64,000 nt of DNA from Prochlorococcus marinus str. MIT 9211 (lineage in GTDB: Bacteria > Cyanobacteriota > Cyanobacteriia > PCC-6307 > Cyanobiaceae), in contig NC_009976.1 in the NCBI RefSeq assembly GCF_000018585.1, forward strand, positions 1,049,982-1,113,981, read 5' to 3'. Every line of letters starts with the position of its first letter. Position 1 is the stretch's first letter. This document shows positions 1 to 64,000 of the stretch, in pieces. The notes under the pieces are model-generated. The model ran no database searches, had not been told where the DNA came from, and saw nothing but the letters and a program-made list of their open reading frames with translations. The position numbers and the translations under genes are program-made.

Positions 1-752
1 CGGCATTAATCGACGCTATTAGATTAATTTATTGTTTGGAAATTATTTGCATGTTTGGACTTATTGCTCTGTTAGATAATATAAAGAGCTTCCATAGTTT
101 TAAGTCAATTGGCAAATCTAAAGAAGAGTTATCAAAACTAAAGTCCACACAGGAATCAAAAGACTATATAAGATTTATCCCTAAGCTTTTTCCAATACTA
201 GTTGTAAGTTTGTTATCCACTGGGATTCTTTCACTTTTACAAAGCGCATTGCCAATTGATTTAGTATTAGGAGGAGTTAATAGGCCAGCAATTAATAATA
301 GCTCTATTGGAATACTAATAGCAATACAACTTAGTCTACTATTATTAATTCAGTGGCCAATAGGCAATTGGCTAACAAAAAAGGATGTACGTTTTGGCTT
401 AGGTTTAAGCCTTTACAGTTTTTCAATAGGTTGTTTATTATTGTCTTTGTCAAGCATATTTAAAGAAGGTCTTATTTTGACAGCGATAGGGTTAATAGCT
501 GTCTCAATAGGACTAGCATCTTTTCTTCCTACCGCAACAGAGGCAATAGTACAGATTTCACCTGAGAGATATAGGGGAATTACAATGGCAGTATATTCTC
601 AATGTTTTGGCATTAGCGCCTTATTAGCACCACTAATTGCAGGTATTATTATTGATACAAACGGCAACGCAGTGCTTCTTTGGTCACTTACGAGTTTTTG
701 CTGTATAGCTGTTACACCATTAATCCAAAAGATAAAGCCTATTATTACCTAG
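1..752 (+). CDS. MFS-type transporter, C-terminal part (runs off left edge)
   Basis: The reading frame is open from the first bases of the window to a TAG at 750-752, so the gene begins upstream and only about 249 C-terminal residues are seen. They contain about six hydrophobic helices separated by short basic loops. A cytoplasmic-type loop 'PERYRG' precedes a helix rich in small residues, as in the second half of major facilitator permeases. A charged linker (GKSKEELSKLKSTQESKD) looks like the central loop between the two six-helix halves. The substrate cannot be told. It converges with the next gene, 11 bp away. Confidence 0.7.
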   Translation, partial: ALIDAIRLIYCLEIICMFGLIALLDNIKSFHSFKSIGKSKEELSKLKSTQESKDYIRFIPKLFPILVVSLLSTGILSLLQSALPIDLVLGGVNRPAINNSSIGILIAIQLSLLLLIQWPIGNWLTKKDVRFGLGLSLYSFSIGCLLLSLSSIFKEGLILTAIGLIAVSIGLASFLPTATEAIVQISPERYRGITMAVYSQCFGISALLAPLIAGIIIDTNGNAVLLWSLTSFCCIAVTPLIQKIKPIIT

Positions 753-763
753 ATTACCAATCA

Positions 764-1135
764 TTAATTATATTCAAAGATAAATCCATCTTTTTCTAGC
801 TCTATCATTCGAAGCTCTCTTAAAAAGAGAAACAATGGAGCCGCGAATGCAAAAGCAATAACAAACATACTAATAATTACTAGCCAAAAATGCTTGATTT
901 TTAATCTACGTGCTTCAGAAAACATCCATATAGTCGTTGCACCCGCTCCTATAAATAAATCTCTAGAAAGAGACTGTGCCGCTGGATTTATATTTGCAAG
1001 TTTTATAAAGTTATCAAGATCGAAAGACGGACCATAATTGTTTATAAAGTCAATATTAGCTAGCATAGGTAGAACAGCGCCGAGAATGGCAAGCAATACG
1101 TAAATACAACTCAGAAAGTAACGCTTGCTAGGCAT
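764..1135 (-). CDS. DUF2834 family small membrane protein
   Basis: 123 residues from an ATG. An N-terminal helix (about residues 7-27) is followed by a loop, a helix near 55-75 and a C-terminal hydrophobic helix near 83-105. The pattern D-x3-F-x-K-L-A-N-x-N-P-A-A-Q-S-L-S-R-D-L followed by an F-x-E-A-R-R-L loop matches DUF2834 membrane proteins of cyanobacteria, whose function is unknown. It lies tail to tail with the MFS gene and head to head (77 bp) with the sugar kinase gene, so the two could share a promoter region. Confidence 0.65.
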   Translation of the reverse strand: MPSKRYFLSCIYVLLAILGAVLPMLANIDFINNYGPSFDLDNFIKLANINPAAQSLSRDLFIGAGATTIWMFSEARRLKIKHFWLVIISMFVIAFAFAAPLFLFLRELRMIELEKDGFIFEYN

Positions 1136-1212
1136 TTGATTTAAGTCCGTTAAATTAAAGACAAGAATCCCTAAGATAAAGTAGTCAAGGCATACTTAGC
1201 AAATCATTTTTT

Positions 1213-2055
1213 ATGGATACCTACACATCCAAAGATTTGCCTTTATTTCCCAATTTAAAACTTGCAGTTGTAGGGCACGTTGAGTGGATAAGTTTCATAG
1301 GTGTTAAAGGTCTTCCCAAGCCAGGAGATATTATTCACGCAAGCAACTTTAGAGAGGAACCAGCTGGAGGAGGAGCTGTAGCAGCAATACAACTCGGAAA
1401 GCTTACTAAGCAGACTGTTCATTTCTTTACATCATTAGGCAAAGACAGAAATGGAATAGAAAGTTATAAAAAATTAGAAGATAATGGTCTTAAGTTACAT
1501 GTTGCCTGGAAAGATGAGCCGACCAGGAAAGGGATTAGTTTCGTTGACGAAAAAGGGGAAAGGACAATAACTGTTATCGGTAAAAGACTACAACCTACTT
1601 CGAATGACTCTTTGCCATGGCAAATATTAGATGGTTTTGATGGTATTTTCATAACAGCTACAGACGCCAAGGGTATTCAACTTTGCAGAAATGCAAAAAA
1701 CATTGTTGCCACTCCTAGAGTGGGAGTTCAGACATTAAAAGAAGCCAATATTGAGCTAGATGCGTTAGTTGGGAGTGCACTAGATTTAGCTGAACAAATT
1801 CCAATAATGGACCTGTATCCTCAACCTAAAAAACAAGTGGCTACAGAAGGTGCTCAAGGTGGTTACGTAATCCCTGGAGGCAGGTATAAAGCAGTCAAAC
1901 TAAATCACAAAATAATTGACTCATATGGCTGCGGGGATAGTTTTGCAGCAGGACTAACTGCCGGGTTAGCAGCTGGCTGGGAAATTAACAAAGCCTTAAA
2001 CCTAGCAGCAAAATGTGGTGCTATATGTACAACTTTCTTTGGACCATATATATAA
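1213..2055 (+). CDS. PfkB/ribokinase-family carbohydrate kinase
   Basis: 280 residues, typical for the family. The N-terminal strand 'LAVVGHVEW' and the 'PAGGGAVAAIQLGKL' block (about residues 50-65) are the substrate-side glycine motif. The C-terminal signature 'DSYGCGDSFAAGLTAGL' (from about residue 236) carries the anion hole and the catalytic Asp at about 242. The usual GAGD is GCGD here, a mild departure. It probably phosphorylates a sugar or nucleoside with ATP in the cytosol; the substrate cannot be predicted. An ATG start follows an AT-rich leader. Confidence 0.85.
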   Translation: MDTYTSKDLPLFPNLKLAVVGHVEWISFIGVKGLPKPGDIIHASNFREEPAGGGAVAAIQLGKLTKQTVHFFTSLGKDRNGIESYKKLEDNGLKLHVAWKDEPTRKGISFVDEKGERTITVIGKRLQPTSNDSLPWQILDGFDGIFITATDAKGIQLCRNAKNIVATPRVGVQTLKEANIELDALVGSALDLAEQIPIMDLYPQPKKQVATEGAQGGYVIPGGRYKAVKLNHKIIDSYGCGDSFAAGLTAGLAAGWEINKALNLAAKCGAICTTFFGPYI

Positions 2056-2091
2056 TCAAAATCAATAGGAAGCACTTCTAGCATTTCTAAA

Positions 2092-2331
2092 GTGGGTACT
2101 TCTACTCAAAATTCAAAGCAAATGATCTTTAAGAAGGGTTCTCAGGACGAGTTATATAAAAGTAAAAGCCTTGTTTCTCTAGCAATATTCTCAATATTAA
2201 TCTTTTTCATCCTTTTCTTAGAATCAATAATCATCTTAATATCAATTTTCTGGAAAGGTATTCTAAAGAAAGAAGTCCTTTCAAAAAGAAGCAACATTGG
2301 GTTTGATATTGAAATAATTCAAAGGTCCTAA
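2092..2331 (+). CDS. Small hypothetical membrane protein (GTG start)
   Basis: 79 codons from a GTG, 36 bp after the kinase and on the same strand. One long hydrophobic stretch (about residues 28-55, LAIFSILIFFILFLESIIILISIF) is flanked by Lys-rich segments, so a one- or two-helix membrane protein is likely. No family is recognised. The GTG start and low complexity leave some doubt that it is expressed; an internal ATG about 11 codons in is an alternative. Confidence 0.4.
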   Translation: MGTSTQNSKQMIFKKGSQDELYKSKSLVSLAIFSILIFFILFLESIIILISIFWKGILKKEVLSKRSNIGFDIEIIQRS

Positions 2332-2364
2332 GCGTTGAATTTTTATTCACAAAGCTAACAAAGC

Positions 2365-2730
2365 ATGCGACTTACTCTAGGGCTGATAATAATTTTAGTA
2401 GTTATTTATATATCAATCAAGCATTGGAAGGTGTTATTAAATATTAAAAGCATAAGAATCTTCCAGAATGTTATTAAATCTAGGCTAGAAAAGAGATTCC
2501 TTATAGAGAAATTGCATAACAATTATTATAATGAATTATTATTAAGCCCTGAGTTAAATATAAAGATAAACTCTTCAGGAAACTATGATGAGCAAATAGA
2601 AAAGACAAATTTACATAGAGCCAGGCTGGCAAAGTTTGGCCAATCAAAAATGAATGGAGTTACATTTTTCAAAGGCCCTAAGGGAGGCATTTATATCTAT
2701 ACCAAAAATGGGAAGAAAAGATATTTATAA
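2365..2730 (+). CDS. Membrane-anchored small protein with C-terminal GPKGGIYIYTKNGKKRYL block
   Basis: 121 residues from an ATG. Residues 3-18 form an N-terminal membrane anchor, followed by a basic helical region. The C-terminus 'FKGPKGGIYIYTKNGKKRYL' resembles by eye the short basic G-P-[KR]-G-G-x-[YI]-Y motif of the so-called PBCV-specific basic adaptor domain, a module known mainly from large DNA viruses and some bacteria. This is resemblance only, not a proven match. It follows the preceding small ORF by 33 bp. Function unknown. Confidence 0.55.
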   Translation: MRLTLGLIIILVVIYISIKHWKVLLNIKSIRIFQNVIKSRLEKRFLIEKLHNNYYNELLLSPELNIKINSSGNYDEQIEKTNLHRARLAKFGQSKMNGVTFFKGPKGGIYIYTKNGKKRYL

Positions 2731-2909
2731 TTAGCTTGATAGAATTATTAGAATCCAATTGATTGTTTAAATAAAAGGATGGTTTATTATTTAATATAAT
2801 GCCAGTCTTTGATTTTGAATCTATTCTATAAAGTTATCGAAATTATGAATAAAGATACCTAGGAGGATCTTCACACTTAAGTCTCTATAGAAAAAATTAT
2901 TATTCCTTC

Positions 2910-3161
2910 CTATGTTTTATATTCCTGAAAGTTTATATTATTAGGGTATATTTTATCTTTTTCATCTAATACTTCAAAGGTATATAGCAGAAAAGGAGCG
3001 CATAGACTAAAAACTACAAATAAGGCAGCGATTTGGGATGGCCTGATAAATTTATACTTCTCTAAGTCTTCTCCACATATACTGCAAATAAGATCTTTCT
3101 TCCTAGGTTTAGTTATAGTTTGATAATCAGATGAGCAGAAAGGGCAATAATAGCGAGGCAT
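2910..3161 (-). CDS. Zinc-ribbon membrane protein, hypothetical
   Basis: 83 residues from an ATG. CPFC near residue 6 and CSIC near residue 27, about 20 residues apart, form a rubredoxin-like zinc ribbon at the N-terminus. A single hydrophobic helix follows (about residues 46-62) with a short charged tail. The architecture suggests a zinc-binding head anchored in the membrane with the head in the cytosol. No specific family is recognised. Confidence 0.55.
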   Translation of the reverse strand: MPRYYCPFCSSDYQTITKPRKKDLICSICGEDLEKYKFIRPSQIAALFVVFSLCAPFLLYTFEVLDEKDKIYPNNINFQEYKT

Positions 3162-3259
3162 ATAATAAGAAAAAGATAAGAGCTTATAAATAAATCGCTT
3201 ATAGATAAATTTGAGAATAAAATTGATTAATTTAAAATAGTGCCTGAAAGTTGTCTTAA

Positions 3260-3553
3260 TTAGCCTTTCACTTCAGACAGAAGTTGTTCTTCGCACCTGA
3301 TTAGATCAATGCAGTTGGGATGATCCTTGATGTATTTGTTGAATTCCATTGCAAGCATTCTTGCTTCAAAAGAGTCGGCTGCATAAAAGCAGTTTTCTAA
3401 CTTTCCATTATCGAAAGAGCGATAACGAACTGTATAAGGCCTGAGATGATTCATTGACTCCTTTAAGGAGGTCAACTTAACTATCTCTCTTAACTCAGTT
3501 AAATTTCCACAAATGTCTTCCAAAGGAGATAAAGGGAAGGTTCGTAAAAACAC
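3260..3553 (-). CDS. Conserved-type hypothetical protein
   Basis: 97 codons from a GTG (ATG alternative at residue 34). Soluble, with a mixed alpha/beta pattern: 'TVRYRSFDNGKLENCFYAADSFEARMLAMEF' looks like a beta hairpin followed by an alpha helix, as in small picocyanobacterial proteins that have 'F-x-A-x-D-S-x-E-A-R' segments. No catalytic motif is visible. It lies 22 bp downstream of the pentapeptide-repeat gene on the same strand and may be co-transcribed with it. Confidence 0.5.
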   Translation of the reverse strand: MFLRTFPLSPLEDICGNLTELREIVKLTSLKESMNHLRPYTVRYRSFDNGKLENCFYAADSFEARMLAMEFNKYIKDHPNCIDLIRCEEQLLSEVKG

Positions 3554-3575
3554 CTTTAAGAAAGGTTCCTTGTTC

Positions 3576-4127
3576 CTATGAACCTGGCATAGCTGGCTTA
3601 TAGCCTCCTAAATTGTCTGAGCACTCAAGGCTATCCCTTGTTGCGATACCCGTTTTTGGATTAACTCCTTCTGCAATTTCGCATAAGTTACGTTGATCAT
3701 CCCTATCTAAAACCGAATCACTAAAGTCTGCGCCAGCTATAAGAGCCCCAGCGAAACTACTACCTGATGCAATCATATTTACTAGAACGGCATTTCTTAA
3801 GTCGGTTTTTTGAAAATTGACTCGGTCAGAAAGAGTATCTGTTAAATCAATCCCATTAAGGTTTGATCCCTTTAAGTCAGCTAAAGTTACGACAGTCCCA
3901 TGAAGATCTACATCGCTTAGATTCGCATCTCTTGCAGTAGCCCCAGCAATAGAAGACTTCGATAAATCTTGGCCATGAAGGTCAATGCCAGTAATTTGTG
4001 AACGTACATAATTAGGCACTTCATCTCCTTCTTGCAAAACAGCATGAGCTGAGCTGTAAGGAGTAATCAAAAGAAATCCTCCCAGAAGAAAAGCAACCAG
4101 GCGTAAAAGGAGTCGATATTTAATCAT
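3576..4127 (-). CDS. Exported pentapeptide-repeat protein (thylakoid lumen type)
   Basis: 183 residues from the ATG at 4127. The N-terminus is a signal peptide: basic start, hydrophobic core (residues 6-22) and an AHA cleavage site near 29. The body contains A(D/N)LxX-type pentapeptide repeats (IDLHGQDL, DANLSDVDL, ADLKGSNLNGIDL, VNFQKTDLRNAVL, GADFSDSVL), followed by a Cys-containing C-terminus (CEIAEG...LECSD). Secreted pentapeptide proteins of this kind occur in the thylakoid lumen of cyanobacteria and plastids. An in-frame TTG at 4157 has a good AGGGAG ribosome site and is an alternative start, but it would extend the signal peptide by ten residues. Confidence 0.8.
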   Translation of the reverse strand: MIKYRLLLRLVAFLLGGFLLITPYSSAHAVLQEGDEVPNYVRSQITGIDLHGQDLSKSSIAGATARDANLSDVDLHGTVVTLADLKGSNLNGIDLTDTLSDRVNFQKTDLRNAVLVNMIASGSSFAGALIAGADFSDSVLDRDDQRNLCEIAEGVNPKTGIATRDSLECSDNLGGYKPAMPGS

Positions 4128-4251
4128 GGAGTTTCCCAACCAAATAATTCTTTTCAATTATCTCCCTTTAAGGAATAGATAATTGCTTATTAGATATATG
4201 CATTTACCTTAATTAAAAGCTTAGCAAGAGGAAAGGATCATTAATTGTCTT

Positions 4252-4431
4252 CTAGAGTGGCATACCCGAGATGTATTGATGAACGGAGGAATTTATCCAA
4301 TAAAGGCCAAGGCATAACATGAGCAACAAGTTGAAGACAACTAACGTGCCTTCCATAAAAAATACTTCAGATTGACTTGATTGAAATTGTTCTGACTTTT
4401 GATTGAGCAACGTACTGAACTTGTCCTTCAT
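4252..4431 (-). CDS. Small membrane protein, 59 residues
   Basis: Read directly from the minus strand: ATG at 4431, TAG at 4252. A polar, Ser/Gln-rich N-terminus (MKDKFSTLLNQKSEQFQSSQ) is followed by a single membrane helix (EGTLVVFNLLLMLCLGLYWI) and a short tail. No family is recognised. It occupies most of the otherwise empty 460 bp between the pentapeptide gene and the tautomerase; the remainder (4432-4618) is AT-rich leader with an A-run near 4530 and no other gene seen. Confidence 0.45.
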   Translation of the reverse strand: MKDKFSTLLNQKSEQFQSSQSEVFFMEGTLVVFNLLLMLCLGLYWINSSVHQYISGMPL

Positions 4432-4618
4432 CTAGAGATAATTGCCTTTCTCAGCAAATATAACTAGAAAATCCCAACGGCGTGATGCTTGAGCTATCTC
4501 AAATTTATACTTAATTTTTTTTTAATTTTAGAAACAAAAAAAACCTTATAAATAAAAAAACTCCTGATTTAAGAAAATATTTTCTAAGCTAATCAAATAA
4601 AATCGCTATTTACGTACA

Positions 4619-4957
4619 ATGCCTCTAATTAATATTCGAACATCCGCAACTGAAATAACAGATACAAATGGATTCCTTAAAAAGGTTTCTTCAAAAATTG
4701 CAGAACTTACTTCAAAGCCTGAAATTTATGTTATGGCGACTTTGGAGTTTGATGCTCCCATGCTGTTTGGAGGTAGCTCAGAAGATTGCTGCTACATAGA
4801 AGTAAAATCAATAGGAGGAATAAATCCTTCTAGGATGTCAAATGATTTGTGCATGCTTATCAATGAGTCATTAGGCGTTCAAAAAGAAAGAATATATATA
4901 AATTTTGAGGATATACAGGCAAAGAACTGGGGTTATAACGCGACTACATTCGGTTAG
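4619..4957 (+). CDS. MIF-like tautomerase
   Basis: 112 residues, the usual length for the macrophage migration inhibitory factor family. The protein begins Met-Pro, leaving Pro1 as the catalytic base once Met is removed. 'PLINIRTSA', 'SKPEIYVMATLEFDAPMLFGGSSEDCCYIEVKSIGG' (in two blocks) and the C-terminal 'NWGYNATTF' follow MIF, whose end reads WxNxTFA. Cyanobacterial homologues have tautomerase activity on phenylpyruvate-like substrates, but the physiological substrate is unknown. It stands alone, without an operon partner. Confidence 0.88.
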   Translation: MPLINIRTSATEITDTNGFLKKVSSKIAELTSKPEIYVMATLEFDAPMLFGGSSEDCCYIEVKSIGGINPSRMSNDLCMLINESLGVQKERIYINFEDIQAKNWGYNATTFG

Positions 4958-5196
4958 ACGAAATGATTCTATGCAAGTCAGATTCAAACGCAGTGCAAAT
5001 GGAATCACAGGTAGGTATAAGCAAAAAAGCAGTTGACATTGTTTTTTGTTTTCACCCAAAAGATTCGTTCTTAAGAAAGTTAGAGCCTAAACAAATTACT
5101 CAATTATAAGAGCAGATATGATTTATTACGTACAGGAAATTACCCTTTTGAAAGGGCCTCATAAAGTATTAACCTTTAAAAATTAGAAATTTTTAA

Positions 5197-5400
5197 ATGT
5201 CAACCAGTAAAAGAGAGGAAGTCAGCTCCCATTTGCGCTATATACGCCAAGAGCTAAGGGATTTAGACCAGATGCTTAATCAAGATGGTCTTCTTCCAGA
5301 ATTAACTGAACTAAAAGAGGTTTATAACTCTCTCAATGCTTTACATGAACTAATTACAGGAAAAGTCAAAAAGAAGCCAAAGCCGGAATTTGATGACTAA
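5197..5400 (+). CDS. Small helical hypothetical protein, 67 residues
   Basis: ATG start after an AT-rich leader. The sequence is highly charged and predicted helical (REEVSSHLRYIRQELRDLDQML), with a second helix (ELTELKEVYNSLNALHELI) and a basic, proline-rich tail. It has no membrane segment and no known motif. The heptad-like spacing of hydrophobic residues suggests a short coiled coil or helical hairpin. Function unknown. Confidence 0.55.
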   Translation: MSTSKREEVSSHLRYIRQELRDLDQMLNQDGLLPELTELKEVYNSLNALHELITGKVKKKPKPEFDD

Positions 5401-5513
5401 TGAGGGCTTATATATATCTCAAGTAATCTAAAGTTCCTTGCGTATGCATAGATATTTCTTAGCTTTTATACCTTAGGGAAGGTGGCTATCCCCAGAACCA
5501 TAAGGAAATACGA

Positions 5514-6035
5514 CTAAATTCCTGACATCTCTTGCTTAAGCTGCTCAGACCATTGAGATATTCGCGCGTCTGTCATATCTGACTCACTATCTTCATCAAG
5601 AGGGAGGCCACAAAACACATCTCCAATAGCACTCTTTGACTCATCAAATGTATATTCCTTTGTACTTACATAACCAACCATTGTTGCTCCAGCCTTTTTA
5701 AAAAAGCGGTGAAGCTCTTCCATTGCATCGCAATAGTTCTCAGTATAAGTAGATGAATCACCCAAACCAAAAATTGCCACTTTCTTACCAGAAAGATTTA
5801 GGCTGCCTATCTCTTCAAGGAGAGCGTCCCATGCTGTGCCAGATCTTTCTGAATCAGCTCCAGTATTCCAAGTAGGAATTCCACAGATAATTCCTTCATG
5901 ATTGGTAAATTCGTTTAAATCATCAACATCAGACATATCTCTAGGAGATTCTGCTCCATCAAGCAAGCCATGAAGCCTTTCAGCTATATCCTCTGTCTTA
6001 CCAGTAGTTGTTGCGAAGTAAATGCCTACAGTCAT
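5514..6035 (-). CDS. isiB: Flavodoxin
   Basis: 173 residues from the ATG at 6035; a TTG three codons upstream is less likely. The FMN phosphate loop 'ATTTGKTE' is at about residues 7-14. The first isoalloxazine-stacking loop is 'GIPTWNTGA' (about 55-63) and the second 'GLGDSSTYTENYCDA' (about 91-105) has the stacking Tyr. It is a long-chain flavodoxin, as in other cyanobacteria, and replaces ferredoxin as PSI electron acceptor under iron stress. It sits downstream of a pcb gene on the same strand, as isiB sits behind isiA elsewhere, but a terminator lies between them and a 12-bp inverted repeat abuts its start codon. Confidence 0.95.
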   Translation of the reverse strand: MTVGIYFATTTGKTEDIAERLHGLLDGAESPRDMSDVDDLNEFTNHEGIICGIPTWNTGADSERSGTAWDALLEEIGSLNLSGKKVAIFGLGDSSTYTENYCDAMEELHRFFKKAGATMVGYVSTKEYTFDESKSAIGDVFCGLPLDEDSESDMTDARISQWSEQLKQEMSGI

Positions 6036-6037
6036 GT

Positions 6038-6080
6038 GAATCAACTAATAACATATTTGTCATAAATCATTAGTTGATTC
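6038..6080 (-). promoter_or_regulatory. 12-bp inverted repeat abutting the flavodoxin start codon
   Basis: The arms gaatcaactaat (6038-6049) and attagttgattc (6069-6080) are perfect reverse complements separated by 19 bp. The inner arm ends two bases from the flavodoxin ATG. If the transcript starts upstream, the 5' leader would fold into a hairpin covering the ribosome entry site; alternatively the palindrome is a repressor site. No U-run follows it, so it is not a standard terminator. Confidence 0.55.
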
Positions 6081-6162
6081 TTGGAAGAACAGATATCACT
6101 TTCCAGTGTCTTCCGTGATACAAACGTTGGTCACAATGTTTTACTCCACTCAATAGAAGAAT

Positions 6163-6196
6163 TAAAAAAGAGCCTCGTTAGAAAACGAGACTCTTT
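6163..6196 (-). terminator. Rho-independent terminator of the first pcb gene
   Basis: A stem formed by 6167-6179 and 6184-6196 (AAAGAG-C-CTCGTT / AACGAG-A-CTCTTT, one mismatch) has a short loop. On the minus strand it is followed by a run of T (complement of the A-run at 6164-6169). It lies 35 bp past the pcb stop and separates pcb from flavodoxin. Confidence 0.75.
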
Positions 6197-6230
6197 AGTG
6201 CAATCTAAAAGATCCTATTTTAAAGGTCTA

Positions 6231-7316
6231 TCAAGATTTAATAGTAAAGGTGGCTGTCTTTTCATTTCCTATAGCACTAGTGACACTCTTGAAGTCAAAG
6301 CCTAAGGCTCTAAGGGCATGCCAGAAATGACCTTGAAGGAAGAAGAAGCCTAGATAATAATGCACATTAGCCAAGGCAGCTCTAGTGGAATGCCCCCAAA
6401 AAGCAGTCGCATCAGATAAATCTCCAGTATCTATCCAATATGGTGAAACTGAAAATTTAAATTCAAGTGGCTCACCATACCAAGCTTCTGGATAAACAGT
6501 GGTATTAGAAGCACACCAGAAAGCTGCAACAATAGCCATCCAACCAATGCCAGCTAGTGACCAAGAAAGTACTGCTTCAGCTGAAAGAAGTTCTGCTCCT
6601 TTAAACTTACTCCATTCACCTAGTCTTTTATCTTCCCAAGGGGTTGAGCCTGCAACTATATGAAAAGCACCCCCAGTAATCTCAACAAAAGCTAAGAAAG
6701 CATGGCCACCCATAACATCTTCAAGACTATCAATAGCAAGAAAGTCAAACTGCCTTTCCCAAATCATTGACAAGTCAAGATTGTAATTAACCTGGCGAAT
6801 TGCTCCTACTGCAGGATCATAAATTCCGTGAATTCTCGCCCATTCAACAAACCAAATACATGCAACACCAAAAAATATAAGGTGGTGGCCAAGTATGAAG
6901 GTCTGATTATCAGGGTTATTCCACTCAAGCTTAAATTTCTTAGCTTGTAAGACTTCACTATCTTCTACATTCTCCTCAAATAGGATTGCATGAAGAAGTC
7001 CTCCTCCTCCATAAACCATTGAGAAGATAAGGTGAAAAATTGCAATGGTTGCAACACCAACCCCTGTCCAAACTCCAGCTTCATCAAAGCCAAGCCCAAT
7101 AGAAGCAAGATGTGCCAGAAATAGAGAGCTTTGATGACCCATAGGTATTTCTGGGTTATATCTGGCTAGCTCCCAAAGAGTGCTGCCACCAGCCGCAAAG
7201 CAGATCAAGCCCGTATGGCCTATATGAGAGGCAATAAATCGGCCAGAGCGGTTGGTAACCACAGAATTACCAGCCCACCATCCATAGGTAACTTCTGGAT
7301 TTCCATAGGTCTGCAT
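6231..7316 (-). CDS. pcb: Chlorophyll a/b-binding antenna protein Pcb (copy 1)
   Basis: 361 residues, six membrane helices, CP43/IsiA superfamily. It starts MQTYGNPEVTYGWWAGNS like the other two copies. Likely chlorophyll ligands are the His residues in HTGLICF, MGHQSSLFLAHL, FILGHHLIFFG, GGHAFLAF, HIVAG and QGHFWHALRALGFDFK. It lacks the large lumenal loop E of CP43. It differs from copies 2 and 3 by a longer insertion near helix 5 (STPWEDKRLGEWSKF). It forms part of the divinyl-chlorophyll antenna in thylakoids; which photosystem it serves cannot be shown here. A conserved element lies 48 bp upstream and flavodoxin follows downstream. Confidence 0.95.
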   Translation of the reverse strand: MQTYGNPEVTYGWWAGNSVVTNRSGRFIASHIGHTGLICFAAGGSTLWELARYNPEIPMGHQSSLFLAHLASIGLGFDEAGVWTGVGVATIAIFHLIFSMVYGGGGLLHAILFEENVEDSEVLQAKKFKLEWNNPDNQTFILGHHLIFFGVACIWFVEWARIHGIYDPAVGAIRQVNYNLDLSMIWERQFDFLAIDSLEDVMGGHAFLAFVEITGGAFHIVAGSTPWEDKRLGEWSKFKGAELLSAEAVLSWSLAGIGWMAIVAAFWCASNTTVYPEAWYGEPLEFKFSVSPYWIDTGDLSDATAFWGHSTRAALANVHYYLGFFFLQGHFWHALRALGFDFKSVTSAIGNEKTATFTIKS

Positions 7317-7363
7317 AATTTTTAAGCAATACAGGCGAATATGGAATGAAGATTACACTGTGG

Positions 7364-7403
7364 TCAATAAATATGCGCAGAATAGTTAAAGGTCTTTATT
7401 TAG
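7364..7403 (-). promoter_or_regulatory. Shared pcb upstream element, copy 1
   Basis: On the plus strand it reads tcaataaatatg...gaatagttaaaggtctttatttag. Matching copies lie at 9405-9443 and 11242-11281, each 48-52 bp before a pcb ATG. Conservation is far above the surrounding DNA. It probably contains the promoter or an activator site for coordinated pcb expression. Confidence 0.7.
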
Positions 7404-7412
7404 TTGTTGAGA

Positions 7413-7438
7413 TTTTTTTTTGATCGATCAAAAAAAAA
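7413..7438. repeat. Perfect 26-bp palindrome T9-GATCGATC-A9
   Basis: Nine T, GATCGATC, nine A, with no mismatch. It lies ten bases beyond the shared pcb element and upstream of pcb copy 1. It could act as a bidirectional terminator-like hairpin or a DNA-binding site; the A/T arms alone would make a weak RNA hairpin. Confidence 0.7.
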
Positions 7439-7897
7439 CTGGATTCTGAAGGGTTTTTCGCAAAAAGCATCCATCAGAAATTGATTAGGAGTAGGAGGAA
7501 AATCCTTGCAGTGCAAAGCTTTATAAATTTCTTCGAATAAAAAAAAGCTCATTAGCAAAAATCATCCGCAGGCTTAAAAAAAGAATTTCAGAAAAAGGAG
7601 AAATTATAAAAAATATGATCTGGCACTCTCTTCGAGCCAAGTTTGGTTAAGAAGTGATTTATAAAACTGAGCTTTAGAGGGTTTAAAGCTATTAAGCTTA
7701 AGCATTTTGCCAAATCTGGGATTCCATATTGGACTTCAAATGAGAAATGATCTAGTTAGTTGGATAAGAGTTTTTAGGGTATGGGGGGGGGCAGATATTT
7801 TTTAGAGCTTATTAAATTAATAGTAGTGTCAAAAAATTATTTTCCTAGACATAATCTTAGTCTCTAGGCTATAACACACCTACTTTTCATTGACTTG

Positions 7898-8116
7898 ATG
7901 ATTGATTTCTCGCATTTGCTGGATTTCGCAACGCAACTACCTCATCCATCAGATATAGGTTTAGTAAAACCATCAGGTGGGTTCCAACTTGTACCAGTTA
8001 TTTTTGGAATACTTGCAATAATTCAAGTATCTCAATTCCATTGGTATGCAAGAGACTGTAACGATCCAGAAAAGTTTGAAGGAACGGAAAGACAAAAATT
8101 ATCATCACGTTCTTGA
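7898..8116 (+). CDS. Pcb-island small membrane protein, type A
   Basis: 72 residues from the ATG at 7898. The N-terminus contains 'LDFATQLPHPSDIG' and 'KPSGGF', followed by one hydrophobic helix (about residues 30-47, LVPVIFGILAIIQVSQF) and a short acidic/basic tail. It is clearly paralogous to the gene at 9733 and shares the helix and 'VSQF..Y..D.NDP' end with the gene at 9470. I do not recognise a named photosystem subunit in it. All three are found only between the pcb genes in this window. A good terminator follows 57 bp downstream. Confidence 0.8.
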   Translation: MIDFSHLLDFATQLPHPSDIGLVKPSGGFQLVPVIFGILAIIQVSQFHWYARDCNDPEKFEGTERQKLSSRS

Positions 8117-8172
8117 AGTCAAATTCATAAAAGCTTTTAAAGCTAAGTTTAATTATTTAGATCTTTCCAAAT

Positions 8173-8204
8173 AAAAAGGCAGAGAATTTTTCTCTGCCTT
8201 TTTT
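8173..8204 (+). terminator. Bidirectional Rho-independent terminator
   Basis: AAAAAGGCAGAGA (8173-8185) pairs with TCTCTGCCTTTTT (8191-8203) around a short loop, with a T-run on the plus strand and an A-run upstream that serves the opposite strand. It terminates the type A small gene. Confidence 0.85.
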
Positions 8205-8221
8205 GTGTCTAATTTCAGTAT

Positions 8222-8252
8222 TAACCCCCCCTGCGAAAGCAGGGGGGGGTTA
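8222..8252. terminator. Very GC-rich hairpin with GAAA tetraloop
   Basis: TAACCCCCCCTGC - GAAA - GCAGGGGGGG(G)TTA is an almost perfect stem with ten G-C pairs and a GNRA-type tetraloop, in an otherwise AT-rich region. It lies between convergent genes (small protein and pcb copy 2) just after a normal terminator. No T-run follows on either strand, so it may be an RNA stability element or processing barrier rather than a classical terminator. Confidence 0.6.
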
Positions 8253-8303
8253 GCTAAACCAAGATAATGTTTAGGTCATTTTCGAAGGGCTCAGAGCCTT
8301 TAT

Positions 8304-9353
8304 TTAAAGAGTCCTTGGAACTCCGAAAGGACCATTTGTATCTCTCAATCGCTTGAAGTCAAAGCCCATAGCTCTTAATGCATGCCATAAATGTCCTTGA
8401 ATAAAGAAAAATCCAAAGTAGTAATGCACATTAACCAAAGCAGCCCTAGTGGTATGGCCCCAGAACGCAGTTCCTCCAGGAACTGTGTCTATCCAATAAG
8501 GAGCTACTCCAAATTTAAACTGAAGAACTTCTCCATACCAAGCTTCTGGATAAACAGTTGTGTTTGTTGCAGCCCAGAAAGCAGCAACACATGCCATCCA
8601 GCCAATACCTGCTAGTGACCAAGAAAGTATTGCTTCAGCGGACAGTAAACCTTTGCCTTTGAATTTTGTATAAGTGCCAATTTGCTTTGTTGCTATATGG
8701 AAAGCACCTCCTCCGAGCTGGAAGAAAGCTAAGAAGGCATGTCCACCCATTACATCCTCAAGGCTATCAATAGCTAGAAAATCAAATTGATGGTTCCAAA
8801 TCTGGGTAAGGTCAAGGTTGTAGTTGACTTGGCGTATTGCATCAATAGCAGGATCATAAATTCCATGGATCCTGGCCCATTCAACAAACCAAATATTCGC
8901 AACACCAAAGAAAAGCAAATGGTGACCAAGAATAAAAGTTTGGTTGTCTGGGTTATCCCATTCCAATTTAAATTTTCGAGCTTGTGGTACTTCTGACTGC
9001 TGCATATCTCCTGTGAAATAAACAGAGTGCAAAAGTCCTCCTCCCCCATAAACCATGGAGAGAATCAAGTGAAGTATTGCAATATTTGCCACACCTACAC
9101 CTGTCCAAACTCCAGCATCATTGAAACCAATGCCGACTGATGCTAAGTGAGCAAGAAAGAGAGAGCTTTGATGTCCCATTGGCAGGGAAGCGTCAAAGCC
9201 AGCTAGTTCGACAAGTGTGGCTGCACCGCACCCAAAGGCAATAAGTCCAGTATGAGCTGCATGAGCAGCAATGAATTTGCCTGAGCGGTTGGTGACTCCA
9301 GAATTACCAGCCCACCACCCGTAGGTGACATCTGGGTTTCCGTAGGTCTGCAT
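8304..9353 (-). CDS. pcb: Chlorophyll a/b-binding antenna protein Pcb (copy 2)
   Basis: 349 residues, six-helix Pcb/IsiA family. It starts MQTYGNPDVTYGWWAGNS and has the same ligand pattern as copy 1 (HTGLIAFG, MGHQSSLFLAHL, FILGHHLLFFG, GGHAFLAFFQLGGGAFHI, QGHLWHALRAMGFDFK). It lacks the insertion of copy 1 near helix 5. Its ATG lies 52 bp downstream of a copy of the shared pcb element, and the region is divergent from the small gene at 9470. It binds divinyl chlorophylls in the thylakoid membrane. Confidence 0.95.
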   Translation of the reverse strand: MQTYGNPDVTYGWWAGNSGVTNRSGKFIAAHAAHTGLIAFGCGAATLVELAGFDASLPMGHQSSLFLAHLASVGIGFNDAGVWTGVGVANIAILHLILSMVYGGGGLLHSVYFTGDMQQSEVPQARKFKLEWDNPDNQTFILGHHLLFFGVANIWFVEWARIHGIYDPAIDAIRQVNYNLDLTQIWNHQFDFLAIDSLEDVMGGHAFLAFFQLGGGAFHIATKQIGTYTKFKGKGLLSAEAILSWSLAGIGWMACVAAFWAATNTTVYPEAWYGEVLQFKFGVAPYWIDTVPGGTAFWGHTTRAALVNVHYYFGFFFIQGHLWHALRAMGFDFKRLRDTNGPFGVPRTL

Positions 9354-9404
9354 AATTTCTTTTTGAGCGAAAAGGCGCTATTTCCCATGAACACTACATG
9401 GAGG

Positions 9405-9443
9405 TCAATTAATATGTACGGAATCGTTAAAGGTTTTTATCTA
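9405..9443 (-). promoter_or_regulatory. Shared pcb upstream element, copy 2
   Basis: On the plus strand it reads tcaattaatatg...gaatcgttaaaggtttttatcta. It matches the elements at 7364 and 11242 with few substitutions. It lies between pcb copy 2 and the divergent small gene at 9470, so it could serve both. Confidence 0.7.
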
Positions 9444-9469
9444 AGAGAAATAAAAAAACATTTTTCAAC

Positions 9470-9694
9470 ATGCAACGAGATGAGATTTTCTGTGCTCTTT
9501 ATGGTTATGTAGAGGGAAATTTTCCAAAACATCTAGATTCAATGCTAGAAATCTTTCACTCAACCCCTTTAATGGCAACCATTACCGTTGGTGGATTCAA
9601 CCCACTAGCCGCAATATTCGGCCTAATTACCGTTTTCCAAGTAAGTCAATTCATCTATTACGGTTTTGATGCAAACGATCCTTCAAAGGATTAA
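9470..9694 (+). CDS. Pcb-island small membrane protein, type B
   Basis: 74 residues from the ATG at 9470; an internal ATG at 9542 (50 residues) has the same attcaATG context as the next gene and may be the true start. The C-terminal half 'GGFNPLAAIFGLITVFQVSQFIYY..DANDP' is one hydrophobic helix plus a short tail and aligns with the type A protein, but the LDFATQLPHPSDIG block is missing. It starts 27 bp from the pcb copy 2 upstream element, divergently, and precedes the type A-like gene by 38 bp. Function unknown; a photosystem or antenna accessory role is inferred from position only. Confidence 0.7.
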   Translation: MQRDEIFCALYGYVEGNFPKHLDSMLEIFHSTPLMATITVGGFNPLAAIFGLITVFQVSQFIYYGFDANDPSKD

Positions 9695-9732
9695 TTAATT
9701 TTTCAAAGAACAAAACTTTCTATCCAAATTCA

Positions 9733-9927
9733 ATGATTGATCCAACTCACATTCTTGATTTCGCCACCCAATTACCGCATCCATCTGACATAGGCATAAT
9801 CAAACCATCAGGAGGCTTTAATTTGGGGGCTGCTCTATGTGGCTTAGGAGCATTTTTTGGTGCTTCCCAATTTTTTTACTACTCGGATGATTCCAAGAGG
9901 ATTGATCCTTGGGCCAAAAGAGATTAA
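9733..9927 (+). CDS. Pcb-island small membrane protein, type A paralogue
   Basis: 64 residues from an ATG. 'MIDPTHILDFATQLPHPSDIG' (as two blocks) and 'KPSGGFNLG' are nearly identical to the gene at 7898. A glycine/alanine-rich helix (GAALCGLGAFFGASQFFYY) and a short tail ending DPWAKRD follow. The nearly invariant N-terminus suggests a binding surface, and the helix is more variable. It is the second gene of a tandem pair and converges with pcb copy 3, sharing its terminator region. I do not recognise the family. Confidence 0.8.
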   Translation: MIDPTHILDFATQLPHPSDIGIIKPSGGFNLGAALCGLGAFFGASQFFYYSDDSKRIDPWAKRD

Positions 9928-10068
9928 GAGTAGCGCTTATCCCTAACTAGAAACTATTAAGGGATTTAATCGTTCCTAGAACATAGTACCAACTCATTTA
10001 AAGTGTATTCCAGATAAAGAGTTGGTATATCAAGTGAAAATTTATTTCTGAATTAACTAAATTTTCAG

Positions 10069-10113
10069 AAAAAAAAAAAAAAAAAGCCTCGCCTATTTAG
10101 GCGAGGCTTTTTT
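10069..10113 (-). terminator. Rho-independent terminator of pcb copy 3
   Basis: GCCTCGCC (10086-10093) pairs with GGCGAGGC (10100-10107). On the minus strand it is followed by a run of 17 T (A-run 10069-10085). The plus-strand side also has a T-run, so it can work in both directions, ending the small-gene pair as well. Confidence 0.9.
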
Positions 10114-10134
10114 ATAGCTTTTTAGATTAAAGCT

Positions 10135-11193
10135 CTAAGAAGCAGTTGACTCTGTCAAACCACCTATTGCCTGAGCAATCCTTCTGAAATCAAAGCCCAA
10201 TGCTCTTAGAGCATGCCATAAATGGCCTTGTAAGCAGAAGAAAGCAAAATAATATTGAACATTGACTAGAGCTGCCCTAGTTGTGTGTCCAAAAAAGTAT
10301 TTGCAGTCAGAAACATCTCCTGTATCTACCCAATAAGGAGAAATGCCGAACTTAAGCTCTAAAGGTTCTCCATACCATTCAGTGGGATAGACAGTTGTGT
10401 TTCCAGCAGCCCAAAACGCTGCAACTAAGCCCATCAAGAAAAGGCCAGCTAATGACCAAGAAAGTACTGCTTCTGCTGAAAGCAAACCCTGGCCTTTAAA
10501 TTTGGTGTATTCACCAATTTGCCGAGTTGCTATATGGAAAGCACCACCACTGATCTGTAAGAAAGCTAAGAATGCGTGACCACTCATTACGTCTTCAAGA
10601 CTGTCTATCTTAAGGAAGTCAAATTGGTGGCCCCAAACCATTCCGAAATCCCCATAACCAGGGAAAACTGTGCGAACAGCTTCAACGGCGGGGTCATAGA
10701 TGCCATGAACTCTGGCCCATTCAACGAACCAGATATTTGCAACACCTAAGAAGATCAAATGATGACCAAGAATGAAAGTGAGATTGTCAGGGCTGTCCCA
10801 TTCAAGCTTAAACTTATCAACTCGACCAATCGGTCCACTTTGTAGATCTGGATCGAAAAGTAATGAGTGAAGAAGCCCAGCACCGCCATAGACCAAGGAG
10901 AAGATCAGATGGAAAATTGCGATTGTGGCAACTCCTGCTCCTGTCCATACACCAGCTTCGTCAAAGCCAATGCCTAGAGAAGCTAAATGGGAAAGATATA
11001 TAGAGCTTTGATGCCCCATAGGGATTGAAGAATCAAAACGGGAAAGCTCCCAAAGACAACTTGCACCAGTTGCGAAGCAAATAATTCCTGTATGTCCAAC
11101 ATGAGAGCCGATAAATCGACCTGCCCTGTTGGTGACTACAGAATTACCAACCCACCACCCATAGGTGACATCTGGGTTTCCGTAGGTCTGCAT
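10135..11193 (-). CDS. pcb: Chlorophyll a/b-binding antenna protein Pcb (copy 3)
   Basis: 352 residues, six-helix Pcb/IsiA family. It starts MQTYGNPDVTYGWWVGNS. Ligand-bearing segments are HVGHTGIICF, MGHQSSIYLSHL, FILGHHLIFLG, SGHAFLAFLQISGGAFHI and QGHLWHALRALGFDFR. It is more diverged from copies 1 and 2 in the loop after helix 3 (DPDLQSGPIGRVDKF) and in the loop near FPGYGDFG. The shared element lies 49 bp upstream. It is an antenna protein of the thylakoid membrane; photosystem assignment is not possible from sequence alone. Confidence 0.95.
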   Translation of the reverse strand: MQTYGNPDVTYGWWVGNSVVTNRAGRFIGSHVGHTGIICFATGASCLWELSRFDSSIPMGHQSSIYLSHLASLGIGFDEAGVWTGAGVATIAIFHLIFSLVYGGAGLLHSLLFDPDLQSGPIGRVDKFKLEWDSPDNLTFILGHHLIFLGVANIWFVEWARVHGIYDPAVEAVRTVFPGYGDFGMVWGHQFDFLKIDSLEDVMSGHAFLAFLQISGGAFHIATRQIGEYTKFKGQGLLSAEAVLSWSLAGLFLMGLVAAFWAAGNTTVYPTEWYGEPLELKFGISPYWVDTGDVSDCKYFFGHTTRAALVNVQYYFAFFCLQGHLWHALRALGFDFRRIAQAIGGLTESTAS

Positions 11194-11241
11194 AATTTTT
11201 AAAGATGAAGGCTAAATAGCTTTGCCAACACTACAAGCGAC

Positions 11242-11281
11242 TCAATTGATATGGCCAGAATAGTTAAAGGTCTTTATTTAG
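11242..11281 (-). promoter_or_regulatory. Shared pcb upstream element, copy 3
   Basis: On the plus strand it reads tcaattgatatgg...gaatagttaaaggtctttatttag, nearly identical to copy 1 over gaatagttaaaggtctttatttag. It is placed 49 bp before the pcb copy 3 ATG. Confidence 0.7.
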
Positions 11282-11298
11282 TGAATCCTTATTTTGTC

Positions 11299-11373
11299 GC
11301 CTTTTACACGAAAATGAGTGTTTTTAAGGAATTTAGGAGGAACCCATAACCTGCTATCCCACGTGTAAAAGGC
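11299..11373. repeat. 12-bp inverted repeat with 51-nt loop upstream of pcb copy 3
   Basis: gccttttacacg (11299-11310) and cgtgtaaaaggc (11362-11373) are perfect reverse complements. The loop contains AGGAGG on the plus strand, that is CCTCCT on the minus strand. It could be a structured small RNA or an operator; no T-run follows either arm. Confidence 0.55.
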
Positions 11374-11455
11374 AAAATCTTTGAAATGCCTACAAGAAAC
11401 TCTTTAAAAATGCATCAAAGTGAAGAGATCCTAATAACTAAAAATTGGAATAGGA

Positions 11456-11602
11456 TTATTTTTTTTTATATTTAATTTTTGGATCCATATCGATATCTAG
11501 TACATCTGATTTAAATAATTGAATGTCCTCTTCTTGACAGCCAGTGAGTCTCTTTAATTCAGTTATAAAGTCATTGACCTTTTCTTGCTCAGAACGATTC
11601 AT
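11456..11602 (-). CDS. Small acidic hypothetical protein, 48 residues
   Basis: Read directly: ATG at 11602, TAA at 11456. It begins MNRSEQEKVNDFITELKRLTG and ends with a Lys-rich tail. Soluble and helical, no known motif. Its start follows the stop of the small membrane gene at 11604 by one base, so the two are probably translated from one message. Confidence 0.5.
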   Translation of the reverse strand: MNRSEQEKVNDFITELKRLTGCQEEDIQLFKSDVLDIDMDPKIKYKKK

Positions 11603-11603
11603 A

Positions 11604-11732
11604 TTAGTTCTTCTTTTTAAGGCCTTGAGATTTAAGGTTATTACCTATACCTAAGAAGCCAAACAAAAAGACAAAGAAATAAAGTCCCAATGCAATAAAT
11701 ACTAGAAATTCAAAGTTCCTTAAAAAATTCAT
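11604..11732 (-). CDS. Small membrane protein, 42 residues
   Basis: Read directly: ATG at 11732, TAA at 11604. A single helix (about residues 8-28, EFLVFIALGLYFFVFLFGFLG) is followed by a polar, Lys-rich end. It has the size and shape of low-molecular-mass photosystem subunits, but no named subunit is recognised. It is tandem with the 48-residue gene and divergent from the hli cluster. Confidence 0.5.
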   Translation of the reverse strand: MNFLRNFEFLVFIALGLYFFVFLFGFLGIGNNLKSQGLKKKN

Positions 11733-11885
11733 AGCATTAAAAATTTTGCAGGAAGAAGTAGACGGCTCTTCTGAATTAGAACAATAGCGAATTAAATCTC
11801 TGCCAATGAAAAGCAGACGAAGTTCATTGGTTCACAGTTCTTCATAAAGTATGTTACATTGCTTCACATCCTGAATTCTTAACTA

Positions 11886-11993
11886 ATGACACCTGAAGCT
11901 GAAAAGTTCAATGGTTGGGCTGCAATGGTTGGCTTTGTCGCTGCATTTGGAGCATATGCAACAACTGGACAAATCATCCCAGGAATTTTCTAA
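11886..11993 (+). CDS. hli: High-light-inducible protein, 35 residues (NGW variant)
   Basis: ATG at 11886, TAA ends at 11993. The sequence contains 'AEKFNGWAAMVGF' and ends 'TTGQIIPGIF', the single-helix chlorophyll-binding fold of HLIPs. The chlorophyll motif ExxNGR has W instead of R (NGW), a variant known in some short picocyanobacterial Hli proteins. HLIPs bind chlorophyll and carotenoid and protect photosystems during assembly and stress. First of three tandem hli genes, 17 bp before the next. Confidence 0.88.
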   Translation: MTPEAEKFNGWAAMVGFVAAFGAYATTGQIIPGIF

Positions 11994-12010
11994 TTAAACT
12001 ACCTACAACA

Positions 12011-12214
12011 ATGACATCATCCACTCAAATAACAACTGAATCAGGCAATCGTCAGAATGTATTCCCTGTCGAAGCCCAACCTGAATTACTAGAAAACTAT
12101 CCTGGTTATATAGAAGACGCAGAAAAGGCAAATGGCAGATGGGCAATGATTGGATTTATTGCAATGCTAGGGGCCTATATAACCAGTGGGCAAATAATTC
12201 CAGGGATATTCTAA
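12011..12214 (+). CDS. hli: High-light-inducible protein, 67 residues
   Basis: ATG at 12011, in frame to the TAA at 12212-12214. A polar N-terminal extension of about 35 residues is followed by the Hli helix 'AEKANGRWAMIGFIAMLGAY' with the canonical ExxNGR chlorophyll motif and the end 'SGQIIPGIF'. Its stop overlaps the next hli start by one base (TAATG), so the two are translationally coupled. Probably part of a stress-induced hli operon. Confidence 0.92.
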   Translation: MTSSTQITTESGNRQNVFPVEAQPELLENYPGYIEDAEKANGRWAMIGFIAMLGAYITSGQIIPGIF

Positions 12215-12333
12215 TGAATAATAGTTACTGGAAAAACGCCGAAATAACTAATGGCAGACTAGCCATGGTTGGATTTATTGCAGCTTTAATTAATTACACT
12301 TTATTTGGCTGGATAATCCCAGGCTTCTTCTAA
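12214..12333 (+). CDS. hli: High-light-inducible protein, 39 residues
   Basis: ATG at 12214 overlaps the previous stop. The sequence carries 'AEITNGRLAMVGFIAALINY' with ExxNGR, and ends 'GWIIPGFF'. A single-helix chlorophyll-binding protein of the thylakoid. Last of the three tandem hli genes; no clear terminator hairpin follows. Confidence 0.92.
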   Translation: MNNSYWKNAEITNGRLAMVGFIAALINYTLFGWIIPGFF

Positions 12334-12496
12334 GTTAAAGAAGTTGATAATTAAATAGTTATGGACTTCATATAAGACTTGCTTTCATCACATAAAGACT
12401 AATTATTCTTTCCTAAAAGAAGCAGGTAACACTAGAAAAGATTATTTATATTAATATAATTATTAAAAACAACATCAGCTTCGTTAAGAAGAAAAT

Positions 12497-12856
12497 ATGC
12501 CTTTAACAAACAAAGGGACTCTATCCCAATGCATTATTAAAACAAACTGCGTGCTAACAGAGTGGGAGCTAGAAGATGTAAATGTTAAGTATAAACACTT
12601 AATAGGTTTAGCATCATCGCTACCAAGAACAACAATTGTCAAGCAAGAAAAAAATTATTGGCATGGTATTTGCAGAAGTTTAATTTTTCGTTTCCCTGAC
12701 GACTTGGAGATCCTCAACTTAAGTACAAAGATGGCAACCATTCAGAAAAAAGGGATCATTCAAATCAGGTCTGCATCAAGATATGGTGCTTCAGATCTTG
12801 GCGTGAACAAAAATAGAATTAATAATCTATATAAAAAATTAATGGAGCTGAGTTAG
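12497..12856 (+). CDS. DUF1499 family protein
   Basis: 119 residues from an ATG. The family hallmarks are in order: 'LPRTTIVKQ' (about residue 43), 'RSLIFRFPDDLEIL' (about 60) and 'IQIRSASRYGASDLGVNKNRI' (split across residues 88-108). A Cys-containing N-terminus (KGTLSQCIIKTNCV) matches the usual 'C-x-C/S' start of the domain. DUF1499 has no established function. No signal peptide is seen, so it is probably cytosolic. It follows the hli cluster by 163 bp on the same strand. Confidence 0.8.
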   Translation: MPLTNKGTLSQCIIKTNCVLTEWELEDVNVKYKHLIGLASSLPRTTIVKQEKNYWHGICRSLIFRFPDDLEILNLSTKMATIQKKGIIQIRSASRYGASDLGVNKNRINNLYKKLMELS

Positions 12857-12904
12857 AGCTATAAAGAACTCGTAGTTTTTTATAGCTCTAATATTGATGA
12901 GAAT

Positions 12905-13006
12905 TTAGCGCTGATAATGCTTGCCACGATAGGTAAGTAAAATACGTTCCTTTTGAGCAGCCTCTTTATGCTGCTCATACTTGTGACCACGATAGGTAAG
13001 AGTCAT
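12905..13006 (-). CDS. DUF4278-type 33-residue peptide under riboswitch control
   Basis: Read directly: ATG at 13006, TAA at 12905. It has two copies of L-T-Y-R-G-x-x-Y (MTLTYRGHKY...ILLTYRGKHYQR) joined by a helical, charged linker. This repeated LTYRG pattern is the DUF4278 signature of small cyanobacterial proteins; from memory the PII-interacting regulator PirA belongs to the same family. A ribosome site GGAG lies 8 bases before the ATG, immediately after the predicted riboswitch. A role in nitrogen/glutamine signalling is inferred from that context. Confidence 0.8.
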   Translation of the reverse strand: MTLTYRGHKYEQHKEAAQKERILLTYRGKHYQR

Positions 13007-13019
13007 TTGGTTCTCCGAG

Positions 13020-13083
13020 CTAGCCCAAGTCCCCGTTCCATGGCTTGAGTCGAACTGCGCCTTCGAATAAGAAGGTGAACGCT
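13020..13083 (-). promoter_or_regulatory. Glutamine-II riboswitch (Downstream-peptide RNA)
   Basis: On the minus strand the leader folds as P1 CGTTC/GAACG (13077-13081 with 13034-13038) enclosing P2 CCTTC/GAAGG (13071-13075 with 13060-13064), followed by GCGCAGTTCGACTCAAGCC. A pseudoknot CAAG/CTTG (13044-13047 with 13026-13029) ends just before the ribosome site. This order and the sequence blocks match the Downstream-peptide motif, a glutamine-binding riboswitch of marine cyanobacteria that precedes short ORFs. It should control translation of the 33-residue peptide. The covariance score was not computed. Confidence 0.82.
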
Positions 13084-13113
13084 TATGTAGTTGTTGCTAC
13101 ATAATTATTATCC

Positions 13114-13350
13114 ATGGGTATAAAAAATATTGCAAGTAATTTAAATATTAAAGATTTCAAGAAGTTCGCCCGTGTTCGACTAAGCTCATCTGAATTTTTA
13201 AGTGGGCTTTTGGGAGAGTTACAAGAACTGGCAGTGACACTAGCTCTAGCCGCAATGGCAATAGCCTTTATTTTCATCGCTGACAATGAAGATGACGATG
13301 ACGAAGGAGGCGGGATGATGCAACCCGTATATCTAGCTGCTACCGACTGA
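13114..13350 (+). CDS. Small membrane protein with acidic tail, 78 residues
   Basis: ATG at 13114, divergent from the riboswitch. A basic N-terminal half (KKFARVRLSSSEFLSG) precedes one membrane helix (about residues 47-62, TLALAAMAIAFIFIA) and a run of acidic residues (DNEDDDDEGGG) before MMQPVYLAATD. No family is recognised. The acidic tail directly after the helix suggests a membrane-surface or metal-contacting segment; this is speculative. Confidence 0.6.
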   Translation: MGIKNIASNLNIKDFKKFARVRLSSSEFLSGLLGELQELAVTLALAAMAIAFIFIADNEDDDDEGGGMMQPVYLAATD

Positions 13351-13467
13351 GTCTGACTGTAAATCTATTCATAATTCAATGCAGTCCTCTACTCTGAAAA
13401 TTCAATTGAAATAACTCAAAAGAAACCAAGACAAGAGAGTGTAGAATATAAAGAAATCCTTAAATCC

Positions 13468-13695
13468 ATGGATTATCCTAAGGATAGGCTAGATGAGAGC
13501 CACATTGTTATTTGCGGCTATATATCCTCAAGGCTTAAAAGGCTAAATGATAAAGATAGGCATTCACTCTATTCTGAGTACAAAGAATGGCTGAAAGATG
13601 AAGGATTTAATCAAGATGATGTATGGAGCATTCCAGATTTAACAGATGAAGGTTTATGTGATTTCTTCAAGAGAGCTATCTCTCAAAGAAGCTAA
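13468..13695 (+). CDS. Small soluble hypothetical protein, 75 residues
   Basis: ATG at 13468. Charged and helical throughout (DRLDESHIVICGYISSRLKRLND, YSEYKEWLKDEGF) with an acidic middle and an FFKRAI end. No membrane segment or catalytic motif. Function unknown. Confidence 0.5.
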   Translation: MDYPKDRLDESHIVICGYISSRLKRLNDKDRHSLYSEYKEWLKDEGFNQDDVWSIPDLTDEGLCDFFKRAISQRS

Positions 13696-13770
13696 GCTTG
13701 TATTAATATTTTTCTTAAGCAAGGGGTACTAAATTTAAATTTCCTAATTATAAAAATATTGCTTAGACAT

Positions 13771-14124
13771 TCAGTAAATTCCATACAAAGCAAATCCGCT
13801 GTGTAAACCATAAATAAGTATTAAAAAGCTCATACAGCCAAGACTCAAAAGCATTGTAGTGTAAAGCCTATTAACACTATAAGTTGATTCAACTGGATTA
13901 AAGTCAGCAATCACAAATGACTGGCTTGAATATTTACCTCGATTTGGAAGCGTAGATTGACTTGGTAACATAGCCGGCAATTTATCATTCAAAACAGGTG
14001 CAATCAACCTATCTTCTTTGAATATTCTAGGTAGCATATTAGTAAGCCAAATTGCCATTACTGAAGTCCAGAAAATCATACTTAGACCTGCTAGACCAAA
14101 AAGAATAAATTTTAAAAATTCCAT
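13771..14124 (-). CDS. Two-helix membrane protein, 117 residues
   Basis: ATG at 14124. An N-terminal helix (about residues 4-30, FILFGLAGLSMIFWTSVMAIWL) is followed by a soluble loop of about 55 residues and a C-terminal helix (about 89-107, TMLLSLGCMSFLILIYGLH). The loop is hydrophilic with an NPVEST segment. No known family is recognised. A picocyanobacterial membrane protein of unknown role. Confidence 0.55.
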   Translation of the reverse strand: MEFLKFILFGLAGLSMIFWTSVMAIWLTNMLPRIFKEDRLIAPVLNDKLPAMLPSQSTLPNRGKYSSQSFVIADFNPVESTYSVNRLYTTMLLSLGCMSFLILIYGLHSGFALYGIY

Positions 14125-14163
14125 AAAGTTGAATAGGTTATAGAGGTAAATTAGCAGATTTTT

Positions 14164-14295
14164 CTATAATTTATGAACTTTATTATTATGAATAAAGCGA
14201 CCTCTAATATACATAAAAATGCAAAGAGTTCCTATTACTATAGGAGGGTGAGCAGAAATGGATTCACTTACAAATTGAATTTGCTCGGCAGTCAT
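14164..14295 (-). CDS. Small hypothetical membrane protein, 43 residues
   Basis: Read directly: ATG at 14295, TAG at 14164. Sequence MTAEQIQFVSESISAHPP then a hydrophobic stretch (IVIGTLCIFMYI) and a basic tail RGRFIHNNKVHKL. The short helix with positive residues after it fits a single-pass microprotein. Weak ribosome site (GAAGAA). Supported only by its open frame and composition. Confidence 0.4.
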   Translation of the reverse strand: MTAEQIQFVSESISAHPPIVIGTLCIFMYIRGRFIHNNKVHKL

Positions 14296-14599
14296 GGCAG
14301 TTCTTCAGGTTCTAAACTAACTCTCTCAGAGAATTAATCACAAGGTTGTAAAATCATTTATCGTTGCAAGGCTCTTATATCACTAATGGGTAGATCAATA
14401 CGAACAATTCCTTAGGCAAAAGCATACTGGCTTAAAGAAAGCAAAATAATCTGTTCATTGCTATCCAAAAACCATCTATTGTTTAAGAATTTATGCATAA
14501 AATTTATTTCTTAACATTAAATCAATTAATATTTTTGAATTGAAGGTCTGAATTATTAGTACCGAGTGTGCGATAATTGATGATAATGATTTTTTCTAC
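14296..14599. other. Non-coding stretch of about 300 bp
   Basis: AT-rich DNA between divergent small membrane genes. No ORF, tRNA-like segment or strong hairpin was found. It presumably carries both promoters. Confidence 0.4.
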
Positions 14600-14764
14600 A
14601 TGAATATCAATCTCCCTTTGATGACCTTACTTTTCTTTCCAGAATACCCAGATGGAATTCCTGGAGACCTGTATTTAGTTCATCTATTTTTCTTTTTGAT
14701 TTTCATCCCATTAACAATGATTGTTTTAGCTGCTCGCTCTCATGAGAGAAACAGCACCAGTTAA
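14600..14764 (+). CDS. Small membrane protein, 54 residues
   Basis: Read directly: ATG at 14600, TAA at 14762-14764. 'MNINLPLMTLLFFPEYPDG' precedes a single membrane helix (about residues 25-44, YLVHLFFFLIFIPLTMIVLAA) and a polar tail RSHERNSTS. The N-terminal amphipathic part with a PEYPDG turn looks like a genuine small-protein design. No named family. An inverted repeat ttccctag/ctagggaa (14780-14816) follows without a T-run. Confidence 0.5.
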   Translation: MNINLPLMTLLFFPEYPDGIPGDLYLVHLFFFLIFIPLTMIVLAARSHERNSTS

Positions 14765-14894
14765 GAAAGAAAATTGATCTTCCCTAGGTTTCCATTAGGT
14801 ATACTCTTCTAGGGAATGGACAAAAAGTTAGTAAATACTATTGAATCTAATACGATAGGTTTATTTACTGCGTTATACTTATAAGATATGCTAA

Positions 14895-15635
14895 TTAGCT
14901 AGTCTCCAATTCATATCTAGTTCCAGGGATTGGGTCTATAAAGGATGCTTTACCATAAATAGATTTCCTTGCTTCTTCTATTGTTCCCTCAGAACTAATA
15001 AAGCGATTAAGCAGACCAGTAAATTCAACATCGCCACCTGTAGTACTAGAGAGTATATTTATAGGCTTTAATTTATCAATTAATATAGGTAATATACTTT
15101 TACCATTGATAATATTTCCCATTAAAGGTAATTTCAAGTTAACAACGGGGGTAATGACTGAATCAACTTTTTGATAAGAAGTTTTTTCATCAAAGAATCC
15201 ATGTGGCTCTATATACAAAGAACCTTTTAGGTGAGTTAAGATATATCCATTCTCTATATTTGGGACAGCAGCTCCTGGAGTTGCCTGAATAGTAATCTCT
15301 TCGAGCTGTATAAAATTGCCAGGTGTAATTTCTTGCACATCCTCAAACCCAAGTTTCTTTACCAATAATGCTGCAGATGGAGATGCAATTACCTTTGTTG
15401 CCCTAGGTAGAAGGTTTAGCGATGGAATATGCGCGTGATCAGCCAATCCTTGCGTAAGCAATAAAAGGTTTAAGCTGTCAGGAGCTTTATATTCATTTCT
15501 TAGCTTTCCTTCAAGAAGCCACTTCCCAGGGGGGAATGAGAGAGAGCCTGTAAGCCAGGGATCGATTAATACTCGATATCCTCCAAACTGAATCAACCAG
15601 CCGCTAGATCCATAATAAGTAGCGAAAAAGGACAT
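14895..15635 (-). CDS. Metallo-beta-lactamase-fold protein with degenerate metal motif
   Basis: 246 residues from an ATG. The N-terminus 'YYGSSGWLIQFGGYRVLIDPWLTGS' (in two parts) is the first beta-hairpin of UlaG/L-ascorbate-6-phosphate lactonase-like proteins. The usual T-H-x-H-x-D-H motif reads 'TQGLADHAH', so the first two His are lost while Asp-His remain. Later 'TPGAAVPNIENGYIL' corresponds to the second strand region. It may bind metal weakly or act non-catalytically. Similar proteins occur in other cyanobacteria and plants; function is not known. Confidence 0.75.
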   Translation of the reverse strand: MSFFATYYGSSGWLIQFGGYRVLIDPWLTGSLSFPPGKWLLEGKLRNEYKAPDSLNLLLLTQGLADHAHIPSLNLLPRATKVIASPSAALLVKKLGFEDVQEITPGNFIQLEEITIQATPGAAVPNIENGYILTHLKGSLYIEPHGFFDEKTSYQKVDSVITPVVNLKLPLMGNIINGKSILPILIDKLKPINILSSTTGGDVEFTGLLNRFISSEGTIEEARKSIYGKASFIDPIPGTRYELETS

Positions 15636-15673
15636 TTGGGAGCATAGTTAAAGAGTAAATATACGAAACAACA

Positions 15674-15793
15674 ATGAGTTCTGAAGAAGGTGGTGGAATG
15701 ATCCCAGGCTTATTTGCCATTGCCATTTCAGCAATATTTGCAGCTGCAATAGGCTTCTTAGTGCTTCATTTTATTCCGGATACACCATTTTAA
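15674..15793 (+). CDS. Small single-helix membrane protein, 39 residues
   Basis: Read directly: ATG at 15674, TAA at 15791-15793. MSSEEGGGMIPG is followed by one helix (about residues 11-34, LFAIAISAIFAAAIGFLVLHFI) and PDTPF. The size and topology match low-molecular-mass photosynthetic subunits, but I cannot assign it to a named one. It is divergent from the MBL-fold gene (38 bp). Confidence 0.6.
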   Translation: MSSEEGGGMIPGLFAIAISAIFAAAIGFLVLHFIPDTPF

Positions 15794-15828
15794 TTAAATT
15801 TGCCTAGATATAATTGATAAAAATGTAA

Positions 15829-16098
15829 TTAATTCTCAGGAAGAGATCTAGTCATTCTTACTAGGGTTTGATGTGCATCCTCACTATCTGTCAATACATG
15901 GTCAAATAAAACTTCTAATTCGTCTCCATCTACATCTAACATCATTGATCTTGAATTAAGATCAATGATGCGAGCATTAACTGGATTGACAATCCCAGCA
16001 TAATAACGAGCATATTTAAGAATTGCCTCATTATGGTCTTTATTCATATGTGAACAAATCCGTTTTCTTACTTCAGGACTTAACTGTTCTTTACTCAC
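15829..16098 (-). CDS. DUF2470 domain protein
   Basis: 89 residues from a GTG. 'ICSHMNKDHNEAILKYARYYAG' (two blocks) and 'ARIIDLNSRSMMLDVDGDE' are the HMNxDH motif and following strands of DUF2470, the domain that forms the C-terminal part of HugZ-like haem-degrading and related flavin/haem proteins. As a stand-alone domain it is cytosolic and of unknown function. It lies 27 bp downstream of the DUF3386 gene on the same strand. Confidence 0.8.
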   Translation of the reverse strand: MSKEQLSPEVRKRICSHMNKDHNEAILKYARYYAGIVNPVNARIIDLNSRSMMLDVDGDELEVLFDHVLTDSEDAHQTLVRMTRSLPEN

Positions 16099-16125
16099 AA
16101 TTAAAATTTGACCTCTTTTTTAAAT

Positions 16126-16812
16126 CTAGCAGGTACTAAGTTCCTCTAAATCAAAAAATGAATATGTTTCTTCTGAATTATATATAGAGTTATCAACTTC
16201 CTTTATTATAGTTCTGTTAGATAAAACCCAAGGACCTCCAGAGTATAAAGGTATATATTCATCATTAAAATAACTCTCTGGTCCTATCGGCTCCTTTGTA
16301 GATGGATTTAAATATTGACTTGTATAGCACTTAGACAGATATCCCTTGCCAGTAAATAAAACTTCTTTGGTAAATATATTAACTAAGCTACCATGTACAT
16401 GCCTATAAACCATAGTCACAACATTATCTTTTATACGATATTTATCACCTTTATTCTTGCCTCCAACCAAAACCTCTAGACCAGTTTCATTTTTATCACC
16501 AAAACTAAACGTATTCTCATAGTGAACTTTTTCAAAAGGTCTTCTTACTCTATGTATACAAACTTCCCATAATTGAGAAGCCAAAGCTTTTTTAGCCAGT
16601 TCATTATTGATAATGCTAATACTGGCTTTTAAATCCTTTCCAACGATAAATTCACCTTTAAATAGCTCTTTACCATTCTTATATGAACAAGATCCTTTAT
16701 AGCCAGGAAAATCTGATTCCCAGGTATAGCGATTTTCATAAGCCAAGCGAAAAGATTCTAAGCAGTCTTTCTCTTCAAAAGGTTTGTCTGGTAGTTCCTT
16801 TAATGACATCAT
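16126..16812 (-). CDS. DUF3386 family protein
   Basis: 228 residues from an ATG. 'FRLAYENRYTWESDFPGYKG' near residue 21 and the following strand-rich region ('FKGEFIVGKDLKASISI', 'VCIHRVRRPFEKVH') match DUF3386, a cyanobacterial family of unknown function. The rest is beta-rich, with a 'VVTMVYRHVHGSLVNI' segment. It is soluble without a signal peptide. It probably forms an operon with the acidic gene 7 bp upstream and the DUF2470 gene downstream. Confidence 0.75.
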   Translation of the reverse strand: MMSLKELPDKPFEEKDCLESFRLAYENRYTWESDFPGYKGSCSYKNGKELFKGEFIVGKDLKASISIINNELAKKALASQLWEVCIHRVRRPFEKVHYENTFSFGDKNETGLEVLVGGKNKGDKYRIKDNVVTMVYRHVHGSLVNIFTKEVLFTGKGYLSKCYTSQYLNPSTKEPIGPESYFNDEYIPLYSGGPWVLSNRTIIKEVDNSIYNSEETYSFFDLEELSTC

Positions 16813-16819
16813 TTAAATA

Positions 16820-17350
16820 TCAAGCTGCTAAGTTATCTGGATGATTATCATCTAGCCAATCTCTAAGTTGGCCAATTACTTTTTTGGTTGCATCATATAA
16901 ATCATCCTCAGTTGCTTTTTTCCCTGAGTTCTTAATATTCTTTTCTAAAATGAGCATAACTTCCTCTTCCGCTTCGGAAAGAAAAATTCCATCATTTTCT
17001 AATTGATCGTTGATCCTATCAAGTGAGACTAGAGAAATAATTTCATCTGTACTCATAAGGTCTTGAATATCTCCATAGCCAATCCCTTCTAAAATGCAAT
17101 ATTGAAAAGCATATAATTTAAATTCTTTAGGTAAACTTTGCCAAGGTTGGTCTTCAAAACTTTGAGTTTCATCCTCAGAAAAGTTTCTTTCTGCACAATA
17201 AGATAGCTTTGCATTTTGGAATTCATCTCCTTCCTGGGGATCCAAATAGAAAGCATCTTCATTACTATCAAAGAAGGCAATCTTTTCATCATCACTCTTA
17301 AGTGATTTAGCGGTCCCCCAATATTTTTGAAGTTTTTCTTGTTCAGTCAT
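16820..17350 (-). CDS. Acidic hypothetical protein
   Basis: 176 residues from the ATG at 17350 (MTEQEKLQKYWG); the open frame extends to a TTG at 17392, judged less likely. Strongly acidic and helical, with Glu/Asp-rich stretches and a C-terminal helix 'DATKKVIGQLRDWLDDNHPD'. No membrane segment or known motif. Probably the first gene of the DUF3386-DUF2470 operon. Confidence 0.6.
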   Translation of the reverse strand: MTEQEKLQKYWGTAKSLKSDDEKIAFFDSNEDAFYLDPQEGDEFQNAKLSYCAERNFSEDETQSFEDQPWQSLPKEFKLYAFQYCILEGIGYGDIQDLMSTDEIISLVSLDRINDQLENDGIFLSEAEEEVMLILEKNIKNSGKKATEDDLYDATKKVIGQLRDWLDDNHPDNLAA

Positions 17351-17495
17351 CTTTTGGCTAGAAAACTTGTAGTAACTACCTTCTAATGCCAAATCATGGA
17401 TGTGGCAATAAATTGATTATTAATTTCAAAAGTGGATACAAGAAACCTCGTTTCACAATTAAAGGCACTCTTGAGAATATCGAAAGTCTTAAGAA

Positions 17496-17711
17496 TTAAT
17501 TGTATTCTCCTGGTACGTCATTTTTTTTTACAGTCACCCTTCCTACCTTCTTACCTGAGAACCTTAACAATTCATCTCCAGAGAACTCAAATCCAAGTGT
17601 TAATGCAATTTGAGCTACATCATCAGCAGTAGAAGAGGCAAGCACCTCCTCTTTCAGAGCAGAGTCATTTTGCATCTTCTGCAAAAACTTCTTGAGATCA
17701 TCAAGGGCCAT
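17496..17711 (-). CDS. Nif11-domain protein
   Basis: 71 residues from an ATG. 'LDDLKKFLQKMQNDSALKEEV' (two blocks) and 'ADDVAQIALTLGFEFSGDEL' are the Nif11 domain, which also serves as the leader of Nif11-type RiPP precursors, including the prochlorosins. There is no double-glycine cleavage site and no Cys/Ser/Thr-rich core; the protein ends SGKKVGRVTVKKNDVPGEYN. It is therefore more likely a stand-alone Nif11 protein than a lanthipeptide precursor. No lanthionine synthetase is in the window. Confidence 0.8.
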   Translation of the reverse strand: MALDDLKKFLQKMQNDSALKEEVLASSTADDVAQIALTLGFEFSGDELLRFSGKKVGRVTVKKNDVPGEYN

Positions 17712-17780
17712 TCTTTTAATCTAGTTCATTCCTAAACCATTTCGTTTGCTGCTAAGACTGATTTAGATACTTTACTTTTA

Positions 17781-18167
17781 ATGGCTGAATTCCCATATCT
17801 GATAGCTATTGCTCTAATCCAGCAAGAAGAAAATCGAGCTATGCCCTTAGGTGGAAAATCCATAAAAGAACCTATCGATTTAAAGAATGGTCCTGGGGAA
17901 GCTGGAGAAAAGATTGCCTTAGAACTTTTGCTGAGAGTTTTAGAAATAAGTGATAAAGGCTTTATCCGCCAAGCGGCAAAAAAAGAAAGCCTTCTTTTAG
18001 TGGAAATGTCTATGGAAATTATGCAAGATCAACTTCCCTCCCTCAAAAGCAAATGGATACAAACAGGAAAAACAGATCAACTAATCAAAGAGCTTAAGAG
18101 AATTTGTGAGAATTGTTGGTATATAACATTCGAAAAATATAAAGGTATTCAGCTCTCACGTTGCTAA
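17781..18167 (+). CDS. Helical hypothetical protein, 128 residues
   Basis: ATG at 17781, divergent from the Nif11 gene (69 bp). Mostly helical and soluble, with 'GPGEAGEKIALELLLRVLEI' and 'LLLVEMSMEIMQDQLPSLKSKW' segments. Three Cys near the C-terminus (RICENCWYI, LSRC). No family is recognised. It precedes rpsU on the same strand. Confidence 0.55.
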   Translation: MAEFPYLIAIALIQQEENRAMPLGGKSIKEPIDLKNGPGEAGEKIALELLLRVLEISDKGFIRQAAKKESLLLVEMSMEIMQDQLPSLKSKWIQTGKTDQLIKELKRICENCWYITFEKYKGIQLSRC

Positions 18168-18242
18168 TGATTACCCTCTGACAAAGAATTTTTGAGATTG
18201 CTTTCTGCCAAGTGGTAAGTTAATTGGACATTAGGCATTCTT

Positions 18243-18419
18243 TTGACTCAAGTAACTGTTGGTGAAAACGAAGGAATTGAATCTGCACTTCGTAGATTTA
18301 AGCGTCAGGTTTCCAAGGCTGGAATCTTCGGAGAATTGAAGCGTCTTCGTCATCACGAAACGCCAGTTGAAAAATATAAAAGGAAACTCCAACAAAGAAG
18401 GCGAAATCGAAGGCGCTAG
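18243..18419 (+). CDS. rpsU: 30S ribosomal protein S21 (TTG start)
   Basis: Read directly: TTG at 18243, TAG at 18417-18419, 58 residues. The sequence [20 protein letters not shown], then [20 protein letters not shown] and [17 protein letters not shown], is bacterial S21. It is a very basic protein of the small subunit that aids mRNA initiation. The TTG start is inferred: no ATG or GTG lies nearby in frame. The opposite strand carries an ORF that is only its shadow. Confidence 0.95.
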
Positions 18420-18702
18420 CTTCTCTAACATAAGACTGGCAACAAATTTGCCATTGAATTCTCTTATCTAAATTTTTTTGTACCGCAAAAAAAAAGCCCC
18501 TCGTACATAGACGTGGGCCTGGGTGATGGGGGAGTCTTATTTCTAGATGAAGAAGAGAGGAAAAACAACCCCCACAATTAGTAGCCTTTGTCTAGTGTTT
18601 TATCAAAGTATCAACACAGGTAGCGTTTGAGTATTAATCCCTACTCAGTTCCAGTTGAAAATTGGTCAGTATGTTGATAAGACCGGGTGATGGAGTTTGG
18701 CC

Positions 18703-18750
18703 GTTTAGAGAATGCCTCTCTCTAAACTTGCTAGTGAGGCATTCTTCATT
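18703..18750 (+). terminator. Terminator-like hairpin with an alternative pairing
   Basis: GAATGCCTC (18710-18718) pairs with GAGGCATTC (18736-18744), followed by TTCATTTTT on the plus strand. Overlapping it, GTTTAGAGA (18703-18711) can instead pair with TCTCTAAAC (18719-18727). The two stems share bases and exclude each other, as in an attenuator. Confidence 0.55.
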
Positions 18751-18863
18751 TTTAGTGCTTTATTAATTTGATGATAAAAGTTCTTCTCGTTAACCTTGAA
18801 ATGAATAACCCCTTTCAAATAGTAGAAAAGTTCAAAAGATACTAAATGCAAATAATTTGTGGC

Positions 18864-18900
18864 AAAAAAAATGGTCAGCATCCTAGGAAGCTGACCATTT
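18864..18900 (-). terminator. Terminator of the outer-membrane protein gene
   Basis: AAATGGTCAGC pairs with GCTGACCATTT (stem within 18869-18900). On the minus strand a T-run follows (A-run 18864-18870). It lies 16 bp past the stop of the barrel gene. Confidence 0.85.
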
Positions 18901-18916
18901 AAATTAAAGGAAGAAA

Positions 18917-19549
18917 TTAGAAAAAGGAATATCTAAGACCTGCCTGAGCCTTCCACTGATCGAATTCATCAATATCAGTATTGTTCATATTGGAATCACT
19001 ATATCCTTGCCAAACAAATTCTCCAAATAGATCTAAATTCGAAGCCGTCTCATAAGTAACTCCAACCTTAAACTGGTTTACAGTCACGTCTTCATCCTCT
19101 CTGTCTGAACTTGAGTCAGTAATCATTTCAGCTGAGCCAAAGCCATAACCAATGTAAGGGGTCCAGCTGGAATCATTAGTGAAATCATAGTAAAGAGTGT
19201 ACAGAGATGTGTATGCAGAGAACTTCTCAACTGCAGCTTCATCTATTACAAAGTTGTTGTACTGGAAAGCGGCATCCAATCTAATGTTCTTTGTAAACCT
19301 AATTCCTATACCTGCCTCACCTGCAGCTCCCTCACTGCGGTCATAATCAGTGCCACCGTAATCAAGGTCTCCGCCAGAAACCCATCCACCAGCTCCAAAA
19401 ACATAAATACTGAAATCATTTTCAGATGATGCACTACCGCCAATATCATCAAAAAGATCACCTGAATAAGTATCAGCCAAAGAAGGTGCAGCTACGCAAC
19501 CTAAAGCAAGAGAAGCTGCAAGCAATGAAGTCTTAAGAGACACAAACAA
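18917..19549 (-). CDS. Outer-membrane beta-barrel protein
   Basis: 210 residues. A signal peptide (SLLAASLALGCVAAPSLA, cut near residue 25) is followed by alternating beta strands typical of small OmpW/OmpA-like barrels ('FSIYVFGAGGWVSGG', 'FTKNIRLDAAFQYNNF', 'FGEFVWQGYSDS') and the terminal aromatic motif 'GLRYSFF', with the final Phe used by the BAM complex. The start is uncertain: TTG at 19549 or GTG at 19543. Acidic loops are common. A porin-like or structural role in the outer membrane is likely. Confidence 0.8.
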   Translation of the reverse strand: MFVSLKTSLLAASLALGCVAAPSLADTYSGDLFDDIGGSASSENDFSIYVFGAGGWVSGGDLDYGGTDYDRSEGAAGEAGIGIRFTKNIRLDAAFQYNNFVIDEAAVEKFSAYTSLYTLYYDFTNDSSWTPYIGYGFGSAEMITDSSSDREDEDVTVNQFKVGVTYETASNLDLFGEFVWQGYSDSNMNNTDIDEFDQWKAQAGLRYSFF

Positions 19550-19688
19550 AATAATTAACTAGAGAAATAATATCTGTTTTTTTTTAAAGATTAACAAAGC
19601 CAGTGGCAGCAATAGAAAAGGCACACACTCATTTTATTTAAAAATTGAATTCAGACATCTTCTAAAGAAAACTTTAAGAAGTTTAAGT

Positions 19689-19976
19689 ATGTTTCTACGA
19701 CCTTCAATGAACTGGGTTTTCTTATTCAGATGTTATATGGTTAGGCGGCCATTAATAGTTGGTGCCTTGGCGATTCAACCAGAAGTCATCCCTCTTAACA
19801 GCCAAGAAGGAGAAAGCGCTAAGCAAATCCATCCAAAATCAATTGTTTTTCTTGCCTTTGCAATATTTTTTGCATTGCTTATTTTTTTCCTTAAAACAAT
19901 CTTTTCTTTAGCATTAATGGCTATTGGCCTAGGTTTTATCTGGCAACAGGCAGCAAAGAGACTTTCAGCCAATTAA
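19689..19976 (+). CDS. Two-helix membrane protein, 95 residues
   Basis: ATG at 19689. An N-terminal hydrophobic segment (MNWVFLFRCYMV, LIVGALAI) is followed by a polar middle and a strong hydrophobic region (about residues 52-85, SIVFLAFAIFFALLIFFLKTIFSLALMAIGLGFIW), then QQAAKRLSAN. No family is recognised. The start could also be an internal ATG. Convergent with the small gene at 20002. Confidence 0.5.
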   Translation: MFLRPSMNWVFLFRCYMVRRPLIVGALAIQPEVIPLNSQEGESAKQIHPKSIVFLAFAIFFALLIFFLKTIFSLALMAIGLGFIWQQAAKRLSAN

Positions 19977-20001
19977 TCTTCACAACAAAGTAATCAGAAA
20001 A

Positions 20002-20175
20002 TCATTTCTTATTTCTTCTAGCCTCGTCATTATCTAAGGTTGTCTTGATCAAGTCCTGAAAATTACCTTTAGCAGAACTAAGTCCAAACATGACAATAAA
20101 ACCCAGTCCAGCAATAGCAATTACTCCAATTTCAACTGGGCCCAAGCCAAGTGCAACAGAGAAAATACTAGGCAT
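20002..20175 (-). CDS. Small TatA-like membrane protein, 57 residues
   Basis: Read directly: ATG at 20175, TGA at 20002. 'LGPVEIGVIAIAGLGFIVMFG' (residues 11-31) resembles the N-terminal helix of TatA/Hcf106 proteins, which begin with a short helix containing P-E; the tail is amphipathic and charged (NFQDLIKTTLDNDEARRNKK). It is shorter than real TatA and lacks the FG-KK-P hinge, so TatA identity is not claimed. Divergent from purT (87 bp). Confidence 0.5.
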   Translation of the reverse strand: MPSIFSVALGLGPVEIGVIAIAGLGFIVMFGLSSAKGNFQDLIKTTLDNDEARRNKK

Positions 20176-20262
20176 AATCAATCAATTAATTAATCACTAA
20201 TCACTTTTCTAGCTGATGTATGTCATGCCAGCATTCATAATGATTAATTGCTTTTAAATTTT

Positions 20263-21441
20263 ATGAATATTTATCCAAAGACCTTAATGTTGCTAGGGAG
20301 TGGAGAGCTTGGGAAGGAAGTCGCTATTTCGGCTAAAAGACTTGGCTGCAAAGTGATTGCTTGCGATAGGTACGCTGACGCTCCTGCAATGCAAGTGGCA
20401 GATATTGCCGAAATTTTGGATATGACCAACTCCGGTGAGCTTAAGGATGTTATTAATTCATATAAGCCAGATGTAATCATTCCAGAAATAGAAGCTTTAG
20501 CAGTTGATGCTTTGGATGAGATTGAGAGAGATGGGATAACTGTCATACCAACAGCAAGAGCAACACAAATAACAATGAATAGAGACAAAATAAGAGATTT
20601 AGCATCTAATAAGCTTCATCTCAAAACTGCTAAATATGTTTATGCATCCAACAGTGATGAAGTCAAAAAAGCTGCTAAAGAACTTGGGTTGCCCGTAATA
20701 GTTAAACCAATTATGAGTTCTTCTGGGAAAGGTCAATCTTTCATAAGGAAAGAAGAGGACATTGAGCTTGCCTGGGAACTTGCTCTAAAGAAAGCAAGAG
20801 GAGTTTCAAGCAGGGTAATAGTAGAAGAGTTTCTCGAATTCGACTTTGAGATTACATTGTTGACTATTCGTCAAAAAGACGGGTCCACACTTTTCTGTCC
20901 TCCAATTGGCCACGAACAAAAAAATGGGGACTATCAATCCAGTTGGCAACCTGTAGTAATTACAGAGAGTCAACTACAAGAAGCACAAGTTATGGCAAAA
21001 GCTGTAACTCAAGAGCTTGGCGGAGTTGGAATATTTGGGGTTGAATTCTTTATAACTAAAGAAAGTGTGATTTTTTCTGAATTGTCGCCTAGGCCACATG
21101 ATACAGGCCTTGTAACGCTTATTAGCCAGGACCTAAGTGAGTTTGACCTTCATGTCAGGGCGATCCTAGGCCTTCCAATTCCTTCAATCACAGTTAATCA
21201 CCCTAGTGCTAGTAGAGTTATCTTGTCTGAGAAGAATTGCACAAAAGTTGCGTATAGAGGAATTGAAAAAGCTTTGGAAGAAGAAGGTACCAAAATACTA
21301 ATATTTGGAAAGCCAAGTGCTACAAAAGGCAGAAGGATGGGTGTGGCATTGGCAAAGTCTTCAACCTTAGATAAAGCTCTAATAAAAGCTAATAATTCGG
21401 CAATTAATGTAGAAGTAATTCAAGATGATTACTCCAATTAA
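20263..21441 (+). CDS. purT: Formate-dependent phosphoribosylglycinamide formyltransferase PurT
   Basis: 392 residues from the ATG at 20263 (a TTG five codons upstream is unlikely). It is an ATP-grasp enzyme: 'LLGSGELGKEVAI' N-terminal nucleotide fold, 'PTARATQITMNRDKIRDLA', 'PVIVKPIMSSSGKGQS' ATP loop, 'VEEFLEFDFEITLLT', and 'SELSPRPHDTGLVTLISQ' metal/ATP site. It converts GAR plus formate and ATP to FGAR in purine synthesis, replacing the folate-dependent PurN step. Length equals the E. coli enzyme. Confidence 0.95.
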   Translation: MNIYPKTLMLLGSGELGKEVAISAKRLGCKVIACDRYADAPAMQVADIAEILDMTNSGELKDVINSYKPDVIIPEIEALAVDALDEIERDGITVIPTARATQITMNRDKIRDLASNKLHLKTAKYVYASNSDEVKKAAKELGLPVIVKPIMSSSGKGQSFIRKEEDIELAWELALKKARGVSSRVIVEEFLEFDFEITLLTIRQKDGSTLFCPPIGHEQKNGDYQSSWQPVVITESQLQEAQVMAKAVTQELGGVGIFGVEFFITKESVIFSELSPRPHDTGLVTLISQDLSEFDLHVRAILGLPIPSITVNHPSASRVILSEKNCTKVAYRGIEKALEEEGTKILIFGKPSATKGRRMGVALAKSSTLDKALIKANNSAINVEVIQDDYSN

Positions 21442-21578
21442 ACCTTATTAAAGGAAAAGTTAGCCTTCCCTTATCAGCATTTTTAACAAATTCTCAGGAA
21501 AGGTATGTAGATCTATAAACCAAAGCTTGTGCGAAGTCGAAATAAGAGGGAATTTAAGATTGTAAATGAGGTTTATTA

Positions 21579-21950
21579 ATGCTTGTACTATTCGTCCACT
21601 TATTTCTTGGCTTTGTCTTATGGACAACTTTTGCTATTATAAATAAAGGTCAAAAGCATCATCAGATTAATGAAACTTTAATTGCTATTTTCAAAAGCCT
21701 GAGAAATATAGGGAATAATATCAAGAAACTCATACAACTTCTTGTTCAAGATTTGCTCGAAGTTGGTTCAAATAAGATGCCGCAAGAACTCGAAAATATT
21801 AATGCAAACAATCAAATGGTTACAGAAGAAAACTATGCCTCAACTATTGCCTCAATAAGTAATATTGAGGTTGATGAAGATCTAGCTCTTGATGGCTTTA
21901 GTCCTGAAGTAGTTGATTTGATTAACGAAGAAGAGGAAAAAGCAGCTTGA
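21579..21950 (+). CDS. Membrane-anchored hypothetical protein with acidic C-terminus
   Basis: 123 residues from an ATG. A single N-terminal helix (residues 2-20, LVLFVHLFLGFVLWTTFAI) is followed by a helical basic segment and an acidic C-terminal half ending NEEEEKAA. No motif is recognised. It follows purT by 137 bp; no functional link can be argued. Confidence 0.5.
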   Translation: MLVLFVHLFLGFVLWTTFAIINKGQKHHQINETLIAIFKSLRNIGNNIKKLIQLLVQDLLEVGSNKMPQELENINANNQMVTEENYASTIASISNIEVDEDLALDGFSPEVVDLINEEEEKAA

Positions 21951-22010
21951 GTTCCTTTGAATTGTTCTTTGGAATAAATGTTAAGATCAGAGTAAAGGTT
22001 TGAATAGGAG

Positions 22011-22169
22011 CTATCTAGTAATAATTGTTATAATCTTTAGAAAAACGCTGATTATACAAAGAATTATCCCTCCATAAATGATGCCTGCGACTCCAGACCC
22101 CCAGTCTTTCCAAAAAAATGCACTAATAAGAAAAAATATTAGACCAATTATTAGAAAGTAGATATACAT
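22011..22169 (-). CDS. Small membrane protein, 52 residues, two helices
   Basis: Read directly: ATG at 22169, TAG at 22011. Two hydrophobic stretches (IYFLIIGLIFFLISAFFW and AGIIYGGIILCIISVFL) are separated by KDWGSGV. The turn and helix lengths fit a helical hairpin. No family. Convergent with the previous gene. Confidence 0.5.
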   Translation of the reverse strand: MYIYFLIIGLIFFLISAFFWKDWGSGVAGIIYGGIILCIISVFLKIITIITR

Positions 22170-22228
22170 TCAATAAATAGAGTATTTGATAGGTTTAATT
22201 AATTTTTTCTAATGAAAAAGTGAATTTT

Positions 22229-22414
22229 TCATAGAGGATCTCCCCAACGGCGACTAATTTGAAAGCCCCAAGTTCTTGCAAGCTCTATCACTTGTTCATG
22301 TGTATTGCATGAAGATAGTTGTTCTCGCCTAAAAGGAAATTGGTCCAATGAATCAATCATCTTATTAAGTTGATCAACCTTCTCAATAAATCTCCGAAGA
22401 TCTTCTTTTGACAT
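22229..22414 (-). CDS. Nif11-domain protein, short
   Basis: 61 residues from an ATG. The beginning 'MSKEDLRRFIEKVDQLNKM' and the end 'EQVIELARTWGFQISRRWGDP' follow the Nif11 layout (leading helix, then 'A...GF.I'). There is no leader cleavage GG and no core peptide. It is the second Nif11-type protein in this region (the other is at 17496); both look like regulatory or adaptor microproteins rather than RiPP precursors. Confidence 0.7.
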   Translation of the reverse strand: MSKEDLRRFIEKVDQLNKMIDSLDQFPFRREQLSSCNTHEQVIELARTWGFQISRRWGDPL

Positions 22415-22644
22415 TGCTAGAAATGTGGTGGACAGTCTTGATGGGAAGCTTTGAGTAACATTAAAGCATGATCTATCTCTATATTATCCTTTTCCACAGA
22501 GTATGTTTTCAAATAATCTGAGCAATAATTTATTTAATAGAATATAAAATCCTTCATGACTCCTATATTTTTACATATTTAAAGTAAATTTTAAACTTAT
22601 AAGGCTTAGGAATATACCGTTAATTCTATTCTGGAGAATTTTGA

Positions 22645-22791
22645 TTAACTTGGCTTTGGATCAATCTCTGACAGGCGTTCGATCTTACATTTTTTAAGTT
22701 CTTCAAACATTTGTTCTAATCGCTGATTTTGGGCCTCGTCAAGCTCCCTTAGGTAGTTGCTATTGGCCTCACTGTCATTTTTAAGAATCAT
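22645..22791 (-). CDS. Small coiled hypothetical protein, 48 residues
   Basis: Read directly: ATG at 22791, TAA at 22645. Sequence is charged and helical (EANSNYLRELDEAQNQRLEQ, MFEELKKCKIERLSEIDPKPS) with leucine spacing that fits a short coiled coil. No homologue recognised. It lies 15 bp downstream of the 24-residue candidate. Confidence 0.45.
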   Translation of the reverse strand: MILKNDSEANSNYLRELDEAQNQRLEQMFEELKKCKIERLSEIDPKPS

Positions 22792-22806
22792 GGAAGTCCT
22801 AGAGTA

Positions 22807-22881
22807 TTACTTAGAGAGGCGCAATAAAATTGTAATCCCAACTAATGTCGCAAGAATCTGCAAAACAATACTGTGAATCAT
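22807..22881 (-). CDS. Possible 24-residue single-helix peptide
   Basis: Read directly: ATG at 22881, TAA at 22807. The peptide MIHSIVLQILATLVGITILLRLSK is almost entirely one membrane helix with a basic end, comparable in size with PsaM- or PetL-type subunits. No ribosome site is visible, so this is a candidate only. Confidence 0.25.
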   Translation of the reverse strand: MIHSIVLQILATLVGITILLRLSK

Positions 22882-23086
22882 GGTGAGATTATCTATCTAA
22901 TCTAGTTCTATCGGTAAATTACAGTGAAAGCCATCAGTGATTATTACCTAGAATCAAAGAAGGCATTCCCTCAGATCAGTTTCTCGAAAGCTCTCCTAAG
23001 ACATTTTTGTCATTTTTTATGTGTTATGGGTGGTTTAACGGAACAAAAACCATCAAATTAGAGGTATGGCTTACGCTTGAGATGAG

Positions 23087-23599
23087 ATGATTAATGAAGA
23101 TCCTAATAACCTTGCTAAAGAGATAAAACCAATATTAAAAGAAGTGCGCGAGTCCTTACCAGTAATCAAAACCATAATCCTTGCGCCGCTTGCCTTTGGC
23201 TACGCTCTAGGAGAAGAATACTTAAATAAAATAGCCAAGCGTCAAGCAGAAGCTAAAAAGCAATCAAAGATATTAGCCCAGCAAAAGCGCACTGAGGAAA
23301 GAGAAAAACGATTAGAGGAGCGTAAAGCTGACGAAATTGCCAAAATAGCGGCCGAAAAAAGAGCTGAAGAACGTGAAAAAAGTATTAGAGAAGAAAGCAG
23401 GAAAATGACGCCAATGAAATGTTTCACCGCTTTGATTTCAGCTTCTAGTGCACTTGCCCTTGTCGTAGGAGTAACAAGACTTGCCCCAATAGCAACTTGG
23501 ACAAATAATGTGAATCAATGCGTTAAAGAAAGTTCTGAGAACAATATTTCTGAAAAGAGTTTCAGTGAGATATTTAAAAGCTGCAACAGAAGTCAATAA
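23087..23599 (+). CDS. Hypothetical protein with charged coiled coil and membrane helix
   Basis: 170 residues from an ATG. A hydrophobic segment near residues 27-42 (TIILAPLAFGYALGEE) precedes a long Lys/Glu/Arg coiled coil (about 47-105, QAEAKKQSKILAQQKRTEEREKR...), then a second hydrophobic helix (about 110-132, FTALISASSALALVVGVTRLAPI) and two Cys in the tail. It resembles stalk-like membrane proteins only in composition. Family not recognised. Confidence 0.55.
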   Translation: MINEDPNNLAKEIKPILKEVRESLPVIKTIILAPLAFGYALGEEYLNKIAKRQAEAKKQSKILAQQKRTEEREKRLEERKADEIAKIAAEKRAEEREKSIREESRKMTPMKCFTALISASSALALVVGVTRLAPIATWTNNVNQCVKESSENNISEKSFSEIFKSCNRSQ

Positions 23600-23690
23600 T
23601 ATAAATCATCAAAAAATTTTCAACTGATTCCCTCCTCCTCAAAAAAAGAACTTCAAATATTGATCATGCCTAATGAAGCCTCTTCAACTT

Positions 23691-24170
23691 TCAAGAATCT
23701 AAGGCAAGTTGAATTGCAGAAATTAAGGCTTCACTTAGTGGTTGAACACTAGGTTCATATCTGCCAACAACACTTCCGTCCTTCCCTATCAAGAATTTCT
23801 CAAAATTCCAACTGACATCTCCAGCAGGATCCGCCTTATTCAGGGTTGTATAAGGTTCCGTGGTAAATCCTTTTGCATGAACCTTATTAAAGATTTCAAA
23901 ATCTGCGCCAAATTTCACCGAGCAAAACTCTTTAATTTCATCTAGTGTTCCTGGCTCTTGATTCCCAAAGTCATTGCAAGGAAAACCCAAAACAGCAAAG
24001 CCCTTATCTTTAAACTTATTTTGCAGTTCTTGCAATCCAGAATACTGAGGTGTATTACCACAATAACTAGCGACATTTACTATTAAAAGGACTTTACCCG
24101 AGTATTCCCCAAGTTTTTTAATGGTCCCAGTGGAGGTTTGAACGCTTGTTTCAGTAACGCTTACTTTCAT
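23691..24170 (-). CDS. Glutathione peroxidase-family protein
   Basis: 159 residues from an ATG. The catalytic Cys is at residue 37 in 'NVASYCGNTPQY' (usual NVASKCGxT), Gln near 71 in 'PCNDFGNQEPG', and Trp in 'VSWNFEKFL' near 127, completing the Cys-Gln-Trp triad. Cysteine at 65 and 83 could act as resolving residues in a thioredoxin-dependent peroxidase. It reduces peroxides in the cytosol. Clustered with the DCC oxidoreductase 40 bp upstream. Confidence 0.93.
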   Translation of the reverse strand: MKVSVTETSVQTSTGTIKKLGEYSGKVLLIVNVASYCGNTPQYSGLQELQNKFKDKGFAVLGFPCNDFGNQEPGTLDEIKEFCSVKFGADFEIFNKVHAKGFTTEPYTTLNKADPAGDVSWNFEKFLIGKDGSVVGRYEPSVQPLSEALISAIQLALDS

Positions 24171-24210
24171 AAAGCCTCTTTTAATATCTAAAAACTAGCA
24201 GGGGAGGGTA

Positions 24211-24615
24211 TTAATTATTGAAAATATTCTCTCTAAACTTACATAACTCCTCTAATGGAGGCCGATTCGTCAATAAAAGTCTCCATCTAGCCCATTGCCA
24301 ATAACATATTTGAGCAAACTGCCTAAACAAAGGCCATTTAGTAGGTTCATAAACCCAAGACAAACCGACTAACTTATAAGCCTCTCTAAAAACATCTAAA
24401 TCCCTAAGGACCTTTCCATCAGATTTAATGCCATGGATCCTAGTCATAGCTTCTTTATAAGTTATCCCTGAAAATTCATCTGGGTTATACTCCCTCGAAT
24501 CAATATCAATAAATTTAAGCTTATTGTTTTTATCTTTTAGACGTAGAAAAGCCACTTCTCTCGTGCAAAAGGGACATGATCCGTCAAACAATAAAGTAAG
24601 TTTTGAGTTTGCCAC
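24211..24615 (-). CDS. DCC (DUF393) thiol-disulfide oxidoreductase-like protein
   Basis: 134 residues from a GTG. 'LLFDGSCPFCTREVAFLRLKD' (two blocks) carries the DxxCxxC motif of the DCC family, followed by 'FIDIDSREYNPDEF' and 'GKVLRDLDVFREAYKLVG' as in family members. The C-terminus is aromatic and basic (WQWARWRLLLTNRP). It is predicted to act on thiols or disulfides in the cytosol. It probably forms an operon with glutathione peroxidase, which fits redox protection. Confidence 0.85.
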   Translation of the reverse strand: MANSKLTLLFDGSCPFCTREVAFLRLKDKNNKLKFIDIDSREYNPDEFSGITYKEAMTRIHGIKSDGKVLRDLDVFREAYKLVGLSWVYEPTKWPLFRQFAQICYWQWARWRLLLTNRPPLEELCKFRENIFNN

Positions 24616-24752
24616 TAAAGCAAAACCTTAAAGCAGTTAATTATCTCACCAAAAGGTGGACTTAGAGTTGAATTAATACATCATCTATTTTTGTTATTTC
24701 TTTTGCAAAGCTTCGGCTAACTAGTCAATATACTCTCAACACTTAATTGAAA

Positions 24753-26060
24753 ATGTCGCTATCCAGAGAAGGGGTCCAAAAAAGTCTTGGGCCAGGGATT
24801 TTATTAGCAGGTGCCTGTATTGGCGGGTCTCATCTTATGTCCTCAACAACAGCAGGCGCAAGGTTTGGATTTGCTTTGATTGGCTTGATATTACTTACTA
24901 ATCTAATTAAGTACCCATTTCTTCTTGTTGGGACTCGTTTTACTGCATCTACAGGGCTCTCATTACTAGAAGGCTTTCAAGCCCGAAATCCATTTTATCT
25001 TCCTATTTATCTAATTGTTAGCTTAATAACAGGTACTTTTACTATTGCTGCTGTAAGTTTTGTCTCGGGTCTACTTCTAACAAATATCCCATTATTTTCT
25101 CAATTTCCACCAATGGATCTTTCCATTGGTGTACTAGTTATTAGTGGAGTAATTTTGTTGCTGGGACATTACCGAGCACTTGATCGGATATCAAAAGTGC
25201 TTGTCATATTACTGACTTTGCTTACAGCTATAGCGGTATATTCCCTTATAAATCGTGCCTCTTTAAGTGATATCAGTATAAATCTAATTAATAGTGATCC
25301 AAGCCCGTGGACGTTAGCCAACTTGTCTTTTTTAATTCCTTTAATGGGATGGATGCCTGGCCCAGTTGAATTATGCGTTTGGCCATCTCTGTGGATGTTC
25401 TCAAGGTCTAAAGATAGTAACTACAACGCAAGTCCTAAAGAAGCTGAATTTGATTTCAATCTTGGGTATCTAGTCACTGTGGTGACGGCAATATTCTTTG
25501 TAACTCTAGGTGCCCTAACTATGTATCGGTCTGGAGACGGAATGCTTGAAGGAAGTGGCGTTTCATTCGCTCAAAATCTTATTCGGCTTTATACAGAAGC
25601 TATGGGTGGATGGGCAGCTTGGATTATTATTCCCGCTTCTTTTGCGGCAATGTTTAGTACAACTCTAACTTGTCTCGATGCTTACCCTAGAAGCATTTCT
25701 GCTACTCAAGGACTACTCTCTGGGAAAGACCGGGGTCAGTTAACATCCAAGTCAGAGCAAAAACGACTAGAAGTTTGGATCGTTTTACATATTTTTGCAG
25801 CCTTGAGTGCTCTTTTGATCGCTAAATCAGATGGTATTGGAATCAAAGACTTTGTCTTTGGAGCAATGACAGGCAGTTTCTTGTCGGCCCCTTTGTTTGC
25901 ATGGATGGCGATGGATACGATTAACAGCAATTTAGTCTCAAAGGAATATCGTTATGGGCCATTAATGAAATCATTATGCTGGGCAGGATTGTTTTTCCTT
26001 ATTGGGTTTAGCGTTCTTTTTATCTTCAATGCCTTCTTTGGTTTAGGAATTAGAAGTTAA
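24753..26060 (+). CDS. Nramp-related membrane transporter lacking the DPGN motif
   Basis: 435 residues from the ATG at 24753, about eleven helices. 'LGPGILLAGACIGGSHLMSST' replaces the Nramp helix-1 block, where G-P-G-x2-x-A-x3-D-P-G-N is usual: the start is kept but DPGN reads GGSH. In helix 6, 'PLMGWMPGPVELCVW' stands where A-x-x-M-P-H-N is expected. The fold therefore looks like Nramp/APC, but metal-coordinating residues are missing, so the substrate may not be manganese or iron. It is divergent from the DCC gene. Confidence 0.75.
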   Translation: MSLSREGVQKSLGPGILLAGACIGGSHLMSSTTAGARFGFALIGLILLTNLIKYPFLLVGTRFTASTGLSLLEGFQARNPFYLPIYLIVSLITGTFTIAAVSFVSGLLLTNIPLFSQFPPMDLSIGVLVISGVILLLGHYRALDRISKVLVILLTLLTAIAVYSLINRASLSDISINLINSDPSPWTLANLSFLIPLMGWMPGPVELCVWPSLWMFSRSKDSNYNASPKEAEFDFNLGYLVTVVTAIFFVTLGALTMYRSGDGMLEGSGVSFAQNLIRLYTEAMGGWAAWIIIPASFAAMFSTTLTCLDAYPRSISATQGLLSGKDRGQLTSKSEQKRLEVWIVLHIFAALSALLIAKSDGIGIKDFVFGAMTGSFLSAPLFAWMAMDTINSNLVSKEYRYGPLMKSLCWAGLFFLIGFSVLFIFNAFFGLGIRS

Positions 26061-26136
26061 TGTCCTGAAAGCAAAGAAATAGACTCACTTTCTTCAAATT
26101 CTTGCGAACGTATAAATAACCATTTTCTTTTAGTGC

Positions 26137-26382
26137 ATGTCCACTCAGAAATTACTAGAGGATTCGCTACAAGAACCTGCCATAGACCAAACAGAAAAAT
26201 TCCATTGGCATGCAACTCCTATTGGTATAGCAGCCTTGTGTAAACAAGGGGCGTCGAATTCATCTGGCGGCTCGTACGAAGATGCACTAAAAGAAGGATT
26301 AGAAGTAGGTCTAGATCTCAGCAGAGAAGAAAAAGAATCACATTATTCAAAGAAAGGCTTAGTGATCCTTTTTTACTCCTAG
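26137..26382 (+). CDS. Small hypothetical protein, 81 residues
   Basis: ATG at 26137, 76 bp after the transporter. Soluble, acidic, with 'EKFHWHATPIGIAALCKQG' and 'SYEDALKEGLEVGLDLSREEKE'. No known motif. Its stop touches the stop of the following convergent gene. Function unknown. Confidence 0.55.
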   Translation: MSTQKLLEDSLQEPAIDQTEKFHWHATPIGIAALCKQGASNSSGGSYEDALKEGLEVGLDLSREEKESHYSKKGLVILFYS

Positions 26383-26952
26383 TCAAAGGACTTCACCTTC
26401 TTTAATCTCACATTCAAGTGAAGCCATTGCTTCATTCGGCAAGCCAAGGAAACGATCAAGGAACATATTTCCAGTAGGAGGAATAACTGCTACACCTACA
26501 AGTCTAGAAATCTCTTCGTTGTTTAAAGGCTGACCCTTTATGTCGTGAAGATTAGACACCACATGACCAGTACTCAAGGAAGTTGAAACGATAAGCTTAG
26601 GGAATTCCCAAAAATTGAAGATTTTTAGAATAAATCTTGCTTCAAAATCAAGCAATACTTCACCGCTATCTCGATCGATAGTTCCTTCAAGCTTATCTAA
26701 GACCATATTTATTTCTAATCCAGGGGGAATAGGTAGCCCTAAGAACTTGCTTGTACGCCAGTTTAATGAAGGAATCGAAAACTCATAAGGATCAAATTTC
26801 AAGGAGACAAGTCTTTTGTCACCGAGAAAAGTAATGCGAGCAATTCCTCCTCCTCCTCTCGAGTCATAAAGGAAAGGAGGGAAAGAGCCAATTGTCAGTC
26901 GACAACCATCAAGGCTTTTTAACCTAATAAAGGAACTCAAATTAAAGAACAA
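26383..26952 (-). CDS. Cyanobacterial hypothetical protein, beta-rich
   Basis: 189 codons from a TTG; no ATG or GTG is available near the N-terminus. The protein is beta-rich, with 'FPPFLYDSRGGGGIARITF' and 'RDSGEVLLDFEARFILKIFNFW', and contains 'LGLPIPPGLEINMVLDKLEG'. The pattern is one seen in plastid/cyanobacterial proteins of unknown function, but I cannot name the family. No signal peptide. It follows the RNA-binding protein gene by 27 bp and may be co-transcribed. Confidence 0.65.
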   Translation of the reverse strand: MFFNLSSFIRLKSLDGCRLTIGSFPPFLYDSRGGGGIARITFLGDKRLVSLKFDPYEFSIPSLNWRTSKFLGLPIPPGLEINMVLDKLEGTIDRDSGEVLLDFEARFILKIFNFWEFPKLIVSTSLSTGHVVSNLHDIKGQPLNNEEISRLVGVAVIPPTGNMFLDRFLGLPNEAMASLECEIKEGEVL

Positions 26953-26979
26953 ATAACAAAAACAAAGCCTGCTAGAGAA

Positions 26980-27273
26980 TTACCTCCGATTCCGACCACC
27001 GTTTGAATTGCGACGACCATCTCTGGAATCTCTCTTTGGCTCTGCTTTGTTAACCCTGATATTTCTCCCCATCCATTCAACGTCCTGGAGATCATTGATT
27101 GCTTTTTCCTCATCTGCTTGATTTACCATTTCGACAAATGCAAATCCACGCTTTCGACCTGATTCACGATCGAGTGGTATTTTGCAATCTTTGACTTCAC
27201 CATAAGTGCTGAATACATATACGATGTCCTCTCGCTCTGCGTCAAAAGAAAGATTGCCGATAAAGATGGTCAT
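26980..27273 (-). CDS. RRM-type RNA-binding protein
   Basis: 97 residues from an ATG. A single RNA recognition motif: RNP2 'IFIGNL' at residues 3-8 and RNP1 'RKRGFAFVEM' near 40-49, followed by 'GRNIRVNKAEP'. The C-terminus is rich in Arg, Gly, Ser and Asn, as in cyanobacterial Rbp proteins. These bind mRNA and some help localise transcripts of photosystem proteins to thylakoids. The 600 bp upstream are empty and may hold a long regulated leader. Confidence 0.95.
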   Translation of the reverse strand: MTIFIGNLSFDAEREDIVYVFSTYGEVKDCKIPLDRESGRKRGFAFVEMVNQADEEKAINDLQDVEWMGRNIRVNKAEPKRDSRDGRRNSNGGRNRR

Positions 27274-27872
27274 GAAAAATTGGACTTGTTAAAAAAGGAA
27301 TGAGATGAGTGGTCCTAAAGGAAATTCTTTATTGCCAAAGCTAAGGAGCCCAAGCCAATTTAGATAGCCGGTTAGAACTGACAGTAATATGTTATTGCAA
27401 GTCAGGCATTACAGAAGATCAGATAATTTAACCTACTATTCTCTTAACAAAGCGATTCAATGTAATAAACGGCTTTTGGAAATAAAAGGTTGCTATAGAA
27501 TTCACATAAAGGCAATAAAAAGAGAAAACCTAAAATAGAGGCAATGGCAGGTTATGACTAAACTAAAATTAATGAATACTATGAATTGTTGTTATTGTAA
27601 AGCCAAGAGATAGTTATAGAAAACTATAAAAAGTCTGAAGCATATAGTCGCATGCTAGCAATTAATCGTAGTGAACATGACTCCTTGAGAAAGAAAGGTT
27701 ACCAATACTTTTTGAATATTCAATTTCAAAAACTCTGTATATATGATTAATTTGTACTAATTTAGCACTACAACTTACCAGCCAAGACAACTATTAACCC
27801 TGAACAGATAAAATATTAACAATCCTTTGGCTATTAATATGTTTATAATGATTCTCTTTTGAAGGTGAATAA
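27274..27872. other. Long non-coding stretch upstream of the RRM protein gene
   Basis: About 600 bp with no convincing gene. The longest small frame seen is 19 codons (near 27556, with a CCYC). It is AT-rich throughout, with no tRNA or strong hairpin. It may hold a long 5' leader for the RRM gene, as cold- or self-regulated rbp genes often have. Confidence 0.4.
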
Positions 27873-28277
27873 TTAGATCGTCCATCTATACCAATGAGGC
27901 TTTTGGTTGATCTTTTCTTTTATTCTTTCCTTTACAACCTGAATATCTATTTCATTAGGTGTCCAATCATTATATAGTTCATCTGGCCATTGCTCTTTAT
28001 TAAATAGTCGTCTTGGGTTTGGATTCATTCCCCTTCTCTTCATTTCTTCTATAATATCTAGATATCTTTTATATAAATACTTTCCTTTATTATAAAAGAA
28101 TCTTACATGACCTGTATTTAATGTAAAGTTTTTAGGCAAAGATTCTTTTGTGATATTCCAATTGGGAGATTTCATTGACCGTTGAAGAGCTGAACCTATC
28201 ATGAAAATTTCCCTATATTCGGCAATAAGGTGCTGATCAGATAATTCTATAGGTTTAACAAGATTTATTCTAGTCAT
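27873..28277 (-). CDS. Pyrimidine-dimer DNA glycosylase, T4 endonuclease V (DenV) type
   Basis: 134 residues from an ATG. It begins MTRINLVKPIELSDQHLIAE, aligning with T4 DenV (MTRINL...EL.DQHL.AEYRE). The catalytic N-terminal Thr (residue 2 after Met removal) and Glu23 are present, as are Arg22 and His16; Arg26 of T4 is Met here. 'LNTGHVRFFYNKGKYLYKRY' and the ending 'KPHWYRW' also match. It excises cyclobutane pyrimidine dimers by glycosylase/AP-lyase action. The family is found in phages and scattered bacteria, so transfer is likely. Confidence 0.92.
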   Translation of the reverse strand: MTRINLVKPIELSDQHLIAEYREIFMIGSALQRSMKSPNWNITKESLPKNFTLNTGHVRFFYNKGKYLYKRYLDIIEEMKRRGMNPNPRRLFNKEQWPDELYNDWTPNEIDIQVVKERIKEKINQKPHWYRWTI

Positions 28278-28353
28278 TATTTATCTAAGAGATTTACTTT
28301 AAGGAAAGTATATATACAAGAAATTAAATTAATTTTATAAATGATATGATTTT

Positions 28354-29223
28354 TTATTTAGCAACTGACCTTCTAAGTACAGAAACATCATAATCTGAAA
28401 ACCCATTATGAATTAACTTCTTCTCAATATCCTTAACTTTTTTCGTTACTTCTAATGTCAAACCTAATTCTTCCGCTGTCTTTAGCGCAATCAATAAATC
28501 TTTATAGTGAAGTCCCAATTTAAACCCTAGGGGATATTGATCTTCTAACATGGCTTTCGACCTATTCGCAAGAGCCCATGAACTAGCGGCCCCTTTACTT
28601 AAAGCATCAATTACAATATTCATTGGCAATTCTAATGTCTGTCCTAAAGCAATTGCTTCAGCTACTGCAGCGTAACTTCCAGCTACAAGTATTTGATTGA
28701 TAGCTTTTACTTCTTGACCTTTGCCAACTTCTCCAAAAGTATAGATATGAGTTGCTATTGATTTAATTAATGGATTTATTTTCCCAAGAGTTTGCTTGCT
28801 ACATCCAAGAAAAATTGCCAGATCTCCATTTATTGCTCCCTCAGTACCACCTGTGACAGGCGCATCAATATATTGAATATGTTTCTTTGCAAGTGTTCTT
28901 TCATTAGACCTAGCACTTGAAGGGCTAATTGTAGACAAATCAATTATAAGACTACCTTTATCGAGACTTTGAGAAGCACCCTTGGATCCAAAAAGGACAT
29001 CCTCCACTGCATCATCATCACTAACGCAAATAAAAAACACTTCACAACCTTTAGCTACGTCTCTAGGACTTGAGCAAGCGTTAGCACCTTTTAGGCCTGG
29101 ATCTTTTTCCGCTGTCCGTGATCGTGTATGAACCCTAAGGTTATAGCCTGCTGCTAATAAATTCTTGGCTATTGGAAGCCCAATAGCTCCTAGTCCAACA
29201 AAGCCTAAAGACTCTTCTTTCAT
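28354..29223 (-). CDS. Beta-hydroxyacid dehydrogenase (3-hydroxyisobutyrate dehydrogenase family)
   Basis: 289 residues from an ATG. N-terminal NAD(P) fold 'GFVGLGAIGLPIAKNLLAAG' (residues 7-26), substrate signature 'IDAPVTGGTEGAINGDLAIF' (about 119-138) and the catalytic Lys in 'GKGQEVKAINQILVAG' (about 167-182). It reduces or oxidises a short beta-hydroxyacid such as tartronate semialdehyde or succinate semialdehyde; the substrate cannot be decided. It lies between DenV and a hypothetical gene with no clear operon logic. Confidence 0.9.
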   Translation of the reverse strand: MKEESLGFVGLGAIGLPIAKNLLAAGYNLRVHTRSRTAEKDPGLKGANACSSPRDVAKGCEVFFICVSDDDAVEDVLFGSKGASQSLDKGSLIIDLSTISPSSARSNERTLAKKHIQYIDAPVTGGTEGAINGDLAIFLGCSKQTLGKINPLIKSIATHIYTFGEVGKGQEVKAINQILVAGSYAAVAEAIALGQTLELPMNIVIDALSKGAASSWALANRSKAMLEDQYPLGFKLGLHYKDLLIALKTAEELGLTLEVTKKVKDIEKKLIHNGFSDYDVSVLRRSVAK

Positions 29224-29279
29224 TCTCTAATCACTCCTAATAAATTAAGGATAATCAGAAAAAAGTAATATATGTGGAT

Positions 29280-29786
29280 TCAACTGCAGTCTTTTGGATT
29301 GAGCCAAGTCAACTCATGCCTATCTTTTAAGTCTTGACGTGCCAAGACGATTAATGGAATTGCTATAAGTGAATTATCAATATTCGCTCGGTATTGCTCT
29401 ATAAGAGCGACATATTTTTTAAAGGTCCAACCATTATTCCCACGATCTTTCCACCTCCATGAGTTCCTAAGAGCCCTATGGAAATCCTCCATACCAAATT
29501 CCTTCCAGCACAACTGCATTGCAAATATTGAATCGTAGCCAACTTTTAGGAGCTGGTCATAGAAAATCAATTCAGGTGATTCTCGTGAATTGTCTGTTGG
29601 CAATCTTTCTGCCAATTCCATAACTGTGATTTTTTCTAGTCTTAACCAACATCTATTTAAAAGAAAAACTGGTAATTCATACGACCAAGGCTTAGCTTCT
29701 AAATCCTTAAAAGTCTCTTGCAAACATTTTTTTTGCTGACTAGTCCAAAATAATAATGTATCCATGATTTCGTCTAAGAGTTCCAC
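29280..29786 (-). CDS. Hypothetical protein, helical, 168 residues
   Basis: Starts with a GTG at 29786; an ATG at 29765 (MDTLLFWTSQQKKC) is possible. Soluble, helical and aromatic: 'WSYELPVFLLNRCWLRLEKI', 'ALRNSWRWKDRGNNGWTFKKY'. It looks like a cyanobacterial family of unknown function, but no named domain is recognised. No membrane segment. Its 5' end is 166 bp from the next gene on the same strand. Confidence 0.6.
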   Translation of the reverse strand: MELLDEIMDTLLFWTSQQKKCLQETFKDLEAKPWSYELPVFLLNRCWLRLEKITVMELAERLPTDNSRESPELIFYDQLLKVGYDSIFAMQLCWKEFGMEDFHRALRNSWRWKDRGNNGWTFKKYVALIEQYRANIDNSLIAIPLIVLARQDLKDRHELTWLNPKDCS

Positions 29787-29952
29787 ATTACGATTTAACC
29801 CTTTAGGTTCTCTTTTCTAAGAAGCAGGTTATCAGGAAAGAATAAGCTTACAACTTTTCAACAAAAGGCTTTCTTAAGTAAAATTACGGCTCGAGCTAAT
29901 AAGTAAAGTAGATTCGCTTTGTTATTTCTGGCCAAGACCAACAACAATTAAT

Positions 29953-30192
29953 TTAGTTATTTAAGGTTTTTCTTGCACACTCATTAGCTGAAACCTTATC
30001 ACTTTTACCTTCATCCAAAATTGCCGTTAATGCGCAGTCACAAAAATCATCTATGGAACTTTCAGGAAGATTATTGACTGCTGGGTTTGAGTTAGCAGAA
30101 AGTTTACATGCATCATATTGGTCTTGGGGGTATGCATTTACTGGTGTCGAAACAAAGCAAAAAAGTATGCCGAGAACTAAAAAGAACCTCAT
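29953..30192 (-). CDS. Secreted small cysteine-containing protein
   Basis: 79 residues from an ATG. Signal peptide (MRFFLVLGILFCFVSTPVNA, cut near residue 20), then a mature part of about 59 residues with four Cys (DACKL, DFCDCAL, NECARKTL) that probably form two disulfides. It is predicted to be periplasmic or lumenal. Its start overlaps the stop of the next upstream small gene (ATGA), so the two are translationally coupled. Confidence 0.7.
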   Translation of the reverse strand: MRFFLVLGILFCFVSTPVNAYPQDQYDACKLSANSNPAVNNLPESSIDDFCDCALTAILDEGKSDKVSANECARKTLNN

Positions 30193-30359
30193 TGAGAATT
30201 AAATATGTTTTCTAAACTCTTTTTTACCTCATCCAAATACTCTTTATCAATACTTGGGCTTATTTTCTTTTCCTTTTTTATAGTAAGACCTATCCACAAA
30301 ACCTGAAGGCCTATAAAGGGGATCAACAAAAGCGAAAATTCAATTAGTCCAGGTCTCAT
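30189..30359 (-). CDS. Small membrane protein, 56 residues, coupled to the secreted gene
   Basis: Read directly: ATG at 30359, TGA at 30189-30191, which overlaps the ATG of the secreted protein gene. An N-terminal helix (residues 5-26, LIEFSLLLIPFIGLQVLWIGL) is followed by a basic, helical tail (KKEKKISPSIDKEYLDEVKK). No family. The ATGA overlap is good evidence that it is translated. Confidence 0.6.
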   Translation of the reverse strand: MRPGLIEFSLLLIPFIGLQVLWIGLTIKKEKKISPSIDKEYLDEVKKSLENIFNSQ

Positions 30360-30409
30360 ACCAAACAAGTCAATAAAAGTTATGATTAGATTAGAAAAAA
30401 ATTCTTTGA

Positions 30410-30583
30410 CTAGCTTTCTCTTTCGTTAATTTCATAATAAGGTCTATCATCATAATCAGCATCAGAACAACATATATCTCCATAGACATCTTCCAAAAGG
30501 TCATAGGCATCATCATAATTAGCAAATTCCTGGATAGTAACCTCATCCTCCTTCCCATCATGTCTAGTAATAAAAAACCGCAT
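30410..30583 (-). CDS. Acidic small protein, 57 residues
   Basis: Read directly: ATG at 30583, TAG at 30410. The sequence is highly acidic and aromatic (HDGKEDEVTIQEFANYDDAY) with 'YGDICCSDADYDDRPYYEI', a CC pair and repeated Asp-Tyr. The composition is unusual for a random ORF, so this is likely a real picocyanobacterial protein. No known motif. Confidence 0.65.
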   Translation of the reverse strand: MRFFITRHDGKEDEVTIQEFANYDDAYDLLEDVYGDICCSDADYDDRPYYEINERES

Positions 30584-30626
30584 TTGTTAGCAAAGATCAA
30601 GCAATAGTGATTATTAACTATATTTC

Positions 30627-30866
30627 CTAATTATTTTTTTTATTTGGGTATAATCTAGCTATTTTTTTTACCTGTTCAGATATAACTAGCTCTTTTGCCT
30701 TTTTATCGGCTAGTGAATCACTGCCTTGACTTGCATTAAAAAAAATAAAAAAGATCATACCAGTAAATAATATCCCAATCGATAATATTAATATACCTAG
30801 AGGCTCTGTAGGAGCTAAGAACTCATACCCCAAAGAATTACCACTCATAATTTCATAATAAGGCAT
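30627..30866 (-). CDS. Small membrane protein, 79 residues
   Basis: ATG at 30866. MPYYEIMSGNSLGYEFLAPTEPLG is followed by one membrane helix (about residues 25-43, ILILSIGILFTGMIFFIFF) and a basic tail with KKAKELVISEQVKKIARL. No family. It precedes the acidic gene by 43 bp on the same strand. Confidence 0.5.
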   Translation of the reverse strand: MPYYEIMSGNSLGYEFLAPTEPLGILILSIGILFTGMIFFIFFNASQGSDSLADKKAKELVISEQVKKIARLYPNKKNN

Positions 30867-31042
30867 TTGTGTATGTACCTGTTGTTAGCATTTTATAGGT
30901 TTTTTAAGGTTCTAATGAACAATTACCTTTATATTAATTGATATCAATGAAATTATAGAGCTTGGGGAATACGTAAGAATGTTGCAAGTCCATGAAAGAA
31001 TGATTCTATAGCTTCCTATCAGCATTAATCAAAATTGATCCT

Positions 31043-31675
31043 ATGGAACTAATCGCTAGTTACCGCACAAAAGGATTTGAGGCTGTTGCTGATGGAGTTA
31101 TGTCTTTTTTCGATAGACGTATTGATTTACAGCATAGAGGGATTGCCTTTGGCTATGACACAGCTGAGCTTTCAGAGCCAGCAAAAGTTTCAACCGACAT
31201 AAGTCTTGTAGCAATTGATCGTTCAGACCCTGAGTCATTTGCACTATCAGAAGTAATCATTAGAGGCGTAAATGCTGGACTAAAAAAGTATTTAGACGAT
31301 CGTCCGCTATTTAAAGAATGCACACCTGAAAAATCGCTTTTTGTAAATCCTATCTTTAATTTGCAACGCTATGCGCCAGGAGAAGGTTTTAAGAAATGGC
31401 ATTATGACTGGACTACCAGTAATGAGGCCACAGAACCAGTCCATCGACTACTTGCATGGATACTCTATTGCAATGATCTCAGCTCAGCAGGAACAGAGTT
31501 TCACTGGCAAAAACATTATGAGGAGGCAGAGCGAGGCAAGCTATTAATCTTTCCAGCAGGTCCCTCACATATTCATAGAGGGCGAGTTAATAAAATCGGT
31601 ACTAAAACAATTGCCACTGGCTGGATAAATGCAGGGCATAAAGATGCCTATATAGCCCGATTGGCCAACTCTTAA
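31043..31675 (+). CDS. 2-oxoglutarate/Fe(II)-dependent oxygenase
   Basis: 210 residues from an ATG. The metal triad is H120-x-D122 in 'KKWHYDWTTSN' and the distal His near 178 in 'FPAGPSHIHRGRV'; Lys188 in 'KIGTKTIATGW' would bind 2-oxoglutarate. The jelly-roll strands are visible around them, as in prolyl-4-hydroxylase-like enzymes. The substrate could be a protein side chain or a small molecule. It is followed 24 bp later by an AEC permease on the same strand. Confidence 0.85.
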   Translation: MELIASYRTKGFEAVADGVMSFFDRRIDLQHRGIAFGYDTAELSEPAKVSTDISLVAIDRSDPESFALSEVIIRGVNAGLKKYLDDRPLFKECTPEKSLFVNPIFNLQRYAPGEGFKKWHYDWTTSNEATEPVHRLLAWILYCNDLSSAGTEFHWQKHYEEAERGKLLIFPAGPSHIHRGRVNKIGTKTIATGWINAGHKDAYIARLANS

Positions 31676-31699
31676 ATGTAAGCGTATAGATAGATAATA

Positions 31700-32617
31700 A
31701 TGAATGTCATAAGTCTCCTGACAGAATTAATACCGTGTCTACTAATAGGGTATCTACTTGGGAAGTTCAATGAAAATCTATCGGTAGTTATTGCTAGACC
31801 GTTAATCAATTTTGGAATACCAATCAGCTTAATGGGCTTATTACTTAAAGTCGGTCTTAAGATGGATTTAATAGAGTCGGCGTTAATGGCATTGGTAGCC
31901 ATTGGGATTTTAATGACAATATTAGTTGTAATCCCACAGCTTAGAGAGAGTATTTCATGTAAAACATTGCAACTAGGTAGCGGGTTTGGGAATACAGGTT
32001 ACTTCGGGATTCCAGTAGCACTTACGCTCCTTCCAAGTCAAGCCCTAGGTTACAGCATAGGCTTTGACCTTGGAGCAACGTTATTTATTTGGAGCCTCGG
32101 GCCATTGCTCTTAGGAGGTGATGCACATCAATTACTCGGATCGAGGAATTGTAATGGAGTGCTTAAAGCTTTAATTAAGAGTCCAGCTAGTAAAGGGTTG
32201 ATAGGAGCCCTATTAGTTCAAGTCAGTCCTTGGCATATACAGTTAACATCTTTCCTATGGGGACCATCAAAAATCGTAATAATCCTCGCACTTGTCGTAG
32301 TCGGCATGAGATTAGGTTGGATAGGAACGTCTACCAGTTCATCTATTAGAACAAAATTGAGAGTTATCAAATTAAGTTTGATAATGAAATTACTAGGTCT
32401 TCCTTCTTTAATGTTTTGTCTATGTCTACTACTCAAATTACCAAATCTCATGCGCAACGCATTGGTTCTACAATCAGCCGCTCCTACTGCGATATCAATA
32501 TTATTAATCTCTCAAGCGAACTCACATGAGGAAGAAAAGGCATCAAGCCTAGTCGTGTTTAGCACAATCTTTGCTTTAATTACCATACCGTTATGGTCCT
32601 TGATCCTAAAGATCTAA
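31700..32617 (+). CDS. AEC-family permease (auxin efflux carrier-like)
   Basis: 305 residues from an ATG, about ten membrane helices. 'RPLINFGIPISLMGLLLKVGL' (helix 2) and 'LGSGFGNTGYFGIPVALTLLP' (helix 4) are the AEC family's N-P and GN-x-G-x-GIP segments. Bacterial members export or import small organic anions such as malate; the substrate is not predictable. It is the second gene after the 2OG oxygenase. Confidence 0.88.
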   Translation: MNVISLLTELIPCLLIGYLLGKFNENLSVVIARPLINFGIPISLMGLLLKVGLKMDLIESALMALVAIGILMTILVVIPQLRESISCKTLQLGSGFGNTGYFGIPVALTLLPSQALGYSIGFDLGATLFIWSLGPLLLGGDAHQLLGSRNCNGVLKALIKSPASKGLIGALLVQVSPWHIQLTSFLWGPSKIVIILALVVVGMRLGWIGTSTSSSIRTKLRVIKLSLIMKLLGLPSLMFCLCLLLKLPNLMRNALVLQSAAPTAISILLISQANSHEEEKASSLVVFSTIFALITIPLWSLILKI

Positions 32618-32718
32618 ATAGTCCTTAACTTGCTACCCTTAAAGAAAGTTCTTTCATGATTGTTGCAGAATTACTCTATAAAGAACTAAAAAGAGTTCCA
32701 CAACATTGAGATAGATTT

Positions 32719-33033
32719 ATGAGAACAAAAATGTCTCCAAGAAGAGCACTTGCTACTGCAACACTGATGGCAATTTTCCCAACAGGGGTTTTTGTTATCG
32801 GATCAAATAAATATTCAGCTTATAATTGCAATCAAATCTCAACCAAGCTTGAAATCTCTTCCAAAGAAAAAAAAAGTTTTGAGCTCGAATGCAATGAATC
32901 GCTTAAGAAGTCTCAATGGCTAGCCTTTTATTATGTCTTGTTCACATCAATTCTTGTAAATTGGCCTGTCATACGTTGGCTGGATGATAGGCAATGGTAC
33001 AGAGAGTGGATCAGGGAAGAAGATAATAGCTAA
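32719..33033 (+). CDS. Two-helix membrane protein, 104 residues
   Basis: ATG at 32719. A helix near residues 9-27 (ALATATLMAIFPTGVFVIG) is followed by a Ser/Lys/Glu-rich loop with two Cys (YNCNQ, LECNE) and a second helix near 69-86, then a WREWIREEDNS end. If the loop is outside, the two Cys could form a disulfide. Function unknown. Confidence 0.5.
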   Translation: MRTKMSPRRALATATLMAIFPTGVFVIGSNKYSAYNCNQISTKLEISSKEKKSFELECNESLKKSQWLAFYYVLFTSILVNWPVIRWLDDRQWYREWIREEDNS

Positions 33034-33086
33034 ACACAAAATAAGACAGTCCCAATATTGTTGATTTCTATTATCCGAAAGTTTCT

Positions 33087-33272
33087 CTACACATTTTTTT
33101 TCAAGACCCACCGATATAGATAGAATACAGCTACTCCTGTTAAGGCATAAGGGAGTAGATCATGAAGGGCTAAAAGCAATATATAAAACAATAGTCCCCA
33201 AACAAGACTCTTCTTAAGCAGAAGTTGATTCTCTTCGCTAAGACCATTCCACGTTTTAAGCAAGGATTCCAT
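33087..33272 (-). CDS. Small membrane protein, 61 residues
   Basis: ATG at 33272. A helical soluble part (LKTWNGLSEENQLLLKKSLV) precedes two short hydrophobic stretches (WGLLFYILLLALHDLLPYALTGVAVFYLYRW) and a KKNV tail. No family recognised. Convergent with the gene at 32719, divergent from the ABC-F gene. Confidence 0.5.
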   Translation of the reverse strand: MESLLKTWNGLSEENQLLLKKSLVWGLLFYILLLALHDLLPYALTGVAVFYLYRWVLKKNV

Positions 33273-33458
33273 TTGTGTTCAAACTTATATGCTTTCATAC
33301 TTGCAGCTTTGGACCCATTTGCAATATCTAACACCACAAAATAGACCTAAGATGTCTTGGTTTAATTGTCATGTCTTAAGTGAGAGCTGCGGAGGAGCTT
33401 TAGACTGGTAAACAATACTGATTCATTTGGAGCCTATTGATCAAATGAGCAATGTTAT

Positions 33459-35393
33459 ATGACTTTAATAAGCCTTATTAATGCCTCTAAAGACTTTGGT
33501 ATTCGGAGTCTTTTTACAAATCTGGACCTTCACATAAGCCAAAAAGAAAGACTTGGTTTGATTGGCCCAAATGGAGCTGGAAAGTCTACTCTTTTAAAGA
33601 TACTTGCTGGTATTGAGCCTCTCCTAGAGGGTGAAAGACTTTGCTCACCGTCATTAAAAATCTCACTAGTTGGGCAAGAAAACAAACTAAATAAAGACAA
33701 GACAATTCTGGAAGCCGTTCTTGAAGGCTGCGGAGAAAAGCGAGATTTATTGATTCGCTTCAATAAACTTACAAGTGCGGTTGCAAAAAATCCCCAACAA
33801 AAAAACTTACTAGCTCAACTGGGACATACAAGCGAGCTAATGGATACAGCCAACGCATGGAATCTCGAACAACAATGCAAAGAAATTCTCAGAAGGCTCG
33901 GGATTCATGACCTAGGAATACCAATAGGAGAGTTATCTGGTGGTTATCAAAAACGAATAGCGCTTGCCTCCGCATTAGTAGCCAATCCTGATGTATTACT
34001 TTTAGATGAGCCAACAAATCACTTGGATGCTTCAGCAGTTGAGTGGCTTCAAAGTTGGCTAGATACTTATAAAGGCGCCCTTGTGCTTGTAACTCACGAT
34101 CGATACGTGCTTGACAAGGTTACGAAAAGAATGATTGAAGTTAATAGTGGAATAGCCAGGAAATACTCAGGAAACTATACAAATTATCTTCAGCAAAAAG
34201 TTCAGGAGGAGTACTCTGAAGCAGCTAGCAAGAAAAAATTTCAAGGTATTTTAAGGAAAGAATTATCTTGGTTAAGACAAGGGCCAAAAGCAAGAAGTAC
34301 AAAGCAAAAGGCTCGCCTTCAAAGGATTGCTGATATGCAAGCAAAGCCTATTAATCAACCGAAGCAAACTTTAGAAATACATTCGCTCAGCAAAAGGATA
34401 GGGAAAATAGCAATCGAAACAGAAGCTCTTCGATTAACAATTGATGGGAAAGAGAAGAGCCCAGTTCTTTTTGATGAATTTACTTATAGTTTTAGCCCAG
34501 AAGATAGAGTGGGTATTATTGGACCAAACGGAAGTGGAAAGTCGACTCTTTTAGACCTAATAGATGGGAGAAGGACTCCAAATGGAGGATTAATTCGATT
34601 AGGCGAAACGGTTAAAATTGGTTACCTTGACCAGCACACCAATGATTTAAATACTGGTAAAGGCTTGCAAAGAAAGGTTATTGATTTTATTGAAGAAGCT
34701 GCAATTAGAATAAATACAGGGAAACAACAAATCACTGCATCCCAATTACTAGAAAGATTTCTTTTTTCTCCTGAGCAACAACATAGTCCCCTCAACAAGC
34801 TTTCAGGAGGAGAGAAGAGGAGACTTAGCCTATGCAGATTGCTTATTCAAGCTCCAAATATATTACTTTTAGATGAGCCAACTAATGATTTAGATATAAA
34901 TACATTGAGTGTACTGGAAGATTTCATTGAAGATTTCAAAGGCTGTGTTGTTATTGTTTCACACGACCGTTATTTTTTAGATCGTACAGTCGATATAATA
35001 TTCAACTTTGAGTCTGGGAAGTTAAGAAGATATCAAGGGAATTACAGTTATTTCCTAGAGAAAAAAAATGCACAAAATACTAATGAAAAGAAGAAAGTTA
35101 ATAGCATTAAAAAAGTTGGTAAAAACTCAAACATTGCTATAAAGAATACTAGCCAAGAAAAGAATGATTATGAGAGAAACAAACCAAGGAGGCTTACCTT
35201 TAAAGAATCAAGAGAGCTTAAAGAATTAAACGAAGAATTACCTAAACTAGAAGAGATAAAGTCTTTATTAGAATCTAAGATTGCAAGTGGGGCAGGAGAT
35301 ATCATTAAGAATAGTTTAGAGCTTGCTCAAATAATTGAGAGTCTTGAGAAGGCAGAGACCAGATGGATTGAGCTCAGTGAGCTTAACGAATAA
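33459..35393 (+). CDS. ABC-F family ATPase (Uup-like)
   Basis: 644 residues from an ATG. Two ABC domains without membrane segments. Walker A is 'GPNGAGKST' (about residue 36) and 'GPNGSGKST' (about 354); signatures are 'LSGGYQKR' and 'LSGGEKRR'; Walker B is 'LLLDEPTNHLD' and 'LLLDEPTNDLD'. The C-terminus from about 580 is a helical, charged coiled coil as in Uup. ABC-F proteins act on ribosomes or on DNA repair intermediates in the cytosol. Confidence 0.95.
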   Translation: MTLISLINASKDFGIRSLFTNLDLHISQKERLGLIGPNGAGKSTLLKILAGIEPLLEGERLCSPSLKISLVGQENKLNKDKTILEAVLEGCGEKRDLLIRFNKLTSAVAKNPQQKNLLAQLGHTSELMDTANAWNLEQQCKEILRRLGIHDLGIPIGELSGGYQKRIALASALVANPDVLLLDEPTNHLDASAVEWLQSWLDTYKGALVLVTHDRYVLDKVTKRMIEVNSGIARKYSGNYTNYLQQKVQEEYSEAASKKKFQGILRKELSWLRQGPKARSTKQKARLQRIADMQAKPINQPKQTLEIHSLSKRIGKIAIETEALRLTIDGKEKSPVLFDEFTYSFSPEDRVGIIGPNGSGKSTLLDLIDGRRTPNGGLIRLGETVKIGYLDQHTNDLNTGKGLQRKVIDFIEEAAIRINTGKQQITASQLLERFLFSPEQQHSPLNKLSGGEKRRLSLCRLLIQAPNILLLDEPTNDLDINTLSVLEDFIEDFKGCVVIVSHDRYFLDRTVDIIFNFESGKLRRYQGNYSYFLEKKNAQNTNEKKKVNSIKKVGKNSNIAIKNTSQEKNDYERNKPRRLTFKESRELKELNEELPKLEEIKSLLESKIASGAGDIIKNSLELAQIIESLEKAETRWIELSELNE

Positions 35394-35546
35394 GAAAGAC
35401 TGTGATTGATTGAAAAATCAATTTTCTCTATATCCATAACAAGAATTCACACATTAGATATATAGATAGTTTGCTTTAGCTAAGTTATATATTAATAAGC
35501 CCTTAACCCTATTATCTGAAAAGCTATTTCCATCTATTATTTAGAA

Positions 35547-35735
35547 ATGGGATCTTTTTCTAAGGCTCTTGATTTAAATGGAGCAAATACGACTACTTCA
35601 ATTGTCTTGACGACAATGGTCATATTTCTTGTAGTTCTTGTCGCTGGACTGTCTTTGACATTTATTAGGCAGCTTAATTCCGTTAAAAAAAGTCAGCCGC
35701 TGAAATCTATAGACAAAAGACCTAAAGGGTTTTAA
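35547..35735 (+). CDS. Small membrane protein, 62 residues
   Basis: ATG at 35547. A polar N-terminus (GSFSKALDLNGANTTTS) precedes one helix (about residues 19-40, IVLTTMVIFLVVLVAGLSLTFI) and a basic tail (RQLNSVKKSQPLKSIDKRPKGF). The positive tail predicts an Nout-Cin orientation. No named family. Isolated between the ABC-F and SYLF genes. Confidence 0.55.
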   Translation: MGSFSKALDLNGANTTTSIVLTTMVIFLVVLVAGLSLTFIRQLNSVKKSQPLKSIDKRPKGF

Positions 35736-36005
35736 AGGTAGTCAAAAATAAGACATGTAGCTACCTAAAGAATTCTCTAAACTTAACCTGGCAAATCATC
35801 TGCCAAAGTTTTCACTGGATTGCTATGGAGGAGACAACTGTATTTGCAAGTTTAATAATAAGCCATCGATAATTTATTTTACTTGAATTTCAATAGATCA
35901 AAAGCTGCACACTATTGAGACGAAATTGGGAGAAGGAGTTGATGACTATCATCAACCTATTTCAATGGCACAAAGTAGGAGTCAAATCATAAGTAATGAT
36001 GTTAA

Positions 36006-36563
36006 TCATTTATAAGGTGAAAAATTAAACTTTTGGCCGCCAATACTTGCCTCGTACATCAATCCTCCCTTTGACAAAGTCAAAACTCCGACACCATCAC
36101 TATATGCCGCTTCTGTTGCTGCACCTTCAGTTATCAGTGCAGCACTTGCTGATGCGCCAAATTCGAACTTCCCTTGAGTGAATCTATCTGTATCACTTTT
36201 ATTCTTAAAGAAAATAATTTGGCTGAAAGCTTGCCCCCCTAGCTGAAAGCCTACTGAGACTTGTGTCATAGACGTTGATCCAATTGCCTTACATTTTTGA
36301 AAGACTTCCCCATCCCCGCGAGCTCCACCAATTCCAATGCCACCTTTTACAACATTTGGGAAGACAGCATATGCATTGGATTGTTTAAAGTAGTTCTTTA
36401 ACCTTGGCACCTCTTTAAACTTCTCAAGAGCAATCAGGCTTCTTTTAGTGGCGCCTTCTTCAGATATACATTGCCTCAGTGCTGATTGAGCATCATTTTG
36501 CAAAGCACCACTTAGTCCAACAATAGATATCAATAAGATAGATCTTAAATCAAGTCTTCTCAT
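36006..36563 (-). CDS. Exported SYLF (YSC84-like) lipid-binding domain protein
   Basis: 185 residues from an ATG. After a hydrophobic export signal (residues 8-20, SILLISIVGLSGA) come 'AYAVFPNVVKGGIGIGGARG' (about 63-82), 'QVSVGFQLGGQAFSQIIFF' (about 101-119) and 'GVLTLSKGGLMYEASIGG', the hallmark SYLF segments. In other organisms SYLF domains bind phosphoinositides or membranes; bacterial members are secreted and of uncertain role. Likely periplasmic. No operon partner. Confidence 0.88.
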   Translation of the reverse strand: MRRLDLRSILLISIVGLSGALQNDAQSALRQCISEEGATKRSLIALEKFKEVPRLKNYFKQSNAYAVFPNVVKGGIGIGGARGDGEVFQKCKAIGSTSMTQVSVGFQLGGQAFSQIIFFKNKSDTDRFTQGKFEFGASASAALITEGAATEAAYSDGVGVLTLSKGGLMYEASIGGQKFNFSPYK

Positions 36564-36731
36564 TTAGAATCTTTAAAAAAACCATCTCCTAATATTAATA
36601 CCTAAACGTTCAATACACACTACATAAAACCTAGCCTTTGCCCTTAGTTTGATAACATCTTGGAGCGTTAAACAAAATAAAGCCTCTTAGGTAAAACCCT
36701 CATAATATGTATGCATGCATCAATAAGTTCG

Positions 36732-36917
36732 ATGGGAGAAGCTAAAAGGAGAAAAGAGCAGGGCCTTCCACCCAAGGAAAAGAAAAGAGAGAAGATTGAA
36801 GAAAAGTCAAATTTACTAAGCAAGTTTTTCAAAAGTCCTAGATTTGGCTTATATCTTGGAGCGGTTTTTATTATTTACTTAATTTACGACGCAATCCGCT
36901 TCTACACGCATGGCTAA
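36732..36917 (+). CDS. DUF2839 family small membrane protein
   Basis: 61 residues from the ATG at 36732, preferred over 36711 because MGEAKRRKEQGLPPKEKK is the family's conserved N-terminus. A basic cytosolic segment is followed by one helix near the C-terminus (FGLYLGAVFIIYLIYDAI). DUF2839 proteins are found in cyanobacteria and have no known function. The strong basic N-terminus may bind nucleic acid or membrane surface. Confidence 0.85.
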   Translation: MGEAKRRKEQGLPPKEKKREKIEEKSNLLSKFFKSPRFGLYLGAVFIIYLIYDAIRFYTHG

Positions 36918-37055
36918 TTTAGAGGTCATAAGTGTCTCTTAAGAGCATGGGTCTTGATCGATCATATTTTTTGACACTTTTCATCAGCCTACAAAGCACA
37001 AGAATAGTTATGGTTAATTTAGTCGACAGAACCCTTTTCCCATGCAGCAAAACTT

Positions 37056-37221
37056 CTAACCGCCTTCACTTTCTATCTGAACAATCTGATTATCTAGAAT
37101 AGGTTGACTTTGTAGGGAAATCTCTTCTATCTCTTCCTCTAGAGATTGCTTTGGATAACTACACCCTGTTATTACTATTGCCAGAAAAATATTGGACCAG
37201 TTGAAGTAAGGAGTGTTTCAT
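37056..37221 (-). pseudogene. Frameshifted small lipoprotein gene remnant
   Basis: On the minus strand the frame from 37217 to a TAG at 37056 encodes FLAIVITGCSYPKQSLEEE and an acidic tail. 'AIVITGC' is a good lipobox. It has no ATG, GTG or TTG start in frame; an ATG at 37221 lies one base out of frame and runs into a stop after 20 codons. A single-base shift would join the ATG to the lipoprotein, so a decayed gene or a sequencing error is likely. The rest of the 450 bp between 36918 and 37370 shows no gene. Confidence 0.4.
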
Positions 37222-37370
37222 AACATCCAGAAAAGAAATTTATTAGATATGTCTGCAATCATCATAAATAAAACTAATATTTAAGGTTAGAGCGGCTAAG
37301 ACCCAACTTCAAAAATTGAAGCAGACTTCTAAGTATATAGTAAATTTAGAACTAACTTAAGCAATTAATT

Positions 37371-37553
37371 ATGGCAGGCCTTCAATTAGCAAAGGAAGAC
37401 AAAATTATTTTTGGGGTTTGCAAAGGTCTTGAAAATTCTAGAAGAGGCTCTGCATTCCTTTGGCGAATTATTTTTATAGTTTCAACGTGCACATTAGGTT
37501 TCCCATTCTTGATTTATATAGGCTTAGCCTTATTCCTACCAAAATCAAAATAA
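37371..37553 (+). CDS. PspC-domain small membrane protein
   Basis: 60 residues from an ATG. 'EDKIIFGVCKGLENSRRGSAF' is the PspC motif (GVCxGLA-like), followed by 'LWRIIFIVSTCTLGFPFLIYIGLALFLP', the hydrophobic part ending in the P-x-x-x-Y-x-x-L-x-x-x-x-P pattern. PspC in other bacteria activates the phage-shock response at the inner membrane; here it stands alone without PspA or PspB nearby. Probably membrane-stress related. Confidence 0.85.
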   Translation: MAGLQLAKEDKIIFGVCKGLENSRRGSAFLWRIIFIVSTCTLGFPFLIYIGLALFLPKSK

Positions 37554-37774
37554 AAGTAATCTTTAAACATTAAACAAGAACTCCATTGCATCAGGCTATG
37601 ACTAGCGTTTGACCGTCTAAAAAGTGGCTAGACCAAACACGAAAAAAGTTAGACTAAATTCTCAATGGTTAGACAAGCTTTAAGACGGAATTAAGACAGG
37701 TTGGTATAGCACTGAGAACCATGAATTCTTTTAAAATTTCTCCTTGAACTGAGTTGAGTCTCCATAATTGAGAT

Positions 37775-37909
37775 ATGAAACGCTTACTACTTCCCCTACT
37801 CGCTGCTCTTGCATTACCTACTGCTTTGTTGAGTATTGGAATCCCTGCGATTGGCATGGATACAAACCTTAGCTTGAATCAATTAAAACATTTAGAACGA
37901 ACATACTGA
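37775..37909 (+). CDS. Signal-peptide-only ORF, possible remnant
   Basis: Read directly: ATG at 37775, TGA at 37907-37909, 44 residues. MKRLLLPLLAALALPTALLS is a strong signal peptide of a kind common in picocyanobacteria, but almost no mature protein follows (MDTNLSLNQLKHLERTY). It may be a truncated exported protein or a secreted microprotein. Short gagac-type repeats lie just upstream. Confidence 0.4.
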   Translation: MKRLLLPLLAALALPTALLSIGIPAIGMDTNLSLNQLKHLERTY

Positions 37910-38008
37910 CATCTTTAAAGAGAAGATTGATCACCAAAAAAGTAAAAGATTTATTTGAAGAATATCAAATAATGATTAATGATGATTAAACCTTAATCTA
38001 TTAACCTC

Positions 38009-38197
38009 TTGGAATCATCTAGCTTTCACCCTACACCTTATCTAATGATAGGAATTATTTTATTTTTCTTATTTGGTTCAGTAGCATATGGAATGTACAA
38101 CTCATTTGGTCCTGGCGCCAAAGGATTGACAGATAGTATTGATGAACATGCACGTATGCATGAATTAGGCATTGCTCATACTCATGGAGACAACTAA
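38009..38197 (+). CDS. PsbN-like small membrane protein
   Basis: 62 codons from a TTG; an internal ATG at residue 13 is an alternative. One membrane helix (about residues 12-32, LMIGIILFFLFGSVAYGMYN) is followed by 'SFGPGAKGLTDSIDEHA' and a His-rich end. The segment FGPxxKxLxDxxDEH is close by eye to the C-terminus of PsbN (FGPPSxxLxDPFxEH), the PSII assembly factor. It is longer than PsbN and not next to psbH or psbT, so it is probably a paralogue rather than the canonical PsbN. Confidence 0.6.
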   Translation: MESSSFHPTPYLMIGIILFFLFGSVAYGMYNSFGPGAKGLTDSIDEHARMHELGIAHTHGDN

Positions 38198-38203
38198 AGT
38201 TTA

Positions 38204-38383
38204 ATGTCTTATTTAAATGATTCTTACTTAAAGCAAATGGCTGAATCGGCTATTTTCTTCAATTCAGACTACAGCTTAATGGCATTCATCCTTATATTAA
38301 CTACTGCATTTTTACTAGGATTCTCTTTTATAATAATATTCCTGAGTCTAAACAGGAATAGTTTTGTGCACCTAAAAGATTAG
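38204..38383 (+). CDS. Small membrane protein, 59 residues
   Basis: Read directly: ATG at 38204, TAG at 38381-38383, six bases after the PsbN-like gene. A polar N-terminus (MSYLNDSYLKQMAESAIFFN) precedes one helix (about residues 26-49, MAFILILTTAFLLGFSFIIIFLSL) and NRNSFVHLKD. Tight spacing suggests co-translation with the PsbN-like gene. Confidence 0.55.
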   Translation: MSYLNDSYLKQMAESAIFFNSDYSLMAFILILTTAFLLGFSFIIIFLSLNRNSFVHLKD

Positions 38384-38538
38384 GAATCTGTCAAAAATAA
38401 ATCAATTAATCATCGAAAATCATTCAAAAGACGTTTTAATCAATTAAAAGTATTTGATATGATCAAGTTTCTGACTATTTGCAAGAGGATAATTATAATA
38501 AAAGGATAGTCAAATGAACTGTGCAAGAAGGGATCTGC

Positions 38539-39630
38539 CTATACATTAAACAAGAATTCCATTACGTCACCCTCTTCTACGACATAGTCCTTACCTTCAC
38601 TTCTTAACCAGCCTTTGCTCTTTGCTTCAACGAAAGAACCTGCTTCCAACAGCTTTCTATATCCAATAGTTTGCGCCCTAATAAATCCTCTTTCAAAGTC
38701 AGTATGTATTACTCCTGCAGCCTGAGGTGCTGTCATTCCTTGCTTAATAGTCCAAGCTCTGCTTTCCTTTTCTCCAGTGGTGAAGTATGTTTGCAATCCC
38801 AAAAGATCATAAGAAGTTCTTATAAGGCTTTGTAGTCCACCTTCTTTAACGCCTAGATCATTTAAGTAATCTAATCTCTCTTGTTCTCCTAAATCAATTA
38901 GTTCTGATTCAACTTGTGCTGAAATTTTCACATTCTGAGAGCCTTGAGAGACCGCAAAATCATTGACTTTAGTTGAGTAAGCATTCCCTATAGCTATATC
39001 ATCTTCGGTTAAATTACTAGCGTAAATAATAGGTTTGGATGTAAGTAGACCTAAAGGTTTAACCAAAATCCTTTCTTCATCTTGTAAATCTACCTCTCTA
39101 GCTGCACCACCCTGTTGAAGTGTCAGATTGATTCTTTCTAAAGCTGCATATTCAAGTTGAGCGTCCTTATTAATTCTGATCTGTTTCTGTAGTCTCTCTT
39201 TTCGTTTCTCTATTTGAGCAAGATCAGACAAGCCAAGCTCTAAATTGATTATTTCAATGTCTCTAATAGGGTCTACTGAACCAGAGACATGGATAACATT
39301 CTCATCTTCAAAGCACCGAACCACATGAACTATCGCATCTACCTCTCTTATGTTTGCAAGGAATTTGTTCCCTAAACCTTCTCCCTGACTAGCACCTTCA
39401 ACAAGTCCTGCAATATCAACAAACTCAATTCTTGCAGAGATTATCTCCTTACTAGAACTAAGCGCTGCAAGTAAGTTAAGCCTTTCATCAGGAACTGCAA
39501 CTGTCCCAATATTTGGTTCAATAGTACAGAATGGGAAGTTAGCTGCTTGAGCCTGAGCATTCGCTACCAAGGCATTAAATAAAGTTGATTTCCCAACGTT
39601 TGGCAGGCCAATGATTCCAACTTTCAGCAT
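38539..39630 (-). CDS. ychF: Redox-regulated ATPase/GTP-binding protein YchF
   Basis: 363 residues from the ATG at 39630 (MLKVGIIGLPNVGKST); an upstream extension has no support. G1 'GLPNVGKST' (residues 8-16), G3 region 'VDIAGLVEGASQGEGLGNKF' and the C-terminal TGS domain ending 'KSKGWLRSEGKDYVVEEGDVMEFLFNV' (in parts). YchF is an Obg-family protein that prefers ATP and binds ribosomes. Typical length. Head to head with the efflux adaptor gene. Confidence 0.97.
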   Translation of the reverse strand: MLKVGIIGLPNVGKSTLFNALVANAQAQAANFPFCTIEPNIGTVAVPDERLNLLAALSSSKEIISARIEFVDIAGLVEGASQGEGLGNKFLANIREVDAIVHVVRCFEDENVIHVSGSVDPIRDIEIINLELGLSDLAQIEKRKERLQKQIRINKDAQLEYAALERINLTLQQGGAAREVDLQDEERILVKPLGLLTSKPIIYASNLTEDDIAIGNAYSTKVNDFAVSQGSQNVKISAQVESELIDLGEQERLDYLNDLGVKEGGLQSLIRTSYDLLGLQTYFTTGEKESRAWTIKQGMTAPQAAGVIHTDFERGFIRAQTIGYRKLLEAGSFVEAKSKGWLRSEGKDYVVEEGDVMEFLFNV

Positions 39631-39748
39631 AAGAAAAGCTCTTGAGCGATATGCAAACACTAATTTGATTAAAATAAACCCTCTTGGGAGGCTTAACCAA
39701 CAAAATATGATTAAGGCCATCTCTTCTAATCAAAAACGATTTTATTAA

Positions 39749-40861
39749 TTGCCCACAAATAAACCATCATTCCTTAACTCTCTCAGACAAATGGTCGGTG
39801 CCACTTTCAAACAGAAAAAGTTAATTAGTCTCTTTTCTTTTCTTTTAGTACTAATAGGGGGTGGAGTTGTATGGAAAATTGGACCTGGCAAGGGAAATGC
39901 CAGAGATATCACAAGCTATACAATGAATGCGGAGAAAGGTAAACTCCCTTCTATTATTAGTGCAAGCGGCGAATTACAAGCTGAGAAAACTATTAACGTG
40001 AACCCTCATCGACAAGGGCTTATTCAAGAGGTTTATGTAGAGGAAGGAGACCCAGTTGCGAGGAACCAATTAATTGCAAAAATCAGTGACAGAGATTTTC
40101 CATTTCGCCTAAGTGAGCTAAGAGCTGAGTTTGAAAATAAACAGTCTGCATTTAAACGTCGAAAACAACTTTTTGATGAAGGGGCAATAAGTGCAGAAAA
40201 ATACAGCGAGTATAAAAAAGATTTTCTAACAAGCAAGGCTCGCCTTGAACAAATACAAGTTGAAGGAGAAGAACTATTGATTCGAGCCCCCTTCAAGGGA
40301 ATGGTAACAGCAAGATATGTAGAACCAGGTTCTTTTGTTTCCCCTAATTCAAGGTCATCAACAAATCAAGGCTCACCTAAAACTTCTGTTGTTGAGATCT
40401 CACAAGGCCTTCAAGTGATTGCAAAAGTTCCTGAGAGTGAGATAGGTCGTATTCAAAAAGAACAAAAGGCAAGTGTTCGTGTAGAAGCTTTCCCTGATGA
40501 GAGATTTGAATCAATTGTCAATAACATTGCTCCTAGAGCTGTAAGAAGCAATAACGTAACTTCCTTTGAAGTGAAATTGTCATTAATTAGTCCACCCCCC
40601 AAATTAAGAATTGGGATGACTGCTGATGTTGAATTTCAAGCAGGTAAAGCTGAAATGGAAACACTAGTTCCTACAGTTGCAATCGTTACAAGAGAAGGAC
40701 AACCTGGTCTCTTGATAGTTGGTGAAAACAACACACCTTTATTCCAAAAAGTAGAGCTTGGCTCTAGTAGTGGAAGTAAAACAGCAATACTTAAAGGAGT
40801 AAGTCCAGGCGATCCAATCTTTATCGATCTCCCACCATGGGCAAAAGGGAAAAGGGACTAA
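39749..40861 (+). CDS. Efflux RND/ABC periplasmic adaptor subunit (HlyD family)
   Basis: 370 codons from a TTG, or 356 from an ATG at 39791. A single N-terminal membrane anchor (about residues 22-42, LISLFSFLLVLIGGGVVWKI) is followed by a barrel/lipoyl half-motif 'VNPHRQGLIQEVYVEEGDPVARNQLIAKI', a short coiled coil (about 120-175) and the second lipoyl half 'IRAPFKGMVTARYVEPGSFV' with beta-barrel 'VPESEIGRI'. Such adaptors join an inner-membrane pump to an outer-membrane channel. No pump gene is adjacent; it stands before polA. Confidence 0.9.
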   Translation: MPTNKPSFLNSLRQMVGATFKQKKLISLFSFLLVLIGGGVVWKIGPGKGNARDITSYTMNAEKGKLPSIISASGELQAEKTINVNPHRQGLIQEVYVEEGDPVARNQLIAKISDRDFPFRLSELRAEFENKQSAFKRRKQLFDEGAISAEKYSEYKKDFLTSKARLEQIQVEGEELLIRAPFKGMVTARYVEPGSFVSPNSRSSTNQGSPKTSVVEISQGLQVIAKVPESEIGRIQKEQKASVRVEAFPDERFESIVNNIAPRAVRSNNVTSFEVKLSLISPPPKLRIGMTADVEFQAGKAEMETLVPTVAIVTREGQPGLLIVGENNTPLFQKVELGSSSGSKTAILKGVSPGDPIFIDLPPWAKGKRD

Positions 40862-40894
40862 TCATATCTCTACCAAATTACTAATTTAAACTCA

Positions 40895-43852
40895 ATGACT
40901 AGTGAACAGAAAAAACCAACTTTACTTCTTGTTGATGGGCATTCACTGGCTTTTAGAAGTTTTTATGCATTTAGCAAAGGAGGTGAAGGTGGTCTTGCAA
41001 CGAAAGAAGGCCTACCGACAAGTGTTACTTATGGTTTTCTCAAAAGCCTGCTAGATAACTGTAGAGCAATTAGTCCTCAGGGAATAACAATTGCATTTGA
41101 TACTCCCGAGCCAACATTTCGGCACAAAACTGATCCAAATTATAAAGCGAATAGAGATATTGCTCCTCCAATATTCTTCCAAGATTTAGAACAGCTACAA
41201 ATAATCCTTGAGAAGGATCTCAACCTCTCAATATGTACTGCTCCTGGATATGAAGCTGATGATGTACTTGGGACATTAGCGAACAAAGCAGCTGACAATG
41301 GTTGGATAGTCCGTATTCTTTCTGGAGACAGAGATCTCTTTCAATTAGTAGATGATGAACGAAATATAGCTATAATGTATATGGGTGGTGGCCCTTATGG
41401 TAAGAGTGGCAACCCTACTCTAATAAATGAAGCTGGTGTCAAGACAAAGCTTGGTATCGTACCAACAAAAGTCATAGACTTTAAAGCTCTAACTGGAGAT
41501 AGTTCAGATAATATTCCTGGTGTCAAAGGCGTGGGACCAAAAACAGCAATCAATCTTCTAAATGAGAATAAGGATCTTGATGGTGTATTTGCCTCCTTAG
41601 AACTATTAGAATCACAAGGAGAGAAAGCTTACAAAGGAGCAATCAAAGGTGCTTTAAAAGCAAAGCTTAAGCAAGGCAAAGACAATGCCTATCTTTCACG
41701 CCATCTTGCAGAGATTCTAGTAGAGGTACCTATTGAGCCTCTACCATCTTTTAAATTAAGTGAAATCAACAGAGAAAATCTAGAAAACTCTCTTCAAAAG
41801 CTTGAATTAAATAGCCTAGTTCGACAAATGCCAGCTTTTGTTGCCACATTCTCACCTGGTGGTTTTAGTGCCCACAAAAAAACTATTAATACAAAAAGCT
41901 CAAATACCTCAAGCAAAAACCAACAAAATAGAGAAAATTTGCCAGACGAGAAAGAAGGCATACCAACTATTATGCCTCAAATTATCAGCAATAATTCTGA
42001 ACTTTCTGTCCTTATAGAGAACCTATTGCAACTTGACGACCCTATACAGCCTGTCGCCATTGATACAGAGACTACAAGTTTAAATCCATTTCAATCTGAA
42101 TTAGTGGGAATAGGTCTTTGCTGGGGGGAAAGACCCGAACAAATCGCATATATTCCTTTAGGTCACATAACTGAAGACCTATTTGAAGACCAGTCAAGTA
42201 ATCTACAGCTACCATTAATAGATGTAATAAAAGGATTATCTCCTTGGCTTGGCAGTTCAGAGCACCCAAAAGTACTTCAAAACGCCAAGTATGACCGATT
42301 AATATTTCTCCAGTATGGGATCCCTTTAGAAGGCGTAATAATGGACACACTGCTGGCTGATTACCTTTGTGATGTAACTCATAGGCATAGCCTCGAGGCA
42401 ATGGCAAAAAGAGAATTTGGGTTTACGCCAACAAACTTTAATGAAATTGTTGGCAAAGACGAAACCTTCAAGAATGTAAGCATCAGTACAGCAAGCCTCT
42501 ACTGTGGCATGGATGTATATCTAACAAGAAAACTCTATTTTCTGAAGAAATCCAATCTAGAAGAAATGGGTCAAAAGCTAATCGAACTTCTCGAAAAAGT
42601 AGAGCAGCCTCTTGAACCAATACTTGCAGATATGGAGGCTAGAGGTATCCGGATTGATATTCCTTATTTAAAAGAGCTGTCAATTGAGTTAAACAAAGCA
42701 CTTAAAAACATAGAAAAAAGCGCCTACAAAATTGCAAAAACTGATTTCAACCTGAGCTCTCCGAAGCAATTAGGGGAAGTACTATTTGAGCAATTAGGCC
42801 TTGACAAGAAAAAGTCTAGGCGCACAAAAACTGGTTGGAGTACAGATGCCAATGTGTTAGAGAGGCTTCAAGGCGATAACCCTATTGTTCCTTTAGTTAT
42901 AGAACATAGAACACTTAGCAAGTTACTTAGTACATATGTAGAAGCCCTGCCTCAACTAGTTGAGGCACAAACTGGAAGAGTACATACTGATTTCAATCAA
43001 GCAGTTACTGCAACAGGAAGGTTGAGTAGCAGTAATCCAAACTTACAAAATATCCCTATCCGCACTGAATTTAGTCGTCGTATCCGCAAAGCTTTTCTGC
43101 CTAGAGAAGGCTGGCAATTATTAAGCGCTGACTATTCACAAATAGAGCTTAGGATTCTTGCACACCTTTCGGGAGAAGCCTCCCTTCAAGAGGCCTATAG
43201 GAATGGAGATGATGTTCATGCATTAACGGCAAAAATCTTACTAGATAAAGAATCAATTACTTCTAATGAGAGGCGTCTAGGGAAAACAATCAACTTTGGA
43301 GTAATTTATGGGATGGGTGTTCAACGTTTTGCTCGTTCAACAGGAGTATCGCAATCAGAAGCTAAAGACTTCTTGAACCGATACAAAGAGAGATATACAA
43401 ATGTTTTTTCATATTTAGAGCTTCAAGAGAGACTGGCTTTAAGTAAAGGCTTTGTAGAAACCATACTTGGCAGAAGACGTCACTTTCATTTTGATAAGAA
43501 TGGCTTGGGTCGCCTACTAGGGAAAAACCCCTTAGAAATAGATCTAAAGCTGGCTCGTAGAGCTGGAATGGAAGCTCAACAACTTCGAGCTGCAGCTAAT
43601 GCACCAATCCAGGGCTCTAGCGCAGATATTATTAAAGTGGCCATGGTTAAGCTCGACAAAGAATTAAAAAATGAAGGATTGCCAGCCAACTTACTTTTAC
43701 AGGTACATGATGAGTTGGTTCTAGAGGTAGATCCAACAGCAACTGAACAAGTTAAGGCTTTAGTAATTCATACAATGGAAAAGGCTGTTTTGCTTAATGT
43801 TCCACTAGTTGTAGAAGCATCCGTAGGCAAGAATTGGATGGATGCAAAATGA
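40895..43852 (+). CDS. polA: DNA polymerase I
   Basis: 985 residues from an ATG. The 5' nuclease domain (about 1-300) includes '[16 protein letters not shown]' and '[18 protein letters not shown]'. The 3'-5' exonuclease keeps its motifs: 'AIDTETTSL' (D and E), 'QNAKYDRL', 'YCGMD'. Polymerase motif A '[19 protein letters not shown]', motif B '[14 protein letters not shown]' and motif C '[11 protein letters not shown]' are intact. It fills gaps in replication and repair. Its last four bases overlap the start of cysS (ATGA). Confidence 0.98.
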
Positions 43853-45399
43853 AAAAACAACCAATAGTAGACACCTCTGATAAGAAGCCCAATGTTCAAG
43901 TGGCATTTAAATTAACCAACACTCTTACTCAACAGACTGAAGTTTTCAATCCACTAAAACCTAATCATGTAACCATCTATTGTTGTGGAGTTACTGTCTA
44001 TGACTTATGTCACCTTGGCCATGCCCGTAGTTATATATCTTGGGATGTCCTGAGACGATACTTTATCTGGCAAGGATATAAAGTCACTTTTGTCCAAAAC
44101 TTTACGGATATCGATGACAAAATAATTTCTCGAGCAGCTAAAGAGAACTCCACCATGAATGAAGTGAGCGAGCGTAATATCAAAGAGTTTCATAAAGATA
44201 TGGATTCACTAGGAATTTTGCGCCCAGATCGAATGCCCAGGGCGACAAAGTGCATAGATGGAATTCGTTCAATGATTCAAGATTTAGAAGCTAAAGGCGC
44301 AGCTTATTCAACAGAAGGAGATGTCTATTTTGCTGTAATGAGACATCCAAATTATGGAAAACTAAGTGGTAGAGATCTATCAGCGCAACAACTAAATGCT
44401 GAGGGTCGTGTAACAGAAAAGGAAAAAGCTCGCAAGCAACATCCTTTTGATTTTGCTCTATGGAAGAGCGCAAAAGACGGAGAACCAAGCTTCTCTTCCC
44501 CCTGGGGGAGCGGTAGGCCTGGCTGGCATATTGAATGCTCCGCAATGGTTCTTCAAGAGCTTGGTGAAACAATCGATATTCATCTCGGAGGAGCAGATCT
44601 TGTTTTCCCTCATCATGAAAATGAAATAGCGCAATCAGAAGCTGCTACTGGTAAAAAGCTAGCAAATTATTGGCTCCATAACGGCATGGTAAATGTCGGA
44701 GGGCAAAAAATGAGTAAATCCCTTGGCAATTTCACAACAATAAGAAGTCTTTTAGAGGAAGGCGTCTCAGCAATGACACTGAGGTTTTTTATTCTGCAAG
44801 CCCACTATCGCAAACCACTGGATTTCACATTAGAAGGACTTGAGGCTGCTTCATCAGGGTGGAAAGGACTTAATACTGCTATCTGTCTAGGCGAAGTCAA
44901 CAAAAACATTCTTCAATGGCCCAAGCATCCAGTCAATAAAACAACAGAGACAAACTCTACGCCTACTGAGGCTAGAGAGGAGTTAGATCATTTACGTCAA
45001 CGTTTTATAGATGTTATGAATGATGACCTCAATACTTCAGCGGCCATGGCTGTACTATTTGAGCTGGCACGACCTTTAAAGTCTATAGCAAATGAAATCG
45101 AACGTAACCCTTACAAGCAAATCCCTGATATCAAAGCAAAAAAATTATACGCAAGGTGGCTTACTCTCGTTGAACTTGCGAATGTTCTTGGCCTTCAAGG
45201 AGAAATGAAACAAGAGAACTTGTCAAGAAACTCATCAATACCTAATAAAAGTGTAATTGAAGAAGCAATTAAACAACGCAGTGCGGCCAAACGAGTACGC
45301 AATTATGAGAAAGCGGATCAAATAAGGGATGACCTAAAAAAACAGGGAATAGAGTTAATTGACAAATCTGAAGGTGTTACTGATTGGATTCGAATTTAA
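43849..45399 (+). CDS. cysS: Cysteinyl-tRNA synthetase
   Basis: 516 residues from the ATG at 43849. HIGH-type signature '[12 protein letters not shown]', zinc/substrate cysteines in '[10 protein letters not shown]', '[10 protein letters not shown]' and the His of '[12 protein letters not shown]', and the 'KMSKSLGNF' motif. Anticodon-binding C-terminal helices follow. It charges tRNA-Cys in the cytosol. Translationally coupled to polA by ATGA overlap. Confidence 0.98.
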
Positions 45400-45486
45400 T
45401 TTTTTTGTCATTCCCTCTCAGATAATGAATTTTTTGCTTTAGATCAAACCATAGAATGAGAGACTATATGCAGTTGTCTGGGCAAT

Positions 45487-46740
45487 GTGAAAGCTATCAG
45501 CGTGCTGGGCTCCACTGGTTCTATTGGTACCCAAACTCTTCAGATAGCCGAAGAATTTCCGGAGCAATTCAAAGTTGTTTCTCTAACAGCAGGTCGCAAC
45601 CTAACCCTGTTAATAGAGCAAATAAAAAAACACAGTCCTGAAGTAGTCGCTCTTGCAGAAGAATGTCTTGTCCAAGAGCTTCAAGAAAGACTAGATAATA
45701 TAAATCCCTCAGAAAAACCCAAAAAATTCCCGAAATTGTTTGGAGGTCCCGAAGGTCTAAACATTGCGGCTTCTTGGGACCACTCTGACCTTGTCGTCAC
45801 TGGAATAGTTGGCTGTGCAGGTCTTTTACCAACGCTAGCCGCAATAAAAGCCGGTAAAGATATTGCGCTAGCCAATAAAGAAACTCTTATCGCAGCAGGG
45901 CCAGTTGTATTGCCAGAATTAAAGAAAAGTGGAAGTAGGCTATTACCAGCTGATTCCGAACATTCAGCAATATTCCAATGCCTCCAAGGCACACCTTGGG
46001 CCGAGAATGCACGTCTCTCAACAGGGGTACCAACACCTGGGTTAAGAAATATTCAACTCACTGCATCTGGAGGTGCTTTTAGAGACTGGTCAATCGATGA
46101 GCTGAGAAATGCATCTGTTAAAGATGCAACAAGTCATCCCAACTGGAGCATGGGGAAAAAGATTACTGTCGATTCAGCAACTCTTATGAATAAGGGGCTA
46201 GAAGTTATAGAAGCTCATTATTTATTTGGTCTCAATTACAACCACATAGAGATTGTCATTCATCCACAAAGCATTATTCATTCAATGATTGAATTGGGAG
46301 ATTCATCTGTTTTAGCCCAAATGGGTTGGCCAGATATGAAGCTTCCAATTCTCTATGCAATGAGCTGGCCAAATAGAATAGAAACTCCTTGGAAAAGGCT
46401 AAGTCTTCCTGAAATAGGGAGTCTAACCTTCAAATCACCAGACACTGCTAAGTATCCATGTATGGAACTTGCCTATTCTGCTGGAAGATCAGGAGGTACG
46501 ATGCCCGCCGTTCTCAATGCAGCGAATGAAGAAGCTGTAGCACAATTCTTAAAAGAAAAAATTCATTTCCTAAGCATTCCAAAAATAATTGAGAGTGTTT
46601 GCGAACAACATAAAAATGACTTAAATCAGAATCCTAAGCTTAATGATGTAATTGCCGTGGACGAATGGGCTCGAAGAGTAGTTAGAGAAAACGTACTAAC
46701 TAATGCTAATAGATATTCCATGGCTAACACTGCAGAATGA
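45487..46740 (+). CDS. dxr: 1-deoxy-D-xylulose 5-phosphate reductoisomerase
   Basis: 417 residues from a GTG. NADPH motif '[15 protein letters not shown]' near residue 6, '[12 protein letters not shown]' and '[15 protein letters not shown]' metal/substrate site, '[10 protein letters not shown]' and '[28 protein letters not shown]' (in parts). It catalyses the second step of the MEP isoprenoid pathway, supplying chlorophyll and carotenoid side chains. Its stop overlaps the next gene by four bases (ATGA). Confidence 0.98.
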
Positions 46741-47081
46741 ATCTGCAAATCAGCCATCATCTTTTATTATGTGCATCACCTAAGAATGCATTATGTTGTA
46801 AACCGGAGAATGGAATCAATAGTTGGAAAAGACTTAAAAAAATCTTAAAAGATTTAAACCTAGAGGATCCTCAACGTCCAGAAGGAATTGTATTACGAAG
46901 CAAAGTGGATTGTCTAAGAGTTTGCAAGGAAGGTCCCATTCTTTTAATTTGGCCAGATGGAATTTGGTATGAGAAAGTAACTCCAGATTTGATTGAGCAA
47001 ATAATTAATCAACACGTAATTGGTGGGATCCCAATACAAGAATTTATATGCAAACAAACGCCTTTACAGAAATACTTATGA
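46737..47081 (+). CDS. (2Fe-2S) thioredoxin-like ferredoxin protein
   Basis: 114 residues from an ATG. Cysteines at 12, 20/21, 59 and 63 ([12 protein letters not shown] ... DCLRVC) follow the C-x7-8-C ... C-x3-C pattern of the thioredoxin-fold [2Fe-2S] ferredoxins. '[32 protein letters not shown]' (parts) completes the fold. Its start overlaps the dxr stop, so it belongs to that transcript. Its electron partner is unknown; a link to the MEP pathway's iron-sulfur enzymes is possible but unproven. Confidence 0.88.
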
Positions 47082-47087
47082 GCACAT

Positions 47088-48194
47088 CTAACTCGCTAGC
47101 TTGATAAGCCAGCGCTTTACAACTTCATCACTCCAACAACCATTTACTCCATGAAATCCATTATGCCCCCCTCTAGAGGAAAGGCATATATCTACTTTAA
47201 AAGGTGGTTTGTAAGATCCCATCTTTTCTGACAACTTCCTAAGCGCTGCTGAAGGAACCCATGGATCATCCAAAGATTGAACAAACAGTGTATTAGGCAA
47301 ATCATAAGGATCCCCAAGGAGTTTCTTTAATGGAGAGGCTTTCTCGTAGTACTCATCAACATCCTTATACCCCCATCGTGGGGCTGTGATAGCAGAGTCA
47401 AATAATCGAATAGATGAGACTTTTAATAAGCTCGAATTATTTCTGCCAATTAAAGCATCTCGTTCAGCATCAATGAGTCCAAAGGGGTCTGCAATAGTTT
47501 GTTTAACCAGACGCCGCAAAAGCCAATTCTGATAAAAGCGATTACGCGGTCGTTCTATAGCAGCACTACACTCCACTAAATCTAAAGGGCTACTAATACA
47601 GGCTAAGCCGTCTAAAACTGCCTGGTTTTGGAAGATTGAATGATGAGCTAATCCAGAGTAGGCATTCAATAAAATTGTTCCTCCAAGTGATATGCCCACT
47701 CCAAAAAGTGGTAGTGATTCTGGCTTACAGTTCTCTGTGAGTGCTAGCGAGCGACAAATTTCCCTAGCTTTAACTAACACAGGCTTTAAGTCACTGTCAC
47801 ATTTTGCTGAATATGTGCCCGGTGCAAATTTTCTTCCAGGATCAGCGCCTCTAAGATTCAACCTCAAGACAGCAAAGCCTGCTTTCAAAAAATTTAAAGC
47901 CATGCGTCTTAGACCACTACGTCTACTGGAGCCTCCTAAGCCGTGAAGAATTAAAATCACCCCACGAATCTCAAGAGACTTATGTGGTCGGTTCAGGAAA
48001 GCAATTAGATGCCCAGCGCCTCTCTCTTTATTAGGCATTGAAGGTATTTCTATTTGAATAATTTCTCCTGTTGCAGGAAGCAGCTGATCTCTGATAAAAG
48101 TATCTCTAAGTGTTTGTAGATCTCCCCCTAGCCAAGGGAACTTCTCTTGGAAAGGATCTATTCCAAGTTCTTTAAGCAACACTAATTCATTCAA
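47088..48194 (-). CDS. Alpha/beta hydrolase of the YheT/ABHD type
   Basis: 368 codons; the TTG at 48194 overlaps the pntB stop (TTGA). 'ILILHGLGGSSRRSGLRRMA' holds the oxyanion HG, 'FGVGISLGGTILLNA' is the nucleophile elbow (G-x-S-L-G), and the catalytic Asp/His lie in 'SLDDPWVP' and 'RGGHNGF'. The N-terminus 'FPWLGGDLQTL' fits YheT ('W..G..QTL'). It is an esterase of unknown substrate. Co-transcribed with the transhydrogenase genes, which lie upstream. Confidence 0.88.
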   Translation of the reverse strand: MNELVLLKELGIDPFQEKFPWLGGDLQTLRDTFIRDQLLPATGEIIQIEIPSMPNKERGAGHLIAFLNRPHKSLEIRGVILILHGLGGSSRRSGLRRMALNFLKAGFAVLRLNLRGADPGRKFAPGTYSAKCDSDLKPVLVKAREICRSLALTENCKPESLPLFGVGISLGGTILLNAYSGLAHHSIFQNQAVLDGLACISSPLDLVECSAAIERPRNRFYQNWLLRRLVKQTIADPFGLIDAERDALIGRNNSSLLKVSSIRLFDSAITAPRWGYKDVDEYYEKASPLKKLLGDPYDLPNTLFVQSLDDPWVPSAALRKLSEKMGSYKPPFKVDICLSSRGGHNGFHGVNGCWSDEVVKRWLIKLAS

Positions 48195-49624
48195 CCTTTA
48201 CTACCAATACCCAACTCCTTCAATTCCACTAAAAGGTCACCTAGTACTTTTTTTGCATCACCAAAAACCATAGACGTATTAGTTAACTCAAACAAATCAT
48301 TTTTAATACCTGAATAGCCTGCACTCATACCTCTTTTCACAACAAATACTGTTCTGGCATCTTGGACATCAAGAACTGGCATCCCATATAAAGGAGAACT
48401 TGGATTATTTTTAGCCTGTGGATTAACTACATCATTTGCACCAAGAACAAGAACAACATCAGTAGCAGGAAACTCGGGATTGATAACATCCATTTCCTTC
48501 AACTGTTCATATGGGACATCAGCTTCTGCTAGAAGAACATTCATATGACCTGGCATTCGACCTGCAACAGGATGAATTGCATAAGTAACATTAATCCCAT
48601 TAGCTTCCAACGATCGAGTAACTTCCCTAAGAGTATGTTGAGCCTGAGCGACTGCTAATCCATAACCTGGAACAATTACAACTCTTTCAGCAGCTTCTAG
48701 TGTTAAAGCACATTCCTCAACACTGCAACTTGTAATATTTGTATATTCCCCTGCCGTTCCTTCACCAGAAGATGTATCGACGCCAATAGCACCTCCAAAA
48801 AGCACAGATATCAGAGATCTATTCATTCCATTGCACATAACTTGAGTCAGTATTAACCCTGCCGCTCCTACCATTGCACCAGCAACTATTAGAAGCTGAC
48901 TACGAACAACAAAACCTGCTGCTGCTGCTGCTACGCCGGAGTAGCTATTAAGCAACGAAATAACTACAGGCATATCAGCACCACCAATAGGCAATGTGAC
49001 TCCTATCCCAAGCAAACTAGAACTAATAACAAGTAGAAAAAGCCCTCTGTCGCCACCAATTGAGATTTCAAAGAAAGCTATTAAAGCTAGAACAAACAAA
49101 GCAATATTGACAATATGACGAATCTTGCTTTGCATCCATGGTGGAGTCGAAAGCCATCCCTGTAGCTTCGCCATTGCAATTATTGATCCTGTAAAGGTAA
49201 TCGCCCCTACAAAAACAGAGATCCCAATAGAGATTTTTTCAACCAATCCATTTTCAAGTTGTGCTGTTGTATTGGAAAAAAGGGCAACTGCCAAAGCAAC
49301 AAGCAAAGAAGACATTCCTCCGCAGCCATTAAACAATGCCACTGTTTCTGGCATGGCAGTCATTGGGACCCTTTTTGCAGTAATTGCTCCTAAGCATGCT
49401 CCTATCACTGAGCCAAAGACTATCCAAAGCCATGCAGTAAGAGATATACCAATATCTCCAAGAGAATTGACCAACACCCCAAATACGGCAAGGGTCATTG
49501 CTACAGCAGCAAGACGATTAGCTTCTCGCGCAGATCTAACTTTAGAAAGTCCCTTGATCCCTAAAGCCAAAAAGAGAACAGCTAATAGGTCGATAGAGTA
49601 TTTAAGAATTTCGGTAAACGTCAT
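48191..49624 (-). CDS. pntB: NAD(P) transhydrogenase beta subunit PntB
   Basis: 477 residues from the ATG at 49624. The N-terminal half is membrane helices ('AVAMTLAVFGVLVNSLGDIG', 'GIGVTLPIGGADMPVVISLLNS'). The C-terminal NADP(H) domain has 'IVPGYGLAVAQAQHTLREV' and 'VLVLGANDVVNPQAKNNP'. It couples proton flow across the membrane to hydride transfer from NADH to NADP. Order on the minus strand: pntA part 1, pntA part 2, pntB, hydrolase. Confidence 0.97.
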   Translation of the reverse strand: MTFTEILKYSIDLLAVLFLALGIKGLSKVRSAREANRLAAVAMTLAVFGVLVNSLGDIGISLTAWLWIVFGSVIGACLGAITAKRVPMTAMPETVALFNGCGGMSSLLVALAVALFSNTTAQLENGLVEKISIGISVFVGAITFTGSIIAMAKLQGWLSTPPWMQSKIRHIVNIALFVLALIAFFEISIGGDRGLFLLVISSSLLGIGVTLPIGGADMPVVISLLNSYSGVAAAAAGFVVRSQLLIVAGAMVGAAGLILTQVMCNGMNRSLISVLFGGAIGVDTSSGEGTAGEYTNITSCSVEECALTLEAAERVVIVPGYGLAVAQAQHTLREVTRSLEANGINVTYAIHPVAGRMPGHMNVLLAEADVPYEQLKEMDVINPEFPATDVVLVLGANDVVNPQAKNNPSSPLYGMPVLDVQDARTVFVVKRGMSAGYSGIKNDLFELTNTSMVFGDAKKVLGDLLVELKELGIGSKG

Positions 49625-49635
49625 CAAAACTTCTC

Positions 49636-49929
49636 CTATTTACGAGGTGATTTACGACTAAACATTGCAAGCATCCTGTCTGTTACAAGGAATCCACCAA
49701 CTACGTTGAACAGTGCGAACCCTAAGGAAACAGCACCCATAACCAATAAAGGAATATTGTTACCAGCTTTAATTATCAAGGTTAAAGCTGCGAGCATTGT
49801 GATCCCTGATATCGCATTAGCTCCACTCATTAAAGGCGTATGCAAAGTAGGAGGCACTTTCCCAATCAACTCCAATCCAAGAAGACTTCCAAGAAGAAGT
49901 ACCCATAGAGCTTCACTTAAGAAAGACAT
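49636..49929 (-). CDS. pntA: NAD(P) transhydrogenase alpha subunit part 2 (membrane segment)
   Basis: 97 residues from an ATG. Three to four membrane helices with 'TPLMSGANAISGITMLAALTL' and 'GAVSLGFALFNVVGGFLVTDRMLAMF', the C-terminal part that in E. coli is fused to PntA. As in many cyanobacteria and alphaproteobacteria the alpha subunit is split. Its start overlaps the stop of part 1 by one base (TAATG). Confidence 0.95.
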   Translation of the reverse strand: MSFLSEALWVLLLGSLLGLELIGKVPPTLHTPLMSGANAISGITMLAALTLIIKAGNNIPLLVMGAVSLGFALFNVVGGFLVTDRMLAMFSRKSPRK

Positions 49930-51077
49930 TAGTTTGTACCTCCTGCATTAAAAACATTTTCATGTCGAATAACACCATTTTCGCTAATTAAAGAGCCATC
50001 AATCATTTCATCATTTGTATCAAGAATAAATTCTCCATCTTTAACCAATGGACTAATTAAAGACAGCAAATTCCTTGAATACAAAACACTTGCATGATTA
50101 GGAACGCTACATGGCAAATCTGAAGCACCTATAAGTCGAACACCTTTCCTAACAATTGTTTCTCCAGGTTTTGTTCCAAAACAATTTCCTCCCTGAGAAA
50201 CTGCAAGATCTATAACAACTGAACCTGGTCTCATTTGATCCAGCATTTCTTCATTCAACAATCTTGGTGCTTTTTTACCAGGAACTTGAGCTGTACAAAT
50301 TGCAACATCTGCCTCTGACAATTGTTCCATTAATTGCTTGCGCTGAGCAGCAAGGAACAATTCGGAAGCTTGACGTGCATACCCCCCAGCTTCATTAGGC
50401 TTTTCCTCTAATTCAGGTGGGTTAATAAACCTTGCTCCCAAAGATTCAACCTGCTCCTTCACAGCAGGACGAATATCACTTACATAAACGACTGCTCCAA
50501 GCCTTTTCGCAGTAGCAATTGCTTGAAGTCCAGCAACACCAGCTCCCAAAATAACAACTTTCGCAGGCTGGACAGTTCCAGCTGCAGTCATAAGCATTGG
50601 GAAATATCTATCTAAAGCACTAGCAGCAAGGAGGGTCGCTTTATATCCAGCAATATTTGCCTGAGAAGATAAAGCATCTGAAGATTGCGCTCTACTAATT
50701 CTTGGTAATAGTTCTAAAGCCAAAGCCGAAAGTTGATTTGACTTTAATGAAGCCTCTAAAGAAGAATTGCCATAAGGAGCTAGTAACCCCACCAATAAAG
50801 TGCCTTTGCTCAACTTTGATAAAAGTGCCTGTTGTGGAGAATTAACACAAAGGACTGCATCAACCTGCCTCAATAAATTTGAATCTTCTGCAGCAAAAAC
50901 TTCTGCTCCAGCCTTTATGTAATCTTCTTTTATAAAGCCCGCCAAGAGTCCTGCACCTTCCTGTACATGAACATGACATCCGAGTCCTAGAAACTTCTTG
51001 ATTGTTTCAGGCGTTGCAGCAACTCGGGTTTCACCCGGCAACGATTCACGGGGAATTAAAAGTCTTGGCAAAGTCAA
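49929..51077 (-). CDS. pntA: NAD(P) transhydrogenase alpha subunit part 1 (NAD-binding)
   Basis: 382 codons from a TTG; another TTG lies two codons later. 'PRESLPGETRVAATPETIKKF' (N-terminus), 'VVILGAGVAGLQAIATAKRLGAVVYVSDIR' (NAD-binding GxGxxG, in parts) and 'PGSVVIDLAVSQGGN' identify the soluble NAD(H) domain I. It delivers hydride from NADH to NADP on PntB. First gene of the pnt operon, divergent from the gene at 51204. Confidence 0.95.
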   Translation of the reverse strand: MTLPRLLIPRESLPGETRVAATPETIKKFLGLGCHVHVQEGAGLLAGFIKEDYIKAGAEVFAAEDSNLLRQVDAVLCVNSPQQALLSKLSKGTLLVGLLAPYGNSSLEASLKSNQLSALALELLPRISRAQSSDALSSQANIAGYKATLLAASALDRYFPMLMTAAGTVQPAKVVILGAGVAGLQAIATAKRLGAVVYVSDIRPAVKEQVESLGARFINPPELEEKPNEAGGYARQASELFLAAQRKQLMEQLSEADVAICTAQVPGKKAPRLLNEEMLDQMRPGSVVIDLAVSQGGNCFGTKPGETIVRKGVRLIGASDLPCSVPNHASVLYSRNLLSLISPLVKDGEFILDTNDEMIDGSLISENGVIRHENVFNAGGTN

Positions 51078-51203
51078 AAAGCTTTTTCATATTGAGATTA
51101 AGACCGAAAAGGTCCTAAGACCAGGACTTTCTTAAAAAAAAGGTTTTCCTTCCGATGGTTTTTAGCTAAGAAGAAAATAGGATCCTAAATAATCAGTACG
51201 AAA

Positions 51204-51782
51204 ATGGGCCTTACTGCAATTGAATGTCCCGATGGTGTATGCCATAGCCACCATGGTGGACATGCTGTTCCTCGAACGGCAATGCAAAAAAATCTTCAAA
51301 GTCATGGGAAAGAATGGTGCGAAAGACTTGCCGAAAGAATCTATGAGATGTCTGTAGACACTTTCTCTCAAACAGTTATGCCAAGCCTTCATTCTTCTGG
51401 ATGGCAAAGGAGGCATCTTGATTGGGAATTTAAATTGTCAGATCAAGGCTCAGAACCTGATGAAGCTCTTGTAGAAGGAATTATTAATGCCACAGAAAGT
51501 TTCTTGCGCAGTAGCGAAGTTCACCGACTATTCATTCAAGAACTAGTTCAAGGAACATTTGCAGAGGCCACCGACGACAAACTTCGCTCTAAAGCAGTTC
51601 ACTCTCTAATAGAGAATGAAGTCATGGCAATGCTTGAAGAAAAGAAAGAAGAGCTTTTAGATCGATTAGCAGAAAATCTTTTAGAAGAGGCAAATGGAGA
51701 CTTTGAATTAGCAAGAAAATCTGCGCATGAAGGGATAAATGAAGTTGAGAAATTGCTACTAAACCACACTGAGGCTGTATAA
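51204..51782 (+). CDS. Helical hypothetical protein with His/Cys-rich N-terminus
   Basis: 192 residues from an ATG. The N-terminus 'CPDGVCHSHHGGHAVPRTAM' has two Cys and four His and could bind a metal. The remaining sequence is helical and charged, ending in a long Glu/Leu-rich helix (LIENEVMAMLEEKKEELLDRLAEN). Cytosolic, family not recognised. It is divergent from pntA. Confidence 0.65.
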   Translation: MGLTAIECPDGVCHSHHGGHAVPRTAMQKNLQSHGKEWCERLAERIYEMSVDTFSQTVMPSLHSSGWQRRHLDWEFKLSDQGSEPDEALVEGIINATESFLRSSEVHRLFIQELVQGTFAEATDDKLRSKAVHSLIENEVMAMLEEKKEELLDRLAENLLEEANGDFELARKSAHEGINEVEKLLLNHTEAV

Positions 51783-51997
51783 AAAAAATTGTTTTAGGGC
51801 TAAATCTGCGGATTAGATTTAATTAAAAAAACATTAAATACAAAACCTGATAAACCTCAAAAGCCAGTAAATTCATAAAAGGTATAAAGATTTTATTAAG
51901 GCAATAATTCTATTTGTTGATAAAACTCCAATTTGTACAAATAGAAACAAGATTTTGGACCTTGGCATGTAAGGGTATGCCCGTTGGGGGATTAACT

Positions 51998-52243
51998 ATG
52001 GAAAGTTTTTTTAAAAGAAGAATTAACATTGCTACTGGCTGGGCTTCTAGCAGAATTGCCCTATTAGATAGCATTGAAAGCTATGAAGACAGCTATGCAA
52101 TAACTCAGGAGTTTAAAGAGTGGATAATTTGTTTAGAAAGCAAGTCTGATGAGATACATTCATCAGTACTTAAATTTCCTAAGCCTCTGATCAATTCAAT
52201 TGCAGATGAAGCCTCGGAAACCGACGAGCTCCTTGAATTATAA
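51998..52243 (+). CDS. Hypothetical protein, 81 residues
   Basis: The ATG at 51998 is preferred because a GGGGG ribosome site lies 8 bases upstream; the frame is open back to 51914. Sequence begins MESFFKRRINIATGWASSR, then acidic and helical, ending ETDELLEL. Soluble, no motif. Function unknown. Confidence 0.55.
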   Translation: MESFFKRRINIATGWASSRIALLDSIESYEDSYAITQEFKEWIICLESKSDEIHSSVLKFPKPLINSIADEASETDELLEL

Positions 52244-52375
52244 AGAAATTGCAAATAAAACCTAGGGAATCTTTAAAAGCTTTTCTTGTCTGAAATTTCT
52301 TTCTAAATAGCTATTCTTTTAAAAATGCTGGATTGAATTATTCTTAAATTCCTCAACTTTATTGTTCGCCTTTAA

Positions 52376-53767
52376 ATGATGGGCGAAAAAAATACCAACG
52401 ATTCAACACACATTGAGAATGTTGTGATAATTGGCTCTGGCCCAGCTGGATATACAGCTGCAATTTATGCAGCGAGAGCAAACCTGCAGCCATTATTAGT
52501 TACTGGTTTTGCAAAAGGAGGGATCCCAGGGGGGCAATTGATGACAACTACATTTGTCGAAAACTTTCCTGGATTCCCTGATGGAGTGCTTGGGCCCGAG
52601 TTAATGGATCTAATGAAGGCTCAAGCATTACGTTGGGGGACAAATCTTTTAGAAGCTGATGCAGAGGAGATTGAACTGAAGAAACCTCCCTTCATAATAA
52701 AAACAACAGAAGAAACTATTAGAACGAATTCTTTGATAATTGCTACTGGAGCAAGAGCCAACAAACTCGGCATACCTAGTGAAGTGCGTTTCTGGAGTCG
52801 AGGAATTAGTGCTTGCGCAATTTGTGATGGAGCGACTCCACAATTTAGAAACGAAGAACTAGCAGTTGTTGGAGGTGGAGATTCCGCCTGTGAAGAAGCG
52901 GTATATCTAACGAAATATGGAAGTCATGTACATTTACTTGTTAGATCAAATCAGCTAAGAGCAACTGCATCAATGTCTGATCGAGTAATTTCGAACCCTC
53001 AGATCAGCGTTCATTTTGAGACTGAATTGCTTGATGCAGAAGGGAAAGATTGGCTTGAAAAAGTTCTCATAAAAAGAAAAGGTTCCAACCAAACAAGAAG
53101 CATCAGTGTCAAAGGTCTGTTTTATGCGATAGGACATACACCAAACATTGATCTATTAAAAAACCAACTTGAAATAGATAATAAAGGCTACATAATTACA
53201 AAAGATGGAAGGCCAGAAACTTCTATAAATGGTGTTTTCGCAGCAGGTGATGTAGCAGATAAGGAATGGCGTCAAGGTATCACTGCTGCAGCAAGTGGGT
53301 GCAAGGCTGCCTTGGCAGCGGAAAAGTGGCTTAGCAAAGAAAATCTTGCCTCACTTATCAAACGTAAGAATTCTGAACCTGAGCCGAGTCCTAAAAATAA
53401 ATCAACTCAAACCACAACAGAAGAAACATTTAGCGAAGAAGCTATTTGGCAAAAAGGCAGTTATCCGTTAAGGAAGCTCTATCACGAATCAAATAAACCT
53501 CTTTTAATTGTTTATACATCTAAAAGTTGTGGCCCATGCCATGTCCTAAAGCCTCAGCTTAAAAGAGTACTTAATGAACTAAAAGGACAAGCGCTTGGAG
53601 TTGAAATTGATATAGAGCTAGATACAGAAATAGCTAAACAAGCTGGGGTAAATGGAACACCAACTGTTCAACTTTTTAAGTCTAAAAAGCTCCACAATGA
53701 GTGGCAAGGTGTTAAGCAAAGAAGTGTTTTCAAAGAGGAAATAATCAACTTGCTGAAAAAAGATTAA
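52376..53767 (+). CDS. trxB: NADPH-dependent thioredoxin reductase with fused thioredoxin (NTRC)
   Basis: 463 residues from an ATG. FAD site '[20 protein letters not shown]' (from about 18), NADPH site '[15 protein letters not shown]' and the redox pair in '[12 protein letters not shown]' mark the thioredoxin reductase. After a Ser/Thr-rich linker (about 330-350), a thioredoxin domain with '[14 protein letters not shown]' follows. NTRC passes electrons from NADPH to 2-Cys peroxiredoxin and metabolic targets and works in the dark, when ferredoxin is oxidised. Convergent with infA. Confidence 0.96.
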
Positions 53768-53774
53768 CTTCCAA

Positions 53775-54056
53775 CTATTTTCTTCTAGGTCCTCCTGGAC
53801 GATTACCGCTTGACTTAGGGCCACCCCTACCTCCTCCTGCTCCAGCATTACGTTCTCTATATGTAATTCTTCCTCTGGTTAGGTCATATGGGCTTATCTC
53901 AACTAAGACCTTGTCTCCAGCAAGCAACTTAATTCTAAATTTAGTAAGTTTCCCAGCTGCACGGCACAAACACTGATGGCCTTCAGGCTGTTCTAGAGTT
54001 ACCAAATAAAAACCATTGCCTTGCTCTTTTTCAATAACTCCTGAAGTTTCAATCAT
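53775..54056 (-). CDS. infA: Translation initiation factor IF-1 with extended Gly/Arg tail
   Basis: 93 residues from an ATG, longer than the usual 72 because of a C-terminal tail (AGAGGGRGGPKSSGNRPGGP). The OB-fold shows 'TSGVIEKEQGNGFYLVTLEQ' and 'GDKVLVEISPYDLTRGRITYR', the IF-1 signature. It binds the ribosomal A site during initiation. The basic, glycine-rich tail suggests extra RNA contacts; this could be a variant IF-1 beside another infA copy elsewhere. Confidence 0.9.
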   Translation of the reverse strand: MIETSGVIEKEQGNGFYLVTLEQPEGHQCLCRAAGKLTKFRIKLLAGDKVLVEISPYDLTRGRITYRERNAGAGGGRGGPKSSGNRPGGPRRK

Positions 54057-54128
54057 TCTGTTTACTTAAAACCTATTCGAATAAATTTATTCTATTAAAA
54101 ACATTATGCACAGAGCAATATACAAAAG

Positions 54129-54344
54129 CTAACCCAACACTTCTTGTAGCTCTCTTACAGTCTGCAATTGTCCATAGTAATAATTTGCTCTTGCTCGACG
54201 ATCACAATCCTCTAAACCATCAAAAGCATCAAAGCCTAGCTTTCTCCACAATTCATTGCCACAAGCTTTGTCGAGTTCATTTGCTGCTTCTAAAGAAAGG
54301 TTGTCCAACCTTCGATTGAGATTTTTAATTTGCGCGGCAGACAT
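54129..54344 (-). CDS. Small helical hypothetical protein, 71 residues
   Basis: ATG at 54344 (a GTG two codons upstream is possible). Helical and charged: 'QIKNLNRRLDNLSLEAANEL', 'DCDRRARANYYYGQLQTVRELQEVLG'. Contains single Cys residues and a Tyr triplet. It looks like a conserved picocyanobacterial family, but no domain is recognised. Confidence 0.6.
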   Translation of the reverse strand: MSAAQIKNLNRRLDNLSLEAANELDKACGNELWRKLGFDAFDGLEDCDRRARANYYYGQLQTVRELQEVLG

Positions 54345-54410
54345 TTGCACCTATCAACTTACCGATAGTACAAATAAACTATGAGCTTGCAAGTCTTTTT
54401 CATGTTTTCC

Positions 54411-55373
54411 CTAAAAAGGTAATTTCTTCCTTTGCTCTTTGTTCAGATCTGTTTCCATTTCTCGAAGTCGCTTAAGAATTAAGTCGTAATATTCTTTGAC
54501 GTAGGACTCTATCTCAGTTGTTTCAGAGGGATCAAGGCCAAAAACTCTATAGGACTCTTCCATTGAAGAGTCCAAAGTGATTCCACTACCACTTACATCT
54601 GCAAAAGAAAGTCGCTCAGCTACGTTTACAGTGGGTTCAAAAAAAGAAACCATTGTTTTAGCAATATCGATAAGGAAAGGGGAAACTCTTAAGACCCTGG
54701 CGGTTTTATTACTATATTTTTCACACAATTTGACCAGCTCATCAGCATTCCAAGCCTTTGGACCTACAACTGGAAATGATTTCCTAACAGTTGCTTCCCT
54801 ACTTAAAGCTGCTACTGCGAAACGCGCCATATCCTGAGTGTTCATATAAGCAATTGGACCTGTAGTACCACTTATCCACACTGGCTGGCTATCAAGGATC
54901 GGAATAGCAAATTGACCTATGACCCCTTGCATAAAAGCAGCACCTTTAAGGATTGTGTAATCAAATGATGAGTCTTCAAGCAACCGTTCGGTGCAATATT
55001 TGATATCCATCAGTGGGACATTCCTAAACTTTTCAGCGGCAAGCAAAGAAAGAAATACAACCCTCTTCACTCCAATATTTTCACAAGCTCTAAAAAGATT
55101 TAGCTTTCCATCCCAATCAGTTTCATAAACACTTTTAGGATCTTCAGGCCTACTAGTAGATGAATCTATAACTGCATCAACACCTTTTAGGGCATATTCA
55201 ATAGAGTCTTGTTTAAGCAAGTCTCCTTGAGTTAGTTCGCATCCCCACTCTTGAAGGAAAGATGCGCTTCTGGGCTTGCGCACCATGCATCTCACTTGGT
55301 AACCAGCGTCAATAGCCTTCTTGGCTATTTGACGCCCAAGTGTCCCTGTCCCGCCGATAACCAGAACCTGCAT
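54411..55373 (-). CDS. ycf39: Ycf39-type NAD(P)-binding protein, PSII assembly factor
   Basis: 320 residues from an ATG. N-terminal 'VLVIGGTGTLGRQIAKKAIDAG' (GGxGxxG) and the NmrA-like atypical SDR layout: 'GYQVRCMVRKPRSASFLQEWG', 'GDLLKQDSIEYALKGVDAVID', 'FDYTILKGAAFMQG'. Ycf39 (HCF244 in plants) associates with Hli proteins and helps deliver chlorophyll to newly made D1. Same strand as petM upstream. Very likely from sequence. Confidence 0.93.
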   Translation of the reverse strand: MQVLVIGGTGTLGRQIAKKAIDAGYQVRCMVRKPRSASFLQEWGCELTQGDLLKQDSIEYALKGVDAVIDSSTSRPEDPKSVYETDWDGKLNLFRACENIGVKRVVFLSLLAAEKFRNVPLMDIKYCTERLLEDSSFDYTILKGAAFMQGVIGQFAIPILDSQPVWISGTTGPIAYMNTQDMARFAVAALSREATVRKSFPVVGPKAWNADELVKLCEKYSNKTARVLRVSPFLIDIAKTMVSFFEPTVNVAERLSFADVSGSGITLDSSMEESYRVFGLDPSETTEIESYVKEYYDLILKRLREMETDLNKEQRKKLPF

Positions 55374-55437
55374 CCGAAAGCTAATCGTGAGTGAGCAGCT
55401 TAATTGAACCGCTGCGAAATGGAGAGATAAGGAATGC

Positions 55438-55536
55438 TCAATCTCCTTGTAGCTTTAGCAAAATAGCACCGCCCAATAGTCCAACTGGGATTAACACCCA
55501 GAAGACTGCAGCGGTTCCAAAAATCTCTGAAGCCAT
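55438..55536 (-). CDS. petM: Cytochrome b6f complex subunit PetM
   Basis: Read directly: ATG at 55536, TGA at 55438, 32 residues. [20 protein letters not shown] then [12 protein letters not shown]. The ending K-L-Q-G after a single helix is the PetM (subunit VII) signature. It spans the thylakoid membrane and stabilises the b6f dimer. It lies 64 bp upstream of ycf39 on the same strand and may be co-transcribed with it. Confidence 0.92.
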
Positions 55537-55631
55537 TTAAAGAATCTAATTCATTTGACTATTTAAACCCCTAACATTTAAATCCCAAAGCAATTCATCC
55601 CCAACAGCAATAAATAGTCCATTATTTCCCA

Positions 55632-56576
55632 ATGTCATATTTTAAAAATAAAAATCCAAAGTGGGGTAAAAGCCAAACATGGGCCTGGAAAGGCATTCAA
55701 TGTCACTGGCGAGTCCTTGGAGAAAAGAACAAACAACCACTACTCTTAATTCATGGATTTGGTGCTAGCAGCGATCATTGGCGAAACAATGCTCATTTCT
55801 TCGCAGAGTCTGGTTTTCGTGTTTATGGCATGGATTTAATCGGTTTTGGGAAATCAGAACAACCAAGCACATCAATAACTAAACGTCTAGATAATAAATT
55901 TTGGTCTGAGCAAATTGCAGATTTCTTGCGAGAAATAGTTCTCAAAAATGAAAATCAGAAGGCAATCCTTATTGGGAATTCTTTAGGTGGGCTAGCAGCT
56001 GTAACAGTATCAAGGTTTCATTCAGAGCTTGTATCGGCTGTAATTGCGGCACCCTTACCTGACCCTATATTCATGCAATCAATTTGTATAAAACTTCCAA
56101 GTTGGCTGGTAAGACTGAAAAAGTATTTCGTTCATATTTTTTTTAAACTACTTCCACTAGAGATTTTTATCCCATTAATTGTAAAAACAAGATTACTTAA
56201 ATCAGCTCTTCAACTTGCTTATTATAAATCTATAAAGTCTGATGTAGAACTCCTGCGAATTGTTAAACAACCTGCAAAAAGATCAACAGCAGCAAGAGCT
56301 CTTAGGGCGATGTGTATTGGTATGTCTACTCGAAACATTGTCCATACAGCTCCTCTATTGCTAGAAAGCATTGCTAAAAGTCCCAATCAATCTCCAATTC
56401 TCCTTGTGTGGGGAAGGCAAGACAAATTAGTGCCTTTAAATATTGGTCGAAAAATAATAAAGGAGTACCCTTGGTTGAAATTATTAATTTTGGAGAATAC
56501 TGGTCATTGTCCTCATGACGAGTCTTCAGATAAATTCAATCAATACGTTTTAAATTGGTTGAAATTAAATCTATAA
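55632..56576 (+). CDS. Alpha/beta fold hydrolase
   Basis: 314 residues from an ATG. '[20 protein letters not shown]' (oxyanion HGFG), nucleophile elbow '[13 protein letters not shown]' (G-N-S-L-G-G), Asp in '[13 protein letters not shown]' and His in '[10 protein letters not shown]'. It resembles cyanobacterial haloperoxidase-like/chlorophyll-related hydrolases in layout, but the substrate cannot be named. No membrane segment except a moderately hydrophobic lid region. Confidence 0.88.
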
Positions 56577-56592
56577 AAGCATTACAAACATT

Positions 56593-57123
56593 ATGAAGCA
56601 CACCCTTTCAGTACTAGTAGAAGACCAGTCAGGTGCTCTAAGTAGAATTTCAGGTTTATTTGCACGAAGAGGCTTCAACATAGAAAGTTTGGCTGTTGGT
56701 CCTGCAGAAGCCAAAGGGATATCAAGGTTGACAATGGTTGTTGAAGGGGACGAAGAAACTCTTCAACAAATGACCAAACAACTCGACAAGTTAGTAAATG
56801 TACTAAACGTAATTGACCTGACCAGGCTACCAGCAGTGGAAAGAGAGCTAATGTTACTAAAAGTCTCTGCAAAAAAAGATGCTAGAAAAGACATTTTAGA
56901 TCTAGTTCAAGTCTTCAGAGCAAAAGTTGTCGATGTATCTGATGAGGCACTCATTCTTGAGGTGGTTGGGGACCCTGGCAAACTAGTTGCATTAGAGAAG
57001 TTATTGAAGCCTTATGGAATTCTTGAAATTGCTAGAACCGGAAAAGTCGCATTAAAAAGGGCCTCTGGAGTCAATACAGAAATGCTGAAATCAACTTCAT
57101 CGGGAATTAATTTACCTGCATAA
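56593..57123 (+). CDS. ilvH: Acetolactate synthase small (regulatory) subunit
   Basis: 176 residues from an ATG. N-terminal ACT domain '[21 protein letters not shown]' and '[20 protein letters not shown]' (valine-binding region), followed by the C-terminal domain '[13 protein letters not shown]'. It activates IlvB and confers feedback control by branched-chain amino acids. Length is typical. It follows the hydrolase gene by 16 bp. Confidence 0.97.
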
Positions 57124-57147
57124 GAATCCAAGTTCTATATAAAGGTT

Positions 57148-57852
57148 CTAATTATGATCGACTTTATTCTTAACCCTTAGAATATAATCTCCTTCTTTAA
57201 TTTTATCTACTATATCCATACCTTTAACTACTTTCCCAAAGACAGAATATCTACCATCTAACTCTGGCAAATCTCTTAAAACAATATAGAACTGAGAACT
57301 TGCAGAACCCATGGATTCAGATCTTGCCATCGCCAGGGAACCCCTTACATGCATTAGTTGAATCCTTCTAAATTGATCTTGATTAGTAAGGAGTTGGTTA
57401 TAACGAGGTGAGTCCTCATTTTTTAGCTTAATTTCTAAAGGTATAAAACGTGAATTCCCTTTCTTAGGGTCTATAAAATTGCCAGTTCCTAAAAGATTTT
57501 TATTGGCCTTAATATTTTTAGAAAGCGGGTCTCCACCTTGAACAATAAATGGCATAGGTGATTTGATTACCCTATGAAAAATAGTGCCATTATATACTCC
57601 TCGATTGGCTAAATCAAGGAAATTTCCAGATGTCAACGGAGAAGATTCACCATCCAACTCAAAAATAATCTTTCCTCTATTAGTAATCACCTCAATGTAT
57701 TTTGTACCCTTAAGGCATTGAATTTCTTTATATGGGCAAATTTGCAAAGTTGAATTTTTCTTATGAACCTGACCTGTAATACCGCAAGAAGACAAGGTAA
57801 AGGCAAATAAGCAAGTAAAGATTAAAGAGCCTTTTCTACAAAAGAAGTTCAT
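57148..57852 (-). CDS. Lipoprotein-type cyclophilin peptidyl-prolyl isomerase
   Basis: 234 residues from the ATG at 57852. Lipobox 'FTLSSCG' near residues 19-25 indicates a lipid-anchored protein. The cyclophilin core shows 'VYNGTIFHRVIKSPMPFIVQGGDP' (parts), 'GSLAMARSESMGSASSQFYIVL' (parts) and 'LDGRYSVFGKVVKGMDIVDKI'. The FxxQxG region is kept as F-I-V-Q-G-G. It helps fold proteins in the periplasm or thylakoid lumen. Convergent with ilvH; 15 bp after ycf4 on the same strand. Confidence 0.92.
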   Translation of the reverse strand: MNFFCRKGSLIFTCLFAFTLSSCGITGQVHKKNSTLQICPYKEIQCLKGTKYIEVITNRGKIIFELDGESSPLTSGNFLDLANRGVYNGTIFHRVIKSPMPFIVQGGDPLSKNIKANKNLLGTGNFIDPKKGNSRFIPLEIKLKNEDSPRYNQLLTNQDQFRRIQLMHVRGSLAMARSESMGSASSQFYIVLRDLPELDGRYSVFGKVVKGMDIVDKIKEGDYILRVKNKVDHN

Positions 57853-57867
57853 CAAATATTTAGGCTT

Positions 57868-58419
57868 TTAAGTAGTCAATCCTTCCAAATTAACCTCGAG
57901 GAATCTTGCTAATTCTGCTCCTTCTTGCTCTAATTCTAATAAAGGTCGAGGTTGACTTCCTCCACTTATAGGCAAATCTTTTCTACCTCTCAGTTTTAAA
58001 CATATTCTTCTTTTTGCATTAAAACCATCTTTTATCTCCATTTTGACAGCCTGAATATCTTTTAGAGGTATCTCAACCACAAGTTCTTTAAAAAAACCTC
58101 TTCTGGAAATAATTAAAACCCCTTTATTTTTATCAAATGAATTAAATCCAGATCCAAAGTCAACTCTAACCAAAGACCAGAGATATATAGCCATCAAACT
58201 GCCAACGATGCCATAAAGCCCCATAATTAACCCTTGAGGTACAAAAATTAATGTTGAAGGACTTCCCATAGGGAGTAAATCTTTACCAAAGTAACTTGAG
58301 CCAGAAGCAAGTAAAAAACCAGTTCCCCCAATAGTGAGCATTGAGGCGACTACATAATTCGAAATTTTTTTTGATCCTTTAATACTTTGTTCAAGACAGG
58401 TTTCTGGAAAGTTTTCCAT
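57868..58419 (-). CDS. ycf4: Photosystem I assembly protein Ycf4
   Basis: 183 residues from an ATG. Two N-terminal membrane helices ('VVASMLTIGGTGFLLASGSSY' and 'VPQGLIMGLYGIVGSLMAIYLW') are followed by a soluble domain 'GFNSFDKNKGVLIISRRGFF', 'IPLKDIQAVKMEIKDG', 'RRICLKLRGRKDLPISG'. This is the Ycf4 architecture. It assists PSI assembly on thylakoids. Divergent from psbD (206 bp). Confidence 0.95.
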   Translation of the reverse strand: MENFPETCLEQSIKGSKKISNYVVASMLTIGGTGFLLASGSSYFGKDLLPMGSPSTLIFVPQGLIMGLYGIVGSLMAIYLWSLVRVDFGSGFNSFDKNKGVLIISRRGFFKELVVEIPLKDIQAVKMEIKDGFNAKRRICLKLRGRKDLPISGGSQPRPLLELEQEGAELARFLEVNLEGLTT

Positions 58420-58625
58420 TTAGATAGGCTCCTTGATATCGGCTGAAATATCAGACCAGTACTGAATACTATTGTCTAAAAAATAGCCTGTATTGGCCAC
58501 AAAAACCATTTTTTGGACGATTAGCAATACAACAAGGGATTTCATCTAATAAAAATATCCCCCGAGACGTTGCCTAAATTGTTAAAGTTCTCGGCGTATC
58601 CCAAAAGCTAAGCAACGTTGTTCTC

Positions 58626-59702
58626 ATGACGATAGCTGTTGGTGGCGCCCAAGAAAGAGGATGGTTTGACGTCCTTGATGACTGGCTTAAGCGCGACCGA
58701 TTCGTATTTGTTGGTTGGTCTGGTCTTCTACTTTTTCCTACTGCCTATTTGGCAATAGGGGGGTGGTTCTTAGGCACAACCTTTGTTACTTCCTGGTACA
58801 CACATGGTGTAGCCAGCTCTTACCTAGAAGGTTGTAATTTTCTTACAGCTGCAGTTAGCACCCCTGGTGATGCCATGGGTCATAGCCTTCTATTCCTTTG
58901 GGGACCTGAGGCACAAGGCAGTCTTGTTCGTTGGTTACAACTTGGCGGTCTATGGAACTTTGTAGTTCTCCATGGAATATTTAGCCTTATAGGCTTCATG
59001 CTTCGTCAATTTGAAATCGCAAGACTTGTTGGAATTCGTCCCTACAACGCTCTTGCATTTTCTGCTGTAATTGCCGTTTATACAGCTTGCTTCCTTATAT
59101 ACCCACTAGGTCAGCACAGCTTTTTCTTTGCTCCTTCTTTTGGGGTAGCAGCAATTTTCCGCTTCATCCTCTTTATTCAAGGTTTCCATAACATCACTCT
59201 TAACCCATTTCACATGATGGGAGTTGCGGGAATTCTTGGAGGTGCGCTTCTTTGTGCAATTCATGGAGCCACTGTGCAGAACACTCTGTATGAGGACACG
59301 AGTATTTATACGGGTGGCAAAGCTCAAAGTACTACTTTTAGAGGTTTTGACCCAACTCAAGAAGAAGAGACCTACTCCATGGTTACTGCTAATCGCTTTT
59401 GGAGTCAGATCTTTGGAATTGCCTTCTCAAACAAGCGCTTCCTTCATTTCTTAATGCTCTTCGTACCTGTAATGGGTATGTGGTGCGCTGCTATTGGCAT
59501 CGTTGGTTTAGCCCTAAACCTAAGGGCCTATGACTTTGTTAGCCAAGAAATTCGCGCTGCTGAAGACCCTGAGTTTGAAACGTTCTATACCAAAAACATT
59601 CTTTTAAATGAAGGTATGAGAGCCTGGATGTCTTCTGTGGATCAGCCACACGAAAACTTTGTATTCCCTGAGGAGGTACTCCCACGTGGAAACGCCCTTT
59701 AA
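58626..59702 (+). CDS. psbD: Photosystem II D2 protein
   Basis: 358 residues from an ATG. D2 hallmarks include '[20 protein letters not shown]', '[30 protein letters not shown]' (parts), the P680 His in '[15 protein letters not shown]' and the iron/quinone region '[33 protein letters not shown]' (parts). It binds pheophytin, QA and half of the special pair. Its 3' end overlaps psbC by 17 bases. A short inverted repeat acgttgc/gcaacgt (58567-58618) sits just upstream of its ATG. Confidence 0.99.
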
Positions 59703-61068
59703 TAATCTTCTAAAAGCTCCCAATCAAAGTATTGAAGAGACGGGTTATGCCTGGTATGTAGGTAATGCTCGTCTAATCAATCTTTCAGGAAGATTGCTTG
59801 GAGCTCACATAGCCCATACAGGACTAATGGTCTTTTGGGCAGGAGCCATGATGCTCTATGAAGTTAGTCACTTCACCTTCGACAAACCAATGTGGGAGCA
59901 AGGTTTAATCCTTTTGCCTCATGTAGCCATGTTTGGTTATGGAATTGGACCGGGTGGAGAAGTTGTTGATGTAATGCCATATTTCCAGGCAGGTGTTGTT
60001 CACCTTGTAGCTTCAGCAATCCTCGGATTTGGTGGTATTTACCATGCCCTTGCAGGTCCTGAAAAATTAGAAGAGGAGTTCCCATTCTTTTCAACTGACT
60101 GGAGAGATAAGGACCAAATGACAACCATTCTTGGCCGTCATTTATGTGTTCTTGGCTTAGGAGCAATAGCTTTTGCCGCTAACTGGCAATTCCTTGGTGG
60201 TCTCTATGACACATGGGCTCCAGGCGGTGGTGAGGTGAGATTAATCACACCTACAACTGACCCTGGTATCATCTTCGGCTACCTTTTCCAGACCCCTTGG
60301 GGAGGAGGAGGAAATATGGTGGGAGTTAATTCAGTTGAAGATATTGTTGGTGGCCATTACTACCTAGGAATCATCGAATTAATAGGTGGTCATTTTCACA
60401 TGCAAACCAAACCTTTTGGATGGGCGAGAAGAGCCTTCATTTGGAATGGCGAAGCTTTACTTAGCTATGCCCTAGGTGGGTTATGTGTAGCAAGCTTCTA
60501 CGCATCTGTATTTGTTTGGTTCAACAACACTGCCTATCCTTCAGAGTTTTACGGACCAACAAACGCTGAAGCCTCTCAAGCGCAAAGCTTCACATTCCTT
60601 GTCAGAGACCAGCGGATAGGTGCAAACGTTGGAACCACAATGGGTCCTACTGGTTTAGGTAAGTATTTAATGCGTTCTCCAACTGGTGAAATCATCTTTG
60701 GCGGAGAAACAATGCGTTTTTGGGACTTCCGTGGTCCTTGGCTTGAACCATTAAGGGGTGAAAACGGTCTAAGTTTAGATAAAGTTCAAAATGATATACA
60801 GCCTTGGCAAGTTCGTCGAGCTGCTGAATACATGACGCACGCTCCTAACGCTTCTATCAACTCAGTTGGTGGAATCATTACTGAGCCTAATGCAGTTAAC
60901 TTTGTAAATCTCCGTCAGTGGCTTGCATCAGCCCACTTCTTCTTAGGATGGTTTACATTTGTTGGCCACCTATGGCATGCAGGAAGAGCCAGAGCTGCTG
61001 CGGGCGGCTTTGAAAAAGGTATCGATCGCAAGAACGAGCCTGCCCTTTCAATGCCTGATTTGGACTAA
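59686..61068 (+). CDS. psbC: Photosystem II CP43 protein
   Basis: 460 residues from the GTG at 59686, inside psbD, with an AGGAGG ribosome site at 59671-59676; this is the known psbD-psbC overlap. It begins [20 protein letters not shown] and contains six helices and the lumenal loop with '[20 protein letters not shown]' and '[20 protein letters not shown]' supplying the manganese-cluster ligand Glu. The end '[19 protein letters not shown]' is typical. It is an inner antenna of PSII and paralogue of the Pcb proteins. A terminator follows. Confidence 0.99.
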
Positions 61069-61088
61069 GAAGTTCCTATCATCAACAG

Positions 61089-61122
61089 AAAAAAGCCCTC
61101 AAATTAATTTGAGGGCTTTTTT
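61089..61122 (+). terminator. Terminator of the psbD-psbC operon
   Basis: AAAAAAGCCCTCAAA (61089-61103) pairs with TTTGAGGGCTTTTTT (61108-61122) around a TTAA loop, with T-run on the plus strand. It lies 20 bp after the psbC stop and can also serve the convergent maf gene. Confidence 0.92.
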
Positions 61123-61174
61123 AGTAAAAACAACTTAAATAAAAAGAATAAATTAAGTAATCCTCAAGAATTAA

Positions 61175-61819
61175 TCAGTTTAGTTCTCTTGAATAAAGTC
61201 CTGATCTATTTAAAGCATTATTCAGCCATGGAAGACTTAGGCCTATAACATTGCTATAGCAACCATCAATAGAATTAATAAACAAGGCCCCTTTCCCCTC
61301 TATTGCAAATCCACCTGCACATTCCATTGGTTCATTACTGTCTACATAATCTTTTATTTCTTGATCAGAAACTTTTGCAAAGTTTATTTTTGTACTGACT
61401 ACTTCCTTAATCAAACCCTGAAAACCTTTTGAGCCAGATCTTTCAATTAAAGGTTCATGAAAAATCAAGCAATGACCTGTATGCAAAATTCCACTATTAG
61501 AAGACATCTTTTGCCAACGATTAATGGCATCTTGAAGAGTATTAGGTTTTCCATAAATCTCCCCATCAAACTCGAATAGCGAGTCACAACCAAGTACAAG
61601 GAAGAAGTTGTCTGAAGTATTTTGTGTTTGATATTTTTTAGAAACCTTAGAAGCCACAGATTTTGCTTTAGCAATAGCTAGTGATAGAGCTAAAACCTTA
61701 GGATGCGATGAACAAAACTTGCTCTCATCAACATCACTTACAATCACTTCATGAGAAATATTGACCTGATCCAACAAATTACTGCGTGCTTTAGAAGCAG
61801 AAGCAAGAATAAGAGTCAT
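61175..61819 (-). CDS. maf: Maf-like nucleotide pyrophosphatase
   Basis: 214 residues from the ATG at 61819 (MTLILASASKARSNLL); the frame extends upstream without a good start. 'LASASKARSNLLDQ' and 'VLGCDSLFEFDGEIYGKP' carry the family's SxxR and D residues, and 'PMECAGGFAIEGKGALFINSIDG' contains the central GG-F and G. Maf proteins hydrolyse non-canonical nucleotides to prevent incorporation. Convergent with psbC. Confidence 0.95.
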   Translation of the reverse strand: MTLILASASKARSNLLDQVNISHEVIVSDVDESKFCSSHPKVLALSLAIAKAKSVASKVSKKYQTQNTSDNFFLVLGCDSLFEFDGEIYGKPNTLQDAINRWQKMSSNSGILHTGHCLIFHEPLIERSGSKGFQGLIKEVVSTKINFAKVSDQEIKDYVDSNEPMECAGGFAIEGKGALFINSIDGCYSNVIGLSLPWLNNALNRSGLYSRELN

Positions 61820-61899
61820 AAAATAATCCTCTGTGAGAAGCGAATAGGATTTGAACCACAAAGACCATTGAAATTAAAACTATTTTTTTTCTAGATGCA

Positions 61900-62274
61900 A
61901 TGAATTTAATTGATAATCAAATTCTTGTTCGATCTACTAGAGCAATTAAATGCCTTGCATTAAATCAAAATTTCTATAAAGATATTGATTCCAATGGATT
62001 AACAGCTAAAGAAGTACTTGATATGAAGGAAAAATATTTGAAGACTAATTTACATAGGTTTCAAAGCTCTGAAGCACTAGAAGATACTTTTCGCTGGCTA
62101 ATCATATTAGGCGTACTAAGAAGAGAGGTTGATGGTCAAGGCTTAACCTCAAAAGTTCGACTAACACCATTAGGTCGACAAATTCTTGTCAAATGTCCTG
62201 AGCTACCAATTCAAAAAGCCAATTTCTTTGAGAAGGCTACAGATTTTCTCGTTCGAATATTTAGTTTTCTGTGA
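61900..62274 (+). CDS. Picocyanobacterial hypothetical protein upstream of cobQ
   Basis: 124 residues from an ATG. Soluble, helical and basic with 'LRREVDGQGLTSKVRLTPLGRQIL', a winged-helix-like 'LTPLGRQI' pattern. A DNA-binding role is conceivable but not shown. Its stop overlaps the GTG of cobQ (GTGA), so it is translated with it. It may regulate or accompany cobalamin synthesis. Confidence 0.6.
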   Translation: MNLIDNQILVRSTRAIKCLALNQNFYKDIDSNGLTAKEVLDMKEKYLKTNLHRFQSSEALEDTFRWLIILGVLRREVDGQGLTSKVRLTPLGRQILVKCPELPIQKANFFEKATDFLVRIFSFL

Positions 62275-63785
62275 AACAATCCTCAGCAAAAAAAGCATTA
62301 ATGATTCTTGGGACATCAAGCGGTTCAGGGAAATCTTTAATGGCTACAGCTATTTGTAGATTCCTGCAAAGTCATGGTGAAACAGTCTTGCCATTTAAAG
62401 GGCAAAATATGAGTAACAATGCATGGGTAGACAAGAATAATTGTGAAATGGCCTACTCCCAGGCTGTACAAGCATGGGCAGCAAAAATAGATCCCTTATG
62501 TTGCATGAATCCAATATTGCTAAAGCCAAAAGGTGATTCTATTAGTGAGGTGATTCACCTAGGTAAAAGTGTTGGAGTGACTAAGGCCAGAGAATACTAC
62601 GAAGACTGGTTTGCTCCAGGCTGGAAAGCAATTCAAAAAGGATTAAAAGAACTCAAATCTATCCATCCGCAAGGCAGACTGATAGTAGAAGGTGCTGGTA
62701 GTCCAGTAGAAATAAACCTCAAGCACAGAGACCTAACCAATTTACGTTTGGCACAATATATAAATGCCAACTGCCTATTAGTTGCAGATATTGAGCGAGG
62801 GGGTGTTTTTGCTCAATTAATAGGTACTCTTGCACTTCTTAGCTCAAGTGAAAGAAAACTAATAAAAGGAATAATAATTAATCGATTCAGAGGTGATTCA
62901 TCTCTATTTGATACCGGTCGAGAATGGATCGAGAAGGAAACAGGCATTCCTGTCTTAGGAGTAATGCCATGGCTAAATGAGCTCTTCCCAAAGGAAGACT
63001 CCTTGGATTTAATTGAAAGAGCTAAGAAAAAAAAATCAGCAGAAATTAACATCGTTGCCATAAGATTAAGTTCAATAAGCAATTTCTCTGACTTAGATCC
63101 ACTAGAAGCAGAGTCAACAATTAATATTCAATGGGTATTACCAGGTGGTTTACTTGGTAAACCAGATGCTGTGATTATCCCTGGCAGCAAAGAAACACTA
63201 AAAGACTTACAAGAATTAAAAGCGAGTGGGCTTGGAGATCAAATAAAAGATTATGCGATGAGTGGCGGTAATGTTTTAGGAATATGTGGAGGACTTCAAA
63301 TTCTTGGTGAAAGTCTGGAAGAAACTTATTGCGGTGAGAACTTACAGGCAGGCAAATCTTCTCTAAAGCTAGAAGGTCTAAATTTACTGCCAATTAAAAC
63401 AATCTTTAAACCTAAGAAGTCCCTTATCAATAGGGAGGTATTGGCTTTGTGGCCAGCAAAGTGTCAAGTTGAAGGTTTTGAGATTCATCATGGCATTAGT
63501 CATCTCAATAATGTCAAAAGCAATGAAACAAAACCATTCGCAGAAGACCCACTACTTGGTTGGGTTATATCAGATCCTGAGTCAGGAATTATTTGTGGTA
63601 CTTATCTTCATGGTGTATTTGAAAATGGAGAATGGCGAAGACATTGGATGAATGAAATAAGACAGAGGAAAGGGTTGCCTTTGCTAGGGATAAGAGAAGT
63701 TAACTATCGACATGAAAGAGATGAGATTATAAATCGACTAGCAGATTCATTCGCTAAGAATATCGATTTATCGCCGGTCCTATAA
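62271..63785 (+). CDS. cobQ: Adenosylcobyric acid synthase
   Basis: 504 residues from a GTG. N-terminal P-loop-like 'ILGTSSGSGKSLMATAICRF', the CobQ motif 'KGQNMSNNAWV', 'VEGAGSPVEINL', then the class I glutamine amidotransferase domain with nucleophile Cys in 'GICGGLQILG' and 'TYLHGVFENG'. It amidates four side chains of adenosylcobyrinic acid a,c-diamide, using ATP and glutamine. Cobalamin is needed by picocyanobacterial methionine synthase. Followed by a ferredoxin gene, 3 bp away. Confidence 0.98.
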   Translation: MKQSSAKKALMILGTSSGSGKSLMATAICRFLQSHGETVLPFKGQNMSNNAWVDKNNCEMAYSQAVQAWAAKIDPLCCMNPILLKPKGDSISEVIHLGKSVGVTKAREYYEDWFAPGWKAIQKGLKELKSIHPQGRLIVEGAGSPVEINLKHRDLTNLRLAQYINANCLLVADIERGGVFAQLIGTLALLSSSERKLIKGIIINRFRGDSSLFDTGREWIEKETGIPVLGVMPWLNELFPKEDSLDLIERAKKKKSAEINIVAIRLSSISNFSDLDPLEAESTINIQWVLPGGLLGKPDAVIIPGSKETLKDLQELKASGLGDQIKDYAMSGGNVLGICGGLQILGESLEETYCGENLQAGKSSLKLEGLNLLPIKTIFKPKKSLINREVLALWPAKCQVEGFEIHHGISHLNNVKSNETKPFAEDPLLGWVISDPESGIICGTYLHGVFENGEWRRHWMNEIRQRKGLPLLGIREVNYRHERDEIINRLADSFAKNIDLSPVL

Positions 63786-63788
63786 GAG

Positions 63789-64000
63789 ATGAAGAGAGGA
63801 CATGTTCACATAAAATGGCCTAATGGTTCTGAGTCAACTGTAAAAATTGGTTCTGACTGGCTGAAAGAAGCTAATAAGGTAGGGGTAGAAATCCCTACTG
63901 GATGCCTTAATGGTAGCTGCGGGGCTTGTGAGATCGAGGTTAACGGAGAAGTTATAAGGGCTTGTATAAGCTCAATTCCCAGCCAGGAAACAGGGCTTCT
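63789..64000 (+). CDS. [2Fe-2S] ferredoxin-like protein, partial (runs off right edge)
   Basis: Starts with an ATG at 63789, three bases after cobQ, and is open to the window end (70 residues seen). Cys at 39, 44, 47 and 59 in 'TGCLNGSCGACEIEVNGEVI' and 'RACISS' give C-x4-C-x2-C-x11-C. This spacing is that of CoxS-type domains, not of plant-type photosynthetic ferredoxin (last gap about 29). It probably carries electrons for a nearby enzyme; tight linkage suggests co-transcription with cobQ. Confidence 0.85.
   Translation, partial: MKRGHVHIKWPNGSESTVKIGSDWLKEANKVGVEIPTGCLNGSCGACEIEVNGEVIRACISSIPSQETGL

Follow-up and report, generated by a model that had tools for sequence, protein, structure and literature searches.

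The Pcb antenna proteins have been divided into photosystem I (PSI)-type, photosystem II (PSII)-type, and IsiA-like groups (PMC2644788), and the associations reported for them include PcbG with PSI in SS120, PcbA with PSII in MIT9313 and MED4, and PcbB with PSI in MIT9313 (PMC8635728). There are low-light types of Prochlorococcus with seven or eight pcb genes (PMC7852507). In the published account, the pcb genes expanded once the LLIV branch had split off, in the LLVII grade, and stayed in the later low-light clades, while the high-light ancestor lost all of them except pcbA (PMC11559063). Among photosystem-antenna complexes described elsewhere, the PSII-Pcb megacomplex of Acaryochloris has a PSII dimer flanked on either side by a row of four Pcb antennas (PDB 7YMI and 7YMM; PMC12661325), and in the cryptophyte PSII-ACPII complex (PDB 8XR6) the subunit Psb-gamma connects the PSII core with the peripheral antennas, with one homologue reported, in another cryptophyte (PMC11169493). 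In the literature that we reached, no structural account was found of how low-light types attach so many antennas, and the family of small proteins described here bears on that question.

The window, that is, the whole stretch of 64,000 nucleotides analyzed here (C1:1049982-1113981 of a one-contig genome of 1,688,963 bp), contains three minus-strand pcb genes, all exceeding the TIGR03041 cut-off of 335 bits, which by gene order against an SS120-sized genome are of the PcbD type (6231 to 7316; 553 bits), the PcbB type (8304 to 9353; 541 bits), and the PcbH type (10135 to 11193; 525 bits). Three plus-strand small genes lie among them, an arrangement proposed by the sequence-only reading and borne out by ORF positions and TIGR03041 scores: the first (7898 to 8116) is divergent from the PcbD-type gene and convergent with the PcbB-type gene, the second (9470 to 9694) is divergent from the PcbB-type gene, and the third (9733 to 9927) is convergent with the PcbH-type gene. 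None of the three small proteins itself matches TIGR03041. A fourth copy was found at C1:1308766, about 249 kb beyond the cluster in the window and divergent from another pcb gene. That a small gene is repeated beside each antenna gene, as had also been claimed, is true of these four pcb genes and not of the rest of the seven pcb starts that we count in the source genome when up to two mismatches are allowed. The stretches up to 1.5 kb from the seven pcb genes make up about 1.4% of the source genome, and all four small-gene copies fall there.

The three window genes and the fourth genomic copy belong to one family. The N-terminal block LDFATQLPHPSDIG...KPSGGF is present in both the 7898 and the 9733 genes, as described beforehand, and a GGF-helix-SQFxxY core is found in all three window proteins, with SQFxxY followed by group-specific tails instead of forming the ending that had been assumed. 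A search of the fetched loci, some of them overlapping, returned 179 matching reading frames (112 distinct), which we arrange in groups whose names (A, A2, B1, B2, D, and two-helix) were coined in this analysis. The 9733 gene belongs to group A (64 amino acids with N-block, one helix, and tail SDDSKRIDPWAKRD; group tail SDDSKR[IV]DPWAK), to which A2 is similar in its helix while having a short tail. The 7898 gene belongs to group B1 (72 amino acids with N-block, one helix, and tail ARDCNDPEKFEGTERQKLS; group tail DCNDPEKFEGTERQK), and B2 proteins end in, e.g., NDPSKRFQR. Group D, with the 9470 gene, has a short N-terminus without the N-block, starting like STPLLATITVGGFN, and one helix, and the two-helix proteins follow the pattern ...SYRWKQFxGVQ...AGPEKIFFPLG. 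Since some two-helix relatives (L145:4696-4968, L146:4682-4966, and L148:4737-5021) carry a D-type start, group D may have arisen by shortening from relatives of the two-helix kind. The A and B1 proteins of the source genome have 83% in common over their first 29 residues (the N-block) and 33% over the helix, and a His in the N-block is nearly invariant. Hydropathy gives one hydrophobic stretch, neither it nor the charge pointing to a particular membrane orientation, and the AlphaFold model of a one-helix protein places a helix at residues 31 to 55, with a mean pLDDT of 91 over residues 31 to 50 and 72 over residues 51 to 60; the arms are of low confidence (overall pLDDT 71.1, pTM 0.34), and the two-helix protein is poorly predicted (pLDDT 57.7, pTM 0.33). 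The small proteins would be membrane proteins, presumably located in the thylakoid.

The genes are small, and by eye no ribosome-binding sequence is evident upstream of them, as one would expect if they were spurious ORFs or a conserved non-coding RNA. This explanation is very improbable given the conservation at the protein level in 90 genomes and within-group dN/dS medians of 0.05 to 0.15. Taken over pairs with 0.05 < dS < 3, the medians are 0.048 for A (505 of 741 pairs), 0.054 for A2 (35 of 45), 0.067 for B1 (210 of 210), 0.091 for B2 (28 of 36), 0.091 for the two-helix group (9 of 15), and 0.154 for D (27 of 28). Between the 7898 and 9733 genes, 12 of the first 29 codons are identical, 12 differ synonymously, and 5 differ non-synonymously, and this excess of synonymous changes indicates that selection holds the protein. 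The small genes thus look protein-coding and under strong purifying selection, the argument being strong for A, A2, and B1 and less so for D. It is doubtful where the 9470 gene starts: several relatives begin at the Met equivalent to an ATG at 9542, which is possibly the true start, while the longer reading also exists in two relatives (L036 and L081) and some have neither Met.

To describe the surroundings of the family, we used 65 loci fetched by a short family motif regardless of pcb, 64 of which bear the name Prochlorococcus in their titles and one that of a single-cell isolate of Synechococcaceae. Of the 99 copies in these loci and the window, 78 have a pcb gene at most 1.5 kb away, or 49 of 65 when only the copy that each locus was fetched for is considered, and both counts are inflated by close relatives and do not represent independent events. 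Proximity differs by group: 38 of 39 A copies, 10 of 10 A2, 21 of 21 B1, and 8 of 8 D copies are near pcb (A2 and D being found mostly as companions of A or B1 in the same locus), compared with 1 of 6 two-helix, 0 of 9 B2, and 0 of 6 unclassified copies, five of which end like B2. The B2 and two-helix copies that sit away from pcb show that some groups do without such linkage. Eight B1 copies (L111, L114 to L118, L121, and L122) follow a pcb gene on the same strand, 21 to 70 bp past the end of its alignment, a further B1 gene lies 17 bp past the stop codon of the pcb gene at 1344165 to 1345250 in a relative with a genome of 1,751,080 bp, and all eight D copies start 117 to 201 bp from a divergent pcb gene (with the longer start used in the window). 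The presence of three pcb genes and three small genes in one region, together with the unlinked B2 copies, could also mean that these are lineage-specific genes hitch-hiking in a genomic island with the pcb cluster. We consider this improbable, since pcb-adjacent copies occur at other genomic sites (L154 and L156, as well as the B1 copies that follow pcb in the eight loci above), purifying selection is strong, and the family is absent where extra pcb genes are absent.

Several other features were recorded around the pcb genes. A flavodoxin gene at 5514 to 6044 (minus strand; Pfam, 82 bits) flanks the cluster, with a look-alike at the same place in L152 and L155, and suggests an iron-stress neighborhood. 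In three loci (L131:3806-5765, L134:669-2650, and L149:26-1810), a gene matching Pfam Rubrerythrin, which we take to be acsF, and a 2Fe-2S ferredoxin gene are found no more than a few kb from family members or the pcb cluster; another neighbor, without a Pfam match, is presumably ndhM. A conserved element that reads roughly AAATAAAGACCTTTAACTATTC in the direction of pcb is present at 7382 to 7396 and 11260 to 11274 (both minus strand), with a variant recognized by eye near 9427 to 9441. In 738,553 bp of loci, 39 of its 41 strict occurrences lie 80 to 89 bp before pcb start codons, and a relaxed form of it stands before 79 of 136 pcb starts and has another 20 matches that are not near a recognized pcb start; the pattern was derived from the same sequences in which it was counted. 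Judged by this placement, the element looks like a pcb-specific control site. It is absent within 400 bp upstream, on their own strand, of all small-gene copies in the 65 loci and the window, which gives no support to the idea of a promoter element shared by small genes and pcb. A Glutamine-II riboswitch aptamer lies at 13024 to 13084 (minus strand; 72.2 bits against a cut-off of 33), and sub-threshold matches to IsrR, the isiA antisense RNA, lie opposite two pcb genes on the plus strand (6754 to 6923, 30.7 bits; 8789 to 8960, 25.5 bits; cut-off 52), which may reflect just the coding homology of pcb and isiA.

With respect to the Pcbs that the small genes adjoin, a tree built from 27 Pcb/IsiA proteins that seven genomes encode places 10 of 10 family-adjacent Pcbs in one derived group of 13 rows (support 94/98, not starred), and none of the other 14 rows, which comprise PcbA types, two basal proteins, LLIV genes, the PcbC/G type, and IsiA, adjoins a family member. 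When their gene order is compared with the accession numbers that PMC2644788 gives for SS120, the derived neighbors are of the B, D, E, F, and H types. By best match to the same 27 proteins, the 162 pcb frames in the 65 loci divide into 159 derived, 2 PcbA-like or basal, and 1 on the PSI/IsiA side, and all 108 frames that have a family copy at most 1.5 kb away match the derived group best, in a test that is one-sided given that only 3 of the 162 are non-derived. Because these neighbors cluster with PcbA, they are probably PSII-side Pcbs, judging from the tree and the published group names. A PSI partner had been considered because of a likeness of the third pcb gene to IsiA, and was dropped on finding that gene among the derived, PcbA-related Pcbs. 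In SS120 proteomics, PcbD and PcbE are both raised under azaserine (PMC5451487); they are the two Pcbs that adjoin B1 genes in the SS120-sized genome of the 1,751,080-bp relative, a coincidence that is suggestive only.

In a profile search, 90 of 400 genomes from the source's taxonomic family were positive for the small proteins, and a class-wide search found them in 8 of 388 genomes, all within that same taxonomic family; with the two-helix profile, 64 of 221 genomes gave a match, which in 31 genomes covered most of the profile. We counted exact pcb starts (MQTYGNP codons) in the same 400 genomes and observe that all 74 genomes with at least two such starts carry the family. Outside genus g18, so do 5 of 11 genomes with exactly one start; the six negative ones are 51 to 77% complete, and in G065, which is one of the six, the two-helix profile picks up a two-helix fragment. 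Eleven family-bearing genomes have no exact pcb start. By contrast, the family is found in none of the 68 genomes of g18, of which 65 have exactly one exact start and 3 have none, and in none of the 5 genomes of genus g30. The small genomes and single pcb start of g18 point to the high-light type, and g30 would correspond to the LLIV type; two of its genomes (G031 and G095) have two pcb-type genes each, plus a CP43-like gene. Widespread homologues in genomes without pcb would have spoken against a Pcb partner, and no relative turned up in any genome type that is known to be without pcb. Such restriction to lineages that have the antenna is what a linker protein calls for, and here it is narrower, the family being limited to part of the pcb-bearing genomes. 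The expectation that occurrence would track pcb copy number is borne out as a trend (Spearman's r = 0.59 over the 74 genomes, kinship uncorrected) and not one to one, with the family count lower than the pcb count in 60 genomes, equal in 13, and higher in 1.

The history of gain and loss was followed on a tree of 19 genomes built from one long conserved protein (window positions 40895 to 43852), which we take to be DNA polymerase I, with the drawn root at the midpoint. Three g18 genomes nest inside the family-bearing group, beside G080 (support 99/98), and the distribution of the family needs two changes, forced by starred branches, on a tree in which several backbone forks are supported at 83 to 94 and G010 forms a long branch. 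Taking the Synechococcus-type and LLIV-type side as outside, we read the two changes as one gain and one loss. The family thereby follows the same path as the published expansion and loss of pcb genes, to which it adds a second component. Since gain and loss make up only two events, the co-occurrence is phylogenetically thin.

Searches of curated collections gave no significant Pfam, NCBIfam, PHROG, or PDB match to the family, and no Psa or Psb family was matched when 30 members were scanned. This agrees with the earlier statement that no named photosystem subunit can be recognized, the sole photosystem match being PsbJ at an E value of 0.59. That match and other PDB chains at E values of 0.27 to 1.2 are weak and were taken as chance, as were a match of one member to TMEM37 (E = 0.025) and matches of one member each to three NCBIfam models (E = 0.021 to 0.085). 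A database match with a known unrelated function would have told against a role as Pcb partner, and none was found, no database family giving a function. Neither phage records (two-helix query) nor viral contigs contained relatives. We found no description of the family in the open-licence titles and abstract openings searched, and the accessible main text of PMC11559063 has no mention of linker, hypothetical, small protein, or transmembrane. Within the open-licence literature and databases searched, the family is apparently undescribed so far.

Small Psb and Psa subunits are of similar small size and have a single helix. This resemblance would fit PSII or PSI core subunits peculiar to low-light Prochlorococcus that tune the reaction center without touching Pcbs, with linkage reflecting co-regulation of photosynthesis genes, and so would the B2 and two-helix genes, which lie mostly away from pcb and in some cases near acsF-like and ferredoxin-like genes. 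We hold this to be unlikely in view of the lack of a Psb/Psa family match or significant PDB chain in the above searches, the absence of the family from high-light and LLIV types, and neighbors that are exclusively derived Pcbs. Alternatively, the proteins could be assembly or regulatory factors acting transiently on the extra Pcbs in pigment delivery, Pcb insertion, or quality control, which is consistent with the operon-like and divergent arrangements with pcb, with family genes being fewer than exact pcb starts in 60 of the 74 genomes, and with the nearly invariant His, which could bind pigment. Paralogues with conserved, differing tails would rather suggest stable, partner-specific positions, and no enzyme or chaperone family was matched, so that we give this alternative little weight.

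Because of the genomic linkage and the matching gain and loss, we favor reading the family as partners of Pcbs, more precisely as lineage-specific, mostly single-helix membrane proteins that would serve the extra Pcbs of low-light Prochlorococcus as accessory subunits, be it as linkers or in assembly, with a probability of about 0.55; the accessory function, and a role as a physical linker, are what we infer. The original proposal of a Pcb linker or assembly partner is thereby narrowed to derived Pcbs, the only ones that the family adjoins, and the 68 high-light-type and 5 LLIV-type genomes without it speak against a partner of Pcbs in general. Counted against a linker are also the LLIV types, which have two pcb-type genes and published Pcb complexes (PMC8635728) without the family, and the B2, unclassified, and two-helix copies, of which 0 of 9, 0 of 6, and 1 of 6, respectively, are near pcb. 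As accessory subunits, the proteins would dock or stabilize derived Pcbs, with the constant N-block (LDFATQLPHPSDIGL-KPSGGF) binding a surface that all such complexes have in common, either the photosystem core or a face shared by the Pcbs, while in each group the helix and tail, which are divergent, would fit particular Pcbs and give partner choice. A second Pcb set (B/D/E/F/H type) could in this way be attached beyond the basic PcbA-PSII arrangement, and the two-helix group may be another version of the same part. More tentatively, and with rather less confidence than doubt, these might be the first dedicated Pcb linkers, exchangeable single-helix adaptors with one constant docking block and a helix and tail matched to particular derived Pcbs, whose invention let low-light Prochlorococcus enlarge its PSII antenna and which were lost as the high-light clades originated. 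In any case, a small conserved family offers concrete targets, both as proteins to seek in purified complexes and as densities to expect in a cryo-EM map.

Compared with known systems, the family differs from its genomic neighbors and probable partners, the Pcb/IsiA antenna proteins (TIGR03041), which are six-helix chlorophyll proteins of about 350 amino acids (PMC8635728). Hli/CAB-type proteins are likewise small with one helix, and one is encoded in the same region of the window (12139 to 12333); this Hli-like ORF (12139 to 12330) scores 25.2 bits against the Chloroa_b-bind cut-off of 22.3 (PF00504) and serves as a positive control, whereas no family member matches that model. With regard to the Acaryochloris megacomplex, neither A, B1, and two-helix proteins nor the family profiles significantly match any PDB chain. 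By description, and with no sequence link claimed, the family resembles Psb-gamma, which is also lineage-specific with a single transmembrane helix, and which is unlike the family in being much longer (residue 234 is cited), eukaryotic, and bound to LHC-type antennas (PMC11169493). Psb-gamma is a precedent for the evolution, within one lineage, of a single-helix linker that serves the PSII antenna of that lineage, and low-light Prochlorococcus may have taken a similar course.
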